DNA from: Gemmatimonas sp.
GTDB lineage: Bacteria > Gemmatimonadota > Gemmatimonadetes > Longimicrobiales > Longimicrobiaceae
Direction of reading: 5' to 3'
Assembly: GCA_009380025.1 (NCBI GenBank)
Contig: WHSP01000003.1
Location: 1-64,000, forward strand
Length of the DNA: 64,000 nt
In this document: positions 1-64,000 of the stretch, piece after piece
Numbering within the stretch: position 1 is the first letter of the stretch
Layout of the letters: each line of letters begins with the position of its first letter
The notes under the pieces: model-generated
Told to the model about the DNA's origin: nothing
The model's database searches: none
Seen by the model: the letters and a program-made list of their open reading frames with translations, nothing else
Program-made: the position numbers and the translations under genes

Positions 1-155
1 TGAATGCATCTAAGTGGGAAGCCCTGCCCAAGATGAATCCTCCCAGGCCGCAAGGCCTCTGAAGGGCCGTGGGAGACCACCACGTGGATAGGCGGCAGGT
101 GGAAGCGTGGCAACACGTGCAGCCGAGCCGTACTAAGGGCCCGTGCGGCTTGACC
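1..155 (+). rRNA. rrl: 23S ribosomal RNA, 3' end (partial)
   Basis: The window opens inside the 3' domain of 23S rRNA. Recognisable conserved stretches are 'gcatctaagtgggaagc', 'ggataggcggcaggtggaag' and the terminal 'tgcggcttgacc', which pairs with the 5' end of the molecule in the closing helix. The 3' boundary is set at the end of the closing stem by analogy with other 23S genes and is good to a few bases. The 5S gene follows after about 117 nt, so this is the distal end of an rrn operon. Confidence 0.95.
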
Positions 156-272
156 GGAGTTTTTCGGCAGTGCCGCATTCCGATGAAAGCACCGCACGAA
201 CTACCGAACGAGCACACGTCAGGCACACTCTCCTGGACTCGTGCCCCCACTACCCAACCACCCACCCCTTTC

Positions 273-390
273 GATCGGCGGCCAGAGCGCGGGGGATCCA
301 CCCGATCCCATTCCGAACTCGGCAGTTAAGCCCCGCTGCGCGGATGGTACTGCCGGGGCAACCCGGTGGGAGAGTACGTCGCCGCCGATC
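273..390 (+). rRNA. rrf: 5S ribosomal RNA
   Basis: The ends form a perfect 10-bp helix I, 'gatcggcggc' with 'gccgccgatc'. Internal 5S landmarks are present: 'gatcccattccgaactcggcagttaag' (loop B to loop C region) and 'gatggtactgccggggcaacccggtgggagagta' (loops D and E). The length of about 118 nt is normal. ORF-track entries across this region are shadows. Confidence 0.95.
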
Positions 391-404
391 TACTCCTACA
401 ACCC

Positions 405-449
405 AACGAAGGCCCCAGGCTCTTACCCGCCCGGGGCCTCGTTGCTTTT
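405..449 (+). terminator. Rho-independent terminator of the rrn operon
   Basis: The arms 'aacga(a)ggcccc' and 'ggggcctcgtt' form an 11-bp stem with one bulged A and a 16-nt loop. The stem is followed by 'gcttttcccc'. It lies directly after 5S, as expected for the rrn terminator. Confidence 0.8.
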
Positions 450-525
450 CCCCCTGATTCCCTTCGCCCCGACGCCCCCCGATCCGCCTTTTCCGCGCTG
501 CTCACAAGCTCTAGATTCAGAATCC

Positions 526-1419
526 ATGTCGATGGGAACTCGTGCCGGGACGGTTGCGATCGTAGGGCTGCCGAACGTGGGCAAGTCCTCGCTCCTCAAT
601 CGGTTCCTCGAGACCAAGCTGAGCATCGTAACCGCGTCTGCCCAGACCACTCGAGAGCGGGTGGTCGGGATCGACACGAGGGACGGGATCCAGATCGTCT
701 TTGTCGACACGCCTGGAGTCGTCGATCCCGCGTATCTGCTTCACCACTCGATGCTGGAGATCATCGAAAGAACGGTTGCGGACGCGGACGTAGTGGTCCT
801 CTTACTCGACGCCACCAAGCATCCGCCGACACTGCCGACTCCGATCGAAGAACGCCTCGCTGCGTCGCGCGGGAGTCTCGTTGTAGCCATCAACAAGATC
901 GACCGGGCACGGCCCGGCGACGTAGAAGCCCTGCAGCGGTGGACCGTGGATCACTTCGGCGCAGCCGCGGAAGAGGTCTCGGTCGCGACCGGCGAGGGGG
1001 TCGACTCGCTTCGCCAAGAGCTAGGCGTTCGACTGCCGCCCTCTCCCTACCTCTATCCGGACGACGACATCTCCACGCAGTCCGTCCGCTTCTTCGTCTC
1101 GGAGCTGATTCGCGAAACCATCTTCGAGCAATACGCGGACGAACTTCCGTACAGCTCCGCCGTCGAGGTGGAGGAGTTTCGCGAAACTGAGGATCCCCTC
1201 TACATTCGCGCAACGATCTTCGTGGAGCGTCCATCCCAGAAGGGAATACTCATCGGGCGTAAAGGCAGAGCGCTTCGCGAGCTCGGCGTCGCCGCGCGGG
1301 CCAAGATCGAAGACTTCGTGCAGCAGAGGGTCTTCCTCGACCTGTGGATCAAGGTTCTTCCGAAGTGGCGGAAGCGCCCTTCGGACCTTCGCCGATTCGG
1401 CTTCCCCGTACCGGAGTAA
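526..1419 (+). CDS. era: GTPase Era, 30S subunit assembly factor
   Basis: Era is a Ras-like GTPase that binds the 3' end of 16S rRNA during 30S maturation. The 297-residue product has the G1 P-loop 'GLPNVGKSS' (about residues 14-22), G3 'DTPGVV', G4 'NKID' and a C-terminal KH domain with the GxxG-type loop 'LIGRKGRALRELG' (about 245-257). The length is typical of the family. The ORF track begins inside 5S rRNA at 241, and that extension is spurious; homology begins at 'MSMGTRAGTVAIVG'. ATG 526 or ATG 532 are both possible. No Shine-Dalgarno sequence precedes the start, and a 'tagatt' -10-like hexamer ends 8 nt upstream, so a leaderless transcript is conceivable. The gene sits immediately after the rrn operon. 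Confidence 0.95.
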   Translation: MSMGTRAGTVAIVGLPNVGKSSLLNRFLETKLSIVTASAQTTRERVVGIDTRDGIQIVFVDTPGVVDPAYLLHHSMLEIIERTVADADVVVLLLDATKHPPTLPTPIEERLAASRGSLVVAINKIDRARPGDVEALQRWTVDHFGAAAEEVSVATGEGVDSLRQELGVRLPPSPYLYPDDDISTQSVRFFVSELIRETIFEQYADELPYSSAVEVEEFRETEDPLYIRATIFVERPSQKGILIGRKGRALRELGVAARAKIEDFVQQRVFLDLWIKVLPKWRKRPSDLRRFGFPVPE

Positions 1420-1427
1420 CTCAACGA

Positions 1428-1601
1428 ATGCTCGATCCAAAGTTGCTGGAAATACTCGTGTGTCCCAAGTGTCGCGGGGAGCTCGCACTGCGGGAGGATC
1501 CGCCGGCCCTCGTGTGCAACAACTGCCGCCTCGTCTATGAGATCAGGGACGGCATACCGATACTCCTGATCGACGAGGCGAAGGCTCTGGAGATTTCGTG
1601 A
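1428..1601 (+). CDS. Trm112/UPF0434-family small zinc-binding protein
   Basis: A 57-residue protein with 'LLEILVCPKC' near the N-terminus, a second CxxC 'CNNC' and the family tail 'EIRDGIPILLIDEAKAL'. Trm112-family proteins bind zinc and, in archaea, eukaryotes and some bacteria, act as activating partners of methyltransferases; the bacterial UPF0434 (YcaR-type) members are poorly characterised. ATG 1428 begins at the family's usual 'MLDPKLLEILVCP'. The longer ORF from 1344 overlaps era and is not credible. The gene lies 8 nt after the era stop, so the two are probably cotranscribed. Confidence 0.88.
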   Translation: MLDPKLLEILVCPKCRGELALREDPPALVCNNCRLVYEIRDGIPILLIDEAKALEIS

Positions 1602-1989
1602 GAGAAGAAATGCCGTCATTGGGCGGCATCGAGGCCTTCGGTTCGGACGCCCGGGAGGTTTGACATTGATCTCCTGGTCACGATAACTTCCGGCGTTCTC
1701 CTTCGTTCCTCTTCCCAGGTCCTGTCCAACGCGAAGTGCTGCCCGCACAACTCATTTGGGCGTTCGCCTCGCGCGGTACTGGAGCGCAGCATCCCGTTCG
1801 TGATTCCAGCACGCGAGGGAATGCTCGGAGGGCGGCGGACAGAGCGACTGGATCTTCCCCGCTTGCTGCCTGCGGAAACGGGCACCGCGGGGACACTCGA
1901 GGAGCGGAAAGGCCCGCGGGACGAACGACCGCACGTGAGATCGTTCTCGTTGTGGCAAGTCAGGTAATGCTAATCAGCACGACAGGAAG
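1602..1989. other. Intergenic region without a recognisable gene
   Basis: This 388-nt gap separates the Trm112-like gene from the zinc-ribbon gene. The short ORFs listed here on both strands have no recognisable family features, ribosome-binding sites or codon bias. A small hairpin, 'atgccg' with 'cggcat', lies near 1610-1629, and a possible promoter follows (listed separately). Otherwise I see nothing in it. Confidence 0.5.
1660..1689 (+). promoter_or_regulatory. Candidate sigma-70-type promoter
   Basis: A perfect -35 'ttgaca' (1660-1665), an 18-nt spacer and a weak -10 'taactt' (1684-1689). If real, it would drive the zinc-ribbon gene with a leader of about 300 nt, or a short untranslated RNA. 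The -10 match is poor, so this is tentative. Confidence 0.25.
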
Positions 1990-2613
1990 ATGAACGTCGG
2001 GTGTCCGGACTGCGGAACCGTCTACCGTGTGGATCCAGCTAAAGTGCCGGTCGCTGGAGTACGTGCGCGGTGTGTTCGATGCCCGAGTGAGTTCGAGGTA
2101 TCCGTCGAAGAGCGGTTCAGCCAACCGCCACAGCCTGCCACCGCTGCATTTGTGAGCGCCTCGGAGGGCTTGGAGTCTGGCGCGGTCGGCGACGGACCAA
2201 AGACCGTCGGACTGGAAGGGCATGATCGCGATGCGTCAGTGGGCGCGGAATGGTCGGGGGAGAGTTCGCTGGGCGAGTCCGAGACCAACGCAACTGAGAC
2301 GGCGACCACAGCATCGCCAGGGCAAACGGACGCGAACGAGCAGACGTTGCCGCCAGCGCCATTCGGTTCCGCGGATCCGGACGCGCGGGCTCGGCGGCTC
2401 GCGCGCGCTCTCGTCTCCGACATCGTGGTCTACCACCCCGACCGACGCGAGCAGAGCCTGAAGCAGGGAACTATTCGGCAGGATTTTCGCAGCGAGATCA
2501 GCAAGAGTTGGGACGAATACGTCGACCAGGTCGGGAACGAAATGGCCAGAAAGACGTCCTACTTCCAGGCGGCGCTCAACGAGATCCTAGCTGGGGGTGC
2601 GCGGATCTTCTGA
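1990..2613 (+). CDS. Zinc-ribbon (MJ0042-type) protein with conserved C-terminal segment
   Basis: The 207-residue product starts with an MJ0042-type zinc ribbon, 'CPDCGTVYRVDPAKVP' then 'RCVRC', so four cysteines in two CxxC pairs (residues about 5-38). A long acidic, Ser/Thr/Ala-rich linker (about 45-130) is probably disordered. The C-terminal 70 residues ('RRLARALVSDIVVYHPDRRE' to 'ALNEILAGGARIF') are compact and charged; I recall similar tails in zinc-ribbon proteins of Gemmatimonadota and myxobacteria, but no function is established. ATG 1990 has 'aggaag' just upstream. No signal peptide or membrane segment is visible. Nucleic-acid or protein binding is inferred only from the zinc ribbon. 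Confidence 0.8.
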   Translation: MNVGCPDCGTVYRVDPAKVPVAGVRARCVRCPSEFEVSVEERFSQPPQPATAAFVSASEGLESGAVGDGPKTVGLEGHDRDASVGAEWSGESSLGESETNATETATTASPGQTDANEQTLPPAPFGSADPDARARRLARALVSDIVVYHPDRREQSLKQGTIRQDFRSEISKSWDEYVDQVGNEMARKTSYFQAALNEILAGGARIF

Positions 2614-2678
2614 CGAACGAACCGGAAGCCTTTGCCTGTCCCAGTCTGGTAGATGCGGCGCATGCCAACGCCAGTTCG

Positions 2679-2713
2679 AAGGGGCCCCGCCAGGTGGCCC
2701 TTGTTTGTTTTTT
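2679..2713 (+). terminator. Candidate Rho-independent terminator
   Basis: The arms 'aaggggcc' and 'ggccctt' form a short GC-rich stem with one bulge, followed by the T-rich 'gtttgttttttgg'. It lies between the zinc-ribbon gene and prfB and would separate their transcripts. Confidence 0.6.
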
Positions 2714-2732
2714 GGTCCCCGGGAGGTGATCG

Positions 2733-3843
2733 ATGATCATGATCAATGAAGGCAGGACGCGGTTGGACGACTACGATAACCGGCTCGGTGAGCTGAGGAG
2801 GTTTCTTTGACCTCGTCGCCAAGGAAGACCGGGTTCATCAGCTCGAGGCTCGAATGGCCGAGCCGGCCTTCTGGAACGATGCCGATCGAGCGCGAGGCGT
2901 CATCGACGAAGTCAACGATCTGAAGGCCTGGACGGATCCCTGGCGAGAGATGTCGTCCAAGGTCCAGGATCTTCGCGAGCTCGGTGAGCTCTTGGAGCAC
3001 GAAGACGATCCGGCGATGAACGAGGAGTGGAGCCGAGAAGTCGAGGAGGTCGGTGCCACCCTTCGTGACCTGGAGCTCCGGAACATGCTCCGCGGCGAAG
3101 ACGACAAGCGCGACGCAATCGTCACGATCCATCCCGGTGCCGGCGGGACGGAATCACAGGATTGGGCCGAGATGCTGCTTCGGATGTATCTGCGGTGGGG
3201 CGAGCAGCGTGGGTTCAGCGCCGAGCTGCTCGATCGATTGGAAGGTGAGGAAGCAGGCATCAAGTCCGTATCGTTCGAGATTCGCGGGCAGTACGCCTAC
3301 GGATACCTCAAGGCGGAACGTGGCGTTCACCGCCTGGTCCGCATCTCGCCCTTCGATTCCCAGGGCCGCCGCCACACCTCCTTCGCATCGGTGTTCGTCT
3401 ATCCGGTGGTCGACGATACGATCCAGATCGACGTCCGTGACGAGGATATCGAGATGGACGTCTATCGGGCGTCCGGTGCGGGCGGTCAGCATGTGAACAA
3501 GACGAGCAGTGCCGTGCGCCTTCGGCACACACCTTCGGGGATCGTCGTAACGTGCCAGCAGGAGCGGTCGCAGCACAAGAATCGAGCGACCGCGATGAAA
3601 ATGCTGAAGGCGGCCTTGTATCAACGCGCGCTCGAGGAGCAGGAGGCCGAGAAGGCGAAGCTCGAGTCGACCAAGACGGACATCGGCTGGGGCAGTCAGA
3701 TTCGGTCGTACGTCTTTCAGCCCTATACGATGGTGAATGACCATCGGACTGATCTCAAGGTCGGGGACGTGCAGAGCGTCATGGATGGCGACCTCGACCC
3801 GTTCATTCAGGCATACCTGAAGGAATTCGGCGCGAAAGCATGA
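2733..3843 (+). CDS. prfB: Peptide chain release factor 2 (programmed +1 frameshift)
   Basis: RF2 releases the nascent chain at UGA and UAA. The ORF track starts at 2854 because expression needs a +1 shift. Zero frame begins at ATG 2733 (after 'gggaggtg'), runs 25 codons to 'CTT TGA' at 2805-2810, then resumes one base later as DLVAKEDRVHQLEARMAEPAFW. The joined product is about 369 residues, matching normal RF2. Motifs are the stop-codon recognition 'SPF' in 'RISPFDSQGRRHTSF' and the catalytic GGQ in 'GAGGQHVNKTSSAVR'. The stop overlaps the lysS start in an ATGA junction, a prfB-lysS order also known from enterobacteria. The in-frame UGA gives autoregulation by RF2 abundance (established for the family). 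Confidence 0.95.
2796..2811 (+). promoter_or_regulatory. prfB programmed +1 ribosomal frameshift signal
   Basis: The sequence 'aggaggtttctttgac' contains an internal Shine-Dalgarno-like AGGAGG followed by the slippery CTT and an in-frame TGA C. This is the classic RF2 recoding arrangement (in E. coli 'AGGGGGTATCTTTGAC'). The downstream +1 frame continues directly into conserved RF2 sequence. Confidence 0.93.
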
Positions 3844-5357
3844 CCGAGACGCGGAAGACGACGGAGTGGAACAGGGTCGAACGGGACCGGTTGGCCAAGC
3901 TCGAGGCGCTGCGCGAGAGGGGAGTGCCGCCCTACGCCTACCGGTTCGATCGGACGCACAGCGCCCGCGAGGCGATCGAAGGACTGCCGGCCAACCAGGA
4001 GGAAGGCGACCAGGTCCGTGTCGCAGGGCGTCTGATCGCGTTCCGCCGCATGGGCAAGAGCAGCTTCGCCCACGTTGCAGACCGTAGCGGCCGGATCCAG
4101 GCCTACTTCCAACTCAACGTTCTGGGGGCTGAGGGGTATGAGCTGCTGGATCTTTTCGACCTGGGTGATTGGGTCGGCGTCGAGGGCAATCTGTTCCGAA
4201 CCCGGACCGGCGAGATCACGATCCGGGTCGAGCATTTCGAGCTCCTTGCGAAGACGGTCAGACCGCTGCCCCTGGGTAAGGAAGAGCTGGATCCCGAGAC
4301 CGGGGAGCGGCGCGTCTACTCGGGCTTCTCGGACCGCGAAGCTCGATACCGGCAGCGCTACGCCGATCTCGCCGTCTCTCCCGAGGTGCGACAGGTCTTC
4401 GAGGTCCGGGCCCGCGTCGTTCGTGCCATCCGACGGTTTCTCGACGAGCGCGGCTTTCTGGAGGTCGAGACACCCGTCCTGCAACCGGTGTACGGCGGCG
4501 CCGCCGCCCGACCCTTCGTCACGCATCACAATACGCTCGATCTGCCACTGTACCTCCGGATCGCCGACGAGCTCTACCTCAAGCGTCTGATCGTGGGCGG
4601 GTTCGAGCGGGTCTACGAGATCGGCAAGGACTTTCGGAACGAGGGGATGGATCGGTTTCACAATCCCGAGTTCACCATGCTCGAGTTCTATGCTGCCTTC
4701 TTCGATTACGAAGACGTAATGGCCATGACGGAGGACCTCCTGGAGGCCGTCGTGACCGATGCTTCCGGCGGCACCGTGGTCGAATTCGGCGATGCGAAGA
4801 TCGACTTCCAGCGACCCTTCCGAAGGCTCACGATGTACGATGCGTTGGAGACGTTCGCCGATCTGGACGTCTCATCGCTGTCGGATGACGAACTGCGCCA
4901 GCGCGTCCGCGGGCTCGGCGTCGCCGACGCCGAGATGCTTGGCCGGGGCCGCCTGATCGACGAACTGTTCGGAGAGTTGGTCGAACCCAAACTGACACAG
5001 CCCACGTTCATTACCGACTACCCGCGGGAGATGTCGCCCCTCGCGAAGCCGAAACGGGGAGACCCCGAGCTGACGGAGCGCTTCGAGCTGATCGTCGCGG
5101 GCAAGGAACTGGCGAACGCGTACAGCGAGCTCAACGATCCGTTCGACCAGCGGGAGCGTTTTCAGTCCCAGATCGCGCTCAAAGAACTTGGGGACGAAGA
5201 AGCCCACGAGCTCGATGAGGATTTTGTTCGCGCGTTGGAATACGGGATGCCCCCGACCGGCGGATTCGGGATGGGTATCGATCGGCTCGTGATGGTGCTA
5301 ACGAACCAACCGTCGATTCGAGACGTGATCCTGTTTCCGGCGATGCGTCCGGAATAG
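3840..5357 (+). CDS. lysS: Lysyl-tRNA synthetase, class II
   Basis: This cytosolic enzyme charges tRNA-Lys. The 505-residue length is typical. The N-terminal OB-fold anticodon-binding domain includes 'VRVAGRLIAFRRMGKSSFAH' (about residues 55-74). Class II motif 2 is 'FRNEGMDRFHNPEFTMLEFY' and motif 3 is 'GFGMGIDRLVM' near the C-terminus. The start ATG overlaps the prfB stop by 4 nt, giving translational coupling of two translation factors. A Lol permease gene follows after 15 nt. Confidence 0.97.
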   Translation: MTETRKTTEWNRVERDRLAKLEALRERGVPPYAYRFDRTHSAREAIEGLPANQEEGDQVRVAGRLIAFRRMGKSSFAHVADRSGRIQAYFQLNVLGAEGYELLDLFDLGDWVGVEGNLFRTRTGEITIRVEHFELLAKTVRPLPLGKEELDPETGERRVYSGFSDREARYRQRYADLAVSPEVRQVFEVRARVVRAIRRFLDERGFLEVETPVLQPVYGGAAARPFVTHHNTLDLPLYLRIADELYLKRLIVGGFERVYEIGKDFRNEGMDRFHNPEFTMLEFYAAFFDYEDVMAMTEDLLEAVVTDASGGTVVEFGDAKIDFQRPFRRLTMYDALETFADLDVSSLSDDELRQRVRGLGVADAEMLGRGRLIDELFGELVEPKLTQPTFITDYPREMSPLAKPKRGDPELTERFELIVAGKELANAYSELNDPFDQRERFQSQIALKELGDEEAHELDEDFVRALEYGMPPTGGFGMGIDRLVMVLTNQPSIRDVILFPAMRPE

Positions 5358-5372
5358 AGTAGGGAACAGAGA

Positions 5373-6623
5373 GTGAGCCCCTTGAAACTCGAATGGTTCA
5401 TCGCCCGACGCTATCTCGCCTCGCGCCGGGGTGTGCGCTTCCTCTCGCTGATCACCCTGATCGCGATCGGGGGTGTGTTCGTGGGCGTCATGGCGCTGAT
5501 CGTGGTGACGTCCGTTATGAGCGGGTTGCAGACCGATCTTCGGGAGAAGATCCTCGGGAACAATCCCCACATCTTCGTCACGAAGTACGGCGAGACGATG
5601 GAGCTACAGGGTTGGGAGGACACCCTGGAACGCGTCCGAGTCGTCCAGGACGTCGAGGCGGCCGCCCCCCTGGTCCACGCCGAAGTCGCTCTCGGGACCC
5701 CGGGCGGGCACGCACAGGCTGCGATCCTGCGTGGCATCGATCCGACCGCGACGGGAGAGCCGATCACCGATATCGTCGGTCAAATCCGGTCCGGTGAATT
5801 GGAGCTCGGGAAAACCGAATCCGGATTTCCACCGCTGCTGATCGGGGAGGGTCTTGCAGAACGATTCTCCGCCTACGAAGGGCGGGTCGTGAATGTGATC
5901 TCTCTCCAGGGCGTCCAGGTTTCCGCGATGGGAACGCTCGTTCCGAGGATTCGGAGGTTCGAGGTCGCCGGGCAGTTCCGAACGGGGATGTACGAGTACG
6001 ACAACAGCTTCATGTACACGACCCTCGAAGCGGCACAGGATCTCACTGGGCTGGCGCCCGGAGTCAGCCACATCGAGGTGAAAGTCGCCGACCCGATCAA
6101 TGCGGATGTTGTGGCGAACCGCATCGAAGACGAGCTCGGATTCCCTTATTGGGCACAGGACTGGATCGCGATGAACGCCCCGCTCTTTTCGGCACTCCAG
6201 CTCGAGAAGCTGGCGATGGGGATTATCCTTCTCCTCATCGTCATCGTGGCGGCGTTCAACATCATCTCTACCCTCGTCATGGTGGTGACCGACAAGACCC
6301 GGGAGATCGGCATCCTGAAGTCGATGGGCCTCAAGTCCTCCCAGGTCCAGCGCGTGTTCATGTTGCAGGGCGTCGTGATCGGTACCGTCGGGTCACTCCT
6401 CGGCGCCGGAAGTGGGCTTCTGCTGGTCTGGCTGCTGGACAGGTACCAGTTCATCGAGATCCCCGGGGATGTCTACTTCATCGATCGGCTGCCGGTCGCG
6501 TTCGACCCGCTCGAGATCGGGACCATCGTCGGCGCGAGCCTGCTGATCTCCTTCCTGGCGACCCTGTACCCCGCGCGCCAGGCCGCACGGCTCTTCCCCG
6601 TGGAAGCGATCCGGCATGAGTGA
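5373..6623 (+). CDS. lolC: Lipoprotein-releasing ABC transporter permease (LolC/E family)
   Basis: Inner-membrane permease that extracts lipoproteins for transfer to the outer membrane. The 416 residues show the family layout: an N-terminal membrane segment (about 25-50, 'FLSLITLIAIGGVFVGVMA'), a periplasmic MacB-type core domain, then three C-terminal membrane segments ('GIILLLIVIVAAFNIISTLV', 'VIGTVGSLLGAGSGLLLVWL', 'GTIVGASLLISFLATLYP') typical of FtsX-type permeases. Only one permease gene is present, so it may act as a homodimer like the single LolF described in other bacteria; that is inference, as is the symbol. The start is GTG 5373. It overlaps lolD by 8 nt. Confidence 0.9.
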   Translation: MSPLKLEWFIARRYLASRRGVRFLSLITLIAIGGVFVGVMALIVVTSVMSGLQTDLREKILGNNPHIFVTKYGETMELQGWEDTLERVRVVQDVEAAAPLVHAEVALGTPGGHAQAAILRGIDPTATGEPITDIVGQIRSGELELGKTESGFPPLLIGEGLAERFSAYEGRVVNVISLQGVQVSAMGTLVPRIRRFEVAGQFRTGMYEYDNSFMYTTLEAAQDLTGLAPGVSHIEVKVADPINADVVANRIEDELGFPYWAQDWIAMNAPLFSALQLEKLAMGIILLLIVIVAAFNIISTLVMVVTDKTREIGILKSMGLKSSQVQRVFMLQGVVIGTVGSLLGAGSGLLLVWLLDRYQFIEIPGDVYFIDRLPVAFDPLEIGTIVGASLLISFLATLYPARQAARLFPVEAIRHE

Positions 6624-7356
6624 CGAACGGGTGGAAGAGGGCGCCGCCATCGCGGCGATTGGCGTTCACAAGACGTATGTGGGCGGCGACGGATCGTTGC
6701 TCGAAGTACTCGCCGGAGCGGATCTTGTAGTTCAGCCGGGCGAGACGGTCGCAATCATCGGTGAGAGCGGCTCGGGGAAATCGACGCTACTCCACCTCCT
6801 CGGCGGACTCGACCGTCCGACCAAAGGCAGCGTCTGGATCGGGGGGACACGACTCGCGAACCTGGATGAGGACGCTACCAGTCGAATCCGAAACCAAAGC
6901 ATCGGCTTCGTCTTTCAGTTCCACCATCTCCTGCGCGAGTTCACTGTGCTGGAAAACGTCATGATCCCCACACTGATCACGGGTCGGACGGCAGCCCAGG
7001 CGAGGGACCGCGCCCGGAAGCTCCTCTGTGACGTTGGGCTGGAGGGCCGGCTAGAGCACAAACCATCTCAGCTCTCCGGGGGGGAACAGCAGCGGGTCGC
7101 CGTGGCGCGAGCGCTGGTCAATGAGCCCCTCGCGTTGCTGGCCGATGAGCCTTCGGGCAATCTGGACCCGGGCACGAGCGACCGTCTCCACCAGCTACTG
7201 TTCACCGTCAACGAAAGCTACGGGACGGCGATGGTTCTCGTGACGCACAACATGCATCTGGCGGAGCGATCCGGAAGAGTCCTCGAGGTTCGGGGCGGCC
7301 AGCTCGTGCCCACGACCCTCGAGGCGACCGAGTATCCGAAACGTTCTGTAGGGTGA
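6616..7356 (+). CDS. lolD: Lipoprotein-releasing ABC transporter ATPase LolD
   Basis: ATPase subunit paired with the upstream permease. The 246 residues contain Walker A 'GESGSGKST', a Q-loop in 'FVFQFHHLLREF', the ABC signature 'LSGGEQQRVAVARAL' and Walker B 'ALLADEPSGNLD'. 'QFHHLL' in place of 'Q.hhLlp' is typical of LolD-like MacB-family ATPases. The ATG lies inside the permease's 3' end. The stop overlaps the GTG of mcsA, so lipoprotein sorting and arginine-phosphorylation genes are transcriptionally linked here. Confidence 0.93.
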   Translation: MSDERVEEGAAIAAIGVHKTYVGGDGSLLEVLAGADLVVQPGETVAIIGESGSGKSTLLHLLGGLDRPTKGSVWIGGTRLANLDEDATSRIRNQSIGFVFQFHHLLREFTVLENVMIPTLITGRTAAQARDRARKLLCDVGLEGRLEHKPSQLSGGEQQRVAVARALVNEPLALLADEPSGNLDPGTSDRLHQLLFTVNESYGTAMVLVTHNMHLAERSGRVLEVRGGQLVPTTLEATEYPKRSVG

Positions 7357-7862
7357 GCACATACGCGATGCGGTGCGATAGCTGTGGGAAGAGTGACGCT
7401 GTGATTCAGCTGACGCAGGTCGAGAACAACGAAATGCGCGTTCTTCACCTGTGTGCATCGTGCGCGGCCGATCGGGGGGTCGAGACGGAAACACAGCAGG
7501 TGAACGAGCCTCTGGCCGATTTCCTGGCCCAGATCGGAAAGGGGGCCGGCGAGGGGCCCGCGAAGGGCCGCTGCCCCGCCTGCGGCCTCACGGCCTCGCA
7601 GCTCCGGCAGACCGGTCGGCTCGGCTGCGGTGTCTGCTACACCCATTACGACGATCACCTTCGTAGCCTCCTGAGGCGGCTGCACGGGGGCTCGAAGCAC
7701 GTCGGCAAGATGATCCTCCCTGCGGATCCGGAAGACTCCGACCGGACGGCGAGGATTCTCAGCTTGCGCCGGAGCCTGCAGAAGGCGGTCGATGCGGAAG
7801 ATTTCGAGCATGCCGCGTCCCTTCGGGATGAACTGCGCAGGCTCAATACGCCCGATCAGTGA
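7353..7862 (+). CDS. mcsA: McsA-like activator of protein-arginine kinase
   Basis: McsA is the zinc-binding partner that stimulates the McsB arginine kinase in Firmicutes. The 169-residue product has four CxxC pairs ('CDSCGKSD', 'CASCAADRG', 'CPACGLTAS', 'CGVCYTHYDDHL') and a C-terminal UVR motif ('AVDAEDFEHAASLRDELRRL'), the McsA architecture. It starts with GTG 7353 overlapping the lolD stop; ATG 7368 is an alternative giving 'MRCDSCGKS'. mcsB follows after 21 nt and then clpC, reproducing the mcsA-mcsB-clpC gene order of Gram-positive ctsR operons, without ctsR. Confidence 0.93.
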   Translation: MSTYAMRCDSCGKSDAVIQLTQVENNEMRVLHLCASCAADRGVETETQQVNEPLADFLAQIGKGAGEGPAKGRCPACGLTASQLRQTGRLGCGVCYTHYDDHLRSLLRRLHGGSKHVGKMILPADPEDSDRTARILSLRRSLQKAVDAEDFEHAASLRDELRRLNTPDQ

Positions 7863-7883
7863 CCGACGTAACCGTATGACCCG

Positions 7884-8984
7884 ATGAGAGAAGCGACATC
7901 GTTGTCGAATTCCGGCCTGGAATGGCTCGCAGCCGATGGGCCCTCCTCGGACGTCGTGCTCTCCACCCGGGTTCGGCTGGCGAGGAATCTGGAGAGTCAC
8001 CGGTTCGCCCTCCGCTCCGACGAAGCCGAACGAGAGGCTATTTTCGCGTCCGCACGGGAAGCCGCCGAGCGGACCCGTTCCCTGCGAGAAGGAACGGTTC
8101 TGGCAATGAGGCGCCTCGCAGAGCCGACGCGGCGAATTCTCCTCGAACGCCACCTCGTGAGCAAGGAGTTGGTGGGGGATGGAGAGCGGGAGCCCCCCGC
8201 TTTCAGCGGTCTCTTCCTCGCCGGGGACGACTCGCTCGGCATCATGGTGAACGAGGAAGACCACCTTCGGCTTCAGAGCCTGGTGAGCGGATTTCGACTT
8301 CGGGAAGCGTGGCGGCGTGTCGATGGCCTGGACGAGGAGTTGGGAATGCATCTCAGGTATGCATTCCACCCCGAGTTTGGCTATCTTACGTCATGTCCGA
8401 CGAACGTCGGTACGGGGTTGAGGGCGTCCGTTCTCGTCCACCTTCCCGCGCTCGTCCTGACGCAGGAAATCGGGAAGGTGCTCCAAGGGATCACGCAGGT
8501 CGGGCTGACCTTCCGCGGTCTCTATGGGGAGGGGTCGGAAGTCGTCGGAAACTTCTTCCAGATCTCGAACCAGACCACGCTGGGGAAGACGGAAGAAGAT
8601 CTGATCGATCATCTACAGAAGATCGTTCAGCAGGTCGTGACTTACGAGCAGCAGGCGAGGAACGTACTGCTACGGGATGCCCGCACCGTAATCGAAGACA
8701 AGGTCTGGCGGGCGTACGGTTTGCTTCGTTACGCGAGGTCGATTTCTTTCGAGGAAGTGATGAACCTTTTGAGTGGAGTTCGCCTCGGTTTGGGGCTGAA
8801 ACTTCTACCTAGAGTCCGTGTATACACGCTCAACCAAATCATGATCTTTACGCAGTCCGCTCACCTCGAGAAGCTGGCCGGAGCTTCCCTCTCGGCAGGC
8901 GACGCGGATTCCTACCGAGCCAGCTACATTCGTCGTCTTCTCGCTACGGAGGAGGCTCCAGATCACGAGGGCAACTCACAATAG
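7884..8984 (+). CDS. mcsB: Protein-arginine kinase McsB
   Basis: McsB phosphorylates arginine side chains, marking proteins for ClpC-ClpP degradation in Bacillus. The 366-residue product is a phosphagen-kinase-type enzyme: 'VVLSTRVRLARNLESHRF' (nucleotide-binding arginines), the loop 'GIMVNEEDHLRLQ' with the catalytic glutamate, and the signature 'LTSCPTNVGTGLRASVLVHL' with the active-site cysteine. The C-terminal 'YRASYIRRLL' resembles the RAxxxR-type phospho-arginine sensor segment of bona fide McsB (inference). All key residues appear present, so it should be active. It lies between mcsA and clpC. Confidence 0.95.
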   Translation: MREATSLSNSGLEWLAADGPSSDVVLSTRVRLARNLESHRFALRSDEAEREAIFASAREAAERTRSLREGTVLAMRRLAEPTRRILLERHLVSKELVGDGEREPPAFSGLFLAGDDSLGIMVNEEDHLRLQSLVSGFRLREAWRRVDGLDEELGMHLRYAFHPEFGYLTSCPTNVGTGLRASVLVHLPALVLTQEIGKVLQGITQVGLTFRGLYGEGSEVVGNFFQISNQTTLGKTEEDLIDHLQKIVQQVVTYEQQARNVLLRDARTVIEDKVWRAYGLLRYARSISFEEVMNLLSGVRLGLGLKLLPRVRVYTLNQIMIFTQSAHLEKLAGASLSAGDADSYRASYIRRLLATEEAPDHEGNSQ

Positions 8985-9007
8985 CAGCTAACACTCATCA
9001 GGACCGC

Positions 9008-9020
9008 GTCGCGCCGCGAC
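9008..9020. promoter_or_regulatory. Perfect short palindrome in the clpC leader
   Basis: 'gtcgcg c cgcgac' is a perfect 13-nt inverted repeat in the 68-nt mcsB-clpC spacer. It could be an operator half-pair, a weak RNA hairpin or chance in GC-rich DNA. It does not resemble a CtsR heptad repeat or CIRCE. Confidence 0.25.
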
Positions 9021-9052
9021 CAGGGCGGGGGTGATCGGCAGAAAGGCCGGCA

Positions 9053-11530
<2,478 letters not shown>

Positions 11531-11548
11531 CACCCAACCCATCGGCTG

Positions 11549-14080
11549 ATGTTTAGACGTTCGAAGGCGTTGCTCCCGGCGATCCTGGGAGCAATGCTGA
11601 CTATCAGCTTGGTAGGCACGGCCTGGGCGCAGGTGCCTCCTCCCGACCCGTCCGCACCGGCACCGCAGGTGCCTCCTCCTGACTCGGCCGCACCGGGAAC
11701 GCCGGCGCCTCTTCCCGACCCGACCGCATCGGGAACCGGTGTCCTCGTGGACAGCGTGGACGTCCGCGGGAACGAGCGCATGGAATCCGGCGAGATTCGT
11801 GTGGTCGCGGCGCTCCAGCCGGGCTACGAGGCGAGCCGGGTCGATGTCCAGAACGCGATCCGGCGGCTGATGGCGACGGGCAACTTCGAAACCGTCCAGA
11901 TCCTGTCCGAAGGGGACCCAGCCGCGGGTGTAACGCTGACCATCGAGGTCGAAGAGAGGCCCTACATCGTGGGCTTCGACATCGAGGGCCTCGACCGGGT
12001 GAACCCAAGCACGGTGCGCGACACCGTGGGCCTCATTGGCAACCAGCCTCTCAATCCTCAGTTGGTCAAGCGGGCGGAACGCACGATTCGTGATCTCCTC
12101 GCTCTTGAGGGGGTGCAGCTCGCTTCCCTGGATACGGCGATGGTGCCCGCCGGTGAGGACCCCAACTCCTATCGCCTGGTCTTCCAGGTCGAAGAGGGGA
12201 ATCGCCTCGCGGTCGCAGAGATCGACTTCGAGGGAAACGAGGCCTTCGACGACGAAGACCTTCGAGATGCGATCCAGACGAGGGAGGAGGGGTTCTTCTG
12301 GTTCCGGACGGGCCGCTTCGACCGCACGACCTTCCAGGAGGATCTGCTTCAGAACCTGCCAACGTTCTACGGACAAAGCGGCTACATCGACTTCACGGTG
12401 GTCTCCGACTCGATGGTGATCGATCCGGAGACTGGCAAGGCGCGCCTCGTGATCGCGGTCAACGAGGGACCACAGTATCGGCTCGGAGACTTCGGCATCG
12501 AGGGCGCGCGTCGCTTCCCGACCGACCAGATCGAGCGGATGTTCACCAGCCGGCGCCGCTCCGTCCTCGGCCTCCCATTCGGGGGTCGCGACGAACAGGA
12601 ACAGGGCGAGATCTTCGACCGCGCGGCGCTGGATGATGCGACTGCTCGCGTCGAACAGCTCTATAGGAACGAGGGTTACCTGTACGTCTCGGTCCAGCCC
12701 GTGGTCCAACGGGCCGAATCCGAGGACGGCGACCCAGTTGTGAACGTCACCTGGGCGATCTCGGAGGAGAGTCCGTTCTACGTCAACCGGGTGACGATCG
12801 AAGGGAATACGTACACCCACGAATCGGTCATTCGCGATCGGGTGGTCGTCTATCCTGGTGATATCTACAGTGAGGACCGGCTGATCCAGAGCTATCGGAG
12901 CATCGCGGCGCTGGGGTTCTTCGAGACCCCGCTTCCGGAACCGGGCATCGAGCCGAATCCCGAGGATGCAACGGTGGATATCGTCTTCCGGATCGTGGAG
13001 AAATCCACTGCACAGCTCAGCTTCGGGACCGCGATTGGTGGTGGCGGAGTTGGGAGAGCAGGCGGCGTTTCAGGTTTCCTGGGCGTGACCCAGCCGAACC
13101 TCTTCGGTCGGGCCAAGGAGGTCAGCGTTCAGGCCGAGTACGGATACGGGCGGAGCTCGTTCACTGCCTCCTACACGGATCCGGCCCTCTTCGGATCGCG
13201 AAACTCCGGCAGCGTCTCGGTCTTCCACACCGACGATCGCTATCGGGGATTCAGCTTCTCGGATGGCCGCTACGTCCGGACGGGTATTTCGCTCCGCTAC
13301 GGATTCCCGATTCTGAACTTCCGCTGGGCCCGCGGCTTTGCCGGTTACTCACTTTCCAGCATCAGCTACGAGGCGAGGGAGGCGGACGACTGTGCGGCCG
13401 GGAGTATCTTCTGTCAGCCCTCCGCTCTCTCCAGTTCGTTATCGGTCGGGGTTACCAGGGACACGAAGGATCACCCTCTCTTCCCGAGTGTAGGAACGAG
13501 CCAATCGCTCTCGTTGCAGCAGACCGGGGGACCCCTGGGCGGCGATGGAAACTTCCAGAAGCTGACCGGCAACGCCGATTGGTGGATTCCCGTTGGGCAG
13601 TTGGGAGGAGGTGAAGGCGGGGGGCGGCCAATCATCATCACCTTCGGGCTCCAGGCACGGGCTGGTGCGCTGTTCGGCGATGCGGAGCGATTCCCCATCG
13701 AGCGCTTCTGGCTCGGTGGAACGCAGTTCGGGCAGCCGCTTCGGGGGTATGAGGAATCGACGCTAACGCCCTTCGGGTATTTCGACCGGAACAGCGAATT
13801 GATCTCGAGCGGGGACCGACTCGGCGACGCATTCTTAGCGGTCACGGGTGAGTACGCGATCAGGTTCACGGACAACCTTTCACTCTCGGTCTTTAGCGAT
13901 GCCGGGGGCATCTGGAACGATCCGGCTGAGATCAACCCATCTCAGCTCTTCCGAAGCGTTGGCATAGGGGCGATGGTCGTGACTCCATTCGGGCCACTCG
14001 GCCTCGATTACGCCTACGGATTCGACAGGACCAACCCGGGTTGGCAGTTCCACTTCAAGATCAACCAGCCAGGCTTCTGA
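11549..14080 (+). CDS. bamA: Outer-membrane protein assembly factor BamA
   Basis: Core Omp85 insertase that folds beta-barrels into the outer membrane. The 843 residues comprise a signal peptide ('ALLPAILGAMLTISLVGTAWA', cleavage near residue 27), a Pro/Ala-rich stretch of about 36 residues made of a 12-residue repeat (listed separately), several POTRA domains from about residue 65 ('VDSVDVRGNERMESGEIRVV', 'VAEIDFEGNEAFDDEDLRDA', 'VNRVTIEGNTYTHESVIRDR') and a 16-strand-type barrel. The conserved loop-6 motif appears as 'PLRGYEEST', and the protein ends in Phe, the C-terminal BAM signal. It is followed by skp/ompH and lpx genes, a widely conserved order. Confidence 0.96.
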   Translation: MFRRSKALLPAILGAMLTISLVGTAWAQVPPPDPSAPAPQVPPPDSAAPGTPAPLPDPTASGTGVLVDSVDVRGNERMESGEIRVVAALQPGYEASRVDVQNAIRRLMATGNFETVQILSEGDPAAGVTLTIEVEERPYIVGFDIEGLDRVNPSTVRDTVGLIGNQPLNPQLVKRAERTIRDLLALEGVQLASLDTAMVPAGEDPNSYRLVFQVEEGNRLAVAEIDFEGNEAFDDEDLRDAIQTREEGFFWFRTGRFDRTTFQEDLLQNLPTFYGQSGYIDFTVVSDSMVIDPETGKARLVIAVNEGPQYRLGDFGIEGARRFPTDQIERMFTSRRRSVLGLPFGGRDEQEQGEIFDRAALDDATARVEQLYRNEGYLYVSVQPVVQRAESEDGDPVVNVTWAISEESPFYVNRVTIEGNTYTHESVIRDRVVVYPGDIYSEDRLIQSYRSIAALGFFETPLPEPGIEPNPEDATVDIVFRIVEKSTAQLSFGTAIGGGGVGRAGGVSGFLGVTQPNLFGRAKEVSVQAEYGYGRSSFTASYTDPALFGSRNSGSVSVFHTDDRYRGFSFSDGRYVRTGISLRYGFPILNFRWARGFAGYSLSSISYEAREADDCAAGSIFCQPSALSSSLSVGVTRDTKDHPLFPSVGTSQSLSLQQTGGPLGGDGNFQKLTGNADWWIPVGQLGGGEGGGRPIIITFGLQARAGALFGDAERFPIERFWLGGTQFGQPLRGYEESTLTPFGYFDRNSELISSGDRLGDAFLAVTGEYAIRFTDNLSLSVFSDAGGIWNDPAEINPSQLFRSVGIGAMVVTPFGPLGLDYAYGFDRTNPGWQFHFKINQPGF
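11629..11736 (+). repeat. Three 36-bp direct repeats encoding a Pro-rich linker in BamA
   Basis: Copies start at 11629, 11665 and 11701, each 36 bp ('gcaggtgcctcctcc...' pattern). They encode QVPPPDPSAPAP, QVPPPDSAAPGT and PAPLPDPTASGT between the signal peptide and the first POTRA. Copies 1 and 2 are close in sequence; copy 3 is degenerate. Confidence 0.85.
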
Positions 14081-14126
14081 ACTTTTGCCACAAGTACGGC
14101 TACGTTTTCCGAGTCGTTAATGCGTC

Positions 14127-14211
14127 GTCATCCCCGCGAAGGCGGGATCCAGTGGGGATCCAGTCGCCCCGTCGGCTTCAACCCCCGGATTCCCGCCTGC
14201 GCGGGCATGAC
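14127..14211. repeat. Dispersed palindromic repeat, copy 1
   Basis: Terminal arms 'gtcatccccgcgaaggcggga' and 'tcccgcctgcgcgggcatgac' are near-perfect inverted repeats, each able to fold as a small hairpin. The core 'gatccagtcgccccgtcggcttc' recurs almost exactly in the second copy at 31492-31594, and similarity continues a little beyond the right arm ('tggcggacg'). It fills most of the bamA-ompH spacer. It resembles REP or MITE-like extragenic palindromes with 'cccgcgaaggcggg' arms that are common in many bacterial genomes. Confidence 0.85.
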
Positions 14212-14255
14212 GGTTGGCGGACGACTCGCATACAGCGCCTTGGTTTAGAGGGCTG

Positions 14256-14284
14256 TTGAAAAACAGGCTGCCATCGTGTACTAA
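14256..14284 (+). promoter_or_regulatory. Candidate promoter upstream of ompH
   Basis: 'ttgaaa' (14256-14261), 17-nt spacer, 'tactaa' (14279-14284), ending 19 nt before the ompH ATG. The -10 match is weak. The same segment, 'ctgttgaaaaacag', forms a 5-bp stem with a GAAA loop and resembles ends of some insertion sequences, so it may be a remnant rather than a promoter. Confidence 0.25.
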
Positions 14285-14303
14285 GGAGATACGGGGAGAC
14301 CGA

Positions 14304-14828
14304 ATGAATCAAACTCTGTTGGCTTTCGCGACGTTCATCGCTCTGCTCCTTACGGGAGTCGTCGATGCAGAGGGCCAGGAGGCTCGCTACGGCTACATCA
14401 ACTCCCAGCGGATCATGGCTGAGGCTCCGGGAGCGACCGATGCCCAGACCGCGTTCGAGGGGGACATGGAGGGGTACCGGGCAGAGCTCGAGCAGCTGGA
14501 GACGGAGCTGGACACCCTCCAGCAGAGCCTCGAGCGGCAGCAGTCCACGCTGTCGACGGCTGCGCAACAAGAGGCGCAGCAGGAGATTCAGCAGAAGTTC
14601 ATAGCCTACCAGCAGAGACAGGCCGCACTGGAGGAGGAGGCACAGCAGAGGCAGGCGGAGCTGGTCGGGCCGATCATGGAGCGGATCTCGGTCGTCATCG
14701 AGGAAATCCGCGAGGAGGGCGGTTATGCAATGATCTTCGACGCCGCCACGGGTGCGCTGATCACGGCCGATCCTGCCCTCGACCTGACCGACCAGGTATT
14801 GGAGCGCCTTCAGAATTCCGCACAATAG
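14304..14828 (+). CDS. skp: OmpH/Skp-family periplasmic chaperone
   Basis: Skp-type chaperones hold unfolded outer-membrane proteins in the periplasm for BamA. The 174-residue product has a signal peptide ('TLLAFATFIALLLTGVVDA'), the family start 'YGYINSQRIMAEAPGATDAQ', a long Gln/Glu-rich coiled coil (about residues 55-120, 'ELEQLETELDTLQQSLERQQ') and the family C-terminus. ATG 14304 is preceded by purine-rich 'ggggag'. The ORF-track start at 14214 lies in the repeat region and is rejected. Position between bamA and lpxD is conserved across many diderms. Confidence 0.92.
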   Translation: MNQTLLAFATFIALLLTGVVDAEGQEARYGYINSQRIMAEAPGATDAQTAFEGDMEGYRAELEQLETELDTLQQSLERQQSTLSTAAQQEAQQEIQQKFIAYQQRQAALEEEAQQRQAELVGPIMERISVVIEEIREEGGYAMIFDAATGALITADPALDLTDQVLERLQNSAQ

Positions 14829-14853
14829 CGGAGCTAACGCAGGCCAACTTTAC

Positions 14854-14888
14854 AGCCTGTAGCCTCCCGGCTACAGGCTTCCTTTTTT
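14854..14888 (+). terminator. Strong Rho-independent terminator between ompH and lpxD
   Basis: A perfect 10-bp stem, 'agcctgtagc' with 'gctacaggct', a 6-nt loop and 'tccttttttcg'. It ends about 12 nt before the lpxD ATG, so lpxD must be reached by read-through, or from a promoter overlapping the stem. Confidence 0.9.
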
Positions 14889-14900
14889 CGTTGCGGAACA

Positions 14901-15938
14901 ATGCGCGAGATCACGTCTGGTGAGGTACGTTTGCTGGTTGGCGGTAGCCTGAAGGGGGAAGAAGATCGTGTGGTACACCAAGTTGCGCCGATCGACAGGG
15001 CAGGGCCGGAGGCGCTGTCGTTTGTTGCCAGCCCACGCTACCTCGCCTATCTTCAGGCCACCCGAGCTGGGGTTGTGTTGGTGAAGGCTGAGTGGTTGGA
15101 TACCGTTCCGAGCGCAACGACGGCGATCGTCGTGGAGGATCCGCACACTGCCCTTCAAGTCCTCCTGTCGGAGGTCTACCCCGAAGCGCCGAGTCGGAAA
15201 CCCGGCGTCCATCCGACGGCGATCATCGAGCCGGCGGCGAGCATCTCGTCCGAGGCGGCCGTTGGCCCCTATGCGGTGATTGGTAGCGACACCGTCATCG
15301 GGTCGAGTGAGATCGGTGCCCACGCCGTCATAGGGGCGGGCTGTCGAATCGGAGACGAGGTGATGATCCACTCGCACGCGACGCTCTACGATGACGTCGT
15401 CGTTGGTGATCGTGCGATCATTCATAGCGGCGCGCGGGTAGGAAGACCGGGTTTCGGCTATGTCTGGCGGGACGGCGGGCACCGGAAGGTCCCGCAGGTC
15501 GGAGGGTGCGTCATCGAAGCGGACGTCGAGATCGGGGCGAACGTTACGATCGACCGCGGTTCCGTCGGCGACACGGTTGTGGGGACCGGAACGAAGATCG
15601 ACAACCTCGTCCAGCTCGGACACAACGTTCAGATCGGCCGTCACGTTTTGCTGGTCTCGCAGGTCGGCATCGCGGGAAGTAGCACAGTGGGCGACGGGGC
15701 CGTTCTGGCGGGGCAGGTCGGGGTAGGGGGTCACCTGTCGATCGGAGCGAAGGCGACGGTAGGGGCGCAAGGAGGAGTCATTTCGGATGTGCCGGAGGGC
15801 GCCACCTACTCAGGCTATCCGGCCCGACCCCACCGTGAGGCGATGAAGGCGCAGGCGGGACTGTTCAAGCTACCGGAGATTCTACGCAGGCTCAGGCGAC
15901 TGGAAGCGGCGCTCTTCCGGGATCCTGGCGAGATGTGA
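14901..15938 (+). CDS. lpxD: UDP-3-O-acylglucosamine N-acyltransferase LpxD
   Basis: Third lipid A step: transfers a 3-hydroxyacyl chain from ACP to the 2-amino group of UDP-3-O-acyl-GlcN. The 345 residues have the N-terminal LpxD domain ('ALSFVASPRYLAYLQATRAG', about 38-57) and a left-handed beta-helix of hexapeptide repeats ('VIGSDTVIGSSEIGAHAVIG'). The catalytic histidine lies in 'DNLVQLGHNVQIGRHVLL'. A C-terminal helix follows. ATG 14901 has no clear ribosome-binding site. First gene of a tightly spaced lipid A operon. Confidence 0.96.
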   Translation: MREITSGEVRLLVGGSLKGEEDRVVHQVAPIDRAGPEALSFVASPRYLAYLQATRAGVVLVKAEWLDTVPSATTAIVVEDPHTALQVLLSEVYPEAPSRKPGVHPTAIIEPAASISSEAAVGPYAVIGSDTVIGSSEIGAHAVIGAGCRIGDEVMIHSHATLYDDVVVGDRAIIHSGARVGRPGFGYVWRDGGHRKVPQVGGCVIEADVEIGANVTIDRGSVGDTVVGTGTKIDNLVQLGHNVQIGRHVLLVSQVGIAGSSTVGDGAVLAGQVGVGGHLSIGAKATVGAQGGVISDVPEGATYSGYPARPHREAMKAQAGLFKLPEILRRLRRLEAALFRDPGEM

Positions 15939-15959
15939 GAGTGAAAGCCAAATAGCGGG

Positions 15960-17249
15960 ATGACGACACCGAGGCAGAGGACCATCGCGAGAACGGTAGA
16001 AATGGAGGGCATCGGCCTCCATACCGGCGCCCCCGTTCGGATGCGCCTGCTGCCGGCAGACGTGCAAACCGGGATTCGATTCCGACGGACCGATCTGGAC
16101 GAGCCAGCCGAAATTCCCGCGGTAGTCTCGAATGTCGTCGAGCTCGATCGGGGCACGGCGCTCGGCGTGGGCGGTGCACGCGTGAGCACGGTCGAGCACG
16201 TCCTCTCGGCGTTGGTCGGCATGGAGATCGACAATGTGGTCGTGGAGCTCGATGGGCCGGAACCGCCGGCGGCCGACGGGAGCGGGAGGCCCTTCGCGGA
16301 GCTGATCGCCGGCGCGGGCACGGTCGAGCAGGATGCGCCGGCGCGGATCCTCGCGCTCAACCAGGTGCTCACGGTGGAGGATGGCGACAGCCGATACGTC
16401 GTCTCACCGGGCGAGCGATACGAAATCTCGGTCACGATCCGCTTCGATCATCCGTGCATCGGAAGGCAGTTCACTTCGGTCGAGCTCGACACGGAGACGT
16501 TCGTTCGGGATGTCGCTCCGGCCAGGACCTTCGGATTCGCGGCTGAGGTCGATTCGCTCCGCGCCCGTGGGCTGGCTCGAGGTGGCTCGCTGGAGAACGC
16601 GATCGTGCTGACCGAAGACGGGCTGCATGAGGGGGTCGATCTCCGCTTCAAGGACGAGTTCGCCCGTCACAAGGTGCTGGATCTGGTGGGTGACCTCGCG
16701 CTCCTCGGAGGTCGGTTCCGTGGACACGTGATGGCGGAGCGACCGAGTCACCGCGGCAACGTCGCTCTTGCGCGGGGGATTCAGGCTCAGGCGGAGAAGC
16801 GTGCGCTCGCGCGTCCCATCCTGGACGTTCAGCAGATCTTCCAGTATCTGCCGCATCGCTACCCGTTCCTGCTCGTCGACCGCATCGTCGAATACGAGGA
16901 GAGAAAGCGAATCATCGGGCTGAAAAACGTCACGATCAACGAGCCCTTTTTCGCCGGCCACTTTCCCGGGCACCCGATCATGCCGGGCGTACTCATCATC
17001 GAGGCGATGGCCCAGGTAGGTGGTCTCTTGCTGATGGATGCGATCGAGAACCCGGAAGACAAGATCGTCTACTTCATGGCGCTCGACAACGTGAAATGGC
17101 GCCGCCCCGTGACGCCCGGGGACCAGATTCGTTTCGAGGTGGAGGTGCTCCAGATCCGGGGCAGGACCGCACGGATGAAGGGTGAGGGCACCGTCGATGG
17201 TCAGCTTGTCGCTGAGGCTGAAATGATGGCCCGTGTAGTGGACCGATGA
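15960..17249 (+). CDS. lpxC-fabZ: Bifunctional UDP-3-O-acyl-GlcNAc deacetylase / 3-hydroxyacyl-ACP dehydratase (LpxC-FabZ fusion)
   Basis: A 429-residue fusion of the committed lipid A deacetylase with the fatty-acid dehydratase. Residues 1-275 are LpxC: zinc-binding '[12 protein letters not shown]' (first His) and '[14 protein letters not shown]' (second His and Asp), plus '[12 protein letters not shown]'. Residues about 285-429 are FabZ: the hot-dog catalytic His in '[13 protein letters not shown]' and the catalytic Glu in '[14 protein letters not shown]'. Both active sites look intact. Such fusions are known in Bacteroidota and some other groups and couple use of the shared 3-hydroxyacyl-ACP pool. 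No separate fabZ lies in the fab cluster of this window. Confidence 0.96.
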
Positions 17250-17259
17250 GCGTTCGAGT

Positions 17260-18057
17260 ATGCTAATCTCGCCGCACCAATCCGGAGTAGAAATTCACTC
17301 GACCGCCCTCGTCGACGACTCGGCGGAGCTCGGTGACGGTGTGTCGGTCGGCCCTTTCTCGATCATCGGGCCGGGAGTCGTGATCGGAGCGGGAACGAGG
17401 CTCGGCCCCCACGTCCTCATCGAACGGGACACGGTGGTCGGGGCGGATTGTGTGTTGCACAAGGGAGCCGTTCTCGGCACCGACCCGCAGGACCTGAAGT
17501 ATTCCGGAGAGCCGACCCGCTTGATCGTCGGCGATCGCACGGTAATCCGGGAGTATGCGACACTGAACCGAGGCACGACGGCGATCGGCTTCACATCTGT
17601 GGGGAGTGACTGCCTGTTGATGGCGTACACGCACGTCGCTCACGACTGTCAGCTCGGGGATCACGTGATCCTGTCCAATTCGGTAAACATGGGCGGGCAC
17701 GTGGTGATCGGCGACTGGGCGATCGTCGGAGGAGTCACGGCGATCCACCAGTTCGTGCGGATCGGCCAACATGCATTCGTCGGCGGCGCTTCGCGGGTGG
17801 CGAAGGATATTCCACCCTTCGTGAAGGCCGCCGGCAGTCCGATTCAGCTGTATGGGCTCAACGGTGTCGGCTTGCAGCGGCGCGGCTTCTCCGAGGAAGT
17901 TCGCCGTGAACTGAAGAAGGCGTATCGGCTCTTTTTCGGGTCGTCCTACAATACGTCGCAGGCGCTCGCCAGAGCCCGGGATGAGCTGCGCACGATGCCC
18001 GAGATCGAAGCGTTCCTATCCTTCTTCGAGGCGAGCGGACGGGGCGTTACGGCGTGA
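17260..18057 (+). CDS. lpxA: UDP-N-acetylglucosamine O-acyltransferase LpxA
   Basis: First lipid A step: transfers a 3-hydroxyacyl chain to UDP-GlcNAc. The 265 residues form a hexapeptide beta-helix ('VDDSAELGDGVSVGPFSIIG' onward) with the catalytic His in 'YTHVAHDCQLGDHV' and the family motif 'GLNGVGLQRRGFSEE' before the helical C-terminus. Its stop overlaps the GTG of the next gene. Because a Gfo/Idh oxidoreductase gene follows, a UDP-GlcNAc3N substrate (amide-linked acyl chain) is conceivable but unproven. Confidence 0.96.
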   Translation: MLISPHQSGVEIHSTALVDDSAELGDGVSVGPFSIIGPGVVIGAGTRLGPHVLIERDTVVGADCVLHKGAVLGTDPQDLKYSGEPTRLIVGDRTVIREYATLNRGTTAIGFTSVGSDCLLMAYTHVAHDCQLGDHVILSNSVNMGGHVVIGDWAIVGGVTAIHQFVRIGQHAFVGGASRVAKDIPPFVKAAGSPIQLYGLNGVGLQRRGFSEEVRRELKKAYRLFFGSSYNTSQALARARDELRTMPEIEAFLSFFEASGRGVTA

Positions 18058-19055
18058 AAATCAGCGCACCCCTGCCGATGGCGGCGATCGGCGTCGGCAG
18101 TCTCGGATACCATCATGCGAGGCTACTTTCGGCCATCGACGAGGCCGTGGTGGTCGGCATTCACGACGCCGACCATGCAAGGGGTCGACAGGTCGCCGAA
18201 GAGCTCGGGCTCCGCCATTTCGAAAATCTCGACGCCTTGCTGCGGCAAGTCGAGGCGGCCGTAATCGCCGTCCCGACGACCGATCATTCCGAAGTCGCGC
18301 TCAGAGCGCTCGACCTGGGCGTTCACCTTCTGATCGAAAAGCCACTCGCCGCCTCCCTGGAGGAGGCGGACGCGATCCTCGAGGAAGCAACAAGGCGGGG
18401 ATTGCAGGTGGCTACGGGCCATGTGGAGCGCTTCAACGGCGCACTCCGGGCATGCGAACCGTACCTCGAGGTGCCGAGGTTCATCGAGTCGCATCGCCTC
18501 TCACCGTTCGGGTTGCGTGGAACGGATGTCGCAGTCGTCCTGGACCTGATGATCCACGACATCGACCTGGTCCTGGGGTTGGCACAGCGACCCGTCGAGT
18601 CGGTGGATGCGGTGGGGATCCCGGTGCTGACCCCGAACGTCGACATCGCGAACGCGCGCATGAAGTTCGCCGACGGAGCCGTCGCGAACATCACGGCGAG
18701 CCGCGTTTCGCGGGAGAAGATGCGGAAGATCCGGCTCTTCCAGGAGTCGGGATACATCAGCCTCGATCTGGCCGCCGCGAGGGGGGAGTTCCTTCGTCTC
18801 CGTCCCGGCGCCGTGCTGGCAAGCCCTCAGGCGATGGAACTCGGCATCTCTGGGCTCGTCGAGCGGATCGAATTGGAGGGAGACGGCAAGGAGCCGTTGC
18901 GCGCCGAGCTCGAATCCTTCGTCGACGCGATTCGCGGCGAAGGAAGGGTGGTGGTGAGTGGAGAAGACGGGCGTCGTGCGTTGGAGGTCGCCCTGGACAT
19001 CGTAGAAGGCATCCAATCCAATGTCCCTCATCCGCGTCCGGCGCGAGCGCCGTGA
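18054..19055 (+). CDS. Gfo/Idh/MocA-family oxidoreductase in the lipid A operon
   Basis: An NAD(P)-dependent sugar dehydrogenase-like protein of 333 residues. The N-terminal Rossmann motif is 'AIGVGSLGYHHARLL' and the family motif is 'LIEKPLAASLEEAD' (about residues 90-105). The C-terminal alpha/beta domain includes 'MIHDIDLVLGL'. GTG 18054 overlaps the lpxA stop. GnnA, which oxidises UDP-GlcNAc at C3 for diamino lipid A, belongs to this family and is encoded beside lpxA in some species. Its aminotransferase partner GnnB is not in this window, so the substrate remains unknown. Conserved placement between lpxA and lpxB suggests a role in lipid A or sugar-nucleotide metabolism. Confidence 0.88.
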   Translation: MKISAPLPMAAIGVGSLGYHHARLLSAIDEAVVVGIHDADHARGRQVAEELGLRHFENLDALLRQVEAAVIAVPTTDHSEVALRALDLGVHLLIEKPLAASLEEADAILEEATRRGLQVATGHVERFNGALRACEPYLEVPRFIESHRLSPFGLRGTDVAVVLDLMIHDIDLVLGLAQRPVESVDAVGIPVLTPNVDIANARMKFADGAVANITASRVSREKMRKIRLFQESGYISLDLAAARGEFLRLRPGAVLASPQAMELGISGLVERIELEGDGKEPLRAELESFVDAIRGEGRVVVSGEDGRRALEVALDIVEGIQSNVPHPRPARAP

Positions 19056-19161
19056 GATGAGCGGGAGCGGGCTGAAAAAGCCCCCTCCGGCAGTCACGCT
19101 CCTGATACTTCTGGTGCTCGTCGCAGCCCTCATTTGGTGGCTGGGCCGGCTCGGCGGTTGA
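19021..19161 (+). CDS. Small single-pass membrane protein (46 aa), coupled to lpxB
   Basis: Not in the ORF track. ATG 19021 opens a 46-residue frame: a basic N-terminus (MSLIRVRRERREMSG), 'LKKPPPAVTL', then a hydrophobic stretch 'LLILLVLVAALIWWL' and 'GRLGG'. An internal ATG at 19057, two nt after the oxidoreductase stop, would give 34 residues and is the more natural start. The TGA (19159-19161) overlaps the TTG start proposed for lpxB. A positive-inside N-terminus and one membrane span are what the sequence shows. Function is unknown. Confidence 0.55.
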   Translation: MSLIRVRRERREMSGSGLKKPPPAVTLLILLVLVAALIWWLGRLGG

Positions 19162-20312
19162 GCGAGAAGTCGATTCCAGATCGCTCAACCTCTGGACCCG
19201 TCATCTTCCTGTCCGTAGGCGAGCCGTCGGGAGATCTTCACGGTGCTGCAGTCGCCCGCGCTCTGAAGACGCGGATTGCAGGTGTTCGCCTGATCGGACT
19301 CGGCGGACCCGGCATGGCGGCAGAGGGCGTGGAGTTGCTTGCAGACCTCCATGAGCTCGCGGTGATGGGCTTCGTCGAGGTCTTATCTCGGCTTCCCTTC
19401 TTCCTTCGCCTGCGCAGAATGGTCTTCGGCGCCCTCGAACGGGAGCGCGTCGACCTGGTCATCCCGGTAGACTATCCCGGCTTCAACCTACGCCTCGCCC
19501 GCCACGCGCGACGCGTAGGGATCCCCGTCCTCTACTACATCGCGCCTCAGGTGTGGGCCTGGCACGCAAGCCGTGCGGCCGATCTGGCCAGAGATGCCGA
19601 CCGGATCGCCGTGATTCTCCCCTTCGAGGAAGACTTCCTGCGCGCTCACGGAGCGAACGTGGAGTTCGTTGGGCATCCCTTGCTCGATCGGCCAGCCCCA
19701 GACGGCGACCGCGAGGGGTGGGTGAAGGACCTGGGGCTCCTCCCCGAAAACCGGGTCCTGGCTCTCTTTCCGGGATCTCGGGCCCAGGAGATCGAGCGGC
19801 ACCTGGGAATCTTCTCGGCCGCTTCGGAGCTCGTTCAGAAGCGGAATCCTGAAGTCCGGGTGGTGGTCGGTGGCGCAACCGCGATTCCCGACAAGGCATA
19901 CGCGGCGAGCCCCTATCCCGTTTCCCGGGCTCCCGACCTCCTCCTTCGCCACGCCACGGCCGCACTGGTCAAATCGGGGACGACCACTCTGGAGGCAGCC
20001 CTCGCCGAAGTGCCCTTCGTCGTGGCCTATCGCATGAACCGCTTGACGTACCAGCTTGCCAGGCGAGTGGTTCGAGTGCCCCACATTGCGTTGGCAAACC
20101 TCGTTGCCGGTCGGCGGGTCGTCCCGGAGCTGGTGCAGGACGAAGTAACGGCGGACGCCATGGCGAGGGCGCTCGAACCGCTCTTGGATGAGAGCGATCC
20201 GGAACGGCGAGCGGTAGTGAGCGGGCTGCGCGAAGTCCGGTCTGCTCTCAAGCGAGGTGGGGCGGGGCCGCGCGTCGCAGATATCGCCGCCGAGCTTCTG
20301 GAGATCGCCTGA
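19158..20312 (+). CDS. lpxB: Lipid-A-disaccharide synthase LpxB
   Basis: GT19 enzyme that joins lipid X and UDP-diacylglucosamine. From TTG 19158 the product has about 384 residues. Family motifs are 'FLSVGEPSGDLHGAAVARAL' (N-terminus), 'YYIAPQVWAWHASRAADLA', 'ALFPGSRAQEIERHL' and 'ALVKSGTTTLEAAL'. The TTG overlaps the stop of the preceding micro-ORF; the ORF-track start at TTG 19134 is an alternative. No LpxH or LpxI hydrolase gene lies between lpxA and lpxB, so UDP-diacylglucosamine cleavage must be encoded elsewhere or by an unrecognised protein. Confidence 0.95.
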   Translation: MSEKSIPDRSTSGPVIFLSVGEPSGDLHGAAVARALKTRIAGVRLIGLGGPGMAAEGVELLADLHELAVMGFVEVLSRLPFFLRLRRMVFGALERERVDLVIPVDYPGFNLRLARHARRVGIPVLYYIAPQVWAWHASRAADLARDADRIAVILPFEEDFLRAHGANVEFVGHPLLDRPAPDGDREGWVKDLGLLPENRVLALFPGSRAQEIERHLGIFSAASELVQKRNPEVRVVVGGATAIPDKAYAASPYPVSRAPDLLLRHATAALVKSGTTTLEAALAEVPFVVAYRMNRLTYQLARRVVRVPHIALANLVAGRRVVPELVQDEVTADAMARALEPLLDESDPERRAVVSGLREVRSALKRGGAGPRVADIAAELLEIA

Positions 20313-20320
20313 GGGAAATC

Positions 20321-20992
20321 GTGCCGCTGCAACGAGCCGACTTGAAGGTCGCGCTGATCGCGGGTATGGGTGGCGCGGCGATGACCGGGCTCCTTCGGAC
20401 CGTGCGAACCGAGCTGATCCGGGGTGCTGACGTGGAGTCCGCGTACATGCCCCCCGGGAAGCCGGCAATCTACGTGCTTTGGCACGGCCGGCTTCTCCCC
20501 TGTGCTTTCCACTTCCGGGCGCATAAGCTTGCGACGCTGATCAGCCGCAACCGTGACGGTGACTACGTCACCCGGATGATCGAACGCTGGGGATACAAGG
20601 TGATCCGTGGGTCCAGCTCGCGCGGGGGGGCGGCCGCTCTCAAGACAATCACACAGGTGCTGGAGGCAGGAACCCCGGTAGCGCTCACGCCGGACGGGCC
20701 ACGAGGTCCGATGCAGCGGATGAAGGAGGGACCCCTCCACGCCGCGCGGCTGACCGGAGCCCCACTGGTCCCTGCGGCGGCGGGTGCGGTCCACGCCGCG
20801 TACTTCGGTAGATGGGATCGCTTCCTCGTGCCGACTCCATTCACCTGGGCCCCGGTCGCGCTCGATCAGCCGATCCACATTCCGCGAGATGCCGACGGAG
20901 AAGAGCTGGAACGCTATCGCAAGCTCGTCGAAGAGAGAATCAACGCGGTCACCCAGGCCGTCGACGAGGCCGCCCGTGCGCACCGCGGATAG
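20321..20992 (+). CDS. DUF374 lysophospholipid-type acyltransferase
   Basis: A 223-residue protein of the DUF374 family. Visible motifs are 'LWHGRLLPCAFHFRAHKL', 'SRNRDGDYVTRMIERWG', 'RGSSSRGGAAALKTI' and 'TPDGPRGPMQRMKEG', the last being the acyl-acceptor site typical of the group. DUF374 includes the LpxJ late acyltransferases of Campylobacterota, so a late acylation of Kdo-lipid A is a reasonable inference from this operon position. It starts at GTG 20321, 8 nt after lpxB. A hydrophobic N-terminal segment may tether it to the inner membrane. Confidence 0.85.
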   Translation: MPLQRADLKVALIAGMGGAAMTGLLRTVRTELIRGADVESAYMPPGKPAIYVLWHGRLLPCAFHFRAHKLATLISRNRDGDYVTRMIERWGYKVIRGSSSRGGAAALKTITQVLEAGTPVALTPDGPRGPMQRMKEGPLHAARLTGAPLVPAAAGAVHAAYFGRWDRFLVPTPFTWAPVALDQPIHIPRDADGEELERYRKLVEERINAVTQAVDEAARAHRG

Positions 20993-20993
20993 G

Positions 20994-22013
20994 GTGCGAA
21001 CGTGGGTGCCCCGATGGTGGGCCGGCGAAGGAGGAGTTGCGGGGGACGCGTTGAGCCTTCTTCTCGCCCCCGCGGAGTTCGCATTCAGGGGGTCACTTGC
21101 TGTCCGGAACCGACTCTTTGACTGGGGAGTTCTAGGGAGCGAAGCGGCGCCGATCCCGGTCATCAGTGTCGGCAACATCGCCGTTGGAGGGACGGGCAAG
21201 ACGCCCATAGCGGCGTGGCTCGCTGGTCGACTTCAGGCGGGGGGCAGGAGCCCAGCGGTCGTGTCCAGGGGATACGGACGGGACGAGATCGCCGTTCATG
21301 AGGAGCTGAATCCCTCGGTTCCAGTGTTCGTCGCGGCACGGCGAGCGAGGGCGGTGGCCGCCGCCGCGCGGGCCGGATCGGACTGCGCTGTCCTGGACGA
21401 TGGCTTTCAACATCGCTCGCTTCGTCGAGATTTCGATATCGTGCTCATCGCCGCCGAGCACTGGGGAGCGCCCCAGCGCCTGCTTCCGCGTGGGCCGTGG
21501 CGAGAGTCTCTGGCATCTCTGCGGCGCGCTGATTTCGTCCTCGTAACGAGAAAGAGCGCTGATGCGGCGTGCGGGAACGTGGTCGCAGATCGGCTGGTGA
21601 GCCGGGGTCTCGCTGAACAAGTCGGGGTAGCCCACGTCGCCACGACGCAACTCGTTCCACTCGATTCGCCGAAGGCTCCAGCAGACCCGGGCGACTTCCT
21701 GCGTGGCCGTTCGATCCTGGTGGTCACTGCGATCGCGGATCCGGGCCCTCTCCTGGCGGAGGTTCGACGAGCCGGAGCCGAAGCGGAGTTTCTCGGCTAC
21801 CCGGACCACTACGAGTTCGCTCCGGCCGACGTCCGGCGAATCCGCGCTCGCGCCGCCGGTCGTCCCGTCGTCGTCACGCGAAAAGAGGCGGTGAAGCTTC
21901 GACGTCTATCCGACCTTCCTCCGGTGTATGTCCTCGACCAGGAGGTACGAATGGAGCGCGGTGAGCAAGAGCTCGAGGCCGCTCTGCGACGCGCCTTGGC
22001 GGCGCAAGAATGA
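20994..22013 (+). CDS. lpxK: Tetraacyldisaccharide 4'-kinase LpxK
   Basis: Phosphorylates the 4' position of the lipid A disaccharide. The product of about 339 residues has 'PIPVISVGNIAVGGTGKTP' with the P-loop, 'VVSRGYGRD' and 'CAVLDDGFQHRSLRRDFDIV', all diagnostic of LpxK. The ORF track starts inside the upstream acyltransferase (20784). GTG 20994 lies 1 nt beyond that gene's stop; GTG 20976 and 21006 are alternatives. The stop overlaps nadB (ATGA). Last recognisable lipid A gene of the operon. Confidence 0.93.
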   Translation: MRTWVPRWWAGEGGVAGDALSLLLAPAEFAFRGSLAVRNRLFDWGVLGSEAAPIPVISVGNIAVGGTGKTPIAAWLAGRLQAGGRSPAVVSRGYGRDEIAVHEELNPSVPVFVAARRARAVAAAARAGSDCAVLDDGFQHRSLRRDFDIVLIAAEHWGAPQRLLPRGPWRESLASLRRADFVLVTRKSADAACGNVVADRLVSRGLAEQVGVAHVATTQLVPLDSPKAPADPGDFLRGRSILVVTAIADPGPLLAEVRRAGAEAEFLGYPDHYEFAPADVRRIRARAAGRPVVVTRKEAVKLRRLSDLPPVYVLDQEVRMERGEQELEAALRRALAAQE

Positions 22014-23578
22014 CTGACGAAGTCGACGTCCTCGTTCTGGGCAGCGGTATCGCGGGCCTCTTCTTCGCTCTGCACGCGTCGAGTTTCGGCCGCGTCGCCG
22101 TCGTGACGAAGAAGGAGCGACCGGAGTCGAACACGAACTACGCCCAGGGAGGCATTGCCGCTGCTCTAGCCCCGGACGACTCGCCCGAGCTCCACGCCCG
22201 CGACACCCACAACGCCGGCGCTGGCCTCTGCCACGGCGACGCGGTAACTGCGCTCGTGACCGAGGGCCCCCGTCGTGTGCGGGAGCTGATCGAGCTCGGT
22301 GCCACCTTCTCGGGCGGCGCTGATCTATCGTTGGGCAGGGAAGGGGGGCACTCGCGGCGGCGAATCGTTCACGCTGCGGATCTGACCGGCCGAGAGGTAG
22401 AGAGGGCCCTGCTGGACGCCGTGGCCGCCGAGCCCAACATCGAAATACACGAAAACCAGATGGCCGTGGACCTCCTCATTGGCGACGCTCGAGTGGAGGA
22501 GCCTCGCTGCGTCGGTGCCATGGTCCTCGCCGAGGACGGAAGTGGGCTGACAGAGGTCCGGTCGCGTGTGGTCATGATGGCCACCGGCGGATCCGGGCAG
22601 GTCTACGCCCACACGACGAATCCGCCGATCGCAACCGGCGATGGGCTCGCGATGGCGTATCGAGCCGGTGCCAAGATCGCGAACATGGAGTTCATCCAGT
22701 TCCATCCGACCGCTCTGTATCCGGCAGGGGATCGAGCGTTCCTGATCAGCGAAGCCGTTCGCGGCGAGGGCGCCGTCTTGTTGAAGCAGGACGGGACGCC
22801 CTTCATGGACCGATATCACCCTCTCGGCTCGCTCGCCCCCCGCGACGTGGTCGCCCTGGCGATCGACCGCGAGCTCAAGCAATCCGGTGACGATTTCGTC
22901 CTCCTCGACTGCTCGCCCATCGCCGAGCAGGAGATCCGGCGCCACTTCCCCAATATCCTGGCGGAGACTTCCGCCCGGGGCATCGACATGCTGAACGAAC
23001 CGATCCCCGTCGTGCCGGCGGCACACTACGCTTGCGGCGGAATTCTGACAGACACTCACGGTCGCACGTCACTGCCTGGACTCTGCGCGGTTGGAGAGGT
23101 CGCCTGCACGGGCGTTCACGGCGCCAACCGTCTCGCGTCCAATTCCCTCCTCGAGGCCCTGGTCTTCGCGGCCCGGACCGCGGCGCGCATCGGGCCGAAC
23201 CTTGCCGCTGCCCCGCACCGAAAGGGTACCCCCGTTCGTCGTGAGATCGGATTCGGTGGCCAGTGCGTCGACACCAGCCCCCAACGTGCTGAGCTACGCC
23301 GCTTGATGTGGGACCTTGTCGGCATCGTCCGAACCGACGGCCGCTTGCGAGAGGCTTCCCAGTCGCTTTCCGATCTCGCCTTGCGGGTTCGCGAGCTCAC
23401 CCGTGACGCTGAGCTCACGCCCGACCTGCTCGAGCTCCGAAACCTCATCCAGGCCGCTGCGATCATCGTCATCTCGTCCCAGGGACGGCTGGAGAGCCGT
23501 GGTCTCAATTTCAACCTGGATCATCCCTTCCGGAACAATGAACGGTTCCTCCGCGATACCGTGATCAGCTCGCGATGA
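22010..23578 (+). CDS. nadB: L-aspartate oxidase NadB
   Basis: Flavoenzyme converting aspartate to iminoaspartate for NAD synthesis. The 522 residues show the FAD-binding 'VLVLGSGIAGLFFALHA', the family's 'NTNYAQGGIAAAL', 'MATGGSGQVYAHTTNP', 'EFIQFHPTALY' and 'GVHGANRLASNSLLEALVF'. nadA and nadC are not in the window. The ATG overlaps the lpxK stop and the stop overlaps rlmH, so it is embedded in the long plus-strand operon. Confidence 0.95.
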   Translation: MTDEVDVLVLGSGIAGLFFALHASSFGRVAVVTKKERPESNTNYAQGGIAAALAPDDSPELHARDTHNAGAGLCHGDAVTALVTEGPRRVRELIELGATFSGGADLSLGREGGHSRRRIVHAADLTGREVERALLDAVAAEPNIEIHENQMAVDLLIGDARVEEPRCVGAMVLAEDGSGLTEVRSRVVMMATGGSGQVYAHTTNPPIATGDGLAMAYRAGAKIANMEFIQFHPTALYPAGDRAFLISEAVRGEGAVLLKQDGTPFMDRYHPLGSLAPRDVVALAIDRELKQSGDDFVLLDCSPIAEQEIRRHFPNILAETSARGIDMLNEPIPVVPAAHYACGGILTDTHGRTSLPGLCAVGEVACTGVHGANRLASNSLLEALVFAARTAARIGPNLAAAPHRKGTPVRREIGFGGQCVDTSPQRAELRRLMWDLVGIVRTDGRLREASQSLSDLALRVRELTRDAELTPDLLELRNLIQAAAIIVISSQGRLESRGLNFNLDHPFRNNERFLRDTVISSR

Positions 23579-24048
23579 AGGTCACAATCGTGTGCGTCGG
23601 AAGACCGAGGAGAACCTTGGCAGAGGCGATCGAGACCTACGAGGGTCGAGTCGCACGGTACTTCGATTTCGAGACCGCCGAAGTGAAGGAATCGCCCGGG
23701 CGCGGCCGGGCGGCCGAGCAGGTGGTTCGTGACGAAGGGGAACGGCTACTTGCGCGCGTTCCGCCACAGCACGAGCTTATCGGATTACACCGTCCCGGTA
23801 AGGCGTGGAGCTCGGAGCAGCTCGCACGACACCTCGCTGAGGCCGCGCTGCGAAGTGCGGCTGGTGTGAGCTTTGTCATCGGTGGCGCCTATGGTCTCTC
23901 CGACGAGGTGTTGAACCGTGCCGGGCACTTGTTGTCCCTGTCCGCAATGACGCTACCCCACGAGATGGCTCGATTGGTGTTGGCCGAGCAGATCTATCGC
24001 GCCGGGTCGATCAACCGCGGCGAGCCGTATCACAAGGGGCTGGCCTGA
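23575..24048 (+). CDS. rlmH: 23S rRNA pseudouridine-1915 N3-methyltransferase RlmH
   Basis: SPOUT-fold methyltransferase acting on helix 69 of 23S rRNA. The 157-residue length is standard. The knot region carries 'VSFVIGGAYGLSDEVLNRA', 'LSLSAMTLPHEMARLVLAEQ' and the C-terminal 'YRAGSINRGEPYHKG'. Its ATG overlaps the nadB stop by 4 nt. The 226 nt that follow, before bshC, contain no convincing gene. Confidence 0.96.
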   Translation: MKVTIVCVGRPRRTLAEAIETYEGRVARYFDFETAEVKESPGRGRAAEQVVRDEGERLLARVPPQHELIGLHRPGKAWSSEQLARHLAEAALRSAAGVSFVIGGAYGLSDEVLNRAGHLLSLSAMTLPHEMARLVLAEQIYRAGSINRGEPYHKGLA

Positions 24049-24274
24049 TGATGTGTCTACGAGGCGCACTGGGATCGCCCGCAGAGGGTGGCGGGGGGAG
24101 CTGCCGGCGTCGCGATCGTTGCGGGCCCGGATCCGTATTCCTGCCGTGGCGCGCACCTGAGGTGGCGAGTCGTGGTGGTTACCAGGTCCACCGGTGAGTA
24201 CGTCGCCATGCGAACCAGGCCCGTGTGCTCTGCGGAGCGCCGCTGCTTCGATCGAGCGTGGAGCGGGTGAGGCA

Positions 24275-25897
24275 TTGCAACGGCCGCTGGTGAAGCCTCT
24301 CGTTCGGCAGCAGTCCTTTGGTGGCTCTCCCCTCGTCCGTGCCTATCTCGCCGGCGAACCAAACGCCCTATCCTTCTACGCCGGCCCTCCCTACGAGCTG
24401 GCGACCTTCCGCAGAAAGCTGGGCGAGCTCAATCGACGCTTCGGACCGAAGGAGCGTGAGCTGGCGGCTTCCGCACTCAAGCCGGCTTCGTCAAGCGGAA
24501 AGGAACGCCTCGCGCGATTCGTGACCGAGGGTGGCGCGATGGTCACCACTGGCCAGCAGGCCGGCTTCCTTACCGGGCCGCTCTACACGATCCACAAGGC
24601 TGCATCCGCCGTCGCCCTGGCGGAGCACCTCGAACACAAGCTGGGCATCCTGGTCCTTCCCGTTTTCTGGGTAGCCAGCGAGGACCACGACTGGGGCGAA
24701 GTGAACAGCACCGTTCTCCTCGACCATCGTGGCCGCCTCAGGCGAGTCGAGCTCGAGAGCACTGACCCGCGCCCTCTGCCGATGAGCGACCGCGCCATCG
24801 AAGGGGATCTGGACGAGCTCTTGCCTCATATTGCTCAAACAGTTGGTGCAACCAGATATAACAGCGACTATATCGAGCGGATTCTAGACCTCTATCGGAC
24901 TCCCGGAGCTTCGGTCGCGGGCGCATTCGGAGAGGCGATCGAGCTCCTGTTCAGCGGGACGGACCTGATGTTGGCGGATGCGACTGATCCGGCGATCAAG
25001 AGTGCTTCGCTGGACGTCCTGAAGGGAGCGATGGTCGATGCCGAGGAGCATGAAGGCCGGCTCGAGCGACGCACGAAGGAACTGGAGAAATCGGGATACG
25101 GGCCGCAGGTGAAGGTGCTCGGCGACGGCACGAACGTGTTCTACAGGATGGACTCCGGAAGGCACCGTCTCTACCGACAGGGGTCGGACTTCGTGGTTCG
25201 GGAGCGGCGAGAGACGCTGGCGAGGGAAGATCTCCTGACGAAGCTGGCCGCCGAGCCGGAGCTATTCAGCCCAAATGTTCTTCTTCGGCCGGTCGTCGAG
25301 AGTGCGGCTTTCCCGACGCTCGCCTACGTTGGGGGACCCTCCGAGATCGCATACCTCGCCCAGGCTTCGACGCTCTTTGAAGCATACGGGATGCTACCAC
25401 CAGTGGCGGTGCCTCGCTTTTCGGCGCTCGTCATCGAGCCGGGTGTGGAACGTCTTCTGGACGACCTCGAGGTGACGATCGACGAGATCCGTAGACCGCG
25501 CGACGAACTGGTGGAACAGCTCGCACAACGGGAGGTTCCGAAGCCGTTGGGCGGGGCATTACGGCTACTGCGAGAGAATCTGGCAGCGGACTTCGAACGC
25601 CTGATCGAGGAGGCTCGGGAGCTGGATCCGACACTCGACGGAGCGCTCGGATCGATCCGGAACTCGGAACTCGCCTGGGCGGGACGCGCAGAGCGCAAGA
25701 TCGTCAGGGCAATCAAGCGGAGCGAGCGGATATCGCTCGATCAACTGGACCGGTTGTTGAACTCGCTCTGGCCCAACGGCCGCGCCCAGGAGCGAGTGCT
25801 GAACATTCTACCCTACCTCGGCCGCTACGGCCGTCACTTCTTGCGGGAGCTCGAACGCTCGATCCGGGATCACTGGCGCCTGCCAGACGGATCTTGA
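24275..25897 (+). CDS. bshC: Putative cysteine ligase BshC (bacillithiol synthesis)
   Basis: BshC adds cysteine to GlcN-malate in the last step of bacillithiol synthesis. From TTG 24275 (after 'gggtgagg') the product is about 540 residues, matching the family's usual size; the ORF-track GTG at 24194 would add 27 atypical residues. Motifs are 'VTTGQQAGFLTGPLYTIHKA' (the Rossmann-like core signature), 'PVFWVASEDHDWGEVNS' and 'YVGGPSEIAYLAQ'. A coiled-coil region precedes the C-terminus (about residues 430-500). bshA and bshB are not in the window. Confidence 0.92.
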   Translation: MQRPLVKPLVRQQSFGGSPLVRAYLAGEPNALSFYAGPPYELATFRRKLGELNRRFGPKERELAASALKPASSSGKERLARFVTEGGAMVTTGQQAGFLTGPLYTIHKAASAVALAEHLEHKLGILVLPVFWVASEDHDWGEVNSTVLLDHRGRLRRVELESTDPRPLPMSDRAIEGDLDELLPHIAQTVGATRYNSDYIERILDLYRTPGASVAGAFGEAIELLFSGTDLMLADATDPAIKSASLDVLKGAMVDAEEHEGRLERRTKELEKSGYGPQVKVLGDGTNVFYRMDSGRHRLYRQGSDFVVRERRETLAREDLLTKLAAEPELFSPNVLLRPVVESAAFPTLAYVGGPSEIAYLAQASTLFEAYGMLPPVAVPRFSALVIEPGVERLLDDLEVTIDEIRRPRDELVEQLAQREVPKPLGGALRLLRENLAADFERLIEEARELDPTLDGALGSIRNSELAWAGRAERKIVRAIKRSERISLDQLDRLLNSLWPNGRAQERVLNILPYLGRYGRHFLRELERSIRDHWRLPDGS

Positions 25898-25949
25898 GGC
25901 TCCGGCCCGCCACCGGCGTGGGGTGTTCTCAGCACGGACATCCACGCCT

Positions 25950-27596
25950 ATGACGATCACTTCCGAGGAGACCACGAAGGACGGAAATCGAGGCGGGGAG
26001 GGGAAGAGCTCTTCCTCCCTCGTAGCAGCTGGCATCCTACTGAGTCGGCTGTCGGGTCTGGTTCGTGAAGGGGTCTTCTCCAACTATTTCGGGACGTCTC
26101 TGTATGCCGACGTCTTCCGCGCCGCGGTGCGGATGCCGAACTCCCTCCAGAACCTTCTCGGCGAAGGAACTCTCAGCGCGTCCTTCATCCCCGTCTATTC
26201 GGAGCTCCTGGAACAGGGCCGGGAAGAGGAGGCAGGAAAGACGGCCGGCGCGATTCTCGGGCTCCTGACGGCCGCTGCCGCGGCGCTTGCCTTGATCGGC
26301 ATCGCCCTCGCGCCGGTGCTCGTCAGGATACTCTCCCCCGGTTTCGAGGGGGAGCGGAGAACCCTGGCCATCGAAGCGGTCCGCATCATCTTCCCGATGA
26401 CCGGGTTTCTGGTTCTCGCGGCCTGGGCACTGGGAGTCTTGAACAGTCATCGGAAGTTTTTCCTGCCTTACGTCGCGCCCGTACTGTGGAACGGGGCGAT
26501 GATCGCGACCCTCTTCCTCCTGGGTGGCGAGCTGTCGCTGAATCGGCTGGTCATCGCCCTGTGTTGGGGCGCCCTCGTCGGAGGGATACTCCAGTTTGCG
26601 ATTCAGCTGCCGTCCGTGCTGCGCCTCGAGCGTCGATTGCGTCCATCGTTCAACCTGGGGCTGCCGCCGGTTCGCGAGGCGGTGCAGAATGCCGGGCCGG
26701 CGATTGTGGGGCGTGGTGTCGTCCAACTGAGCGGCTACCTCGATCTCATCCTCGCAAGTCTCCTCGCAGCCGGAGCCGTCGCGACGATCGGGTACGCCCA
26801 GACGCTCTACATGCTGCCCGTCAGCCTCTTCGGCATGTCCGTCGCCGCGGCTGAGTTGCCGGAGCTGTCGCGCCAGCGATCGGGCAGCACCGAGGAGCTG
26901 CGCGCCCGAACCGTCGCGGGGCTGGAACGAATCGCATTCTACGTGGTTCCGTCTCTCGTCGCCTTCGTGGCCCTCGGCGACGTGATCGTCGCCGCCCTCT
27001 ATCAGCGCGGCGAGTTCGAACGAACCGATACGCTGCTCGTCTACTTTACGCTCCTCGGGTTCTCGATCGGACTGATCGCCTCGACTGCCACCCGGCTATT
27101 CTCTTCGACGTTCTTCGCGCTCCGCGACACCCGAACACCCGCGCGATTCGCCATCCTTCGGGTGATCATCGCTGGGACGCTCGGCTTCGTTCTGATGGTT
27201 CAGTTCGAGTCGCTCGAGTTGTTGGGCGTGGGCCCGGGCGTCTTCGGAAACATCACGCTTGAAGGGCGATCGCTTGGAGCAGTAGGGCTGGCGACGGGCT
27301 CGGGCATCGCCGCCTGGGTCGAGTGGACGATGCTTCGCCGGCGCCTGCGACAGCGAATCGGCCCCGTCGGCGCCCGACTCCCAAAGGTGGCGCGTATGTT
27401 CGCCGCCGGGCTCGCCGCAGCGTGCGCAGGGTGGGGGATCCGGCTGCTGGTTGAAGGCCTGTCGCCCATACTTCAGGCCGCATTCATCTTGACCGCGTTT
27501 GGTGTGGTCTATTTCGCCGTCGCGGCTCTGCTGGGGCTCGCCGAAGCCAGGACGCTGATGTCCCGCGTCGCAGCGATGGCCAGGCGCAAAACGTGA
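25950..27596 (+). CDS. murJ: Lipid II flippase MurJ
   Basis: MOP-superfamily exporter that flips lipid II across the inner membrane. The 548-residue product has about 14 membrane segments and the family signatures 'SGLVREGVFSNYFGTSLYAD', 'RMPNSLQNLLGEGTLSASFI' and 'PVSLFGMSVAAAELPELS'. ATG 25950 precedes a short polar, Ser-rich N-terminus; GTG 25923 is an alternative. It lies between bshC and uvrC and close to ddl, another peptidoglycan gene. Confidence 0.95.
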   Translation: MTITSEETTKDGNRGGEGKSSSSLVAAGILLSRLSGLVREGVFSNYFGTSLYADVFRAAVRMPNSLQNLLGEGTLSASFIPVYSELLEQGREEEAGKTAGAILGLLTAAAAALALIGIALAPVLVRILSPGFEGERRTLAIEAVRIIFPMTGFLVLAAWALGVLNSHRKFFLPYVAPVLWNGAMIATLFLLGGELSLNRLVIALCWGALVGGILQFAIQLPSVLRLERRLRPSFNLGLPPVREAVQNAGPAIVGRGVVQLSGYLDLILASLLAAGAVATIGYAQTLYMLPVSLFGMSVAAAELPELSRQRSGSTEELRARTVAGLERIAFYVVPSLVAFVALGDVIVAALYQRGEFERTDTLLVYFTLLGFSIGLIASTATRLFSSTFFALRDTRTPARFAILRVIIAGTLGFVLMVQFESLELLGVGPGVFGNITLEGRSLGAVGLATGSGIAAWVEWTMLRRRLRQRIGPVGARLPKVARMFAAGLAAACAGWGIRLLVEGLSPILQAAFILTAFGVVYFAVAALLGLAEARTLMSRVAAMARRKT

Positions 27597-27669
27597 GACA
27601 ACGAAGTCGCTGCGGGGTACCAAGAACGAGAAAGTCGTGCGATCCACCAGCCTGCGGTCTCCCTCTGGA

Positions 27670-29514
27670 ATGAGTCAGGACGTAGCTTTCGTCGGAAAAC
27701 TGAAGCACCTGCCGAGCGGGCCCGGCGTCTATCTGATGAAGGCGCCCGACGGGGAAGTGCTGTACGTAGGGAAGGCAAAATCGCTCCGGTCCCGCGTCCG
27801 TTCCTATTTCGGAGCCGGGGTCACCGAATCGGTGAAGACCCAGGAGCTGGTTCGCAGGATTGCCGATGTCGACACGATCGTGGTCGGCTCGGAAGCGGAA
27901 GCGCTGATCCTCGAGAACAACCTCATCAAGGAATATCGTCCGCGTTTCAATATCAATCTGCGGGACGACAAGACGTATCCGTACGTCAAAGTGACGGTGA
28001 GGGAGCCCTTTCCGCGGGTGTTCGTCACTCGGCGGCTGATCCGGGACGGTTCCAGGTACTTCGGCCCGTACACAAACGTCGGCCGGATGCGTCACCTCCT
28101 GGAAGTAGTCAAGCGCTTGTACACCGTCCGGTCCTGCCACTATCGACTCCCGACCGAAGCACCGCCGAGGCCTTGTCTGGACTACCACATCGGCCGGTGC
28201 AAGGCGCCGTGTGTGGGGCTCCAGAGCGAAGAGGACTATCGTGCGATGATCGACGAAGTGGTCGACATTCTGGGCGGACACACAAAGCGCGCCGCCCGTC
28301 GGATCCGCCAGGAGATGGAGGAGGCCGCCCGCGAGATGCGCTTCGAGCGTGCGGCCGAGCTTCGCGACGCACTGGCTCACCTGGAGCGGCTGGAGGCACA
28401 GCAGAAGATCGTCGACATCTCAGGATCGGACCGTGACGTCATCGGACTGGCCCGCGACGGAAACGAGGCATGTGGCGTTGTGCTACGGATTCGGGAAGGG
28501 AAGCTCCTCGCGCGCGAGGCCGTGAACCTCGTCAACCTCGACGGCGAAGCTGACGATGCGGTGATGGGCACCTTTGCGACACGCTTCTATACCAGTCGCT
28601 CCCAGGACGAGACGATCGATGTGCCGCCTGAGGTCCTCTTTCCGATCGACTTCGAAGACCGACCGGTGCTCGAAGCATGGCTGCGCGATAAGGTAGGCCG
28701 CTCGGTCCGAACCCACGTACCTCGCCGGGGAGAGAAGGTTCGCCTCGTCGAGCTCGCCGCCCAGAATTCGAGACATGTGTTGGAAGAGCGCAAGCTTCTC
28801 GGCGACGGCTCGTCCGCACGTGCGCCCGACGCCCTGTACGAGTTGCAAGAGCTTCTCGAACTGCCGAACGTCCCGAGGACGATTGCGTGCTTCGACGTCT
28901 CGCACACGCAGGGAAGTGAGACCGTAGCATCCGCGGTCTTCGTTACCAACGGAGCACCCGACCGGGCAGAGTATCGGCGCTTCCGAATCCGCGGAGAATG
29001 GGGGAACGATGATTATCGGTCTCTCGAAGAAGCCCTTCTGCGCTATCTGCGACGACGCCTCGAGGAGGATCGTGGTCTGCCCGACCTGCTCGTGATCGAT
29101 GGCGGGAAAGGCCAGCTGGGGGCGGCGCGCGCAGCGCTGGAGGCCCTCGACCTGTCGCAGCAGCCGGTCATCAGCCTCGCCAAACGCGAGGAGGAAGTGT
29201 TCGTGCCCGGGCGACCGGATCCGATTCGTCTGCCCAGGCGCTCGGCGGCGTTGAGGCTGCTCCAGCGGGCCAGAAATGAAGCGCACCGCTTCGCGATTAC
29301 GTACAATCGAAAGCTGCGAACGCGACGCACGGTCACGTCGGGGCTGGCCGAGATCGCCGGGGTCGGCCCCGCGCGGCAAAGGGCCCTCCTCGCGCGGTTT
29401 GGCTCCGTTCGGGCCATCGGGAAGGCAAGCGCCGAGGAGATCTCCGGTGTACCTGGCATCGGCCCCGCTCTTGCGCAAACCATCTTGGAACACGTCAATC
29501 AAAACCAGGGCTGA
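27670..29514 (+). CDS. uvrC: UvrABC excinuclease subunit C
   Basis: Makes both incisions in nucleotide excision repair. The 614-residue product has the GIY-YIG nuclease domain ('GPGVYLMKAPDGEVLYVGKA', residues about 18-37), a UVR motif ('[20 protein letters not shown]'), the RNase H-like domain ('ACFDVSHTQGSETVASAVF', 'DLLVIDGGKGQL') and C-terminal helix-hairpin-helix repeats ('LAEIAGVGPARQRALLARFG', 'ISGVPGIGPALAQTI'). ATG 27670 is preferred over GTG 27637 because homology begins shortly after it. Confidence 0.96.
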   Translation: MSQDVAFVGKLKHLPSGPGVYLMKAPDGEVLYVGKAKSLRSRVRSYFGAGVTESVKTQELVRRIADVDTIVVGSEAEALILENNLIKEYRPRFNINLRDDKTYPYVKVTVREPFPRVFVTRRLIRDGSRYFGPYTNVGRMRHLLEVVKRLYTVRSCHYRLPTEAPPRPCLDYHIGRCKAPCVGLQSEEDYRAMIDEVVDILGGHTKRAARRIRQEMEEAAREMRFERAAELRDALAHLERLEAQQKIVDISGSDRDVIGLARDGNEACGVVLRIREGKLLAREAVNLVNLDGEADDAVMGTFATRFYTSRSQDETIDVPPEVLFPIDFEDRPVLEAWLRDKVGRSVRTHVPRRGEKVRLVELAAQNSRHVLEERKLLGDGSSARAPDALYELQELLELPNVPRTIACFDVSHTQGSETVASAVFVTNGAPDRAEYRRFRIRGEWGNDDYRSLEEALLRYLRRRLEEDRGLPDLLVIDGGKGQLGAARAALEALDLSQQPVISLAKREEEVFVPGRPDPIRLPRRSAALRLLQRARNEAHRFAITYNRKLRTRRTVTSGLAEIAGVGPARQRALLARFGSVRAIGKASAEEISGVPGIGPALAQTILEHVNQNQG

Positions 29515-29533
29515 TCGGAACGATACCCCAAGG

Positions 29534-30580
29534 ATGAAGATCGCCGTCCTGCTTGGAGGAACGACCGTCGAAAGGGAAGTATCGCTCGCCAGCGGCCTCG
29601 CAGTGACCCAGGCCCTACGCGAGAAGGGACATACTGTGCGAGTGATCGACACGGCCCGTGGATTCGTCCCTCCGGACGAGGAACGGGAACTTCTCCCCGA
29701 AGGGGTCCACAGCGCGCCGCCGGACGACCTCGAATCGGCGCTCTCGCCGTCCGACATCCCGAGAATTCCCCAGCTCCGAGAAGCCGACCTCGCTTTCCTC
29801 GCATTACACGGCGGGATCGGGGAAGACGGACGACTCCAGGTGCTCCTCGAGCTGAGTGGAATCCCGTACACGGGCAGCGGGCCACTGGGATCGGGCATCG
29901 CAATGGACAAGGACGTTTCCAAGCGGCTGCTCCGCGATGCAGAGATCCCGATTCTGCCGTGGCGCGTGGCGCGTGCGCCCGATCTGTCCTATGACCGAGA
30001 TACGATCGAACAGGTGATCGGCTTTCCTTGTATCGTGAAGCCGTCTCGACAGGGATCGAGCGTGGGAGTCATCGTCGTCAGCGGTATCGGGGAGCTTCAC
30101 GATGCGGTCGGGGAGGCCTCGAGATTCGATTCCGAGGTGATGATCGAGCGCTACGCCCGTGGCCGCGAACTGACGATCAGCATCGTGGGCGACGAGCCGC
30201 TCCCACCCATCGAGATTCGCCCTAAGACGGGACTCTACGACTACGAGGCAAAGTATACGGCCGGGATGACCGAATACGTTTGCCCCGCACCCCTCGAAGG
30301 CGAGCTGACCACGCGGGCCCAGCGCTTCGCGTTCCGCGCCTTTCGGGTACTCAAGTTGTCCGGGTACGCGAGAATCGACTTCATCCTCGCCGAGGATAGG
30401 CTCTACTGTCTGGAAGCCAACACCCTGCCAGGCATGACCGCCACTAGCCTCTTACCCAAGGCGGCGGCTGCCGTCGGCGTTTCGTTCCCGGACCTTTGCG
30501 AGCGCATCGTGATGATCTCGCTCCAGGATAGCCCGTCCCCCGGTGAGCCGAGGAACCGGTCCGGGGGGCTGGGGTTCTAA
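29534..30580 (+). CDS. ddl: D-alanine--D-alanine ligase
   Basis: ATP-grasp enzyme making D-Ala-D-Ala for peptidoglycan. From ATG 29534 the product is 348 residues; the track's start at 29276 lies in uvrC. Signatures are 'KIAVLLGGTTVEREVSLASG' (N-terminus), 'HGGIGEDGRLQVLLELSGIP', 'GSGIAMDKDVSKRLL', 'VKPSRQGSSVGV' and 'EANTLPGMTATSLLPKAAAA'. Active-site segments look complete. The N-terminal His-Gly-Gly of the substrate site is present. It lies 19 nt after uvrC. Confidence 0.95.
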   Translation: MKIAVLLGGTTVEREVSLASGLAVTQALREKGHTVRVIDTARGFVPPDEERELLPEGVHSAPPDDLESALSPSDIPRIPQLREADLAFLALHGGIGEDGRLQVLLELSGIPYTGSGPLGSGIAMDKDVSKRLLRDAEIPILPWRVARAPDLSYDRDTIEQVIGFPCIVKPSRQGSSVGVIVVSGIGELHDAVGEASRFDSEVMIERYARGRELTISIVGDEPLPPIEIRPKTGLYDYEAKYTAGMTEYVCPAPLEGELTTRAQRFAFRAFRVLKLSGYARIDFILAEDRLYCLEANTLPGMTATSLLPKAAAAVGVSFPDLCERIVMISLQDSPSPGEPRNRSGGLGF

Positions 30581-30612
30581 GGTACAAACCCCAAAGGCGA
30601 GCTCCATCGAGA

Positions 30613-31458
30613 ATGGCGTATTCTGCAGGCGTCTCCAACCCGTTCGGCTTCGTCGTCACCCCCTGGGTAAAGAAGCTGCTGATCGCGAATGCCATTGCAT
30701 TCCTGATCACGCTCGCCTTCGGTGGACTCGTCGAGTACCTCGTATTCTCTCCCACCAGTGTGATCCCGTGGGTCTGGACGCCGATCACCTACATGTTCGT
30801 CCACGTCGGGTTCTTCCACCTCTTCTTCAACATGTTGGTCCTGTTCTTCTTCGGACCACCTCTCGAGGAGCGCTGGGGATCCCGTGAGTTCGTCAAATTC
30901 TATTTCATCGCCGGCCTCGGCGGAGCGCTTCTCTCCTTTCTCTTCCCGTATCCAATCGCCGGCGCTTCCGGCGCCATCTACGGCGTCATGGTCGCCTTCG
31001 CTTACTACTGGCCCGACAACCCCATCTACATTTGGGGCATCTTTCCCATCAAGGCGAAGTGGCTCGTCGTCTTCATCGTCGGCCTCGACCTTTTCTACGC
31101 CCTGGCCGGCGACTCCTCCGGCGTCGCCCGCCTCGCGCACCTCGGCGGCGCTTTCACCGCCTTCGGCTACCTCAAGTCCCCGTGGGCGCCGGCGGCCTGG
31201 GGTTCTGTTCCCACCAAGCCTCGCCGCAAGCGACCCAGGAGCTGGAACGTCTTCTCCGGCCTCGGAAAGGGAACCACGGAGCAGAACGAGATCCCGCAAC
31301 GTCCCGTCGTCGCTGCAGCGAAGCGTGCCGAGGCCCATCGTGCTCTGGACGAGGTCGATCAAATCCTCGACAAGATCAACGAGGGTGGCATCTCCTCGCT
31401 GACCGAGGACGAACGTCGACGGCTCGAAGAAGCCAGCCGCAACTTCCGCTCGAACTAA
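30613..31458 (+). CDS. Rhomboid-family intramembrane serine protease
   Basis: A 281-residue membrane protein with rhomboid landmarks: 'HVGFFHLFFNMLVLFFFG' (the HxxxN helix), the catalytic serine in 'GASGAIYGVMVAFAYYW' and the catalytic histidine in 'RLAHLGGAFTAFGYLKS'. Membrane segments cover about residues 15-200. The C-terminal 85 residues are charged and cytosolic-like, with a helical tail ('RRLEEASRNFRSN') seen in other bacterial members. Substrates cannot be inferred. It lies at the end of the long plus-strand block and faces the convergent DPM-like gene. Confidence 0.93.
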   Translation: MAYSAGVSNPFGFVVTPWVKKLLIANAIAFLITLAFGGLVEYLVFSPTSVIPWVWTPITYMFVHVGFFHLFFNMLVLFFFGPPLEERWGSREFVKFYFIAGLGGALLSFLFPYPIAGASGAIYGVMVAFAYYWPDNPIYIWGIFPIKAKWLVVFIVGLDLFYALAGDSSGVARLAHLGGAFTAFGYLKSPWAPAAWGSVPTKPRRKRPRSWNVFSGLGKGTTEQNEIPQRPVVAAAKRAEAHRALDEVDQILDKINEGGISSLTEDERRRLEEASRNFRSN

Positions 31459-31491
31459 CCTTCCGGCGTAATTCCGGAGTCACCAAAGTCC

Positions 31492-31594
31492 GTCATCCCC
31501 CGTGTCACAAAAGTCGTCATGCGGGGATCCAGCCTGGGATCGAGTCGCCCCGTCGGCTTCGAGCCTCCTGCATTCCCGCCTTCGCGGGAATGAC
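31492..31594. repeat. Dispersed palindromic repeat, copy 2
   Basis: The core 'gatcgagtcgccccgtcggcttc' and right arm 'attcccgccttcgcgggaatgac' match copy 1 at 14127-14211. The left arm is rearranged: 'gtcatcccc' is followed by 'cgtgtcacaaaagtcgtcatgcggggatcc', as though a second unit end were inserted. It lies in the convergent gap between the rhomboid gene and the DPM-like gene and could act as a bidirectional terminator. An AT-rich block ('tacgtataatgtacgttatgtaaac') follows. Confidence 0.8.
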
Positions 31595-31669
31595 AGATGG
31601 CGGACGCGCAATGGTACGTATAATGTACGTTATGTAAACTTACGTCCTTCCCTCCCGTCGAGACCGGCC

Positions 31670-32389
31670 TCACAGCTTGCCCCAAATCGAAAGCCATCGG
31701 AGCCGCCAGACGCGCCAGACCGCCTCCCAGATGATCCGACGGGACATTTTGCTCACGCCAATGTCACGGTCGACGAACATGATCGGGATCTCGCCGAGGC
31801 GGAAACGTCGACGCCAGGCTCGGAAGCTCATCTCGATCTGGAAGGCGTATCCGTTGGACTCGACGAGATCGAGCGGAATCGCCTCGAGGACCTCACGGCG
31901 GAAGCACTTGAAGCCGCCGGTCAGATCGGCCACGGGTACACCGGTGACCCATCTTGCATAGACGTTGGCGAAGTAGCTCAGCAGGAGCCGTGTAATTGGC
32001 CAGTTGACGACGGTTACGCGGCCGTGGAGGTATCGCGACCCGAGGACGACATCGAAGCGCTGGATCGCCTCGAGGAACTTCGGGATATGTTCGGGGTCGT
32101 GGGAGAAATCGGCGTCCATCTCGAGCATGCACTCGAAATCGTGCTCGAGTCCCCACTTGAAGCCGGCGACGTAGGCGGTGCCGAGGCCGAGTTTACCGGC
32201 GCGGTGGAGGACGTGAAGGCGGGGCTCCTCGCAGGCGATCTCGTCGGCGATCCGGCCGGTCCCGTCCGGTGATCCGTCGTCGACGACGAGGATCTCAAGC
32301 TCGGGATCCTGGCGAAGGATGAGCGGGACGAGTCGCGGGAGGTTTTCGCGTTCGTTATAGGTAGGGACGATGACGAGAGCGCGGGGCAC
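31670..32389 (-). CDS. Polyprenol-phosphate sugar synthase (DPM1-like GT2)
   Basis: A GT2 enzyme that transfers a sugar (mannose in DPM1) from a nucleotide sugar to polyprenyl phosphate. From GTG 32389 the product is 239 residues; the track's 353-residue frame extends into the divergent gene and is rejected. Motifs are 'VIVPTYNERENLPRLVPLIL', 'VVDDGSPDGTGRIAD', 'EMDADFSHDPEHIPKFL' and 'LTGGFKCFRREVLEAI'. It lacks the C-terminal membrane helices of some relatives, like eukaryotic-type soluble DPM1. It sits divergently from a glycosyltransferase operon and probably supplies it with a lipid-linked donor. Confidence 0.92.
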   Translation of the reverse strand: MPRALVIVPTYNERENLPRLVPLILRQDPELEILVVDDGSPDGTGRIADEIACEEPRLHVLHRAGKLGLGTAYVAGFKWGLEHDFECMLEMDADFSHDPEHIPKFLEAIQRFDVVLGSRYLHGRVTVVNWPITRLLLSYFANVYARWVTGVPVADLTGGFKCFRREVLEAIPLDLVESNGYAFQIEMSFRAWRRRFRLGEIPIMFVDRDIGVSKMSRRIIWEAVWRVWRLRWLSIWGKL

Positions 32390-32419
32390 GCCTTTGATTA
32401 GGGGGTGGATGCGCTTGAG

Positions 32420-32437
32420 CCGACGAAATTTCGGCGG
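32420..32437. promoter_or_regulatory. Operator-like imperfect palindrome in a divergent promoter region
   Basis: 'ccgacgaaatttcggcgg' is an 18-bp palindrome with a single mismatched pair, in the 96-bp gap between the divergent DPM-like and GT4 genes. A 'ttgaga' -35-like hexamer follows at 32442. This would suit a dimeric regulator acting on both genes, but no regulator gene is nearby. Confidence 0.35.
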
Positions 32438-32485
32438 TAAGTTGAGAAAAAACGCAAGATAGGTACGTCCAATCCGGACGACAAG

Positions 32486-33718
32486 GTGAGAATTCTCTAT
32501 ATTGTAACGGCGTTTCCACGGCACCACGGTGACGTGATCACCCCCTGGTTGACGGAAACGATCGAGCGTTTGCGGAAGCGTGGAATCGACGTAGAGGTGA
32601 TGGCGCCGAGCTATCGGGGCCAGCATCAGCAGGTTTCGTCGGGAGTCCGGGTGCATCGCTTTCGCTATGCGCCAGCGGGTCTGGAGACGCTTACCCACGA
32701 TCAGACCGTTCCGGATCGGTTGAGAGATCACCCGCTGTACGCGGCTCTCCTACCGGGGTACGTGGTTGCCGGGTCGATCGCCGCGGCGCGCCTTGCGCGA
32801 AGTGGGGGCTTCGATGTCATCCACGCCTTCTGGCCTCTTCCCCACGGGATTTTCGGCCTCGCGGCTCGCGGCGTCGCCCGCGTTCCGCTGGTTTCGACGT
32901 TCTTTGGCGCCGAACTCCGTTGGGTTACCCGCCAGCTGCCGTACCTCACGCCCTTGCTGAAGGCGATCATCCGTCGTTCTGACGCCGTCACGGCGATCTC
33001 CAACCACACCGCCGGCGAGGTTCGGAGCCTGGTTCCAGCCGCGAACGTCGTTCGAATTCCCTTCGGCGCGGCGATCGAAGCGCCGGAAACCGCGACGAAC
33101 GGCGGCGCTCATGCCTCCGCATCCGAGGAGTATCGCCTCCTCTTTGTTGGCCGGCTGGTGGAGCGCAAGGGAATGGAACTGCTCCTGCGGGCGATCGCCC
33201 ACCTACGGCGGGAGTGCCCCGTCTCGTTGACGGTGGTCGGCGACGGCCCACTCCGTCCTCAACTGGAAAGGCTCGCTTCGGGAATGAGAATCGAGGAGTC
33301 GGTGCGTTTCACGGGCTACGTTTCGGTCGAGGAGTTGGGCCGCCTGTACTCGATGGCCGACGCGTTCGTCCTTCCCGCCGTACAGGACTCGAAGGGTGAC
33401 GTCGAAGGGTTGGGCGTTGTCCTGATCGAGGCATTGACGCACGGCATCCCCGTCATCGCGAGCCGGTCCGGAGGGATCCCAGACATCGTGCGCGACGAAG
33501 AGACCGGCCTGCTGGTCGACCCTGGAGATGTGGAATCGCTTAGCGCCGCAATTCGAAGGCTGAGGGCCGACCCCGATCTCGCCCGACGCCTGGTCGATTC
33601 CGGCCGGCAGCACGTCGCCAAAACGTTCTCGTGGGATGTGATCGTGAACGACCTGCAGGCCCTTTACGAGCAGCTCGCCCTCCAGCCCGGGACCGTTTCG
33701 TCGAGGCACGGCGCGTGA
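32486..33718 (+). CDS. Glycosyltransferase family 4 protein
   Basis: A 410-residue GT-B enzyme. N-terminal 'RILYIVTAFPRHHGDVITPW' fits the acceptor domain. The donor domain shows 'LLFVGRLVERKGMELLLRAI', 'FTGYVSVEELGRLYSMADAF' and the GT4 EX7E-type region 'EGLGVVLIEALTHGIPVIAS' followed by 'GGIPDIVRDEETGLLVDPGD'. It starts at GTG 32486 with 'acaagg' upstream. The stop overlaps the methyltransferase start (GTGA). Acceptor and donor sugars are unknown; context suggests a surface glycan or glycolipid. Confidence 0.92.
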   Translation: MRILYIVTAFPRHHGDVITPWLTETIERLRKRGIDVEVMAPSYRGQHQQVSSGVRVHRFRYAPAGLETLTHDQTVPDRLRDHPLYAALLPGYVVAGSIAAARLARSGGFDVIHAFWPLPHGIFGLAARGVARVPLVSTFFGAELRWVTRQLPYLTPLLKAIIRRSDAVTAISNHTAGEVRSLVPAANVVRIPFGAAIEAPETATNGGAHASASEEYRLLFVGRLVERKGMELLLRAIAHLRRECPVSLTVVGDGPLRPQLERLASGMRIEESVRFTGYVSVEELGRLYSMADAFVLPAVQDSKGDVEGLGVVLIEALTHGIPVIASRSGGIPDIVRDEETGLLVDPGDVESLSAAIRRLRADPDLARRLVDSGRQHVAKTFSWDVIVNDLQALYEQLALQPGTVSSRHGA

Positions 33719-34341
33719 GCGGAACCGATTGGACGAAGTTCCGAGTCGAGCGGATTTCGGCCGCAACCTTCCTGAAACGCAACCTCATCCATACGGACCT
33801 GCTCACCGCAGCCGTGCGTCGAGCGAAGGGATCCCTTCTGGAAGTCGGGGTCGGCAGCGGCGCGCAGAGCGCTTTGGTGAGCCGTCTCGTGCCGTGTACC
33901 ATCGCTCTCGACAACGACCCTCGCATCATCACCGCCGCTCGGCCGAATCTCGAACGGTTCGGCAACGGCGTGCACCTGGTGCGAGGCGACGCGTTCGCCC
34001 TTCCCTTCGCGGACGGATCCTTCGGCGTAGCGATCTCCCAGGGGCTGATGGAGCACTTCGATGATGCACGGATCCAGAACCTGCTGCGAGAACAGCTCCG
34101 GGTCTGCAACTCCGTCGTCTTCAGCGTTCCCTCGGACCGCTACCCACGTCAGGATGTGGGGGACGAGCGGCTGATGGCCCCAATGAAGTGGCTGTCGCTC
34201 GTCGAGGCGGCGGTAGACACAACTGTTTATCGCGCCGCCGCTCGATACTATCGCTTCGATCCCGAAAGCCTCAAGTACTCTCTGCACGCCCGCCGGAGCC
34301 TCGGCGGCTTCAGCGTCCTGGTCACCATCGACCCGCGCTGA
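33715..34341 (+). CDS. Class I SAM-dependent methyltransferase
   Basis: From GTG 33715 (overlapping the upstream stop) the product is 208 residues. SAM-binding motif I is 'GSLLEVGVGSGAQSALVSRL', the acidic residue ending strand 2 is in 'IALDNDPRIITAA', and 'VRGDAFALPFADGSFGVAIS' follows as in Methyltransf_11 proteins. 'SQGLMEHFDD' is the post-motif segment. The longer frame from 33631 lies within the GT4 gene. Methylation of a sugar or of a lipid-linked glycan end is likely from context, not shown. Confidence 0.88.
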   Translation: MSGTDWTKFRVERISAATFLKRNLIHTDLLTAAVRRAKGSLLEVGVGSGAQSALVSRLVPCTIALDNDPRIITAARPNLERFGNGVHLVRGDAFALPFADGSFGVAISQGLMEHFDDARIQNLLREQLRVCNSVVFSVPSDRYPRQDVGDERLMAPMKWLSLVEAAVDTTVYRAAARYYRFDPESLKYSLHARRSLGGFSVLVTIDPR

Positions 34342-34346
34342 GAGTG

Positions 34347-35477
34347 ATGCTCCGCGTCCTTCACTGCATCTACGACGATCCTGGGAATCCGTGGGTCGCG
34401 GGCGGAGGGTCGGTGCGAGTCTACGAAATCTATCGACGACTGGCCGATCGATTGCGGTCGATCACCGTCGCGACTGGCACTTTTCCGGGGGCGCGCGAGG
34501 AAGAGATCGAAGGGGTTGGGTATAAGCGGCTGGGTTTCGCGACGCCCTATGCGCTCAGCCGACTGAGCTACTCGTACGCTGCGAGCCGATTGCTATCCAG
34601 CGGCGCCTATGACGTGGCGGTTTATGACTTCTCGACCTACACTCCCCTGCGCATTCCTGGGAACCGCGCAATTGGGATCACGGTCCATCACCTCACGGGT
34701 GAGACCGCGCTCTCCCGATGGGGTCCAGTGCTGGGCCGGATGGTGGTCGGGCAGGAGATTCGTCGCCTACGTCGGGGTCGCTTCTTTTCTGCGACATCCA
34801 GAGCGACCGAGGGAAGGCTCCGGGCGCTGCTCGGACCCGAAGCCGAGATTCATCTGATTCAGGCTGGTGTTCCGGACGAGCTCTTCGTGCAGCCGAGGCG
34901 AGAAGCCGACTACCTGCTGTATTTCGGCCGGCTCGACTGGGTCCACAAAGGCCTCGACGTCTTGCTCCGTGCGATGGCAGCGGTGATACGCACCGATCCG
35001 GACGTTCGACTGAAGGTCGCGGGTCGCGGGAAGGACGCCGACCGGGTCCTGGAGGCCGCGCAGGAGCTCGGCATTCGAGACAATGTCGAGCTCGTAGGAG
35101 CGGTGGACGATGGGACACGGGCAGAGCTGCTAGCGGGTGCGCAAGCCATGCTGATGCCATCTCGTTTCGAAGGCTTCGGAATGGCCGCGGCGGAGGCTAT
35201 GGCCGCAGGCGTCCCGTTGATCGCGTCGCGGGCTGGCTCCCTGCCTGAGGTGGTCGATCCACCGGAGGGTGGAGTTCTGGTCCCGGTTGGCGATTCCGAT
35301 GCACTCGCTCGAGCCACGATCGAGCTATTGCACGACGACACGCGGCGAAGGGAGCTGAGTCGGACCGCCCGACTCTCCGCCGAGCGGTTCCGTTGGGACC
35401 GCGTCGCGGAGCAGCATCTGCATTTTCTCCATGCGATCTACTCAGCCGCTGGATCCACGTCTGGAAGAGGGAGATGA
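34347..35477 (+). CDS. Glycosyltransferase family 4 protein
   Basis: A 376-residue GT-B enzyme from ATG 34347, 5 nt after the methyltransferase stop (GTG 34344 is an alternative). The N-terminal domain has 'NPWVAGGGSVRVYEIYRRLA', a glycine loop usual in GT4. The donor domain has 'LLYFGRLDWVHKGLDVLLRA', 'VAGRGKDADRV' and 'PSRFEGFGMAAAEAMAAGVP', the EX7E region. Its TGA overlaps the ATG of the YfhO-like gene. It is a second enzyme of the same pathway as its neighbours; specificity is unknown. Confidence 0.92.
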   Translation: MLRVLHCIYDDPGNPWVAGGGSVRVYEIYRRLADRLRSITVATGTFPGAREEEIEGVGYKRLGFATPYALSRLSYSYAASRLLSSGAYDVAVYDFSTYTPLRIPGNRAIGITVHHLTGETALSRWGPVLGRMVVGQEIRRLRRGRFFSATSRATEGRLRALLGPEAEIHLIQAGVPDELFVQPRREADYLLYFGRLDWVHKGLDVLLRAMAAVIRTDPDVRLKVAGRGKDADRVLEAAQELGIRDNVELVGAVDDGTRAELLAGAQAMLMPSRFEGFGMAAAEAMAAGVPLIASRAGSLPEVVDPPEGGVLVPVGDSDALARATIELLHDDTRRRELSRTARLSAERFRWDRVAEQHLHFLHAIYSAAGSTSGRGR

Positions 35478-37840
35478 TGAGCGTTAGTGCCAGAGCAAAG
35501 CCACCGAGATCCCGGGTCGCTTCGGTTTCGGCACCTCCCCGGCTCGACATCGGCCCCGGGCTCGCCAGCCTCGTCTTCTTCGCTCTTTCGATCGTCTACT
35601 TTCTGCCCGCGTTTCTGCCGGACAGGCACATCTTCGGCACCGACTACCTCGCGGGCGGATACTTCTTCTTCGAGTTCGTTTCGGATCGACTGGCGGCTGG
35701 GGAGCTCCCCAAGTGGGTACCGTATGTGTACGGCGGCCTTCCGCTGCTCTCGAATCCGGGGAGCACCTTCTATCCTATACGGCTGCTCGCGGACGTGCTC
35801 CTTCCCGTCACCTGGATCCTGCCGTTCATCTTCGTCGTTCAGTTCGGGATCGCTGGGCTCGGGATGTACCTGCTGGCCCGGGAGCTGGGGTGCCGAAGCT
35901 GGGTCGCCCTTCTCGCCGGCCTCGCGTTCGAGTTCACCGGGATCACCATCTCGTCCGTGTTCGCTGGGCAGGACGGCAGGGTCATCGTCGCCACCTTCGC
36001 CCCCCTGCTTTTTTTCTTCCTCCATCGAGGGATACGAACCGGAAGGGTGGGCCCGTTCGTCGGCGCGGCCGCGACGACGGGGTTCTCCCTGCTCTCCTTC
36101 CAGATTCAGAGCAACTACTACCTCCTGATTGCGGGGCTGATCTGGGCGGTCTTCTCGCTGGTCCATCTCGGCTACCATCGTGACATGGCGGCCCTCGGTC
36201 GGCGAGTCGCGCTCGGCCTCGTCGCCGTCGCCTTCGGCTTCTCTCTCGCCGCTGTCAACTTCCTCCCCTTCATCGACTATGTCGATGACTCGCCTCGCGG
36301 AGGGGTCGGAGGTCGCGGCTACGAGTACTCCATCGGCTTCTCGATGCCTCCCGCCGAGCTGATCTCGGTGGCCGTGCCGGAGGCGCCGGGAATCCTCGAC
36401 AACTACCAGGGGGACAATCCGTTCAAGCTCCACACCGAGTATCTCGGCGCCCTGGTGGTCGTGCTGCTCGTACTCGGTGTACGCTTCTCCCGGCGGGATC
36501 GGTACTGGTTGTTCTTCGCGGGCCTGGCCCTCTTCACGCTGACGATCGCCTTCGGCGGGAACACTCCCTTCTATCGACTCTATTACGACTTCCTTCCGGG
36601 TACTTCCCGGTTCCGGGCACCCGCGATTTCCTTCTTCCTCTTCTCGCTCTCTGCCGTGGCTATGGCGGCCGTCACGCTCGAGAAGATGGCGCTCGCGAAG
36701 GAGGACCATGCCACAGCCCGGCGCCATGATTCATCGCCGGAGGCGAACCTCGGGGTGTGGTTCATTGGCATCGGAGGGGTCGCGGTCGCCGCCCTCGCTT
36801 TCGTCGCCGCTTCTGGTGGCGGTGAGCCAACCGACGCCGCGAGAGTGGCGGGCTTCGGCCGCTTCGCGCTTTTCGCCAGCCTGACCTGCGGTGCCCTTTG
36901 GCTCTGGTTCCGAGAGCGCCTCCGGGACCTCGGAATCGTCTTGATCCTGGCCGTCGTCACGGTCATCGACCTCTGGATTGTCGATCGCAACTTCTTCGAT
37001 ACCGTGCCTCCGCCGGACCAAACCTTCGCGGCGGACGACGTGGTCAACTTCCTGCGCAGTCAGCCCGGCCCCTACCGCACCTGGGTGCTCCCCATCCCAG
37101 AGGCCTATCGCGGGCACGGCAACTACCTGATGCTGTTCGATATCGAGCAGGCCGGCGGAGAGCATGGAAACCAGCTCCAACGCTACAACGAGTTTGCGGG
37201 AGCTGGAGAAGAAGTCTACGTGGACTGGTCCAACTACCTGGAATCAGAGAACTTTCTGCGGGCCGCCAACATTCGATACATCGTCAGCATGACGGAGCTG
37301 CAGACGCCCTTCCTTCGCGAGGCCCACCGCGGCAGCGCCCTCGTCTACGAGAACCTGAACGCACTGCCGCGCGCTTACCTGGTTGAAGAGGTGAGGACTT
37401 CAGCGGACACGGCAGCGGCGCTGACCGCTCTCGAGGACCCCACGTTCGACCCGTCCAGAACTGCCGTCGTGTATTCGGCCGAGCCGCTGGATCTTCCGTC
37501 GGGTCCGCTCGAGGGGTCTGCGGAAGTCGTCGAGTCTTCGCCGGATCGCGTGGTGGTGAGGACGGCGTCGAACCGAGAGGCACTCCTCGTCCTGGCCGAC
37601 AACTACTTCGACGGATGGACGGCGCGTGTGAACGGAACTCCGGCAACCATCGAGCGAACCAACCACACGTTCCGCGGAGTGGTCGTGCCCGAAGGTGAGA
37701 GCGAAGTGGTCTTCGAGTTCCGGCCGAGGGACCTCTACGTTGGATTCTACGTCTACCTGGCCGGGATGCTGTTACTCGTGGGATACGGGATTTGGCTCCT
37801 CGCGCGCCGTGGGCGGCAGCGGGTCGCGCCCGCGGGTTGA
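35474..37840 (+). CDS. YfhO-family multi-spanning membrane protein
   Basis: A 788-residue protein from ATG 35474. The first about 500 residues are strongly hydrophobic, with roughly a dozen predicted membrane segments ('LASLVFFALSIVYFLPAFL', 'ILPFIFVVQFGIAGLGMYLL', 'VVVLLVLGVRFSRRDRYWLF'). The C-terminal soluble part ends with 'LVLADNYFDGWTARVNGTPA' and 'PEGESEVVFEFRPRDLYVGF', typical of YfhO. The family has a GT-C-like fold, and Gram-positive YfhO glycosylates lipoteichoic acid using a polyprenyl-phosphate sugar. A lipid-linked donor from the nearby DPM-like synthase would fit (inference). Confidence 0.85.
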   Translation: MMSVSARAKPPRSRVASVSAPPRLDIGPGLASLVFFALSIVYFLPAFLPDRHIFGTDYLAGGYFFFEFVSDRLAAGELPKWVPYVYGGLPLLSNPGSTFYPIRLLADVLLPVTWILPFIFVVQFGIAGLGMYLLARELGCRSWVALLAGLAFEFTGITISSVFAGQDGRVIVATFAPLLFFFLHRGIRTGRVGPFVGAAATTGFSLLSFQIQSNYYLLIAGLIWAVFSLVHLGYHRDMAALGRRVALGLVAVAFGFSLAAVNFLPFIDYVDDSPRGGVGGRGYEYSIGFSMPPAELISVAVPEAPGILDNYQGDNPFKLHTEYLGALVVVLLVLGVRFSRRDRYWLFFAGLALFTLTIAFGGNTPFYRLYYDFLPGTSRFRAPAISFFLFSLSAVAMAAVTLEKMALAKEDHATARRHDSSPEANLGVWFIGIGGVAVAALAFVAASGGGEPTDAARVAGFGRFALFASLTCGALWLWFRERLRDLGIVLILAVVTVIDLWIVDRNFFDTVPPPDQTFAADDVVNFLRSQPGPYRTWVLPIPEAYRGHGNYLMLFDIEQAGGEHGNQLQRYNEFAGAGEEVYVDWSNYLESENFLRAANIRYIVSMTELQTPFLREAHRGSALVYENLNALPRAYLVEEVRTSADTAAALTALEDPTFDPSRTAVVYSAEPLDLPSGPLEGSAEVVESSPDRVVVRTASNREALLVLADNYFDGWTARVNGTPATIERTNHTFRGVVVPEGESEVVFEFRPRDLYVGFYVYLAGMLLLVGYGIWLLARRGRQRVAPAG

Positions 37841-37844
37841 CGGA

Positions 37845-38795
37845 GTGGCCGATGCCCGAGGGTCGCGAGCACGCCGCGTTGTCGGGATTCTCTTCGCCGC
37901 CGCGGCCCTCGGCTTCCTTGGCCTCTTCGTGGTTGAGAATCTCGAGGAGGTCCGGGCGCACCCTTGGTCGGTAAGACCCGGCCTTCTCCTCCTCTCAATT
38001 CTCATCAACGTCGCGAGCCTCAGCTGGGGAGTGCGCGTCTGGCAGCTCGTGCTCAGGCGCCTCGCGGTCGCGGTTCGCTTCCTACCCCTCGCGCGGGTCT
38101 GGTTTCTTTCCAGCCTTGGACGCTACATCCCCGGCAAGGTCTGGCAGTTCGTGGGGGCGGCTCACCTCGGCGGCCTGATCGGAATCCAAGCGGCCGTGGT
38201 GGTGACTTCGCTCGCGGTACATACCGCGTTCTTCCTTCTTGGGGCCCTGCTCGTTGCAGTCTATCTCTTGCCCGCCCCGGTCGGCGAACTGGGAGGCGTA
38301 CCCATCGAAGCCATACGATGGATGACGCCATTGCTGATATTGTTGGCTCACCCGGCCGTGATTGGCGGAGGGTTGCGCCTGGTACGGCGTGTCACAGGGG
38401 CTGCCGTCGCGGACTGGCGGGGAAACCTCATGGACGGAGCCGCCCTCGCACTCCTTTCAGCGGTCGGCTGGTGCGTCAGCGGGCTCGCCTTCTTTCTGTT
38501 CGTCCTGTCGTTGACCCCGCTGCCCTCATCGGCTCTGGGGGGGATCGTCGGTGCCAACGCTCTCGCGTTCGTCGTGGGTTATGTCGTCTTCATTGCGCCT
38601 GCTGGGCTGGGCGTCAAGGAAGCGGCGCTGACAGCATTGCTGGCGTTCTACGTACCGGCCCCTGTAGCTGCCTTGCTGGCCGTAGCCGCCAGGCTGTGGA
38701 TGGTCGCCGCGGAGATCCTACCGGCCCTCGCGTTGCTGCGGGCGCCAGCACCCTCCGGGATCGACGCGGATGCGCACGGCCGGGTGGAGACATAG
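37845..38795 (+). CDS. Flippase-like / LPG-synthase-type integral membrane protein (UPF0104)
   Basis: From GTG 37845, 4 nt after the YfhO-like stop, a 316-residue protein with about eight membrane segments. Family landmarks are 'FLSSLGRYIPGKVWQFVGAA' near residue 85, 'LGGIVGANALAFVVGYVVF' and 'APAGLGVKEAALTALLAF', as in lysylphosphatidylglycerol synthetase membrane domains and AglD-like proteins. Such proteins are found with polyprenyl-phosphate glycosyltransferases and may move lipid-linked sugars. The track's longer frame (37695) overlaps the YfhO-like gene and is rejected. Confidence 0.85.
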   Translation: MADARGSRARRVVGILFAAAALGFLGLFVVENLEEVRAHPWSVRPGLLLLSILINVASLSWGVRVWQLVLRRLAVAVRFLPLARVWFLSSLGRYIPGKVWQFVGAAHLGGLIGIQAAVVVTSLAVHTAFFLLGALLVAVYLLPAPVGELGGVPIEAIRWMTPLLILLAHPAVIGGGLRLVRRVTGAAVADWRGNLMDGAALALLSAVGWCVSGLAFFLFVLSLTPLPSSALGGIVGANALAFVVGYVVFIAPAGLGVKEAALTALLAFYVPAPVAALLAVAARLWMVAAEILPALALLRAPAPSGIDADAHGRVET

Positions 38796-38861
38796 CCCGA
38801 GAGCCACGCCACGTTTACATTTCGATCCCAGTCGGATGACGAATCAACGACGAACCGTGCG

Positions 38862-39338
38862 ATGCTCGAGCAACTGAAGTCGAAGCTTGACGGGGAGATA
38901 GAGCGCCTGAGCCATGAGCTTCAGGTAGTTCTCCCCAAGGCGATCCAGAGGGCCGTGGAGCACGGTGACCTTCGGGAGAACTCGGAATACAGGTCGGCGT
39001 TGGAGCGACAGCAGTTCGTTCAGGCGCGCCTGAATCACCTCACGAAGCGTCGTACCGAGCTTTCGAATGTCGATCTCGAGAACATTCCCGCCGATCGGGT
39101 CGGCTTCGGCTCGCGGGTGACGGTCGTCGATCTCCGCAGTGGCGACGAAGAGACCTATACGCTGGTTTTCGGGGATTATATCGACATCGAAACGGGCCAG
39201 ATCTCCATGGCTTCGCCCCTGGGGCAGGCCCTGCTCGGGCGGAGGGTCGGAGACGAGGTCATTTTGCAGTTGCCGAAGGGAGAGCGGCAGCTCCGGGTTG
39301 AGCGGCTCACCACATTGCGCGACATGGTGAGGGCATAG
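38862..39338 (+). CDS. greA: Transcription elongation factor GreA/GreB family
   Basis: Stimulates transcript cleavage by backtracked RNA polymerase. The 158-residue product has the N-terminal coiled coil with the catalytic-tip motif 'HGDLRENSEYRSALERQQF' (canonical GDLSENAEY) and a C-terminal FKBP-like domain ('FGSRVTVVDLRSGDEETYTL', 'ASPLGQALLGRRVGDEVILQ'). Both tip acids (Asp and Glu) are retained. It is separated from the glycan genes by 66 nt and is convergent with the GT2 gene; no terminator hairpin is evident between them. Confidence 0.9.
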   Translation: MLEQLKSKLDGEIERLSHELQVVLPKAIQRAVEHGDLRENSEYRSALERQQFVQARLNHLTKRRTELSNVDLENIPADRVGFGSRVTVVDLRSGDEETYTLVFGDYIDIETGQISMASPLGQALLGRRVGDEVILQLPKGERQLRVERLTTLRDMVRA

Positions 39339-39376
39339 ACCTTCCCGTGGCGTTGTAGCCGGATGATTGCGAAGAC

Positions 39377-40330
39377 CTAGCTGTCGCCATCCGACTTCCG
39401 CAAGTGGTCCACCTCCGTTCGAAGGATCGCGACCATCTCTCCGACGAAGCCGAAGCCGAAGAGCATGAATCCAACCGTCTCCAGGAGGAGAACGAGGGTG
39501 AGCAGCGGCCGATAGCCGAAGGGCGGCATCCAGCCAGCTACCCGCAGCACAATCGCAACGAGCCCGATAAGCACACCGAGAACGATCAACACCAGGCCGG
39601 TCCCACCGAAGAAATGCATCGGCTTCTGGCTGAACTTCAGGTAGAACCACACGACGAGAAGGTCACCGACGCCGACCAGAATCCTCCCCTGCCCGGTGTA
39701 CTTGGAAGTGCCTGCCTTCCGCGGATAGAGCTCGATATCGATCTCCGACACCGTGTATCCGCGCGAGTACGCCAGAACGATGAAGAAGCGGTGCCAATCG
39801 TGCCGCAGCGGAATCTCGTCGAGTATCTCCTTACGAAACGCCTTCATCGAGTTGAGATCCCGGGCCGGTACGTCGAAGAGACGTTTTGACAGGCGGTTGT
39901 AGACCGAGCTCACCGCTTGCTTGTCATAGCTGCCCGTCTTTCGTCCCGCGACGACATCCCACCCCTCGCCTAACTTCATGAGGAAGCGGGGGAATTCCTC
40001 CGGTGTGTGTTGGAGGTCCGCGTCGAAAAGGATGATGTAGTCGCTATCGGCTGCGCCAGCGCCGGTTATCATCGATTCCGTCTTGCCGAGGTTACGGCGA
40101 TGGCGGAGGACACGAGCACGGGGCAGGCATCGCGCCGCCTCTAGCGCCGCCTCGTACGTCCCATCGGTCGAGCCGTCGTCGACGAGGATGATTTCCCCGT
40201 CGAGCTCGTGCCGCTCGAACGACTCGACCACGGCCCGGAAGAGGGCCGGGATGTTCTCGATTTCGTTGTAGGCGGGAATGACGACCGCGAAGTTCCGGCG
40301 GAGGTCGGTCGTCGCGGGCGCTGTCTTCAC
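39377..40330 (-). CDS. GT2 glycosyltransferase with C-terminal membrane helices (DPM/ArnC-like)
   Basis: A 317-residue enzyme resembling dolichyl-phosphate glucose/mannose synthases and ArnC. GT-A motifs are 'VVIPAYNEIENIPALFRAVV', 'ILVDDGSTDGTYEAAL' and 'LFDADLQHTPEEFPRFL'. Two or three membrane helices occupy about residues 225-300 ('GTGLVLIVLGVLIGLVAIVL'). It starts with GTG 40330, overlapping the rpoN stop, so it is the last gene of the kds-lpt-rpoN operon. It likely makes a polyprenyl-phosphate sugar. This is the second such synthase in the window and differs from the soluble one at 31670. Confidence 0.9.
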   Translation of the reverse strand: MKTAPATTDLRRNFAVVIPAYNEIENIPALFRAVVESFERHELDGEIILVDDGSTDGTYEAALEAARCLPRARVLRHRRNLGKTESMITGAGAADSDYIILFDADLQHTPEEFPRFLMKLGEGWDVVAGRKTGSYDKQAVSSVYNRLSKRLFDVPARDLNSMKAFRKEILDEIPLRHDWHRFFIVLAYSRGYTVSEIDIELYPRKAGTSKYTGQGRILVGVGDLLVVWFYLKFSQKPMHFFGGTGLVLIVLGVLIGLVAIVLRVAGWMPPFGYRPLLTLVLLLETVGFMLFGFGFVGEMVAILRTEVDHLRKSDGDS

Positions 40331-41829
40331 ACCCTCTTTCTCATCCGAGCGGAGAGGATGCCCAGCTGATCTCGGTACTTCGCTACGGTTCGACGGGCGA
40401 TCTGGATGCCCTCTTTCTTCAGGATGTTCACGATCGCCTGGTCCGTGAGTGGCTTCGCTGGGTTCTCTTCCGACACAAGTTTCTGGATCTGTGCCTTGAT
40501 GCCACGGGCCGAAACTTCTTCACCCGACGTGGTCGAGAGTCCCGAAGAGAAGAAGAACTTCAGGGGAAGCACACCGCGTGGCGTCTGGACGAACTTCTCG
40601 TTCGTCACTCGGGAGACGGTCGACTCGTGCATGTCGATCACCTCGGCGACCTCTCTCAAGGTCAGCGGCTTCAGGTACTGCACGCCCTTCTCGAAGAAAT
40701 CCCGCTGTCGATCGACGATGAAGTTCATCACCTTGAGCATCGTCTGGCGGCGCTGCTCGATCGCCTGGATCATCCAGTTGGCGGAGTTGAGCTTGTTGGA
40801 GATGAACTCCTTGTTCTCGCCGGCGAACTTCTTCTTGTCTTTCGCGATCTCGCGGTAGGTACGGGAAAGCTTCAGGCGCGGGAGGTTCGTGTCGTTCAGG
40901 AAGACCAGGTAGTCTTCGCCGACCTTGTCGACGACGAGGTCGGGGGTGATGTAGTTGTCCCCGTGGTTCCCGTACTTGAGGCCTGGCTTGGGATCGAGCC
41001 TCGCGATCTCGTCCGCGGCGTCCTGAACGTCTCGCGGAGTGATGGAGAGATCCTTGGAGATCTCGGACCACCGATGGTTGATGAGCTGATCGAAGTAGTC
41101 TCGCGTGATGCGGAAACAGAGTCGGTTCTCGAGCATTTCCTCGAACTCGCTCGGTTCCAGATCGGCGACTCCATTGCTCGCGGCAAGCTCCTGCGTGATC
41201 TCATCGCGCAGCTGAAGGAGGATGCACTCGCGGAGATCCCGCGCTGCGATCCCCGGGGGATCGAAGCCCTGGATCGTGGCGAGCATCCTCTCCGCATCTT
41301 CGAACGTATAGGGCGCGCGCTCGCGCGCGGTTTCTCCCCAATCGCCCCCATGCTCGAGCAGGAACTCGTTGAGAGAGCGAACGACCTCCTCGAGGGGGCA
41401 TTCGAGGTACCCCTCGTCGCTGATGTTGCCGATGATCTCTTCGCCGAGCAGGAGCTCTCGAGCCGACAGACGGAGTAGGGTGAGCTGATCGTGAAGGTGG
41501 TCGGCAAGATCGCGGGTGGCCACCGAAACCGGCTCGAAGTACTCCCGCTCCTCGTACTCCTCCCTGCGGCCTCCGGTCTCGAACCCGTTGAGGAGAATCT
41601 CTTCCCAATCGATCTCCTCCTCGTCGGTCTCCTTCTCGGTCTCGGCCTCGACCGGCTCCTCGATCGCGTCCTCCGCCATTTCGAGGAACGGGTTGTTCAG
41701 GAGCTCCTGTTTGAGGTGCTGCTGCAGGTCGAGCAGGGGCATATAGAGAAGATCCATCGCCTGGTACAGGCGAGGGTTGATCTTCATCTCCTGCTTGAGC
41801 TGCGTTCCCTGGTATAGGCCCGTCTTCAT
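40327..41829 (-). CDS. rpoN: RNA polymerase sigma-54 factor RpoN
   Basis: Alternative sigma factor that needs enhancer-binding activators. The 500-residue product has region I ('LKQEMKINPRLYQAMDLLYM', 'LQQHLKQELLNNPFLEMAED'), an acidic region II (about 55-90), the core-binding region and the C-terminal RpoN box 'ARRTVAKYRDQLGI' (canonical ARRTVAKYREE). ATG 41829 is preferred to the upstream TTG 41832. It lies 12 nt after lptB, the same lptA-lptB-rpoN order as in Enterobacteria. No bacterial enhancer-binding protein is present in this window. Confidence 0.96.
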   Translation of the reverse strand: MKTGLYQGTQLKQEMKINPRLYQAMDLLYMPLLDLQQHLKQELLNNPFLEMAEDAIEEPVEAETEKETDEEEIDWEEILLNGFETGGRREEYEEREYFEPVSVATRDLADHLHDQLTLLRLSARELLLGEEIIGNISDEGYLECPLEEVVRSLNEFLLEHGGDWGETARERAPYTFEDAERMLATIQGFDPPGIAARDLRECILLQLRDEITQELAASNGVADLEPSEFEEMLENRLCFRITRDYFDQLINHRWSEISKDLSITPRDVQDAADEIARLDPKPGLKYGNHGDNYITPDLVVDKVGEDYLVFLNDTNLPRLKLSRTYREIAKDKKKFAGENKEFISNKLNSANWMIQAIEQRRQTMLKVMNFIVDRQRDFFEKGVQYLKPLTLREVAEVIDMHESTVSRVTNEKFVQTPRGVLPLKFFFSSGLSTTSGEEVSARGIKAQIQKLVSEENPAKPLTDQAIVNILKKEGIQIARRTVAKYRDQLGILSARMRKRV

Positions 41830-41841
41830 CAAGGTATTTCC

Positions 41842-42675
41842 TTACTCAGGATAGGTATATCGCTGACGCATACGGGCGGTGAGCGTCGGGCCGAGATAGA
41901 TCTCGGCGACCTCATCATTCCATACTAGTTCAGAAACCGTTCCAGAGACTCGGACCCTGCCATCGTACATGATGTAGGCTCGATCGACGATATCCAGAGT
42001 CTGCTCGACGTTGTGGTCGCTAATGAGGACGCCGATGTTCCTTCGCTTCAGGTCCGACACGATCTGTTGGATGTCATGAACGGCGATCGGGTCGACTCCC
42101 GCAAAGGGCTCGTCGAGGAGCATGAACTTGGGCTGACCAACAAGCGCGCGGGTGATCTCGAGCCGCCGCCGCTCTCCGCCCGAAAGGGCGTATGCCTTCG
42201 ATTCCCGCAAGTGCTTGATCCCCAGCTCATCCAGCAGCACCTCCAATCGACCATGCTGCTCTTTCTTCGTGAGGCCCAGCATCTGAAGGATCGCGAGCAC
42301 GTTCTGTTCGACCGTAAGCTTCCGGAATACCGACGGCTCCTGGGCGAGGTAGCCGATACCCTTTCGGGCGCGCTGGTACATCGGAACACCGGTCACGTCT
42401 TCATCGTTGAGGAGCACCCGTCCGCTGTCCGGCGCGATGAGGCCGACCATCATGTAGAACGTAGTCGTCTTCCCCGCCCCGTTCGGCCCGAGAAGCCCGA
42501 CGATTTCTCCCTGGGTGAGACGAATCGCCACATCGTTCACGACCCGCCGCTTACGATAGATCTTCACCAGCCCCGAGGCCTCGAGCGTCGAGTTCCCCGG
42601 AACCATCCGGCGAGCCGCCGGAACGACATTGCTCGCCGCTCCGTCGCGCGTTCCGGGGAGCTCAGCCTCGAGCAT
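41842..42675 (-). CDS. lptB: LPS export ABC transporter ATPase LptB
   Basis: Powers extraction of LPS from the inner membrane by LptFG. From ATG 42675, with an excellent 'ggaggtgaca' ribosome-binding site, the product is 277 residues. The track's longer frame is an antisense reading of LptA-like repeats. Motifs are Walker A '[17 protein letters not shown]', '[17 protein letters not shown]', signature '[15 protein letters not shown]' and Walker B '[14 protein letters not shown]', with the switch His in '[11 protein letters not shown]'. The start lies 14 nt inside the end of the LptA-like gene. About 35 extra N-terminal residues precede the usual start of homology. Confidence 0.95.
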
Positions 42676-44455
42676 TGTCACCTCCCCCTGCCGACGGCGG
42701 GTCGCCGTCCGCTGGCTGGATCTCGTCGGCAGCGTCAGGGCCGTCCGCAGCGTCGGGGTTGTCCGGAACGTCGGGGTTGTCCGGAACGTCGGGGTTTTCC
42801 GGAACATCGGGGTTGCCCGGAGCGTCGGGAGCGTCGGCGTCGTCCGGATCGTCAACGTCGTCCAGGGCGTCGGCGTCGTCCGTGGCAGGGTCGTCCTCCC
42901 CTGGCGGCAACGCCTCGAGAAAGACGCCCTGACGCAGGCCAACTACGTCGGCCACCTGTAGCTCACCCTCCGCCAACTCCAGCTCGATTCGATCACCGAC
43001 AAGGAAGTTGACATTCTTCCGGGCATCGGGGGTACCCCGTTGTTCCTCCGGGGTCATCCGATAGAGGGACTGCGCGGAGCCGAGGGCGACCAGACGGCGG
43101 ATCTCCACCGAGCGAGCTCCTGGTTCGTCGACCGGTCGGGGTTCCGGAACGGCGATCGAGTCGGGCTCGACCGCCTCGAAGTACCCGATAATCGTGTCCC
43201 CCGTGATCCAATCGCGAGCCAGAACTTCAGGTGTCGCGGCGGGTGGCGCGGCCACTGGGAGGCCGAGTGAATCCACGAGAACGGAATCGACCGCCAGGGT
43301 GTCAATCAAATCGACCGCCGGGATGTCAACCAAATCGACCGCCGGGATGTCAATCGAGTCGACCGCCGGGGTGTCAATCGAGTCGACCGTCGGGATGTCG
43401 ATCGTATCGACGGCCGGGATGTCAATCGAATCGATCGCCGGGGTGTCGATCGCATCGACGGCCGGGGTGGCGGCCGAATCGGCCGCTATGGTATCGATCG
43501 ACTCGCCCCGGGCGTTTCCGACTGCGAAGACCTGTTCAATCTCCTGGCTGGCGAACCTGGCATCGAGCGAATCAGCCAGGAGCCGGAACGTCTCGGACGC
43601 GGCGGTGGCTCTTACTCCAGTCGTATCGGAGGCAATGGTTGCGACCGCGCGCTGGATCGAGTCGTTGGCAAAGAAGAGCTGAAGGTCCGGTGCGTCGACT
43701 CGGAGATCCTCGCCCAAGAGCGCAGCGTCGGTCTGGGAATGGACGTGCTCGATCGAGCCCTCGACCATACGCGCCTGGACTATCTCACCCTCCAGCGTGA
43801 ATTCCTGGCTTAGCAGCCGCGCACTCTGCCGGAGCTCGAGATCCTCGGTGTCCGAATCATAGCGGGCCTCACCCGCCGTTGCCGTCAGGTCCGTACGGGT
43901 GATCAGGACGGCCCCGGTCGCGGTGAGGTCATTCTGTCCGATGATCAGTACTCGATCGGCAACCAGGTTGAGTGGTTCCCCGTCGGACGTGGAATCGCTC
44001 GGCTGCAAGACCAGGGTCGGCCGCTGCCCTGCGTTCACCTGTGACAGAGGCCGCTCGTCGGTAGCCCGGAAGTACTCCAGCTCCGGACCCTCCAGTGTCG
44101 AGCCCTCTTCTTGATTCGTGAAAATGACGTTGCCGGTGGCATAGAGTCGACCGATCTCGGCGTTGTACGTCGCGTCGTCACTCGTCAACGACTGGATCGT
44201 ATCCTGAAAGAAGACGTCGCCGTGCAGCTCGAGATCACGAAGCGCGCGGCTGATCTCACCGGAGTTCGCCCTCAGCTGGGCTCCATCGGTGCAATTGACG
44301 GTGAAAGGATCGTGCGAGATCACCACCGTATCGCCGCCAACCACGGTCTGCGTCGTCCGCCCCGGTGCGTCGTACGCGCACGAGCGTTCCTGCGCCGACA
44401 CCACCCCAGGCAGCGCGGACAGAAGCACGAGCAGGCGAGCGGCGCGGTAGATCAT
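42662..44455 (-). CDS. lptA: LptA/OstA-like periplasmic protein with two tandem-repeat tracts
   Basis: Predicted periplasmic bridge protein of LPS export. The start ATG 44455 overlaps the lptC stop in TGATG. After a signal peptide ('[14 protein letters not shown]'), OstA-type beta-jellyroll sequence is visible ('[20 protein letters not shown]', '[20 protein letters not shown]', '[20 protein letters not shown]'). At 597 residues it is about three times the E. coli LptA length. Residues about 325-390 contain eight 8-residue repeats of the form 'SIDIPAVD', and the C-terminus holds five 6-residue 'NPDVPD' repeats in an acidic Asp/Pro-rich tail. A further non-repeat beta region separates the tracts. 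The lptC-X-lptB position supports LptA function; the repeats are unexplained. Confidence 0.85.
42734..42823 (-). repeat. Five 18-bp tandem repeats (NPDVPD) in the LptA-like gene
   Basis: Plus-strand units begin at 42734, 42752, 42770, 42788 and 42806, consensus 'gtcggggttgtccggaac'. Two units are identical and a third differs by one base. Degenerate Asp/Ala-rich sequence follows. They encode an acidic, Pro-rich C-terminal tail. Confidence 0.9.
43287..43478 (-). repeat. Eight 24-bp tandem repeats (SIDIPAVD) in the LptA-like gene
   Basis: Plus-strand units of exactly 24 bp start at 43287, 43311, 43335, 43359, 43383, 43407, 43431 and 43455, consensus 'tcgaccgccgggatgtcaatcgaa'. Each encodes an 8-residue unit such as [16 protein letters not shown] or LVDIPAVD. 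The outermost units are the most degenerate. The frame is preserved throughout. Confidence 0.95.
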
Positions 44456-45009
44456 CAAAACGGCACGTCACCGGATTCTCCGACGATCGCTTCGGTCTGG
44501 GCGCCCATGACCTCCCACGTCCGGAACTGCGTATCGGAGCGGAAGCTCGTACCGCGGCTCACTCGCCCGCCCTCGTAGAGCGTGAAGGGCCGGTTCGATG
44601 AGAGGCTATCGGTCCGCACATCGTAGATGAGTTGCTCTGTTTCGAGCCGTCGCTCGCCGTTGACTCCCTCGGCGATGAGCACGACGTCTTCACGCGCCAC
44701 GAAGCGGCCCGTCTCCATGTTGTAGTCCCCCAGCTTGGACGTGAGCTCGCCTGCCTCGGCGCCGGTTTCGCTATAGAACGTCACCCGTACTCCGCGGAGG
44801 TCGAACGTACGCTCCGAGTCGTAGATGTACGCGGTGTCGCTCCTCAGGTCCGCGGAGCGAACCCCATCCTTCGTGATGACGTGCCGGATGCTGTCAGCGA
44901 CTTTGTCGGCGGGCAGATCGAACGCCTCGGATGTCGCGGATGGCGTCGTGGCCTCGCGACCACAGCCGGCGGCCAGCACCGCCACCAAGGGAAGTACGAG
45001 CCAGCGCAT
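44455..45009 (-). CDS. lptC: LPS export protein LptC (lipoprotein form)
   Basis: Bitopic or lipid-anchored partner that passes LPS from LptBFG to LptA. The 184-residue product begins 'MRWLVLPLVAVLAAGCGREA', a clear lipobox (LAAGC), so it is probably an anchored lipoprotein instead of the transmembrane form of E. coli. The rest shows the LptC/OstA beta pattern ('SADLRSDTAYIYDSERTFDL', 'YNMETGRFVAREDVVLIAEG', 'LETEQLIYDVRTDSL'). It lies 3 nt after the kdsD stop and overlaps the LptA-like gene. Confidence 0.88.
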   Translation of the reverse strand: MRWLVLPLVAVLAAGCGREATTPSATSEAFDLPADKVADSIRHVITKDGVRSADLRSDTAYIYDSERTFDLRGVRVTFYSETGAEAGELTSKLGDYNMETGRFVAREDVVLIAEGVNGERRLETEQLIYDVRTDSLSSNRPFTLYEGGRVSRGTSFRSDTQFRTWEVMGAQTEAIVGESGDVPF

Positions 45010-45012
45010 CGT

Positions 45013-46026
45013 CTAGACCGCTCCCGCCCGCATCAGGTCGTGAAGGTGTACCATTCCTACCAATCGTCTATCGTCATCGAGAACGGGCATCGCCATGATC
45101 CCGAAACGCTCCATCGTTCCCACCGCGGCTGCGCCGAGCTCGTCCGCGATCGTGGTTTTCGGTTCCCGCGTCATCACATTGGTGACGGAAGTGTCGAAGA
45201 ACGTCTCCTGATGCTCCATCAACCGGGTCAGGTCGCCGGCCGTGACCACGCCCGAAAGCCGGCCGCTCTGGTCGGTGACGGCGACCGTCCCACGCTTCTC
45301 CGCCAGGAGCACGACGCACTCCCGCATCGTCGCCTCCGGCTGCAGGATCGGCAGGTCGTCGGTGATCATCACATCCCCGACCCGCAACAAGAGCCTTCGA
45401 CCAAGTGAGCCACCCGGGTGAAAACGAGCGAACTCCTCCGGACCGAACCCGCGCCGGCGAAGGAGCGAGAGAGCGAGCGCGTCGCCCATGACCATCGTAG
45501 CGGTCGTCGATGACGTTGGCGCGAGGTCGTGCGGGCACGCTTCCTCGTCCACGCCGCAATCGATCAAGAACGCCGCCTGTCTCCCCAGCATGGAGTCTCT
45601 ACGTCCTGTCATCGCAACGACTTGTACACCGGTACGGGAAAAGTATTCCGCCAGTCCCCGTAGCTCATCCGACTCGCCGCTCTTAGAGAGGAGGATGCCG
45701 ATGTCGTCCGGGCCGACGATTCCCAGATCCCCGTGCATCGCCTCCACGGGATGCAGAAAAGTCGCGGGGGTTCCCGTCGACGTGAGAGTCGCGGCGATCT
45801 TACGTCCCACGATTCCGGATTTCCCGATGCCGGACACGATAACGCGGCCGTGGGATGCGAGGATGGCCTCGACAGCTCCGACGAACCCCGCATCCAAGCG
45901 CCGGCCGAGCGCCGTCACCGCACTGGCTTCGGTTCGGATCACCCGATGAGCCTCCGCCAGAGTGTCGGCCTGCAGGGCGCTCAGCGAGGCAACCGCTTCA
46001 TCACGGGAGGCCGCGGTGGCGCTCAC
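45013..46026 (-). CDS. kdsD: D-arabinose-5-phosphate isomerase (KdsD/KpsF/GutQ)
   Basis: Converts ribulose-5-phosphate to arabinose-5-phosphate, the first Kdo precursor. From GTG 46026, overlapping the kdsC stop (GTGA), the product is 337 residues. The SIS domain has 'VIVSGIGKSGIVGRKIAATL', 'SGESDELRGLAEYFSRTG' and the diagnostic 'HPGGSLGRRLLLRVGDVMI'. Two CBS domains follow (about 205-335, 'VTNVMTREPKTTIADELGAA'). The track's ATG 46068 would overlap kdsC by 46 nt and is less likely. Confidence 0.95.
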   Translation of the reverse strand: MSATAASRDEAVASLSALQADTLAEAHRVIRTEASAVTALGRRLDAGFVGAVEAILASHGRVIVSGIGKSGIVGRKIAATLTSTGTPATFLHPVEAMHGDLGIVGPDDIGILLSKSGESDELRGLAEYFSRTGVQVVAMTGRRDSMLGRQAAFLIDCGVDEEACPHDLAPTSSTTATMVMGDALALSLLRRRGFGPEEFARFHPGGSLGRRLLLRVGDVMITDDLPILQPEATMRECVVLLAEKRGTVAVTDQSGRLSGVVTAGDLTRLMEHQETFFDTSVTNVMTREPKTTIADELGAAAVGTMERFGIMAMPVLDDDRRLVGMVHLHDLMRAGAV

Positions 46027-46595
46027 GCTGATCTCTCCGCGAGGTATGCGTCTACTCGGTCCGTCCATTCTCCACGTGCACGCAACAGCAATTCAGCAAA
46101 CTCACGAATCGCCCCGGACCCTCCGGGGCGCCTGGATGTCCAACGCGCCACCGCCTTGACCTCGGGAGCCGCGTTGGCGACGGCCGCGGGCAAGGCGACC
46201 CTGCGCAAGACCGGTAAGTCTGGAAGGTCATCGCCGACGAACGCTGCTTCGCTCCAATCTACGCTCAGCCTTTCAAGGAGGCGGATCGCGATCGGTAGCT
46301 TTGCGGCCGTCGGATCTTGATGGCATTCGACGATCCCCAGCTCCTCCGCCCGAATTCGAACTGCACCCGATTCGCGACCGGTGATGATGGCCACCTCGAT
46401 CCCCGCCTCCCGTAGAAAGCGAATGCCGATGCCATCCATGATCTCGAACCGTTTGAGCTCGACCCGTTCCCCGTTGTCGGTCACACCGAGATAGATCCCG
46501 CCGTCGGTGAGCACGCCGTCCACGTCCAGCATCACGAGGCGAATTCGGCGCGCGAGCTCGATTTCCGCCGGCCCACGATTGTGAACATCACCCAT
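46023..46595 (-). CDS. kdsC: Kdo-8-phosphate phosphatase KdsC
   Basis: HAD-family phosphatase giving free Kdo. From ATG 46595 the product is 190 residues; it overlaps kdsA by 8 nt. HAD motif I is 'VMLDVDGVLTDGGIYL', motif II is in 'VAIITGRESGAV', the lysine is in 'PTAAKLPIAI' and motif III is 'FVGDDLPDLPVLRRVALPAA'. As usual for KdsC there is no cap domain. It is flanked by kdsA and kdsD. Confidence 0.95.
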   Translation of the reverse strand: MGDVHNRGPAEIELARRIRLVMLDVDGVLTDGGIYLGVTDNGERVELKRFEIMDGIGIRFLREAGIEVAIITGRESGAVRIRAEELGIVECHQDPTAAKLPIAIRLLERLSVDWSEAAFVGDDLPDLPVLRRVALPAAVANAAPEVKAVARWTSRRPGGSGAIREFAELLLRARGEWTDRVDAYLAERSA

Positions 46596-47412
46596 GGGTG
46601 GCCGCCGGCGCGTGGCGAAGTGCATCGTGGATGGCGAGAACCTCCTCCAGCAGCGGCCGAAGCGACCCCAGCGGTAGCATGGTTGTCGCGTCAGACGGTG
46701 CCGTTCGCGGCTGTGGATGCACTTCCAGAAAGAGCCCGTCCGCTCCGGCGGCCACCGCTGCCCGAACCAGCGGAGGAGTGAACTCCGGCTGCCCTCCGCT
46801 CACGCCAGCGCCCTCTCCGGGGCGCTGCACCGAGTGGGTCCCGTCGAAGAGGATCGGGCCGTCGCATACCGCCCTGAGGGCGACGAAGCTTCGCATGTCG
46901 ACGACGAGGTTTCCGTAGCCGAAGAAGGTGCCCCGCTCCGTGACGGCAACACCCGCAGCGCCGGAACCCAGCGCCTTCCGCACCGCGCCGTCCATCTCGG
47001 TTGGGCCCATCCACTGTCCCTTCTTGATGTTGACAGGGCGGCCGGTCGCTCCCGCCGCGGCGAGGAGATCGGTCTGGCGGCAGAGGAAGGCCGGCACCTG
47101 CAAAACGTCTACGACCTCGGCGGCCGCCGCGCACTGCGAGACTTCGTGGACGTCGGTCAGTAACGGCAGGCCCGAATGCTCGCGAATTCTGGCGAGCCCC
47201 TTCAAGCCCTCGAGGAGTCCGGGTCCCCGGGGCGAATCGGCAGACGAGCGATTCGCCTTGTCGAACGAGGCTTTGAAGACGATAGGCAGCCTCAACTCGG
47301 CAGCGATGCTCGCGAGCGCTTCCGCGATCTGAAGGTTCAGGCGGTCGTCCTCGAGAACGCAGGGCCCCGCGATGAGGAAGAACGGCCCGCCCGGCCGGAA
47401 GAGATCGCTCAT
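46588..47412 (-). CDS. kdsA: Kdo-8-phosphate synthase KdsA
   Basis: Condenses PEP with arabinose-5-phosphate. From ATG 47412 the product is 274 residues (the track's 47553 start lies in pyrG). Motifs are 'FFLIAGPCVLEDDRLNL', 'VFKASFDKANRSSADSPRG', 'LTDVHEVSQCAAAAEVVDVL' and 'DGTHSVQRPG'. The Cys of 'AGPCVLE' replaces the Asn found in metal-independent enzymes such as E. coli KdsA, indicating the metal-dependent class. 'NIKKGQWMGPTEM' is a slight variant of the usual KKGQFLSP loop. Confidence 0.95.
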   Translation of the reverse strand: MSDLFRPGGPFFLIAGPCVLEDDRLNLQIAEALASIAAELRLPIVFKASFDKANRSSADSPRGPGLLEGLKGLARIREHSGLPLLTDVHEVSQCAAAAEVVDVLQVPAFLCRQTDLLAAAGATGRPVNIKKGQWMGPTEMDGAVRKALGSGAAGVAVTERGTFFGYGNLVVDMRSFVALRAVCDGPILFDGTHSVQRPGEGAGVSGGQPEFTPPLVRAAVAAGADGLFLEVHPQPRTAPSDATTMLPLGSLRPLLEEVLAIHDALRHAPAATHG

Positions 47413-47506
47413 GGCTTTCGACGCGCACTGGCCGGTCGGTGTACCCCGTTCGGCCAACGGAGTGTTCCGCTCGGAGGGATTGGACGCCTCAGATCGGGAT
47501 CGGGCG

Positions 47507-49216
<1,710 letters not shown>

Positions 49217-49295
49217 TTATCCTTCACGTTCTCCGATCGCACTGTTCAGCGCCATCTCCTCGGCCCACCGATCGGCCCCGTACGTTGCTTCATTT

Positions 49296-50051
49296 TCAAC
49301 TCGCCCTCAGCCGTTCCTCTGCCTTCTCGGCGTCTTCGAGCGTGTCCACGCCGCCAACTCCACCCCGCGCTACCGCGACACCGATCCGCATGCCCCCAGC
49401 GAGCGGCCGCAACTGCTCCAGCCGCTCGACCCGCTCCAACTCGCCCTCGGGCAGTTCGACCCAACGCTGTAACGAACGCGCCTCGTACGCGTAGATCCCT
49501 ATGTGCCGGAGAAACAATTCGCTAGCGAAATCGGCAGCTGCAGGCTCCGCATCTCGCGCGTGCGGAATTGGGGACCGCGAAAAGTAGAGAGCCCCACCAT
49601 CCCTTCCCCGTACCACCTTCACCACCGACGCCGACCGCAACTCCTCGCGACTCTCGATCGGCGAGGCCACCGTGCCGACTTCCCACCCTTCCCTCACCAG
49701 GCCTATCGCTTCGGCAAGGTGCGCCGGATCGACGAACGGTTCGTCACCCTGCACGTTCACCACAATCGGATAACCCCGATATCTCAGACGCCTTGCCACT
49801 TCAGCCACTCGATCCGTACCCGAAGGGTGATCCCTCGACGTGAGCTCGACCTGCGCACCGATCGACCGGCCGTGCTCCGCTATCTCCTCACTATCCGTGG
49901 CGATGACGACAAGGTCGAACTGCGGGCATGCGATCACGCGTCGCCATACCCACTCGACAAGGGGGCGGCCGGCGATCAAGTGAAGAGGCTTTCGTGGGAG
50001 GCGAGTGGACCCGAGCCGGGCGGGAATCACCGCCAGGGCAGCCCCGTTCAC
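49296..50051 (-). CDS. kdsB: CMP-Kdo synthetase KdsB
   Basis: Activates Kdo with CTP. The 251-residue product begins 'ALAVIPARLGSTRLPRKPLH', the nucleotide-binding signature, and continues with 'DLVVIATDSEEIAEHGR', 'LTSRDHPSGTDRVAEVA', 'IVVNVQGDEPFVDPAHLAEA' and 'RHIGIYAYEARSLQRWVELP'. It starts at GTG 50051, and a strong promoter-like sequence lies 52 nt upstream. A 118-nt gap follows before pyrG. First gene of the minus-strand Kdo and LPS-export operon. Confidence 0.95.
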   Translation of the reverse strand: MNGAALAVIPARLGSTRLPRKPLHLIAGRPLVEWVWRRVIACPQFDLVVIATDSEEIAEHGRSIGAQVELTSRDHPSGTDRVAEVARRLRYRGYPIVVNVQGDEPFVDPAHLAEAIGLVREGWEVGTVASPIESREELRSASVVKVVRGRDGGALYFSRSPIPHARDAEPAAADFASELFLRHIGIYAYEARSLQRWVELPEGELERVERLEQLRPLAGGMRIGVAVARGGVGGVDTLEDAEKAEERLRAS

Positions 50052-50102
50052 GATGTCTGCGGGGCGGAGAGGCAGGCCAAAGATGCAATATTCACGCCAG
50101 AG

Positions 50103-50131
50103 AATCTAGCGCGCCGCTTGCCGTTTGTCAA
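50103..50131 (-). promoter_or_regulatory. Sigma-70-type promoter of the kdsB operon
   Basis: On the minus strand: perfect -35 TTGACA (50126-50131), exactly 17 nt, then -10 TAGATT (50103-50108). The predicted start is near 50096, leaving a leader of about 45 nt to kdsB. The -35 overlaps the stop codon of the upstream outer-membrane gene. Confidence 0.65.
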
Positions 50132-51633
50132 AACAACGGACCAAGACCCAGCGGGATCTGAGCGCCGAGATGGACTTCGGGATCGAGCGGTCGGTCGTCG
50201 GGATTGACATAGACCATGAGATCGACGATTCCGAGGCGAAGGCCAGCACCGAGGTTTTGTGCGATGCGGGGCATCCTCGTGCCGGTCCGCCAGGCCATGC
50301 CGGCGGCATGAAGCAGGCGGATCGACGGGGAGCCAAAGATCGGCAGCCGAACGGCGGGGACCGGAACTAGATAGTTCGATTCGACGAACAGGACGTGGTC
50401 TCCCCGGTACTCGGCAACTTCGTGTGCCGGCAGTGTTCCAGGCCCGCCGACGAAGCTCCAGCGCTGCAACGGCACCTCGCGACTCCCAATGGGAAGGAGG
50501 ACGTAGGCAGCGACCTGGATCTGATGCTGATACAGAGCTACCATGCTCCAGGTACCCGATGCCGTGAGCTGTGCGAACTGGAAGTCGCCGGGGTTCGGCG
50601 GGGCGAATTCGACGCCGACGCGACCGGCAAAGCTGGAGGTCTGACCCTGCCACCCGGCGTTGAAGCCACCGACCAGGGAGGCGAGAACGCCCTCATCGAT
50701 CGGGGGATTGAATCGCCAACCGTCGTCGCCTCCGAAGAGCGTCCAGGGGTCACCGGCGGCCAGGCTTCGATCGCGGGAAGCTCTCGCGGTGACGAATGGC
50801 GTGACGAACCCTTCTCCCGGGATCAGAGGCGGAGGAGGAGTCCGCGCGAGAGTGAGGGAGACCTCCGCCGATCGGAAGTAGTCGCGAACATCGGAGCGGA
50901 CCAGGATCGCGGCCAACGAGTTCTCGAGATCGCCTCGGATCCAATCATCGGTAGTGTACGTGGATCGCTGTGCCTGAGCGGTGACGAGGAGGCGCGAAAA
51001 TGGTCGAAGGGTGAGCCGAAGTCCCCCGTCGACCGTGTTGGGCTCGACGTTGTAGGCAATGGTTCCGCGAAGGGCGAATGCGGCCGTATCCCCTGAAGAC
51101 GCCAGTTCGGCGGACCATCGCAAGGACAGGCCATCGACGCGGTTGTACGTTGGCATCCCGAAGCCGAAGACGTTCGGGAGGCGGAAGACGGTTCGGGCAG
51201 GAGGAGGGCCGACGAGGGAAATGGTGCGTGAGGATCCGCTCGCTGCGATCTCGGTCTCGATGCCCGACTCCAGAGGGACGATGTCGCCGACCTCGGCCAT
51301 GCCCGAGGGGAAGATCTCCGAGTTCAGGCTAGCGATCGGGCCCGGCACCGAGGCGCCCGGTCGAATGAACAGCTCGCCTCGTACGACGGCAACCGTACCC
51401 TCGACTCGCCCTGCGATGGTCACCCGTGAGCCCAGCACGAGCAGATCAGAATCGATCTCCGCGCCGGCCGGAATTACGGTGTCGCGATCGACCAGGTGGT
51501 AGCTTCCGCGATCCAGAATGGAATCCAGGATGACGGCCGCGGCGTCGCCGGTGGCACCTTCGGTGACGATCTGAGCGGCCGCGGGGGTGGCGGCGACCTG
51601 CGCCAGGAGCAGAAGGATGGGGAGGTGCCGCAC
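50128..51633 (-). CDS. Predicted outer-membrane beta-barrel protein with bactofilin-like N-terminus
   Basis: A 501-residue protein from GTG 51633 (GTG 51636 alternative). A signal peptide is clear ('LPILLLLAQVAATPAAA'). Residues about 45-130 ('IDSDLLVLGSRVTIAGRVEG', 'VVRGELFIRPGASVPGPIAS') read as short beta-helix repeats like polymer-forming/bactofilin proteins. The rest alternates hydrophobic and polar residues with many aromatic strand ends and finishes 'IPLGLGPLF', a C-terminal Phe as in BAM substrates. I do not recognise a named family. The frame upstream of 51633 in the track overlaps pabA and is rejected. Confidence 0.75.
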   Translation of the reverse strand: MRHLPILLLLAQVAATPAAAQIVTEGATGDAAAVILDSILDRGSYHLVDRDTVIPAGAEIDSDLLVLGSRVTIAGRVEGTVAVVRGELFIRPGASVPGPIASLNSEIFPSGMAEVGDIVPLESGIETEIAASGSSRTISLVGPPPARTVFRLPNVFGFGMPTYNRVDGLSLRWSAELASSGDTAAFALRGTIAYNVEPNTVDGGLRLTLRPFSRLLVTAQAQRSTYTTDDWIRGDLENSLAAILVRSDVRDYFRSAEVSLTLARTPPPPLIPGEGFVTPFVTARASRDRSLAAGDPWTLFGGDDGWRFNPPIDEGVLASLVGGFNAGWQGQTSSFAGRVGVEFAPPNPGDFQFAQLTASGTWSMVALYQHQIQVAAYVLLPIGSREVPLQRWSFVGGPGTLPAHEVAEYRGDHVLFVESNYLVPVPAVRLPIFGSPSIRLLHAAGMAWRTGTRMPRIAQNLGAGLRLGIVDLMVYVNPDDRPLDPEVHLGAQIPLGLGPLF

Positions 51634-51637
51634 CACC

Positions 51638-52216
51638 TCAGACCGAGTCGAGGAAGTTGCGCAGGAGATCGAGACCGTGCTCGCTCGCGATGGATTCCGG
51701 ATGAAACTGAACGCCCCAGACCGGGTGGCTACGATGCCGAACGGCCTGGATCTCGGTTTCGTGTCCAGGCTCGTCGGTATGGGCCACGACCTCGAGCTCG
51801 TCTGGCAGGGTGTCCGGGTCGATGACCAGCGAATGGTATCTTGCGACCGTGAACGGAGACGGAAGGTCCTCAAAGATTCCTTCTCCGTTGTGGCGTATGG
51901 GTGAGGTTTTCCCATGCATCAGGCGCTTGGCCCGAATGACCGCGCCGCCGTATGCCGTTCCGATCGCCTGATGGCCGAGGCAGACGCCGAGAATTGGAAC
52001 GTCCGAACCGAGCTCCTGGATCACGGCGACCGACACCCCTGCTTCCGCGGGTGTGCACGGGCCCGGGGAAATGACGATCGCCTCGGGCGCGAGGGCCCGA
52101 ATCTCCTCGGTCGAAACCTGGTCGTTCCGATGCACCTCGATGCGCGCGCCGAGCTCACCGAGGTACTGCACCAGGTTGAAGGTGAAGCTGTCGTAGTTGT
52201 CGATGACCAGAATCAT
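51638..52216 (-). CDS. pabA: Anthranilate/aminodeoxychorismate synthase glutamine amidotransferase (PabA/TrpG)
   Basis: Class I glutaminase that feeds ammonia to a chorismate-using synthase. From ATG 52216 the product is 192 residues: '[20 protein letters not shown]', nucleophile '[20 protein letters not shown]' and '[20 protein letters not shown]' for the His/Glu pair. PabA and TrpG cannot be separated by sequence alone, and no trpE or pabB is adjacent. It may serve both folate and tryptophan synthesis. It lies 1 nt upstream of the start region of the outer-membrane gene. Confidence 0.92.
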
Positions 52217-52244
52217 TGGCACTGCGCCCGAAGGCTGGGGTGAT

Positions 52245-53180
52245 TCAGTCGGCCCGGGGATGAAACGATCGGTGCACCTCCGCGAGGTAACGCCGGTCGA
52301 CATGGGTATAGATCTGCGTCGTGGAGATATCGGCGTGTCCGAGCATCTCCTGAACGGCGATCAGGTCCGCACCCCCCTCGAGCAGGTGCGTGGCGAACGA
52401 ATGCCGGAGCGTGTGCGGGGATACTCGCCGATCGATCCCGACCGCATCGACGTGTCCGCGAAGAATCTTCCATACACCCATGCGTGTGAGCGGCGTACCG
52501 CGTGCGTTGAGGAAGACGTGTCCCTCTCCCCTGCCCCGCTCGAGCCTGGGTCGAGTCTCGCGGATGTACAGCGAAAGAGCGCCGATTGCCCGGCGCCCGA
52601 TTGGAACGATCCGCTCCTTCCCCCCCTTTCCCCTGACACGTGCGAGCTCTTCCCCGAGTGACAGATCGTGGATCTTGAGTCGCAAGACCTCCGATACGCG
52701 TACCCCGCTGGCATACATGAACTCGAGGAGAGCCCGGTCCCGCCACGCGAGGGGGTGGGAAAGGTCGGGCGCCTCGAGCAACCTTTCGACCTCGGCGATG
52801 CTAAGCACTTCCGGAAGAGTCTGCCACCCTCGAGGGGTCTGGATCCTCTCGCTCGGATCGGCCGAAACGAGGCCTTCGGCCAGGAGGAACCCGAAGTAGG
52901 TGCGGACTGCGGAAACGTTCCGCGCAATGGAGCTCGGCGCCAGACCCAGGTCTTTCAACCGGAGGACGAACGGGCGCAGATCAGTGATCGAGACACTCTC
53001 CGGTCCTTCGCATCCTCGGGTTCGAAGAAAGATCGCTGCCCGTGCGACATCGTGATCATAGGCTTCGAGAGTTCGTTCCGACACGCCACGCTCGAAGCGC
53101 AGGTGATCGAGAAATCGATGGAGCTGAAAATCCCTCCGCAGCTGGTCGAGGCCGGCGAGTTGGGGGGATGGGCTCGTCAT
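52245..53180 (-). CDS. xerD: Tyrosine recombinase XerD-like
   Basis: Site-specific recombinase for chromosome dimer resolution. From ATG 53180 (ATGA overlap with dedA) the product is 311 residues. A SAM-like N-terminal core-binding domain ('[20 protein letters not shown]') is followed by the catalytic domain with Arg in '[17 protein letters not shown]', Lys in '[14 protein letters not shown]', '[20 protein letters not shown]', '[15 protein letters not shown]' with the nucleophilic Tyr. All catalytic residues are present. Assignment to XerD over XerC is by general resemblance. It sits among housekeeping genes with no sign of an integron or phage. Confidence 0.9.
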
Positions 53181-53809
53181 GCGCCTCCCGTACCCTCTTT
53201 TTGAGCTCGGGTTCGCCACCAGAGCCACGCGAGCGCCGCCACGAGTACGGCGGCCACAATCGACAGGTAGCCGCCGAGCTGGCTGAAGAAGGAGAGGATG
53301 GCGCGCCAGTTGGCGCCAGCCGCCGCGCCTAGATACACCAGCAGACCGTACCAGGCTGCGGAGGCAAGAGCAACGGGAAGGGCAGTGCCCCAGAAGCCAA
53401 GACGGGAGACGCCAGCAAATGCCGGCACGACCGGTCGGAAAACGGGGAGGAAGCGACTGAAGAAGATGATGGGGAAGCCGTAGCGCGCATACGCGCGGGC
53501 CAGGGCATGGATCTGACGAGGATCGAGCAACGCCCTTCCAAGCCTCCCCTCGAAGAAACGCGGTCCGTAGTGGAGACCGACCCAGTAGATCGCTAGCGCA
53601 CTCCCCACATTCCCGAGCCAGACGACGAGGAAGAGGCCACTGGCATCGGCCGGTCCCGCCCCGGCCACGACGCCCCCGACCAATACCATCACGTCGGCCG
53701 GAACCGGGGGGAAAACGTTCTCCACGGCCGCGGCCAGGCCAAGTGTCAGATACAGGAGCCACTCGGGGATTCCGAGCAGCCAGGCCATCAGATCACCGGC
53801 CAGTTTCAC
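53177..53809 (-). CDS. DedA-family membrane protein
   Basis: A 210-residue protein with about five membrane segments. The family core is 'LAAAVENVFPPVPADVMVLV' (acidic-proline re-entrant motif) and 'FFSRFLPVFRPVVPAFAGVS' with the conserved arginines. DedA proteins are implicated in undecaprenyl-phosphate or phospholipid translocation and membrane-potential maintenance. GTG 53809 is the start, 49 nt after ispF. A basic C-terminal tail ('WWRTRAQKEG') is presumably cytosolic. Confidence 0.92.
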   Translation of the reverse strand: MKLAGDLMAWLLGIPEWLLYLTLGLAAAVENVFPPVPADVMVLVGGVVAGAGPADASGLFLVVWLGNVGSALAIYWVGLHYGPRFFEGRLGRALLDPRQIHALARAYARYGFPIIFFSRFLPVFRPVVPAFAGVSRLGFWGTALPVALASAAWYGLLVYLGAAAGANWRAILSFFSQLGGYLSIVAAVLVAALAWLWWRTRAQKEGTGGA

Positions 53810-53858
53810 AGCGCCTCGTGGTAAGGGAGGACCCGGCGGTCTGGATGGTGTAGGCCCG

Positions 53859-54380
53859 TCAGAGCTCGGGCAGGGCCGGCGAATGCCGGGCGTGGACTGG
53901 ATCCTGATCTTCGACCCGGTCGATCAGGACGACCGCATGAACTGCGATGCCTTCCTCGCGACCGATCCATCCCATTCCCTCGTTCGACTTGCCCTTGATG
54001 GAAACGTGCGTGGGGGCGATGCCGATCACCTCGGCGAGGCGCCCGCGCATCGCATCTACATGCGGGCCGATCCGGGGCTGCTCGGCCACCACCGTCGCAT
54101 CGACGTTGACGACCTGGTAGTTCTCGCTCTCGAGCAGGCGCACGACGCGGGCCAACAACGACAGCGAGTCCGCACCTTTCCACTCCACGTCGGTCGGCGG
54201 GAAATGCGTGCCGATGTCGCCCAGGCCGGCCGCACCCAGGAGAGCATCCGTCACCGCATGCGTCAACGCATCCGCATCGGAATGACCCGACAATCCCCGC
54301 CCGGGGATTTCCACACCACCCAGGATAAGACGCCGGCCGTCCTCAAAGCGGTGTGAGTCGTAGCCGTAGCCGATGCGCAT
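53859..54380 (-). CDS. ispF: 2-C-methyl-D-erythritol 2,4-cyclodiphosphate synthase IspF
   Basis: Fifth step of the MEP isoprenoid pathway. From ATG 54380 the product is 173 residues with the metal-binding 'GYDSHRFEDGRRLILGG', 'SGHSDADALTHAVTDALLGA' and 'GDIGTHFPPTDVEWKGADS', and the C-terminal 'KGKSNEGMGWIGREEGIAVH'. About 15 extra residues follow the usual end. ispD, often adjacent or fused, is not in the window. The 152 nt upstream, to fabF, contain no convincing gene. Confidence 0.95.
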   Translation of the reverse strand: MRIGYGYDSHRFEDGRRLILGGVEIPGRGLSGHSDADALTHAVTDALLGAAGLGDIGTHFPPTDVEWKGADSLSLLARVVRLLESENYQVVNVDATVVAEQPRIGPHVDAMRGRLAEVIGIAPTHVSIKGKSNEGMGWIGREEGIAVHAVVLIDRVEDQDPVHARHSPALPEL

Positions 54381-54532
54381 GCTCGGAATCGGGAAAGGAG
54401 TATCTGGAAAGCGTTCGGCAGGCGGTCGACCAGGAGTCGCCATCCTGGGTCGGTAGGATTGCCAAAAGCCCCAAAGCCAGTACGACTGGGCTTATCCAGG
54501 CAAGGTCCTTATCGTTCGGGCATCGGGTCCTG

Positions 54533-55786
54533 CTATGGAACCTCGACCCAGCGCCGAATCGCTAACGAAACGTTGTGCCCACCGAAGCCGAAGCTGTTCG
54601 ACAACGCCAGATCGACCTGGCGCTCCACCGCACCCTCGGTGGCATAGTCGAGGTCGCAATCGGGATCCGGCTCTGAATAGTTGATCGTTGGGGGGATAAT
54701 CCCATGTCGGCAAACGAGGGTGGTGATCACCGCCTCGACTCCACCCGCCGCACCCAGGGTATGGCCGGTCATCGACTTGGTCGAGCCGACGATCAGACTT
54801 CGGGCGTGCTCGCCAAAAGCTGTCTTGATCGCCGCAGTCTCATTCACGTCGTTCGCGGGGGTGGACGTTCCGTGGGCGTTGATATAGCGCACGTCCTCGG
54901 GCTTCGCATCGGCACTGCGAAGGGCCGCTTGCATCGCTCGAACGGCGCCTTCGCCACCGGTCGCCGGCGCCGTGATATGGTACGCGTCGGCCGTTTGTCC
55001 GAACCCGACGAGCTCCGCGATGACCGTCGCCCCCCGGCTTCTGGCATGCCCCAGCTCTTCCAGGACGAGCACCCCTGCCCCCTCGCCCATTACGAATCCG
55101 TCGCGGGTCGCATCGAACGGTCGACTCGCTGTCGCGGGGGAGTCGTTGCGCTCCGACAGCGCCTTCATCGCTGCGAACCCGGAGATCGTCATCGGAGTCA
55201 CCGTTGCCTCGGTTCCGCCTGAGATCATCACGTCGGCCTCACCCATCTGGATCGAACGATAGGCGGATCCGATGGCGTGAGCGCCCGAGGCACAGGCAGA
55301 CACCGTCGCGTAGTTGGGTCCCTTGGCTTCGTAGCGAATCGAGATCAACCCCGTCGCGATGTCGGCGATGAACATCGGCACGAAGAAGGGAGAAACCCGA
55401 CTCGGGCCCTTAGCCAAGAACCGACTGTGCTGCTCCTCGAAGGTGGCGATGCCGCCGATCCCACTGCCGACGATCACGCCGAACCTTTCCGGTTCCAGTG
55501 ACGACCGATCCTCCTCGAGTCCGGCCTCGTGCATCGCCTGGACCGCGGCGGCGATGCCCAGCTGCGCATATCGATCGGTACGCTTGACCTCCTTCCGCTC
55601 GATATACTCCCCCGGCTCGAAGCCCTTTACTTCGCCGGCGAACCGGACCGGGTATCCCGTGGGGTCGAACTGCTGGATCGTGTCGACTCCACTACAGCCT
55701 TCGAGGAGGGCCGACCACGACGAGCGGACATCCGTCCCCACAGCCGTCAACAGGCCCGTTCCGGTGATTACGACTCGCCGATTCAT
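54533..55786 (-). CDS. fabF: 3-oxoacyl-ACP synthase II FabF
   Basis: Elongating condensing enzyme of type II fatty-acid synthesis. The 417-residue product has 'RVVITGTGLLTAVGTDVRSS' at the start, the nucleophilic Cys in 'TVSACASGAHAIGSAYRSIQ', His in 'YINAHGTSTPANDVNETAAI' and in 'KSMTGHTLGAAGGVEAVITT', and a C-terminal 'SNSFGFGGHNVSLAIRR'. It follows acpP by 24 nt, the standard acpP-fabF order. Confidence 0.97.
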   Translation of the reverse strand: MNRRVVITGTGLLTAVGTDVRSSWSALLEGCSGVDTIQQFDPTGYPVRFAGEVKGFEPGEYIERKEVKRTDRYAQLGIAAAVQAMHEAGLEEDRSSLEPERFGVIVGSGIGGIATFEEQHSRFLAKGPSRVSPFFVPMFIADIATGLISIRYEAKGPNYATVSACASGAHAIGSAYRSIQMGEADVMISGGTEATVTPMTISGFAAMKALSERNDSPATASRPFDATRDGFVMGEGAGVLVLEELGHARSRGATVIAELVGFGQTADAYHITAPATGGEGAVRAMQAALRSADAKPEDVRYINAHGTSTPANDVNETAAIKTAFGEHARSLIVGSTKSMTGHTLGAAGGVEAVITTLVCRHGIIPPTINYSEPDPDCDLDYATEGAVERQVDLALSNSFGFGGHNVSLAIRRWVEVP

Positions 55787-55810
55787 CTGACGCTCCTCCG
55801 TCAGCCGTCG

Positions 55811-56047
55811 TCAGCTCTGCTGCTGCTTGATATACTCGATGGCATCGCCGACCGTCTGCATCTTCTCGGCGTCCTCGTCGGGTATCTCGATGCCGAACTC
55901 TTCCTCGAACGCCATCACCAGCTCCACCGTGTCGAGCGAATCCGCGCCCAGGTCCTCCACGAACGAGGCGTCCGGCGTAACTTTCTCGTCTTCGACGCCG
56001 AGTTCGGTGATGATGATGTCCTTGACTCTCGCCTCGATGTCCGCCAT
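55811..56047 (-). CDS. acpP: Acyl carrier protein
   Basis: A 78-residue ACP, the carrier for fatty-acid and lipid A acyl chains. The phosphopantetheine serine lies in '[20 protein letters not shown]', and helix III reads '[20 protein letters not shown]'. ATG 56047 with 'aaaggag' upstream is certain; the ORF track merges it with an unrelated upstream frame. Very acidic, as usual. Neighbours are fabG and fabF. Confidence 0.97.
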
Positions 56048-56112
56048 CGCTGGCTCTCCTTTGGAAGTTCTGATAACAGGGGCGCGCCCCGGGCGCGCCG
56101 CGCGTGATACTA

Positions 56113-56847
56113 CTAGATGACCATGCCGCCGTCCACCACCAGCACCTGCCCCGTGATGTACGACGCCGCCGGTCCGGCGAGGAACCGGACGACGCCGGCG
56201 ATGTCCTCGGGCTGACCCAGGCGGCCGAGGGAGATCTGTTCGAGGAGGCCCTGACGGGCAGCCTCGGGAAGTTCGGCCGTCATGTCGGTCTCGATGTACC
56301 CGGGGGCAACCACGTTCACAAGGATTCCCCGTGATGCAAGCTCCCGCGCAACGGCCTTCGTCAGCCCCACCAGGCCGGCTTTCGACGCGGCGTAGTTCGC
56401 CTGGCCCTTGTTCCCCGTGAGTCCTACCACGCTGCTGATGTTGATGATCCTCCCGGATCGCCGCTTCATCATGCCGCGGGACACTGCACGAATCGTGTTG
56501 AATGCGCCCCTGAGGTTGGTGTCGATGACCGCGTCCCAATCTTCGTCCTTCATCCGCATCAGGAGGTTGTCTCGTGTGAGACCGGCGTTGTTGACGAGGA
56601 TATCAATGCCGCCCAGCTCCTCGCCGACTCTCTTGATCAACGGGTTGACCCGAGAGCTGTCTGCAACGTCCACGGCGTAACCGCGGTGACCATCGCCGGG
56701 CAGTGAGGTGGCGGCGGCTTGGGCACGACTCTCGTCCCGGGCCACGATCGCCACCCGTGCACCTCCCTCCGCCAGCGCCCGAGAGATCTCCAGCCCGATT
56801 CCGCGGCTGCCGCCCGTCACCAGGGCGGCCTGATCCCTGAGCTCCAC
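56113..56847 (-). CDS. fabG: 3-oxoacyl-ACP reductase FabG
   Basis: NADPH-dependent SDR reducing 3-ketoacyl-ACP. The 244 residues have the cofactor motif '[20 protein letters not shown]', '[20 protein letters not shown]' and the catalytic pair in '[20 protein letters not shown]', preceded by the Ser in '[14 protein letters not shown]'. It starts at GTG 56847, 1 nt after the fabD stop, and ends 65 nt before acpP. Confidence 0.97.
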
Positions 56848-56848
56848 G

Positions 56849-57784
56849 CTACTCCACCTCCGCGATGTGCTTCTGCAGATCTCCGGCCGTGCCGAGAGCG
56901 ATGCCGGTGGCTTCGCGATCGATCCTTCGCAGCAGGCCGGCCAAGACGTTCCCGGGGCCTATCTCGACGAACGTTTCGACGCCCGCAGCTCGCATCGTCC
57001 GTATCGAGTCGGCCCATCGGACCGGCGAAACGAGCTGACGTAGCAGCAGATCGCGAGCGGTCTCGGCATCGGACACCGGCTCCGCCGTCACATTGGAAAT
57101 GATGGGGAAGGACGGGTCGCCGAATGGGAACTTGTCCAGCGTTTGGCGGAGACCGTCGAGGGCCGTTTCCATCAGCGGCGAATGGAAGGCACCGGAGACG
57201 TTGAGGGTGACCACCCGCCTCGCACCGGCAGAGCGAGCAAGCTCGGCGGCGCGCTCGACGGCCTTTACGTCTCCCGAAAGCACGAGCTGTCCCGGTGAAT
57301 TCAAGTTCGCAGCGACGACGACGCCGTCGGCGTTCGAGGAGGCTTCACGACAGAGCACCTCGGCCCGCGAATCCTCCAGGCCGAGCACCGCGGCCATCGT
57401 ACCCGGCCGAGCCAGGCCCGAGTCGTACATGAGCTCGCCCCGCCGCCGGACGATGCGTACCGCGTCGGGAAACGCCAGGGATCCGGCCGTAACGTAGACG
57501 CTGAACTCGCCGAGGGAGTGTCCGGCTCCCATGGCGACATCGAGGGTCCCGTTCTCGGCGAGTACCCGCCAAACGGCTACACTGTGAACGAGGATCGCGG
57601 GCTGCGCATTGACTGTGAGGGTCAACTCGCTCTCCGGACCTTCCCAACACAGGCGCGAGATTCCGATGCCCAAGGCCTCGTCCGCTTCATCGAACGTGTC
57701 GCGAGCGGCAGGAAACTGCTCCGCCAGATCACGACCCATGCCGACGAATTGCGAACCCTGCCCCGGGCAGAGCAGTCCGATCAC
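56849..57784 (-). CDS. fabD: Malonyl-CoA:ACP transacylase FabD
   Basis: Loads malonyl units on ACP. The 311-residue product has 'LLCPGQGSQFVGMGRDLAEQ', the nucleophilic Ser in 'GAGHSLGEFSVYVTAGSLAF', His in 'VSGAFHSPLMETALDGLRQT' and the C-terminal 'VEIGPGNVLAGLLRRI'. It starts with GTG 57784, overlapping the fabH stop. Confidence 0.96.
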   Translation of the reverse strand: MIGLLCPGQGSQFVGMGRDLAEQFPAARDTFDEADEALGIGISRLCWEGPESELTLTVNAQPAILVHSVAVWRVLAENGTLDVAMGAGHSLGEFSVYVTAGSLAFPDAVRIVRRRGELMYDSGLARPGTMAAVLGLEDSRAEVLCREASSNADGVVVAANLNSPGQLVLSGDVKAVERAAELARSAGARRVVTLNVSGAFHSPLMETALDGLRQTLDKFPFGDPSFPIISNVTAEPVSDAETARDLLLRQLVSPVRWADSIRTMRAAGVETFVEIGPGNVLAGLLRRIDREATGIALGTAGDLQKHIAEVE

Positions 57785-58776
57785 AGCCGAACCACGTTGG
57801 CGGCCCAGGTAAACCCCGCTCCAAAGGCAACCATCAGCACCACCGAGCCCTGTCCCAGGACGCCGCTCTCGCGGGCCTCGTCCAGGGCGACGGGCACGGA
57901 CGCCGAGCTCATGTTGCCATAGCGATCCACGTTGACGATCACCTTCTCCATCGGGATGCCCGCGTACTTCGCCGTGGCGTCGATGATCCTCATGTTCGCC
58001 TGGTGCGGAATCATGAAGTCGATGTCCTCCGACGTCATCGCGGCACGCCGCAACGCCTCGTCCGCCGCTTCACACATCGACCGGACAGCCGACCTGAACA
58101 CCTCGGGACCCGCCATCTTCACGAGGTGCGAACGTTCTTCCAGAACCGCGACATCCATCGGGATTCGTGCGCCTCCCGCCGGCCGGTAGAGCAGCTCGGC
58201 CAACGTTCCATCCGACTTCATGAAGGAAGAGAGGATGCCGCCCTCACCGGGATCGCTCCGTCGAACCACCGCGGCCCCGGCGCCGTCCCCGAAGAGCACG
58301 GACGTCCTACGGTCTCCCCAGTCGACGATTGAGCTCATCTTCTCGGTGCAGATCACTAGCACCGTCTCCGCCTGTTCCGCCACGATGTGGGCCTGCGCCA
58401 GGGAAAGCCCGTACAGGAAGCCGGAGCAAGCACTGGCGAAATCGTACGCTGCCGCGTTCCGGGTTCCGAGGATCGCCTGGATGTCACACGCCGTCGAAGG
58501 CAGGAGCCGATCGGGCGTGGCGGTTGAGACCAGGACCAGATCGATCTCGTCCCCGCTGACGTTCGCCTCGCACATCGCTCGCTTCGCCGCTTCCGCTCCC
58601 ATATCCGCGGCACTGACGTCCTCCGGAGCCAGCCTCCGCTCCCGGATCCCCGTTCGCGTGCGAATCCACTCATCGGAGGTTTCGACGATCGTCTCCATCT
58701 CCGCGTTCGTGACCACACGATCCGGGAGGTGTCGCCCGGTGCCCGCGATCCGTCCGCCCCTTTCAGCTACCCTCAT
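57781..58776 (-). CDS. fabH: 3-oxoacyl-ACP synthase III FabH
   Basis: Initiating condensing enzyme. From ATG 58776 (ATGA with plsX) the product is 331 residues. Markers are 'RIAGTGRHLPDRVVTNAEME', nucleophile in 'YDFASACSGFLYGLSLAQAH', His in 'FMIPHQANMRIIDATAKYAG' and Asn in 'DRYGNMSSASVPVALDEARE'. The track's extension to 59109 is an out-of-family reading of plsX. Confidence 0.97.
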   Translation of the reverse strand: MRVAERGGRIAGTGRHLPDRVVTNAEMETIVETSDEWIRTRTGIRERRLAPEDVSAADMGAEAAKRAMCEANVSGDEIDLVLVSTATPDRLLPSTACDIQAILGTRNAAAYDFASACSGFLYGLSLAQAHIVAEQAETVLVICTEKMSSIVDWGDRRTSVLFGDGAGAAVVRRSDPGEGGILSSFMKSDGTLAELLYRPAGGARIPMDVAVLEERSHLVKMAGPEVFRSAVRSMCEAADEALRRAAMTSEDIDFMIPHQANMRIIDATAKYAGIPMEKVIVNVDRYGNMSSASVPVALDEARESGVLGQGSVVLMVAFGAGFTWAANVVRL

Positions 58777-59768
58777 GTGGCTCCTTGGGCGCCGTGCAGC
58801 TTGCCAATCCGATTCTGCATATGCGTCGTCATGTCCCGCTCGATCGCCTGTGCCGCCACCCGAATCGCGTTGGTGACTGCCTTCGGCGGCGATCCGCCGT
58901 GGCAGATAATCACCACCCCGTTCACCCCCAGCAGCGGCGCTCCCCCGTACTCGGTGTAGTCCAGGATGCGGAAGATTCGGCTCAGATCCAGCTCTACTTC
59001 GGCCTCCTCCACTTCCTTGCGGAGCAGATCCAGGATGAACCCCGTAACGGACTCGTAGAACTTCAGCAACACATTGCCAGCGAACCCGTCGGAGACCAGA
59101 ACATCGCACTTGTGGTCGATGATGTCACGACCTTCGATGTTGCCGACAAAGTTCAGCGTTGACTCCCTGAGCAACTGATAGGTCAGCAGGGTCTGTTCGT
59201 CCCCCTTCTCGGGCTCCTCCCCGATGTTGAGCAGCCCGATGCGGGGACGCTCGATTCCCATCAGATCCTGCGCATAGGTCGTCCCAAGATGTGCGAACTG
59301 GAGCCGCTGCTGCGGGCGCGTATCAATGTTCGCACCCGCGTCGATGAGGAGGGTATGGCCACGGCTTGTCGGAAGGATAGCGCCGACCGGGGGGCGGTCC
59401 ACTCCGGGCAATGGCCCCAGAATCACCAGCGAGCCGGCCATCACCGCGCCCGTCGAGCCGGCGCTGATGAACGCGTCGACCTCTCGCCGCTTGTGCAGGT
59501 TCAGGCCCACCACAATCGACGAGTCCGGCTTCCGACGGATCGCCTGCGCCGGCGACTCCCCCATCTCGATCCGCTGGGGGGCGTGAACGACTTCGATTCG
59601 ATCCCGCCCGATCCCCGGATAGCGGCCCAGCTCGGCGTCGATCCGCTCCCGATCCCCTACGACGACCAGCTGAAGGTCGTCTCCCATTGAACGGAGAGCC
59701 CCAATCGCGCCCTCCACCTCGATGGCGGGGGCGCGATCGGAGCCCATCGCATCCAGCGCGATCCGCAT
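58773..59768 (-). CDS. plsX: Phosphate acyltransferase PlsX
   Basis: Converts acyl-ACP to acyl-phosphate for phospholipid synthesis. From ATG 59768 the product is 331 residues with 'MRIALDAMGSDRAPAIEVEG', 'DAFISAGSTGAVMAGSLVIL', 'LIDAGANIDTRPQQRLQFAH' and 'CDVLVSDGFAGNVLLKFYES', all characteristic. It lies between rpmF and fabH, the widespread rpmF-plsX-fabH order. Confidence 0.97.
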   Translation of the reverse strand: MRIALDAMGSDRAPAIEVEGAIGALRSMGDDLQLVVVGDRERIDAELGRYPGIGRDRIEVVHAPQRIEMGESPAQAIRRKPDSSIVVGLNLHKRREVDAFISAGSTGAVMAGSLVILGPLPGVDRPPVGAILPTSRGHTLLIDAGANIDTRPQQRLQFAHLGTTYAQDLMGIERPRIGLLNIGEEPEKGDEQTLLTYQLLRESTLNFVGNIEGRDIIDHKCDVLVSDGFAGNVLLKFYESVTGFILDLLRKEVEEAEVELDLSRIFRILDYTEYGGAPLLGVNGVVIICHGGSPPKAVTNAIRVAAQAIERDMTTHMQNRIGKLHGAQGAT

Positions 59769-59782
59769 GGCAGCGGGCGCGC

Positions 59783-59965
59783 TTAGATCTCTTCGACTTC
59801 GAGCCTCTGCACGCCGCGGTAGTACCCGCACGTCGCACAGACACGATGAGGCACGTGAGGGTCGCCACAACGCGGGCAGTTGGTGATCGCCGGCATCTGC
59901 GCCTTCACGTGCGTGCGGCGCTTTCGCTGCCGCTGCTTCGATTGGCGCCTCTTCGGAACGGCCAT
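59783..59965 (-). CDS. rpmF: 50S ribosomal protein L32 (zinc form)
   Basis: A 60-residue protein with the family start 'MAVPKRRQSKQRQRKRR' and a zinc ribbon formed by 'CPRCGDPHVPHRVCATCGYY', so both CxxC pairs are intact (C+ form). It lies 14 nt before plsX and 19 nt after the DUF177 gene. Confidence 0.97.
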   Translation of the reverse strand: MAVPKRRQSKQRQRKRRTHVKAQMPAITNCPRCGDPHVPHRVCATCGYYRGVQRLEVEEI

Positions 59966-59984
59966 GTATCCTCTTCGCTGGAGG

Positions 59985-60494
59985 TCAGTCGAACTCGATG
60001 TCCTTTAGCGCGTCCCACGGGCTCGCCTCTGCCTCGAGAACGCATTCGCACGTCGTTCGGTTCCACTCCGCGCCACACTGCGGACACAGCCCGCGACACG
60101 ACTCCGAACACACGACGAAATCGGGAATCCTCAACATCAGCTCGTCCCGCAACGGCGGGACCAGGTCGAGTCGATCCCCCCGTTCGGGTAGCGGATACAC
60201 CTCTCCGCTCAACTCGAGCTCCTCTTCGCCCCTCAGAGGTTCGAAGAGCAAATCCACCGTGTCCCGGACCCGAACCCGGACCTCGGCGAGGCACCGACGA
60301 CACTCGCCAGCGAAGTCGGCCTCGATCTGGCCGCGCACCAGGACACCCTCGCCCACCATCCCGGCTTCGAGGTCGATCCGAACTGGACTGCGAAGGTCGA
60401 GCCCGGACGCATCCCACTGGAAAACGTGAGCGGGCAACTCCTGCCGCAGCTGGACCGGCGCGCGGGCGACGGCAGCCAAGCTGAGAATCGGCAT
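59985..60494 (-). CDS. DUF177 (YceD-type) protein
   Basis: Member of the family usually found upstream of rpmF and linked to 23S rRNA accumulation in plants and E. coli. From ATG 60494 the product is 169 residues (TTG 60515 is the track start). The conserved 'FAGECRRCLAEVRVRVRDTV' carries a CxxC, 'LDLVPPLRDELMLRIPDFVV' is the family core, and the C-terminus has 'CSESCRGLCPQCGAEWN' plus 'TCEC', a probable zinc site present in many homologues. Confidence 0.9.
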   Translation of the reverse strand: MPILSLAAVARAPVQLRQELPAHVFQWDASGLDLRSPVRIDLEAGMVGEGVLVRGQIEADFAGECRRCLAEVRVRVRDTVDLLFEPLRGEEELELSGEVYPLPERGDRLDLVPPLRDELMLRIPDFVVCSESCRGLCPQCGAEWNRTTCECVLEAEASPWDALKDIEFD

Positions 60495-60562
60495 AAACGT
60501 AGAAAATAGCCGCAATTCCGAGGGGTGTCAATCGCCACCCCTCTGCGAGATGCAGGGACCGT

Positions 60563-60931
60563 TCACCGGTCCTTCTTGGGCTCCGGCAGCAGAACGGACG
60601 CCAACCAGGCGACGAGGGTGATGATGATGGAGCCGAAGAAAGCGGGCTCGAAACCAGCGACGGCGAAGTTGATGCCAAAGAACTGGGAAACCTCGGAAAC
60701 GAGGAGGAGGAGGCCGGCGTTGATGACGAAGAGGAAGAGACCGAGGGTGAGGAAGATGAGCCCGCAAGCGAGGAAGGTGAGGATCGGTCGAACGATCGCG
60801 TTGATTGCACCGAGGATCAGGGCGACGGCAAAGAGAGGGACGAGACCGTCCTCGATCCGGATTCCGGGAACGAGTTGAACGGCCGCCCAGACGCCGGCGG
60901 CGGAGGCGATCCAGCGAAGGATGAAGGCCAT
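60563..60931 (-). CDS. Small four-helix membrane protein (PF04020-type, 'phage holin family 4')
   Basis: A 122-residue protein with four hydrophobic segments ('WIASAAGVWAAVQLVPGIRI', 'LFAVALILGAINAIVRPILT', 'GLIFLTLGLFLFVINAGLLL', 'FGSIIITLVAWLASVLLPEP'). 'NAIVRPILTFLACGLIFLTLG' is the hallmark of this widespread bacterial family. Despite its database label there is no phage context; it lies between ndk and the DUF177 gene. Function is unknown. Confidence 0.9.
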   Translation of the reverse strand: MAFILRWIASAAGVWAAVQLVPGIRIEDGLVPLFAVALILGAINAIVRPILTFLACGLIFLTLGLFLFVINAGLLLLVSEVSQFFGINFAVAGFEPAFFGSIIITLVAWLASVLLPEPKKDR

Positions 60932-60948
60932 GGAGAGGAAGGCCGGTG

Positions 60949-61365
60949 TTACGCCAGGAGGTCGGCCGCAGCAAAGAAGAAGGCGACCTCACGAGCTGCG
61001 TTCTCGTCCGAGTCGGAGGCGTGAATGGCGTTTCGGCCTTTGGATTCGGCGTAGAGCTTACGGATGGTGCCGTCCGCGGCCTCGGCCGGATCGGTCGCGC
61101 CGATGACCTCACGGAGCATGGCGACAGCGGAATCCCGTTCCAGAGCGATGGGGATGACGGGCCCCGACGTCATAAACTCGACCAGCTCGGAGTAGAAGGG
61201 TCGCCCACGGTGAACCGCGTAGAACACGCTCGCCTGCTCGGCCATGAGGCGGGTCATCCGCATGGCGAGGATACGAAAGCCCCTATCCTGGAGATGGGCG
61301 AGGATCTTTCCAGCGTAGCCGGACTCTACGGCGTCGGGCTTGATGATCGCAAGCGTTCGAGACAT
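60949..61365 (-). CDS. ndk: Nucleoside diphosphate kinase
   Basis: Equilibrates nucleoside triphosphates. From ATG 61365 the product is 138 residues with 'SRTLAIIKPDAVESGYAGKI', 'SGPVIPIALERDSAVAMLRE', and the catalytic His in 'GRNAIHASDSDENAAREVAF' (usual form NxxHGSD, here with Ala for Gly). The track's 61401 start adds 12 residues not seen in the family. It lies near sucCD, whose product uses NDPs. Confidence 0.96.
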   Translation of the reverse strand: MSRTLAIIKPDAVESGYAGKILAHLQDRGFRILAMRMTRLMAEQASVFYAVHRGRPFYSELVEFMTSGPVIPIALERDSAVAMLREVIGATDPAEAADGTIRKLYAESKGRNAIHASDSDENAAREVAFFFAAADLLA

Positions 61366-61485
61366 CGATCCATGGTCGAGAGAGAAAATGTTGCGGATCA
61401 CGGTCTTCGTGGACCGGGTTCCGGCAGGCGGAACGTTGTCGCCATCCGGGTGGCTTGCCGACCGGCTGACCAGCGACGACGGAAC

Positions 61486-62376
61486 CTACGTCGTAAACAG
61501 CTTTCTGAGGATGTCCGCTCGTGCGAGGAAGCCGGTGAGGCGACCCTCATGGACGACGGGCATGCGTTCCACGTCCTTGCCGATCATAGTAGAAACGACC
61601 TCGGAGAGCGATTGGTCCTCCGAGATGCACATGACCGAGCGAGACATGATCTCGCGAACGGGCACGTGGTAGAGGGCGCGGTCATCCGGTGTGGCCGCGC
61701 TCTCGCCCGCTCCTGCTCTGTTGATGGCGGGGAGGAGGTGCCGCAAGACATCTCGATCGGTGACGACACCGAGCACCTCTCTCTTCTCGCCGATCACGGG
61801 AACCGCTTTGAGCTGGTGGCGGCCCATCAGGTCGAGCACCTCGCGGACGGGGGTTTCCGGGTAAACCCGGTAGACCCGGGGGGTCATGACGTCCCGAACC
61901 GCAAGACGAGGTTGTACGGTAAGGGCACGAATCTCTGGAAGGGCGAGAATCTCGGCCGCGGAAGAGACAGCGAGCATGCGATCGACGAGATCGTCGTTGC
62001 GAAGGGTACTCGCGAGCGCCGCCACGATCTGGAGATAGTGACTCGATGCCTCCGGGGGCGCGAAGACGAGCACGACGACCTGTTCGGCGCCACCCTCCAC
62101 CCCCGGTTCGAGCTGCAGCGGTTTGGGCGACAGGCCGATGGCGACAACCAGCTGGTCGACTGCCTCGGTCCGGGAGTGGGGCAGGAGCACCTTATCGCCC
62201 ACGTGGACCACGTCTCGGACGCGCTCATCCGACGACAGCCGCTCGAGGAGCTCGGGCCTGGCAATCGCACCCGATTCAACCAGGCGCTGAACGAGCGCCA
62301 ACACGGCACCGCGTAACGTGTCGGAGCCGAGGGGGGAGACAACGTGCTCCGGACGAAGCACATCCAGCAAACGCAT
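61486..62376 (-). CDS. PTS EIIA (type 2/Ntr)-like domain fused to a CBS pair
   Basis: A 296-residue fusion from ATG 62376. Residues 1-150 resemble PTS fructose/nitrogen EIIA proteins: 'LLDVLRPEHVVSPLGSDTLR' and the phosphorylatable His in 'GDKVLLPHSRTEAVDQLVVA', followed by 'VVVLVFAPPEASSHYLQIVA'. Residues about 165-296 hold two CBS motifs ('VRDVMTPRVYRVYPETPVRE' and 'VREIMSRSVMCISEDQSLSE'), which usually bind adenine nucleotides. No HPr, EI or sugar EIIBC gene is in the window. A regulatory sensor role is inferred. It lies 75 nt after sucD. Confidence 0.88.
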   Translation of the reverse strand: MRLLDVLRPEHVVSPLGSDTLRGAVLALVQRLVESGAIARPELLERLSSDERVRDVVHVGDKVLLPHSRTEAVDQLVVAIGLSPKPLQLEPGVEGGAEQVVVLVFAPPEASSHYLQIVAALASTLRNDDLVDRMLAVSSAAEILALPEIRALTVQPRLAVRDVMTPRVYRVYPETPVREVLDLMGRHQLKAVPVIGEKREVLGVVTDRDVLRHLLPAINRAGAGESAATPDDRALYHVPVREIMSRSVMCISEDQSLSEVVSTMIGKDVERMPVVHEGRLTGFLARADILRKLFTT

Positions 62377-62451
62377 ACTACCTCGCTTTGCTCCCGAATG
62401 ACCCGAGCAGGACGACCTCGGCAAGACCGGCCGGCTGTTTCCAAAAGCAGT

Positions 62452-63324
62452 TCAGCCGAGCGCCTCCTGAATCAGTCCCACCACGTCGAGCGGTCGTTTC
62501 GCGACACCGATGCCATTGTCGTGGAACGCCTGGATCTTCTCCTCGGCCGTTCCGGACGAACCCGAGATGATCGCTCCCGCGTGTCCCATCCGGCGGCCTG
62601 GTGGTGCGGTCTGTCCGGCGATGAAGCCGACGACCGGCTTCGTCACGTTTTCCTGCACGAACCGGGCGGCATCCTGTTCGTCGGTCCCGCCGATTTCACC
62701 GATCACCACGATGGCCTGGGTCTCGGGATCCTCCTCGAAAGCTGTGAGACAGTCGATGAAGCTGGTGCCGTTGATCGGGTCGCCACCGATACCGACGCAC
62801 GTCGTCGTTCCGATGCCGGCACCCTGGAGTTTCGCCACGACTTCGTACGTCAGCGTTCCGGAGCGCGAGACAAGCCCGACGGGCCCCGGATCCGTGATGT
62901 TGCCAGGGATGATGCCGACCTTGGACTTCCCCGACGAGATGAGACCGGGGCAGTTCGGTCCGAGCAGCCGCGCTCCCTTCTCGTCGACGAAGGGGCGCAC
63001 CCGAGTCATGTCCAGCACCGGCACGCCCTCCGTGATGCAGACGATGAACTCAACCCCCGCGTCGGCCGCTTCGAACATTGCGTCGGCGGCGAAAGCAGGA
63101 GGCACGTAGATTACAGAGGTGTTCGCACCGCTCTGGAGTACCGCTTCTTCCACCGTGTCGAAAATAGGAACGCGGTTATCGAACTGCTGGCCTCCCTTGC
63201 CCGGGGTGACCCCGGCGACGACCTGGGTTCCGTATTCGATCATCTGTCGTGTATGAAACGAGCCGTCCCGCCCCGTGATTCCCTGGACGACGAGACGCGT
63301 CTCGCGATCCGCAAAGATGCTCAC
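62452..63324 (-). CDS. sucD: Succinyl-CoA synthetase alpha subunit
   Basis: TCA-cycle substrate-level phosphorylation. From GTG 63324 (GTGA overlap with sucC) the product is 290 residues: CoA-binding '[20 protein letters not shown]', '[20 protein letters not shown]', '[20 protein letters not shown]' and the phosphohistidine in '[20 protein letters not shown]'. The track's start at 63516 is inside sucC. Confidence 0.97.
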
Positions 63325-64000
63325 TGGCCCTCTCCCTTCGCGAAGTTGACGGCCCGTTCCACTGCCTTGTCCATGTCCGTCAGCGCGCTGAAGCCAGCAT
63401 TCTGGAGGATCTCGACGGCGAGTTCCTCGTTGGTACCCGTCAAGCGGATGACGATCGGGATCGAGATATCGATCTGGCGGGTGGCGGCCACGATCCCGTT
63501 CGCAACGTCGTCGCACCTCGTGATGCCACCGAAGATGTTGAACAGGATGACCTGGACCTCGGGATCGGCAGTGATGATCCGCAGAGCACTGACGACCTTC
63601 TCCGGGTTCGAGGATCCACCAATATCGAGGAAGTTGGCCGGCTCACCGCCGTAGTACTTGACGAGGTCCATGGTCGCCATCGCCAACCCGGCCCCGTTCA
63701 CACAGCAACCGACGTTGCCGTCGAGCTTGATGAACGTGAGGCCTGCCTCGCGGGCCTGTACCTCCGATGGATCTTCCGAGCTCTCGTCTCGAAGCTCCTC
63801 GATCTCCGCGCGGCGAAAGAGCTCATTGTCGTCGATGTTCATCTTAGCGTCGATCGCCTTCACATCGCCCGACTGGGTGGTGATCAACGGGTTGATTTCG
63901 GCCAGCGAGGCGCCCGATTCGAGGAACGCGTCGTACAGCTGGGTCATGATCCGGGCGGCCGCCCTCTGCTGTTTGAGATCGTCATAGAGCGCCGTGGCGA
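63321..64000 (-). CDS. sucC: Succinyl-CoA synthetase beta subunit (C-terminal part, runs off the window)
   Basis: About 226 C-terminal residues are present. The frame is open to the window edge: beyond the track's Met at 63947, the bases encode '[15 protein letters not shown]', so the true start is outside. Family motifs are '[20 protein letters not shown]', '[20 protein letters not shown]', '[20 protein letters not shown]' and '[20 protein letters not shown]'. It overlaps sucD by 4 nt. Confidence 0.97.

Follow-up and report, generated by a model that had tools for sequence, protein, structure and literature searches.

The window, a 64,000-nucleotide stretch of DNA from a soil-type member of the Gemmatimonadota near Longimicrobiaceae, carries on its reverse strand a gene cluster whose order, kdsD-kdsC-lptC-lptA-lptB-rpoN, is identical to that of E. 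coli K-12. The gene studied here, lptA (42662-44455), is a single uninterrupted frame encoding 597 amino acids, with its ATG at 44455. It sits between lptC (44455-45009; TIGR04409, 64.6 bits against a cut-off of 38) and lptB (41842-42675; TIGR04406, 350 bits against a cut-off of 240), as a sequence-only reading of the window had it, and both neighbours pass the NCBIfam equivalog cut-offs. Nearly all of the named LptB genes closest to this one come from Gemmatimonadota. The lptA ATG and the lptC stop overlap (TGATG), and the 3' end of lptA overlaps the start of lptB by 14 bp. Profile searches and comparison with the E. coli gene order identified a kdsD-like gene with SIS and CBS domains upstream, as in E. 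coli (45013-46068), and rpoN, encoding sigma-54, as the next gene downstream (40327-41829), both also on the reverse strand.

In E. coli, LptA is a periplasmic protein that hands LPS from LptC to LptD along the groove of a beta-jellyroll. The 597-residue protein matched the LptA/LptD N-terminal (OstA) profile PF03968 at 24.0 bits, above the cut-off of 20.4, and scored 20.3 against the proteobacterial equivalog TIGR03002, below its cut-off of 71.7. A six-frame search of the genome with PF03968 missed lptA, and E. coli LptA gave only a weak local match to a profile of the orthologue alignment (probability 5%); the identity of the protein as LptA is therefore based on fold and gene order. An AlphaFold model built with 36 orthologues contains a jellyroll predicted at high confidence, made up of an N-terminal OstA part (residues 24-320; 43496-44386; strands 26-29 to 305-319; pLDDT mostly >90) and a C-terminal part with a conserved DWI-x-GDTI motif (residues 414-515; 42911-43216; strands 416-429 to 509-513). 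Foldseek matched the model to LptH (4uu4, TMt 0.77 at 2.2 A) and LptA (2r1a_B, TMt 0.79), and also returned structures of LptD, which were the top matches, and of LptC; a weak LptC profile match was found within LptA at residues 60-132. The Pfam match, the model and the Foldseek results bear out the proposal that the N-terminal part is LptA/OstA-like and, with lptC and lptB on either side, that the gene is lptA.

A Sec-type signal peptide was read from the sequence at residues ~1-22 (44390-44455), and the N-termini of the orthologues are alike. By eye and by a simple heuristic the signal peptide is cleavable and the protein has no membrane anchor. The Lpt partners LptB, LptC, LptF/LptG and LptD_2 (contig C111) are encoded in the same genome; LptD was found there with PF19838 (LptD_2), and PF04453 gave no match. 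The product of 42662-44455 is an LptA that is ordinary apart from a lineage-specific, repeat-expanded, probably flexible loop and an acidic tail.

Two further features of the export proteins were observed. LptC carries a lipoprotein signal, LAAGC, in the window (44455-45009), and relatives have LAAAC and LAGC (L062:9444-10016 and L070:13426-14007), which suggests that LptC is lipid-anchored here, replacing the transmembrane anchor that holds E. coli LptC. In LptA, Cys26 and Cys55 are invariant in the 36-sequence alignment, and in 107 of 112 LptAs two or more cysteines lie near the N-terminus, whereas E. coli LptA has none; the pair likely forms a disulfide.

Two different tandem arrays lie in frame within lptA, together contributing ~94 amino acids. 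Eight 24-bp units encode octads at residues 326-389 (43289-43480), in a loop between the strands at residues 305-319 and 416-429, and each matches the consensus GATTCGATTGACACCCCGGCGGTC at 19-23 of 24 bases; the eight units placed earlier at 43287-43478 are this array in another phase. Five 18-bp units encode NPDVPD hexads at residues 548-577 (42725-42814), the number and sequence of the units being as first read. Units were placed by register alignment and with Tandem Repeats Finder, which reported 7.6 copies of a 24-bp period (score 247) and 4.8 copies of an 18-bp one (score 132), the highest scores among called genes in 406 kb of the genome. The octad array adjoins a degenerate unit 0, ESIDTIAA (43481-43504), which matches the consensus at 17 of 24 bases; random in-frame units average 7.5 and reach 17 at P=0.0005. 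Aspartate is present at position 1 in all eight octads and at position 4 in seven, with aliphatic I, V or A at several positions. A pN/pS of 0.79 among the units points to weak constraint. Comparison of the octads with PDB sequences and with plasmids gave no meaningful match, and a literature search on tandem repeats in LptA, or on LptA in Gemmatimonadetes, returned nothing relevant among the papers searched.

In the AlphaFold model, most of the protein outside the octad loop and the tail exceeds pLDDT 90; prediction of the full-length structure, as proposed by the sequence-only reading, recovered the OstA jellyroll. Within residues 322-407, all but one residue fall below 50, and the octads lie at 40-46. 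A second model was built for an orthologue with a 14-residue linker (L008), and its flanking strands were unchanged; the octads are thus a loop that interrupts one jellyroll, not an extension of it. From the order of the strands, the loop would project side-on to the bridge. It is probably flexible, the evidence for disorder being a stretch of the AlphaFold model that has low confidence and few homologues; against disorder, the octads keep their aspartate and aliphatic positions and fall on the ordered side of the charge-hydropathy plot (H 0.58, boundary 0.49).

LptA homologues were found in 59 of 61 relatives and in 197 of 200 sampled Gemmatimonadota genomes. After trimming of their starts, all 53 orthologues compared were long (454-792 aa, median 543), and the length of LptA is on these grounds ancestral. 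Expansion of the protein by about threefold, as first described, holds against E. coli LptA (185 aa) but not against Gemmatimonadota orthologues that have no array and span 454-792 aa, and the repeats are not what makes LptA long. Across ~100 orthologues, the linker between the two flanking strands mostly has 5-61 residues, most commonly 15, against 93 here; it exceeds 80 residues in only six, the present LptA among them. The comparison covers one genome of the species; its genus sister has an unrelated linker of 48 residues and no octad array. The repeat region is clade-specific, as had been anticipated.

Unit 0 lies on a conserved loop edge (ARGE-x-x-DT), and its ARGESIDT aligns with ARGESWDTI or ARGEAIDT of relatives that have no array. 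Since unit 0 overlaps this edge, GES-x-DT, the origin of the octads is best explained by a permissive loop that expanded through strand slippage, in keeping with the slipped-strand replication that the sequence-only reading invoked for variation in copy number; we infer slipped-strand duplication as the mechanism from the sequences of the units and of the loop edge.

Repeats recur in LptA across the phylum. Arrays scoring >=80 were found in 15% of LptAs (13% of clusters), compared with 1-3% of other genes, and most of them sit in other loops and have other units: ALTDSIA in L045, PDSGQEIAAPPD in L047, ADSAEA in L050, AGDSTDV in L054 and PDTTRA in L113. The period is divisible by three in 76 of 83 repeats. 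One of the strong arrays, in L047, has five copies of a 36-bp unit. Elsewhere in the window, a 36-bp x 3 tandem repeat (11628-11736; Tandem Repeats Finder score 141) lies directly upstream of a BamA/Omp85-like gene that contains 13097-14065.

Taken together, we consider it probable that the gene encodes a Gemmatimonadota LptA with a long core, in which slippage has expanded a flexible, tolerated octad loop that does not set the length of the bridge. LptA would carry LPS between LptC and LptD through its jellyroll groove, much as in E. coli. In this phylum the jellyroll itself is ~2.5 times longer than in E. coli; hypervariable loops break it up, and a low-complexity tail follows it. One inter-strand loop, of ~15 residues in most relatives, would have grown to 93 here by 24-bp slipped-strand duplication starting at the conserved edge, and the tail would have acquired its 18-bp array by the same route. 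The octads would then form a flexible, acidic loop of D-S/T-hydrophobic composition off the side of the bridge, tolerated while neither carrying LPS nor setting length. Such a loop may be near-neutral or weakly functional; plain neutrality is opposed by the far greater richness of LptA in repeats than other genes and by the shared bias towards D-[ST]-Phi described below.

The sequence-only reading had instead suggested that the octads may form an extended spacer or a regular beta structure and so fix bridge length across the periplasm. The regular eight-residue period, the conserved aspartate and aliphatic positions and the ordered-side composition would fit such a role, but the array occupies a loop that joins two strands within one jellyroll, most orthologues manage with ~15 residues there, and the linker of the genus sister differs in both sequence and length. 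Regular beta structure finds no backing in the model, with the octads at pLDDT 40-46, although their composition partly allows it. On balance we reject a bridge-setting spacer as very improbable. Still less credible is that the arrays are an artefact of assembly: the genome is a single draft in 478 contigs, yet the units differ from one another by point changes, both arrays stay in frame, and analogous arrays occur in lptA of related genomes. The acidic, Pro/Asp-rich tail (residues 516-597; 42665-42910), in turn, had been proposed to bind the cell wall or LptD. It has low model confidence (residues 539-597 mostly pLDDT <50) and falls on the disordered side of the Uversky plot. Its net charge of -0.33 per residue and the regular Pro-Asp period of the NPDVPD units could suit an element that binds peptidoglycan, cations or LptD. 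However, among 98 orthologue tails just 12 reach a net charge per residue of -0.15 or below, the median being +0.04, and the tail sequence is not conserved in the orthologue alignment. A conserved binding role is unlikely, and we give little credence to one in this protein.

The loops share a tripeptide, D-[S/T]-[AILMTV] (hereafter D-[ST]-Phi), which was counted alongside two controls, the reverse motif and a motif with Glu replacing Asp. LptA of the window has 17 such sites, nine of them in the 93-residue linker, where shuffled sequences gave 1.6. Across the phylum, LptA has 1362 sites against 253 expected (5.4x), with the reverse motif at 0.77x and the Glu motif at 0.68x. Counts over orthologues are phylogenetically non-independent, cluster-level tests excepted. 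Low-hydrophobic segments of 42 non-redundant LptAs held 331 sites against 66, and tails beyond the OstA core held 53 against eight reverse and three Glu motifs (sign test over 39 clusters, p=7e-4). In LptD the enrichment was 3.7x in low-hydrophobic segments and 2.9x overall, a figure that should be diluted by several LptD reading frames in the set that look wrong. N-terminal linker repeats were found in LptD, ADTLPGDTLPPDALPADTLPADTLPLDTLP in L286 and PVDTVPVDTVPVDTVP in L283, with motifs including DTLPADTLP and VDTVPVDTVP. In four genomes (L286, L283, L280 and L244) a D-[ST]-Phi-rich linker stands right behind the signal peptide of LptD. Omp85 proteins were enriched 1.8x phylum-wide and LptF/LptG only 1.2x. 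The genome's own LptF/LptG (L179:11380-12981) has six sites against 1.3 expected, and a DSA/DSV/DSL-rich insertion with an 18-bp tandem repeat ahead of its last transmembrane segments. E. coli LptA has no such site and E. coli LptD has one. On the Bacteroidota/Ignavibacteria side, where the comparison covers a single example, an Ignavibacteria LptA near lptB (L176:3043) has 11 sites against one reverse motif.

Aspartate followed by S/T and then A, I, L, M, T or V is the O-glycosylation motif of Bacteroidota, where about half of non-cytoplasmic proteins bear it (PMC12871550). Enrichment of the motif has been placed chiefly in Bacteroidota, Fibrobacterota being similar, and the origin of the system has been posed as a question (PMC12871550). 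The same motif carries glycans in P. gingivalis, where O-glycoproteins include LptD, LptF and BamA (PMC8729774). The octads, together with the related repeats in other loops, might accordingly be read as arrays of Bacteroidota-type O-glycosylation sites under selection for site number, with glycans on LptA and LptD loops shielding the bridge or holding the loops extended. The density of sites in the octad linker would be expected on such a reading, as would the directional, Asp-specific enrichment in LptA, its persistence in non-redundant segments and tails, the enrichment in LptD with its own repeats and in Omp85, its lack in E. coli LptA, and the glycosylation of motif-bearing counterparts in P. 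gingivalis.

The remaining exported proteins, which were chosen by a simple signal-peptide heuristic, speak against it. In the genome of the window they reach 1.04x over whole mature sequences and 0.72x in low-hydrophobic segments, those of the genus sister reach 0.69x, and exported proteins of the genome and the genus together have 65 sites against 62 reverse motifs. This contrasts with the wide distribution of the motif in Bacteroidota. A general, Bacteroidota-like O-glycosylation in this genome is thus unsupported. Moreover, the first-position site is lost in three of eight octads (S to L or A), and the starts of OstA strands in the phylum are themselves rich in D-[ST]-Phi. Exported proteins of three Longimicrobiaceae-like genomes (G005, G008 and G013) showed a mild enrichment of 1.5-2.2x, and the window's own genus none. 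A literature search on O-glycosylation in Gemmatimonadota returned nothing relevant among the papers searched. A glycosylation system of restricted range in Gemmatimonadota is possible, as is a purely structural D-[ST]-Phi bias spreading from OstA strand starts. We consider selection for glycosylation sites a minority reading of the octads, at perhaps a fifth of our belief, and multiple O-glycosylation of LptA and LptD throughout the phylum at D-S/T-hydrophobic sites, with the loop repeats as site arrays, marginally less likely than that.

A tolerated, slippage-expanded loop probably accounts for the array, and the case as first framed, with repeats that set bridge length, is unremarkable; the interest lies in the phylum-wide D-S/T-Phi signature. 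LptA and LptD of Gemmatimonadota have fast-evolving loops with differing repeats and one common tripeptide, which is the sugar-attachment motif of Bacteroidota. The signature bears on where the O-glycosylation system arose (PMC12871550). If glycosylation were real, the Bacteroidota-type system would reach another phylum, focused on proteins of outer-membrane biogenesis, and glycopeptides would be expected on LptA and LptD of Gemmatimonas or Longimicrobium.

Among known systems, the protein is most readily compared with E. coli LptA (YhbN) and Pseudomonas LptH, with which it shares operon position, signal peptide and OstA jellyroll. E. coli LptA has 185 residues, no cysteine and no D-[ST]-Phi, whereas the present protein has 597 residues, a jellyroll of ~400 residues, two invariant N-terminal cysteines, and long loops and a tail. 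Because the length of LptA varies across phyla, ~185 residues was not treated as defining. The Bacteroidota/Ignavibacteria OstA-like LptA (L176:3043, 505 aa) is similarly long, encoded beside lptB and rich in D-[ST]-Phi, but has no tandem octads. LptC and the N-terminal OstA domain of LptD have the same fold; unlike them, the present protein has neither a membrane anchor nor a barrel, and separate genes for LptC (adjacent) and LptD_2 are present. The likeness to Bacteroidota O-glycosylation lies in the site motif of periplasmic proteins, LptD and BamA among them (PMC8729774, PMC12871550), and the difference in the other exported proteins of this genome, which are not enriched, and in the sites themselves, which here are predicted from sequence.
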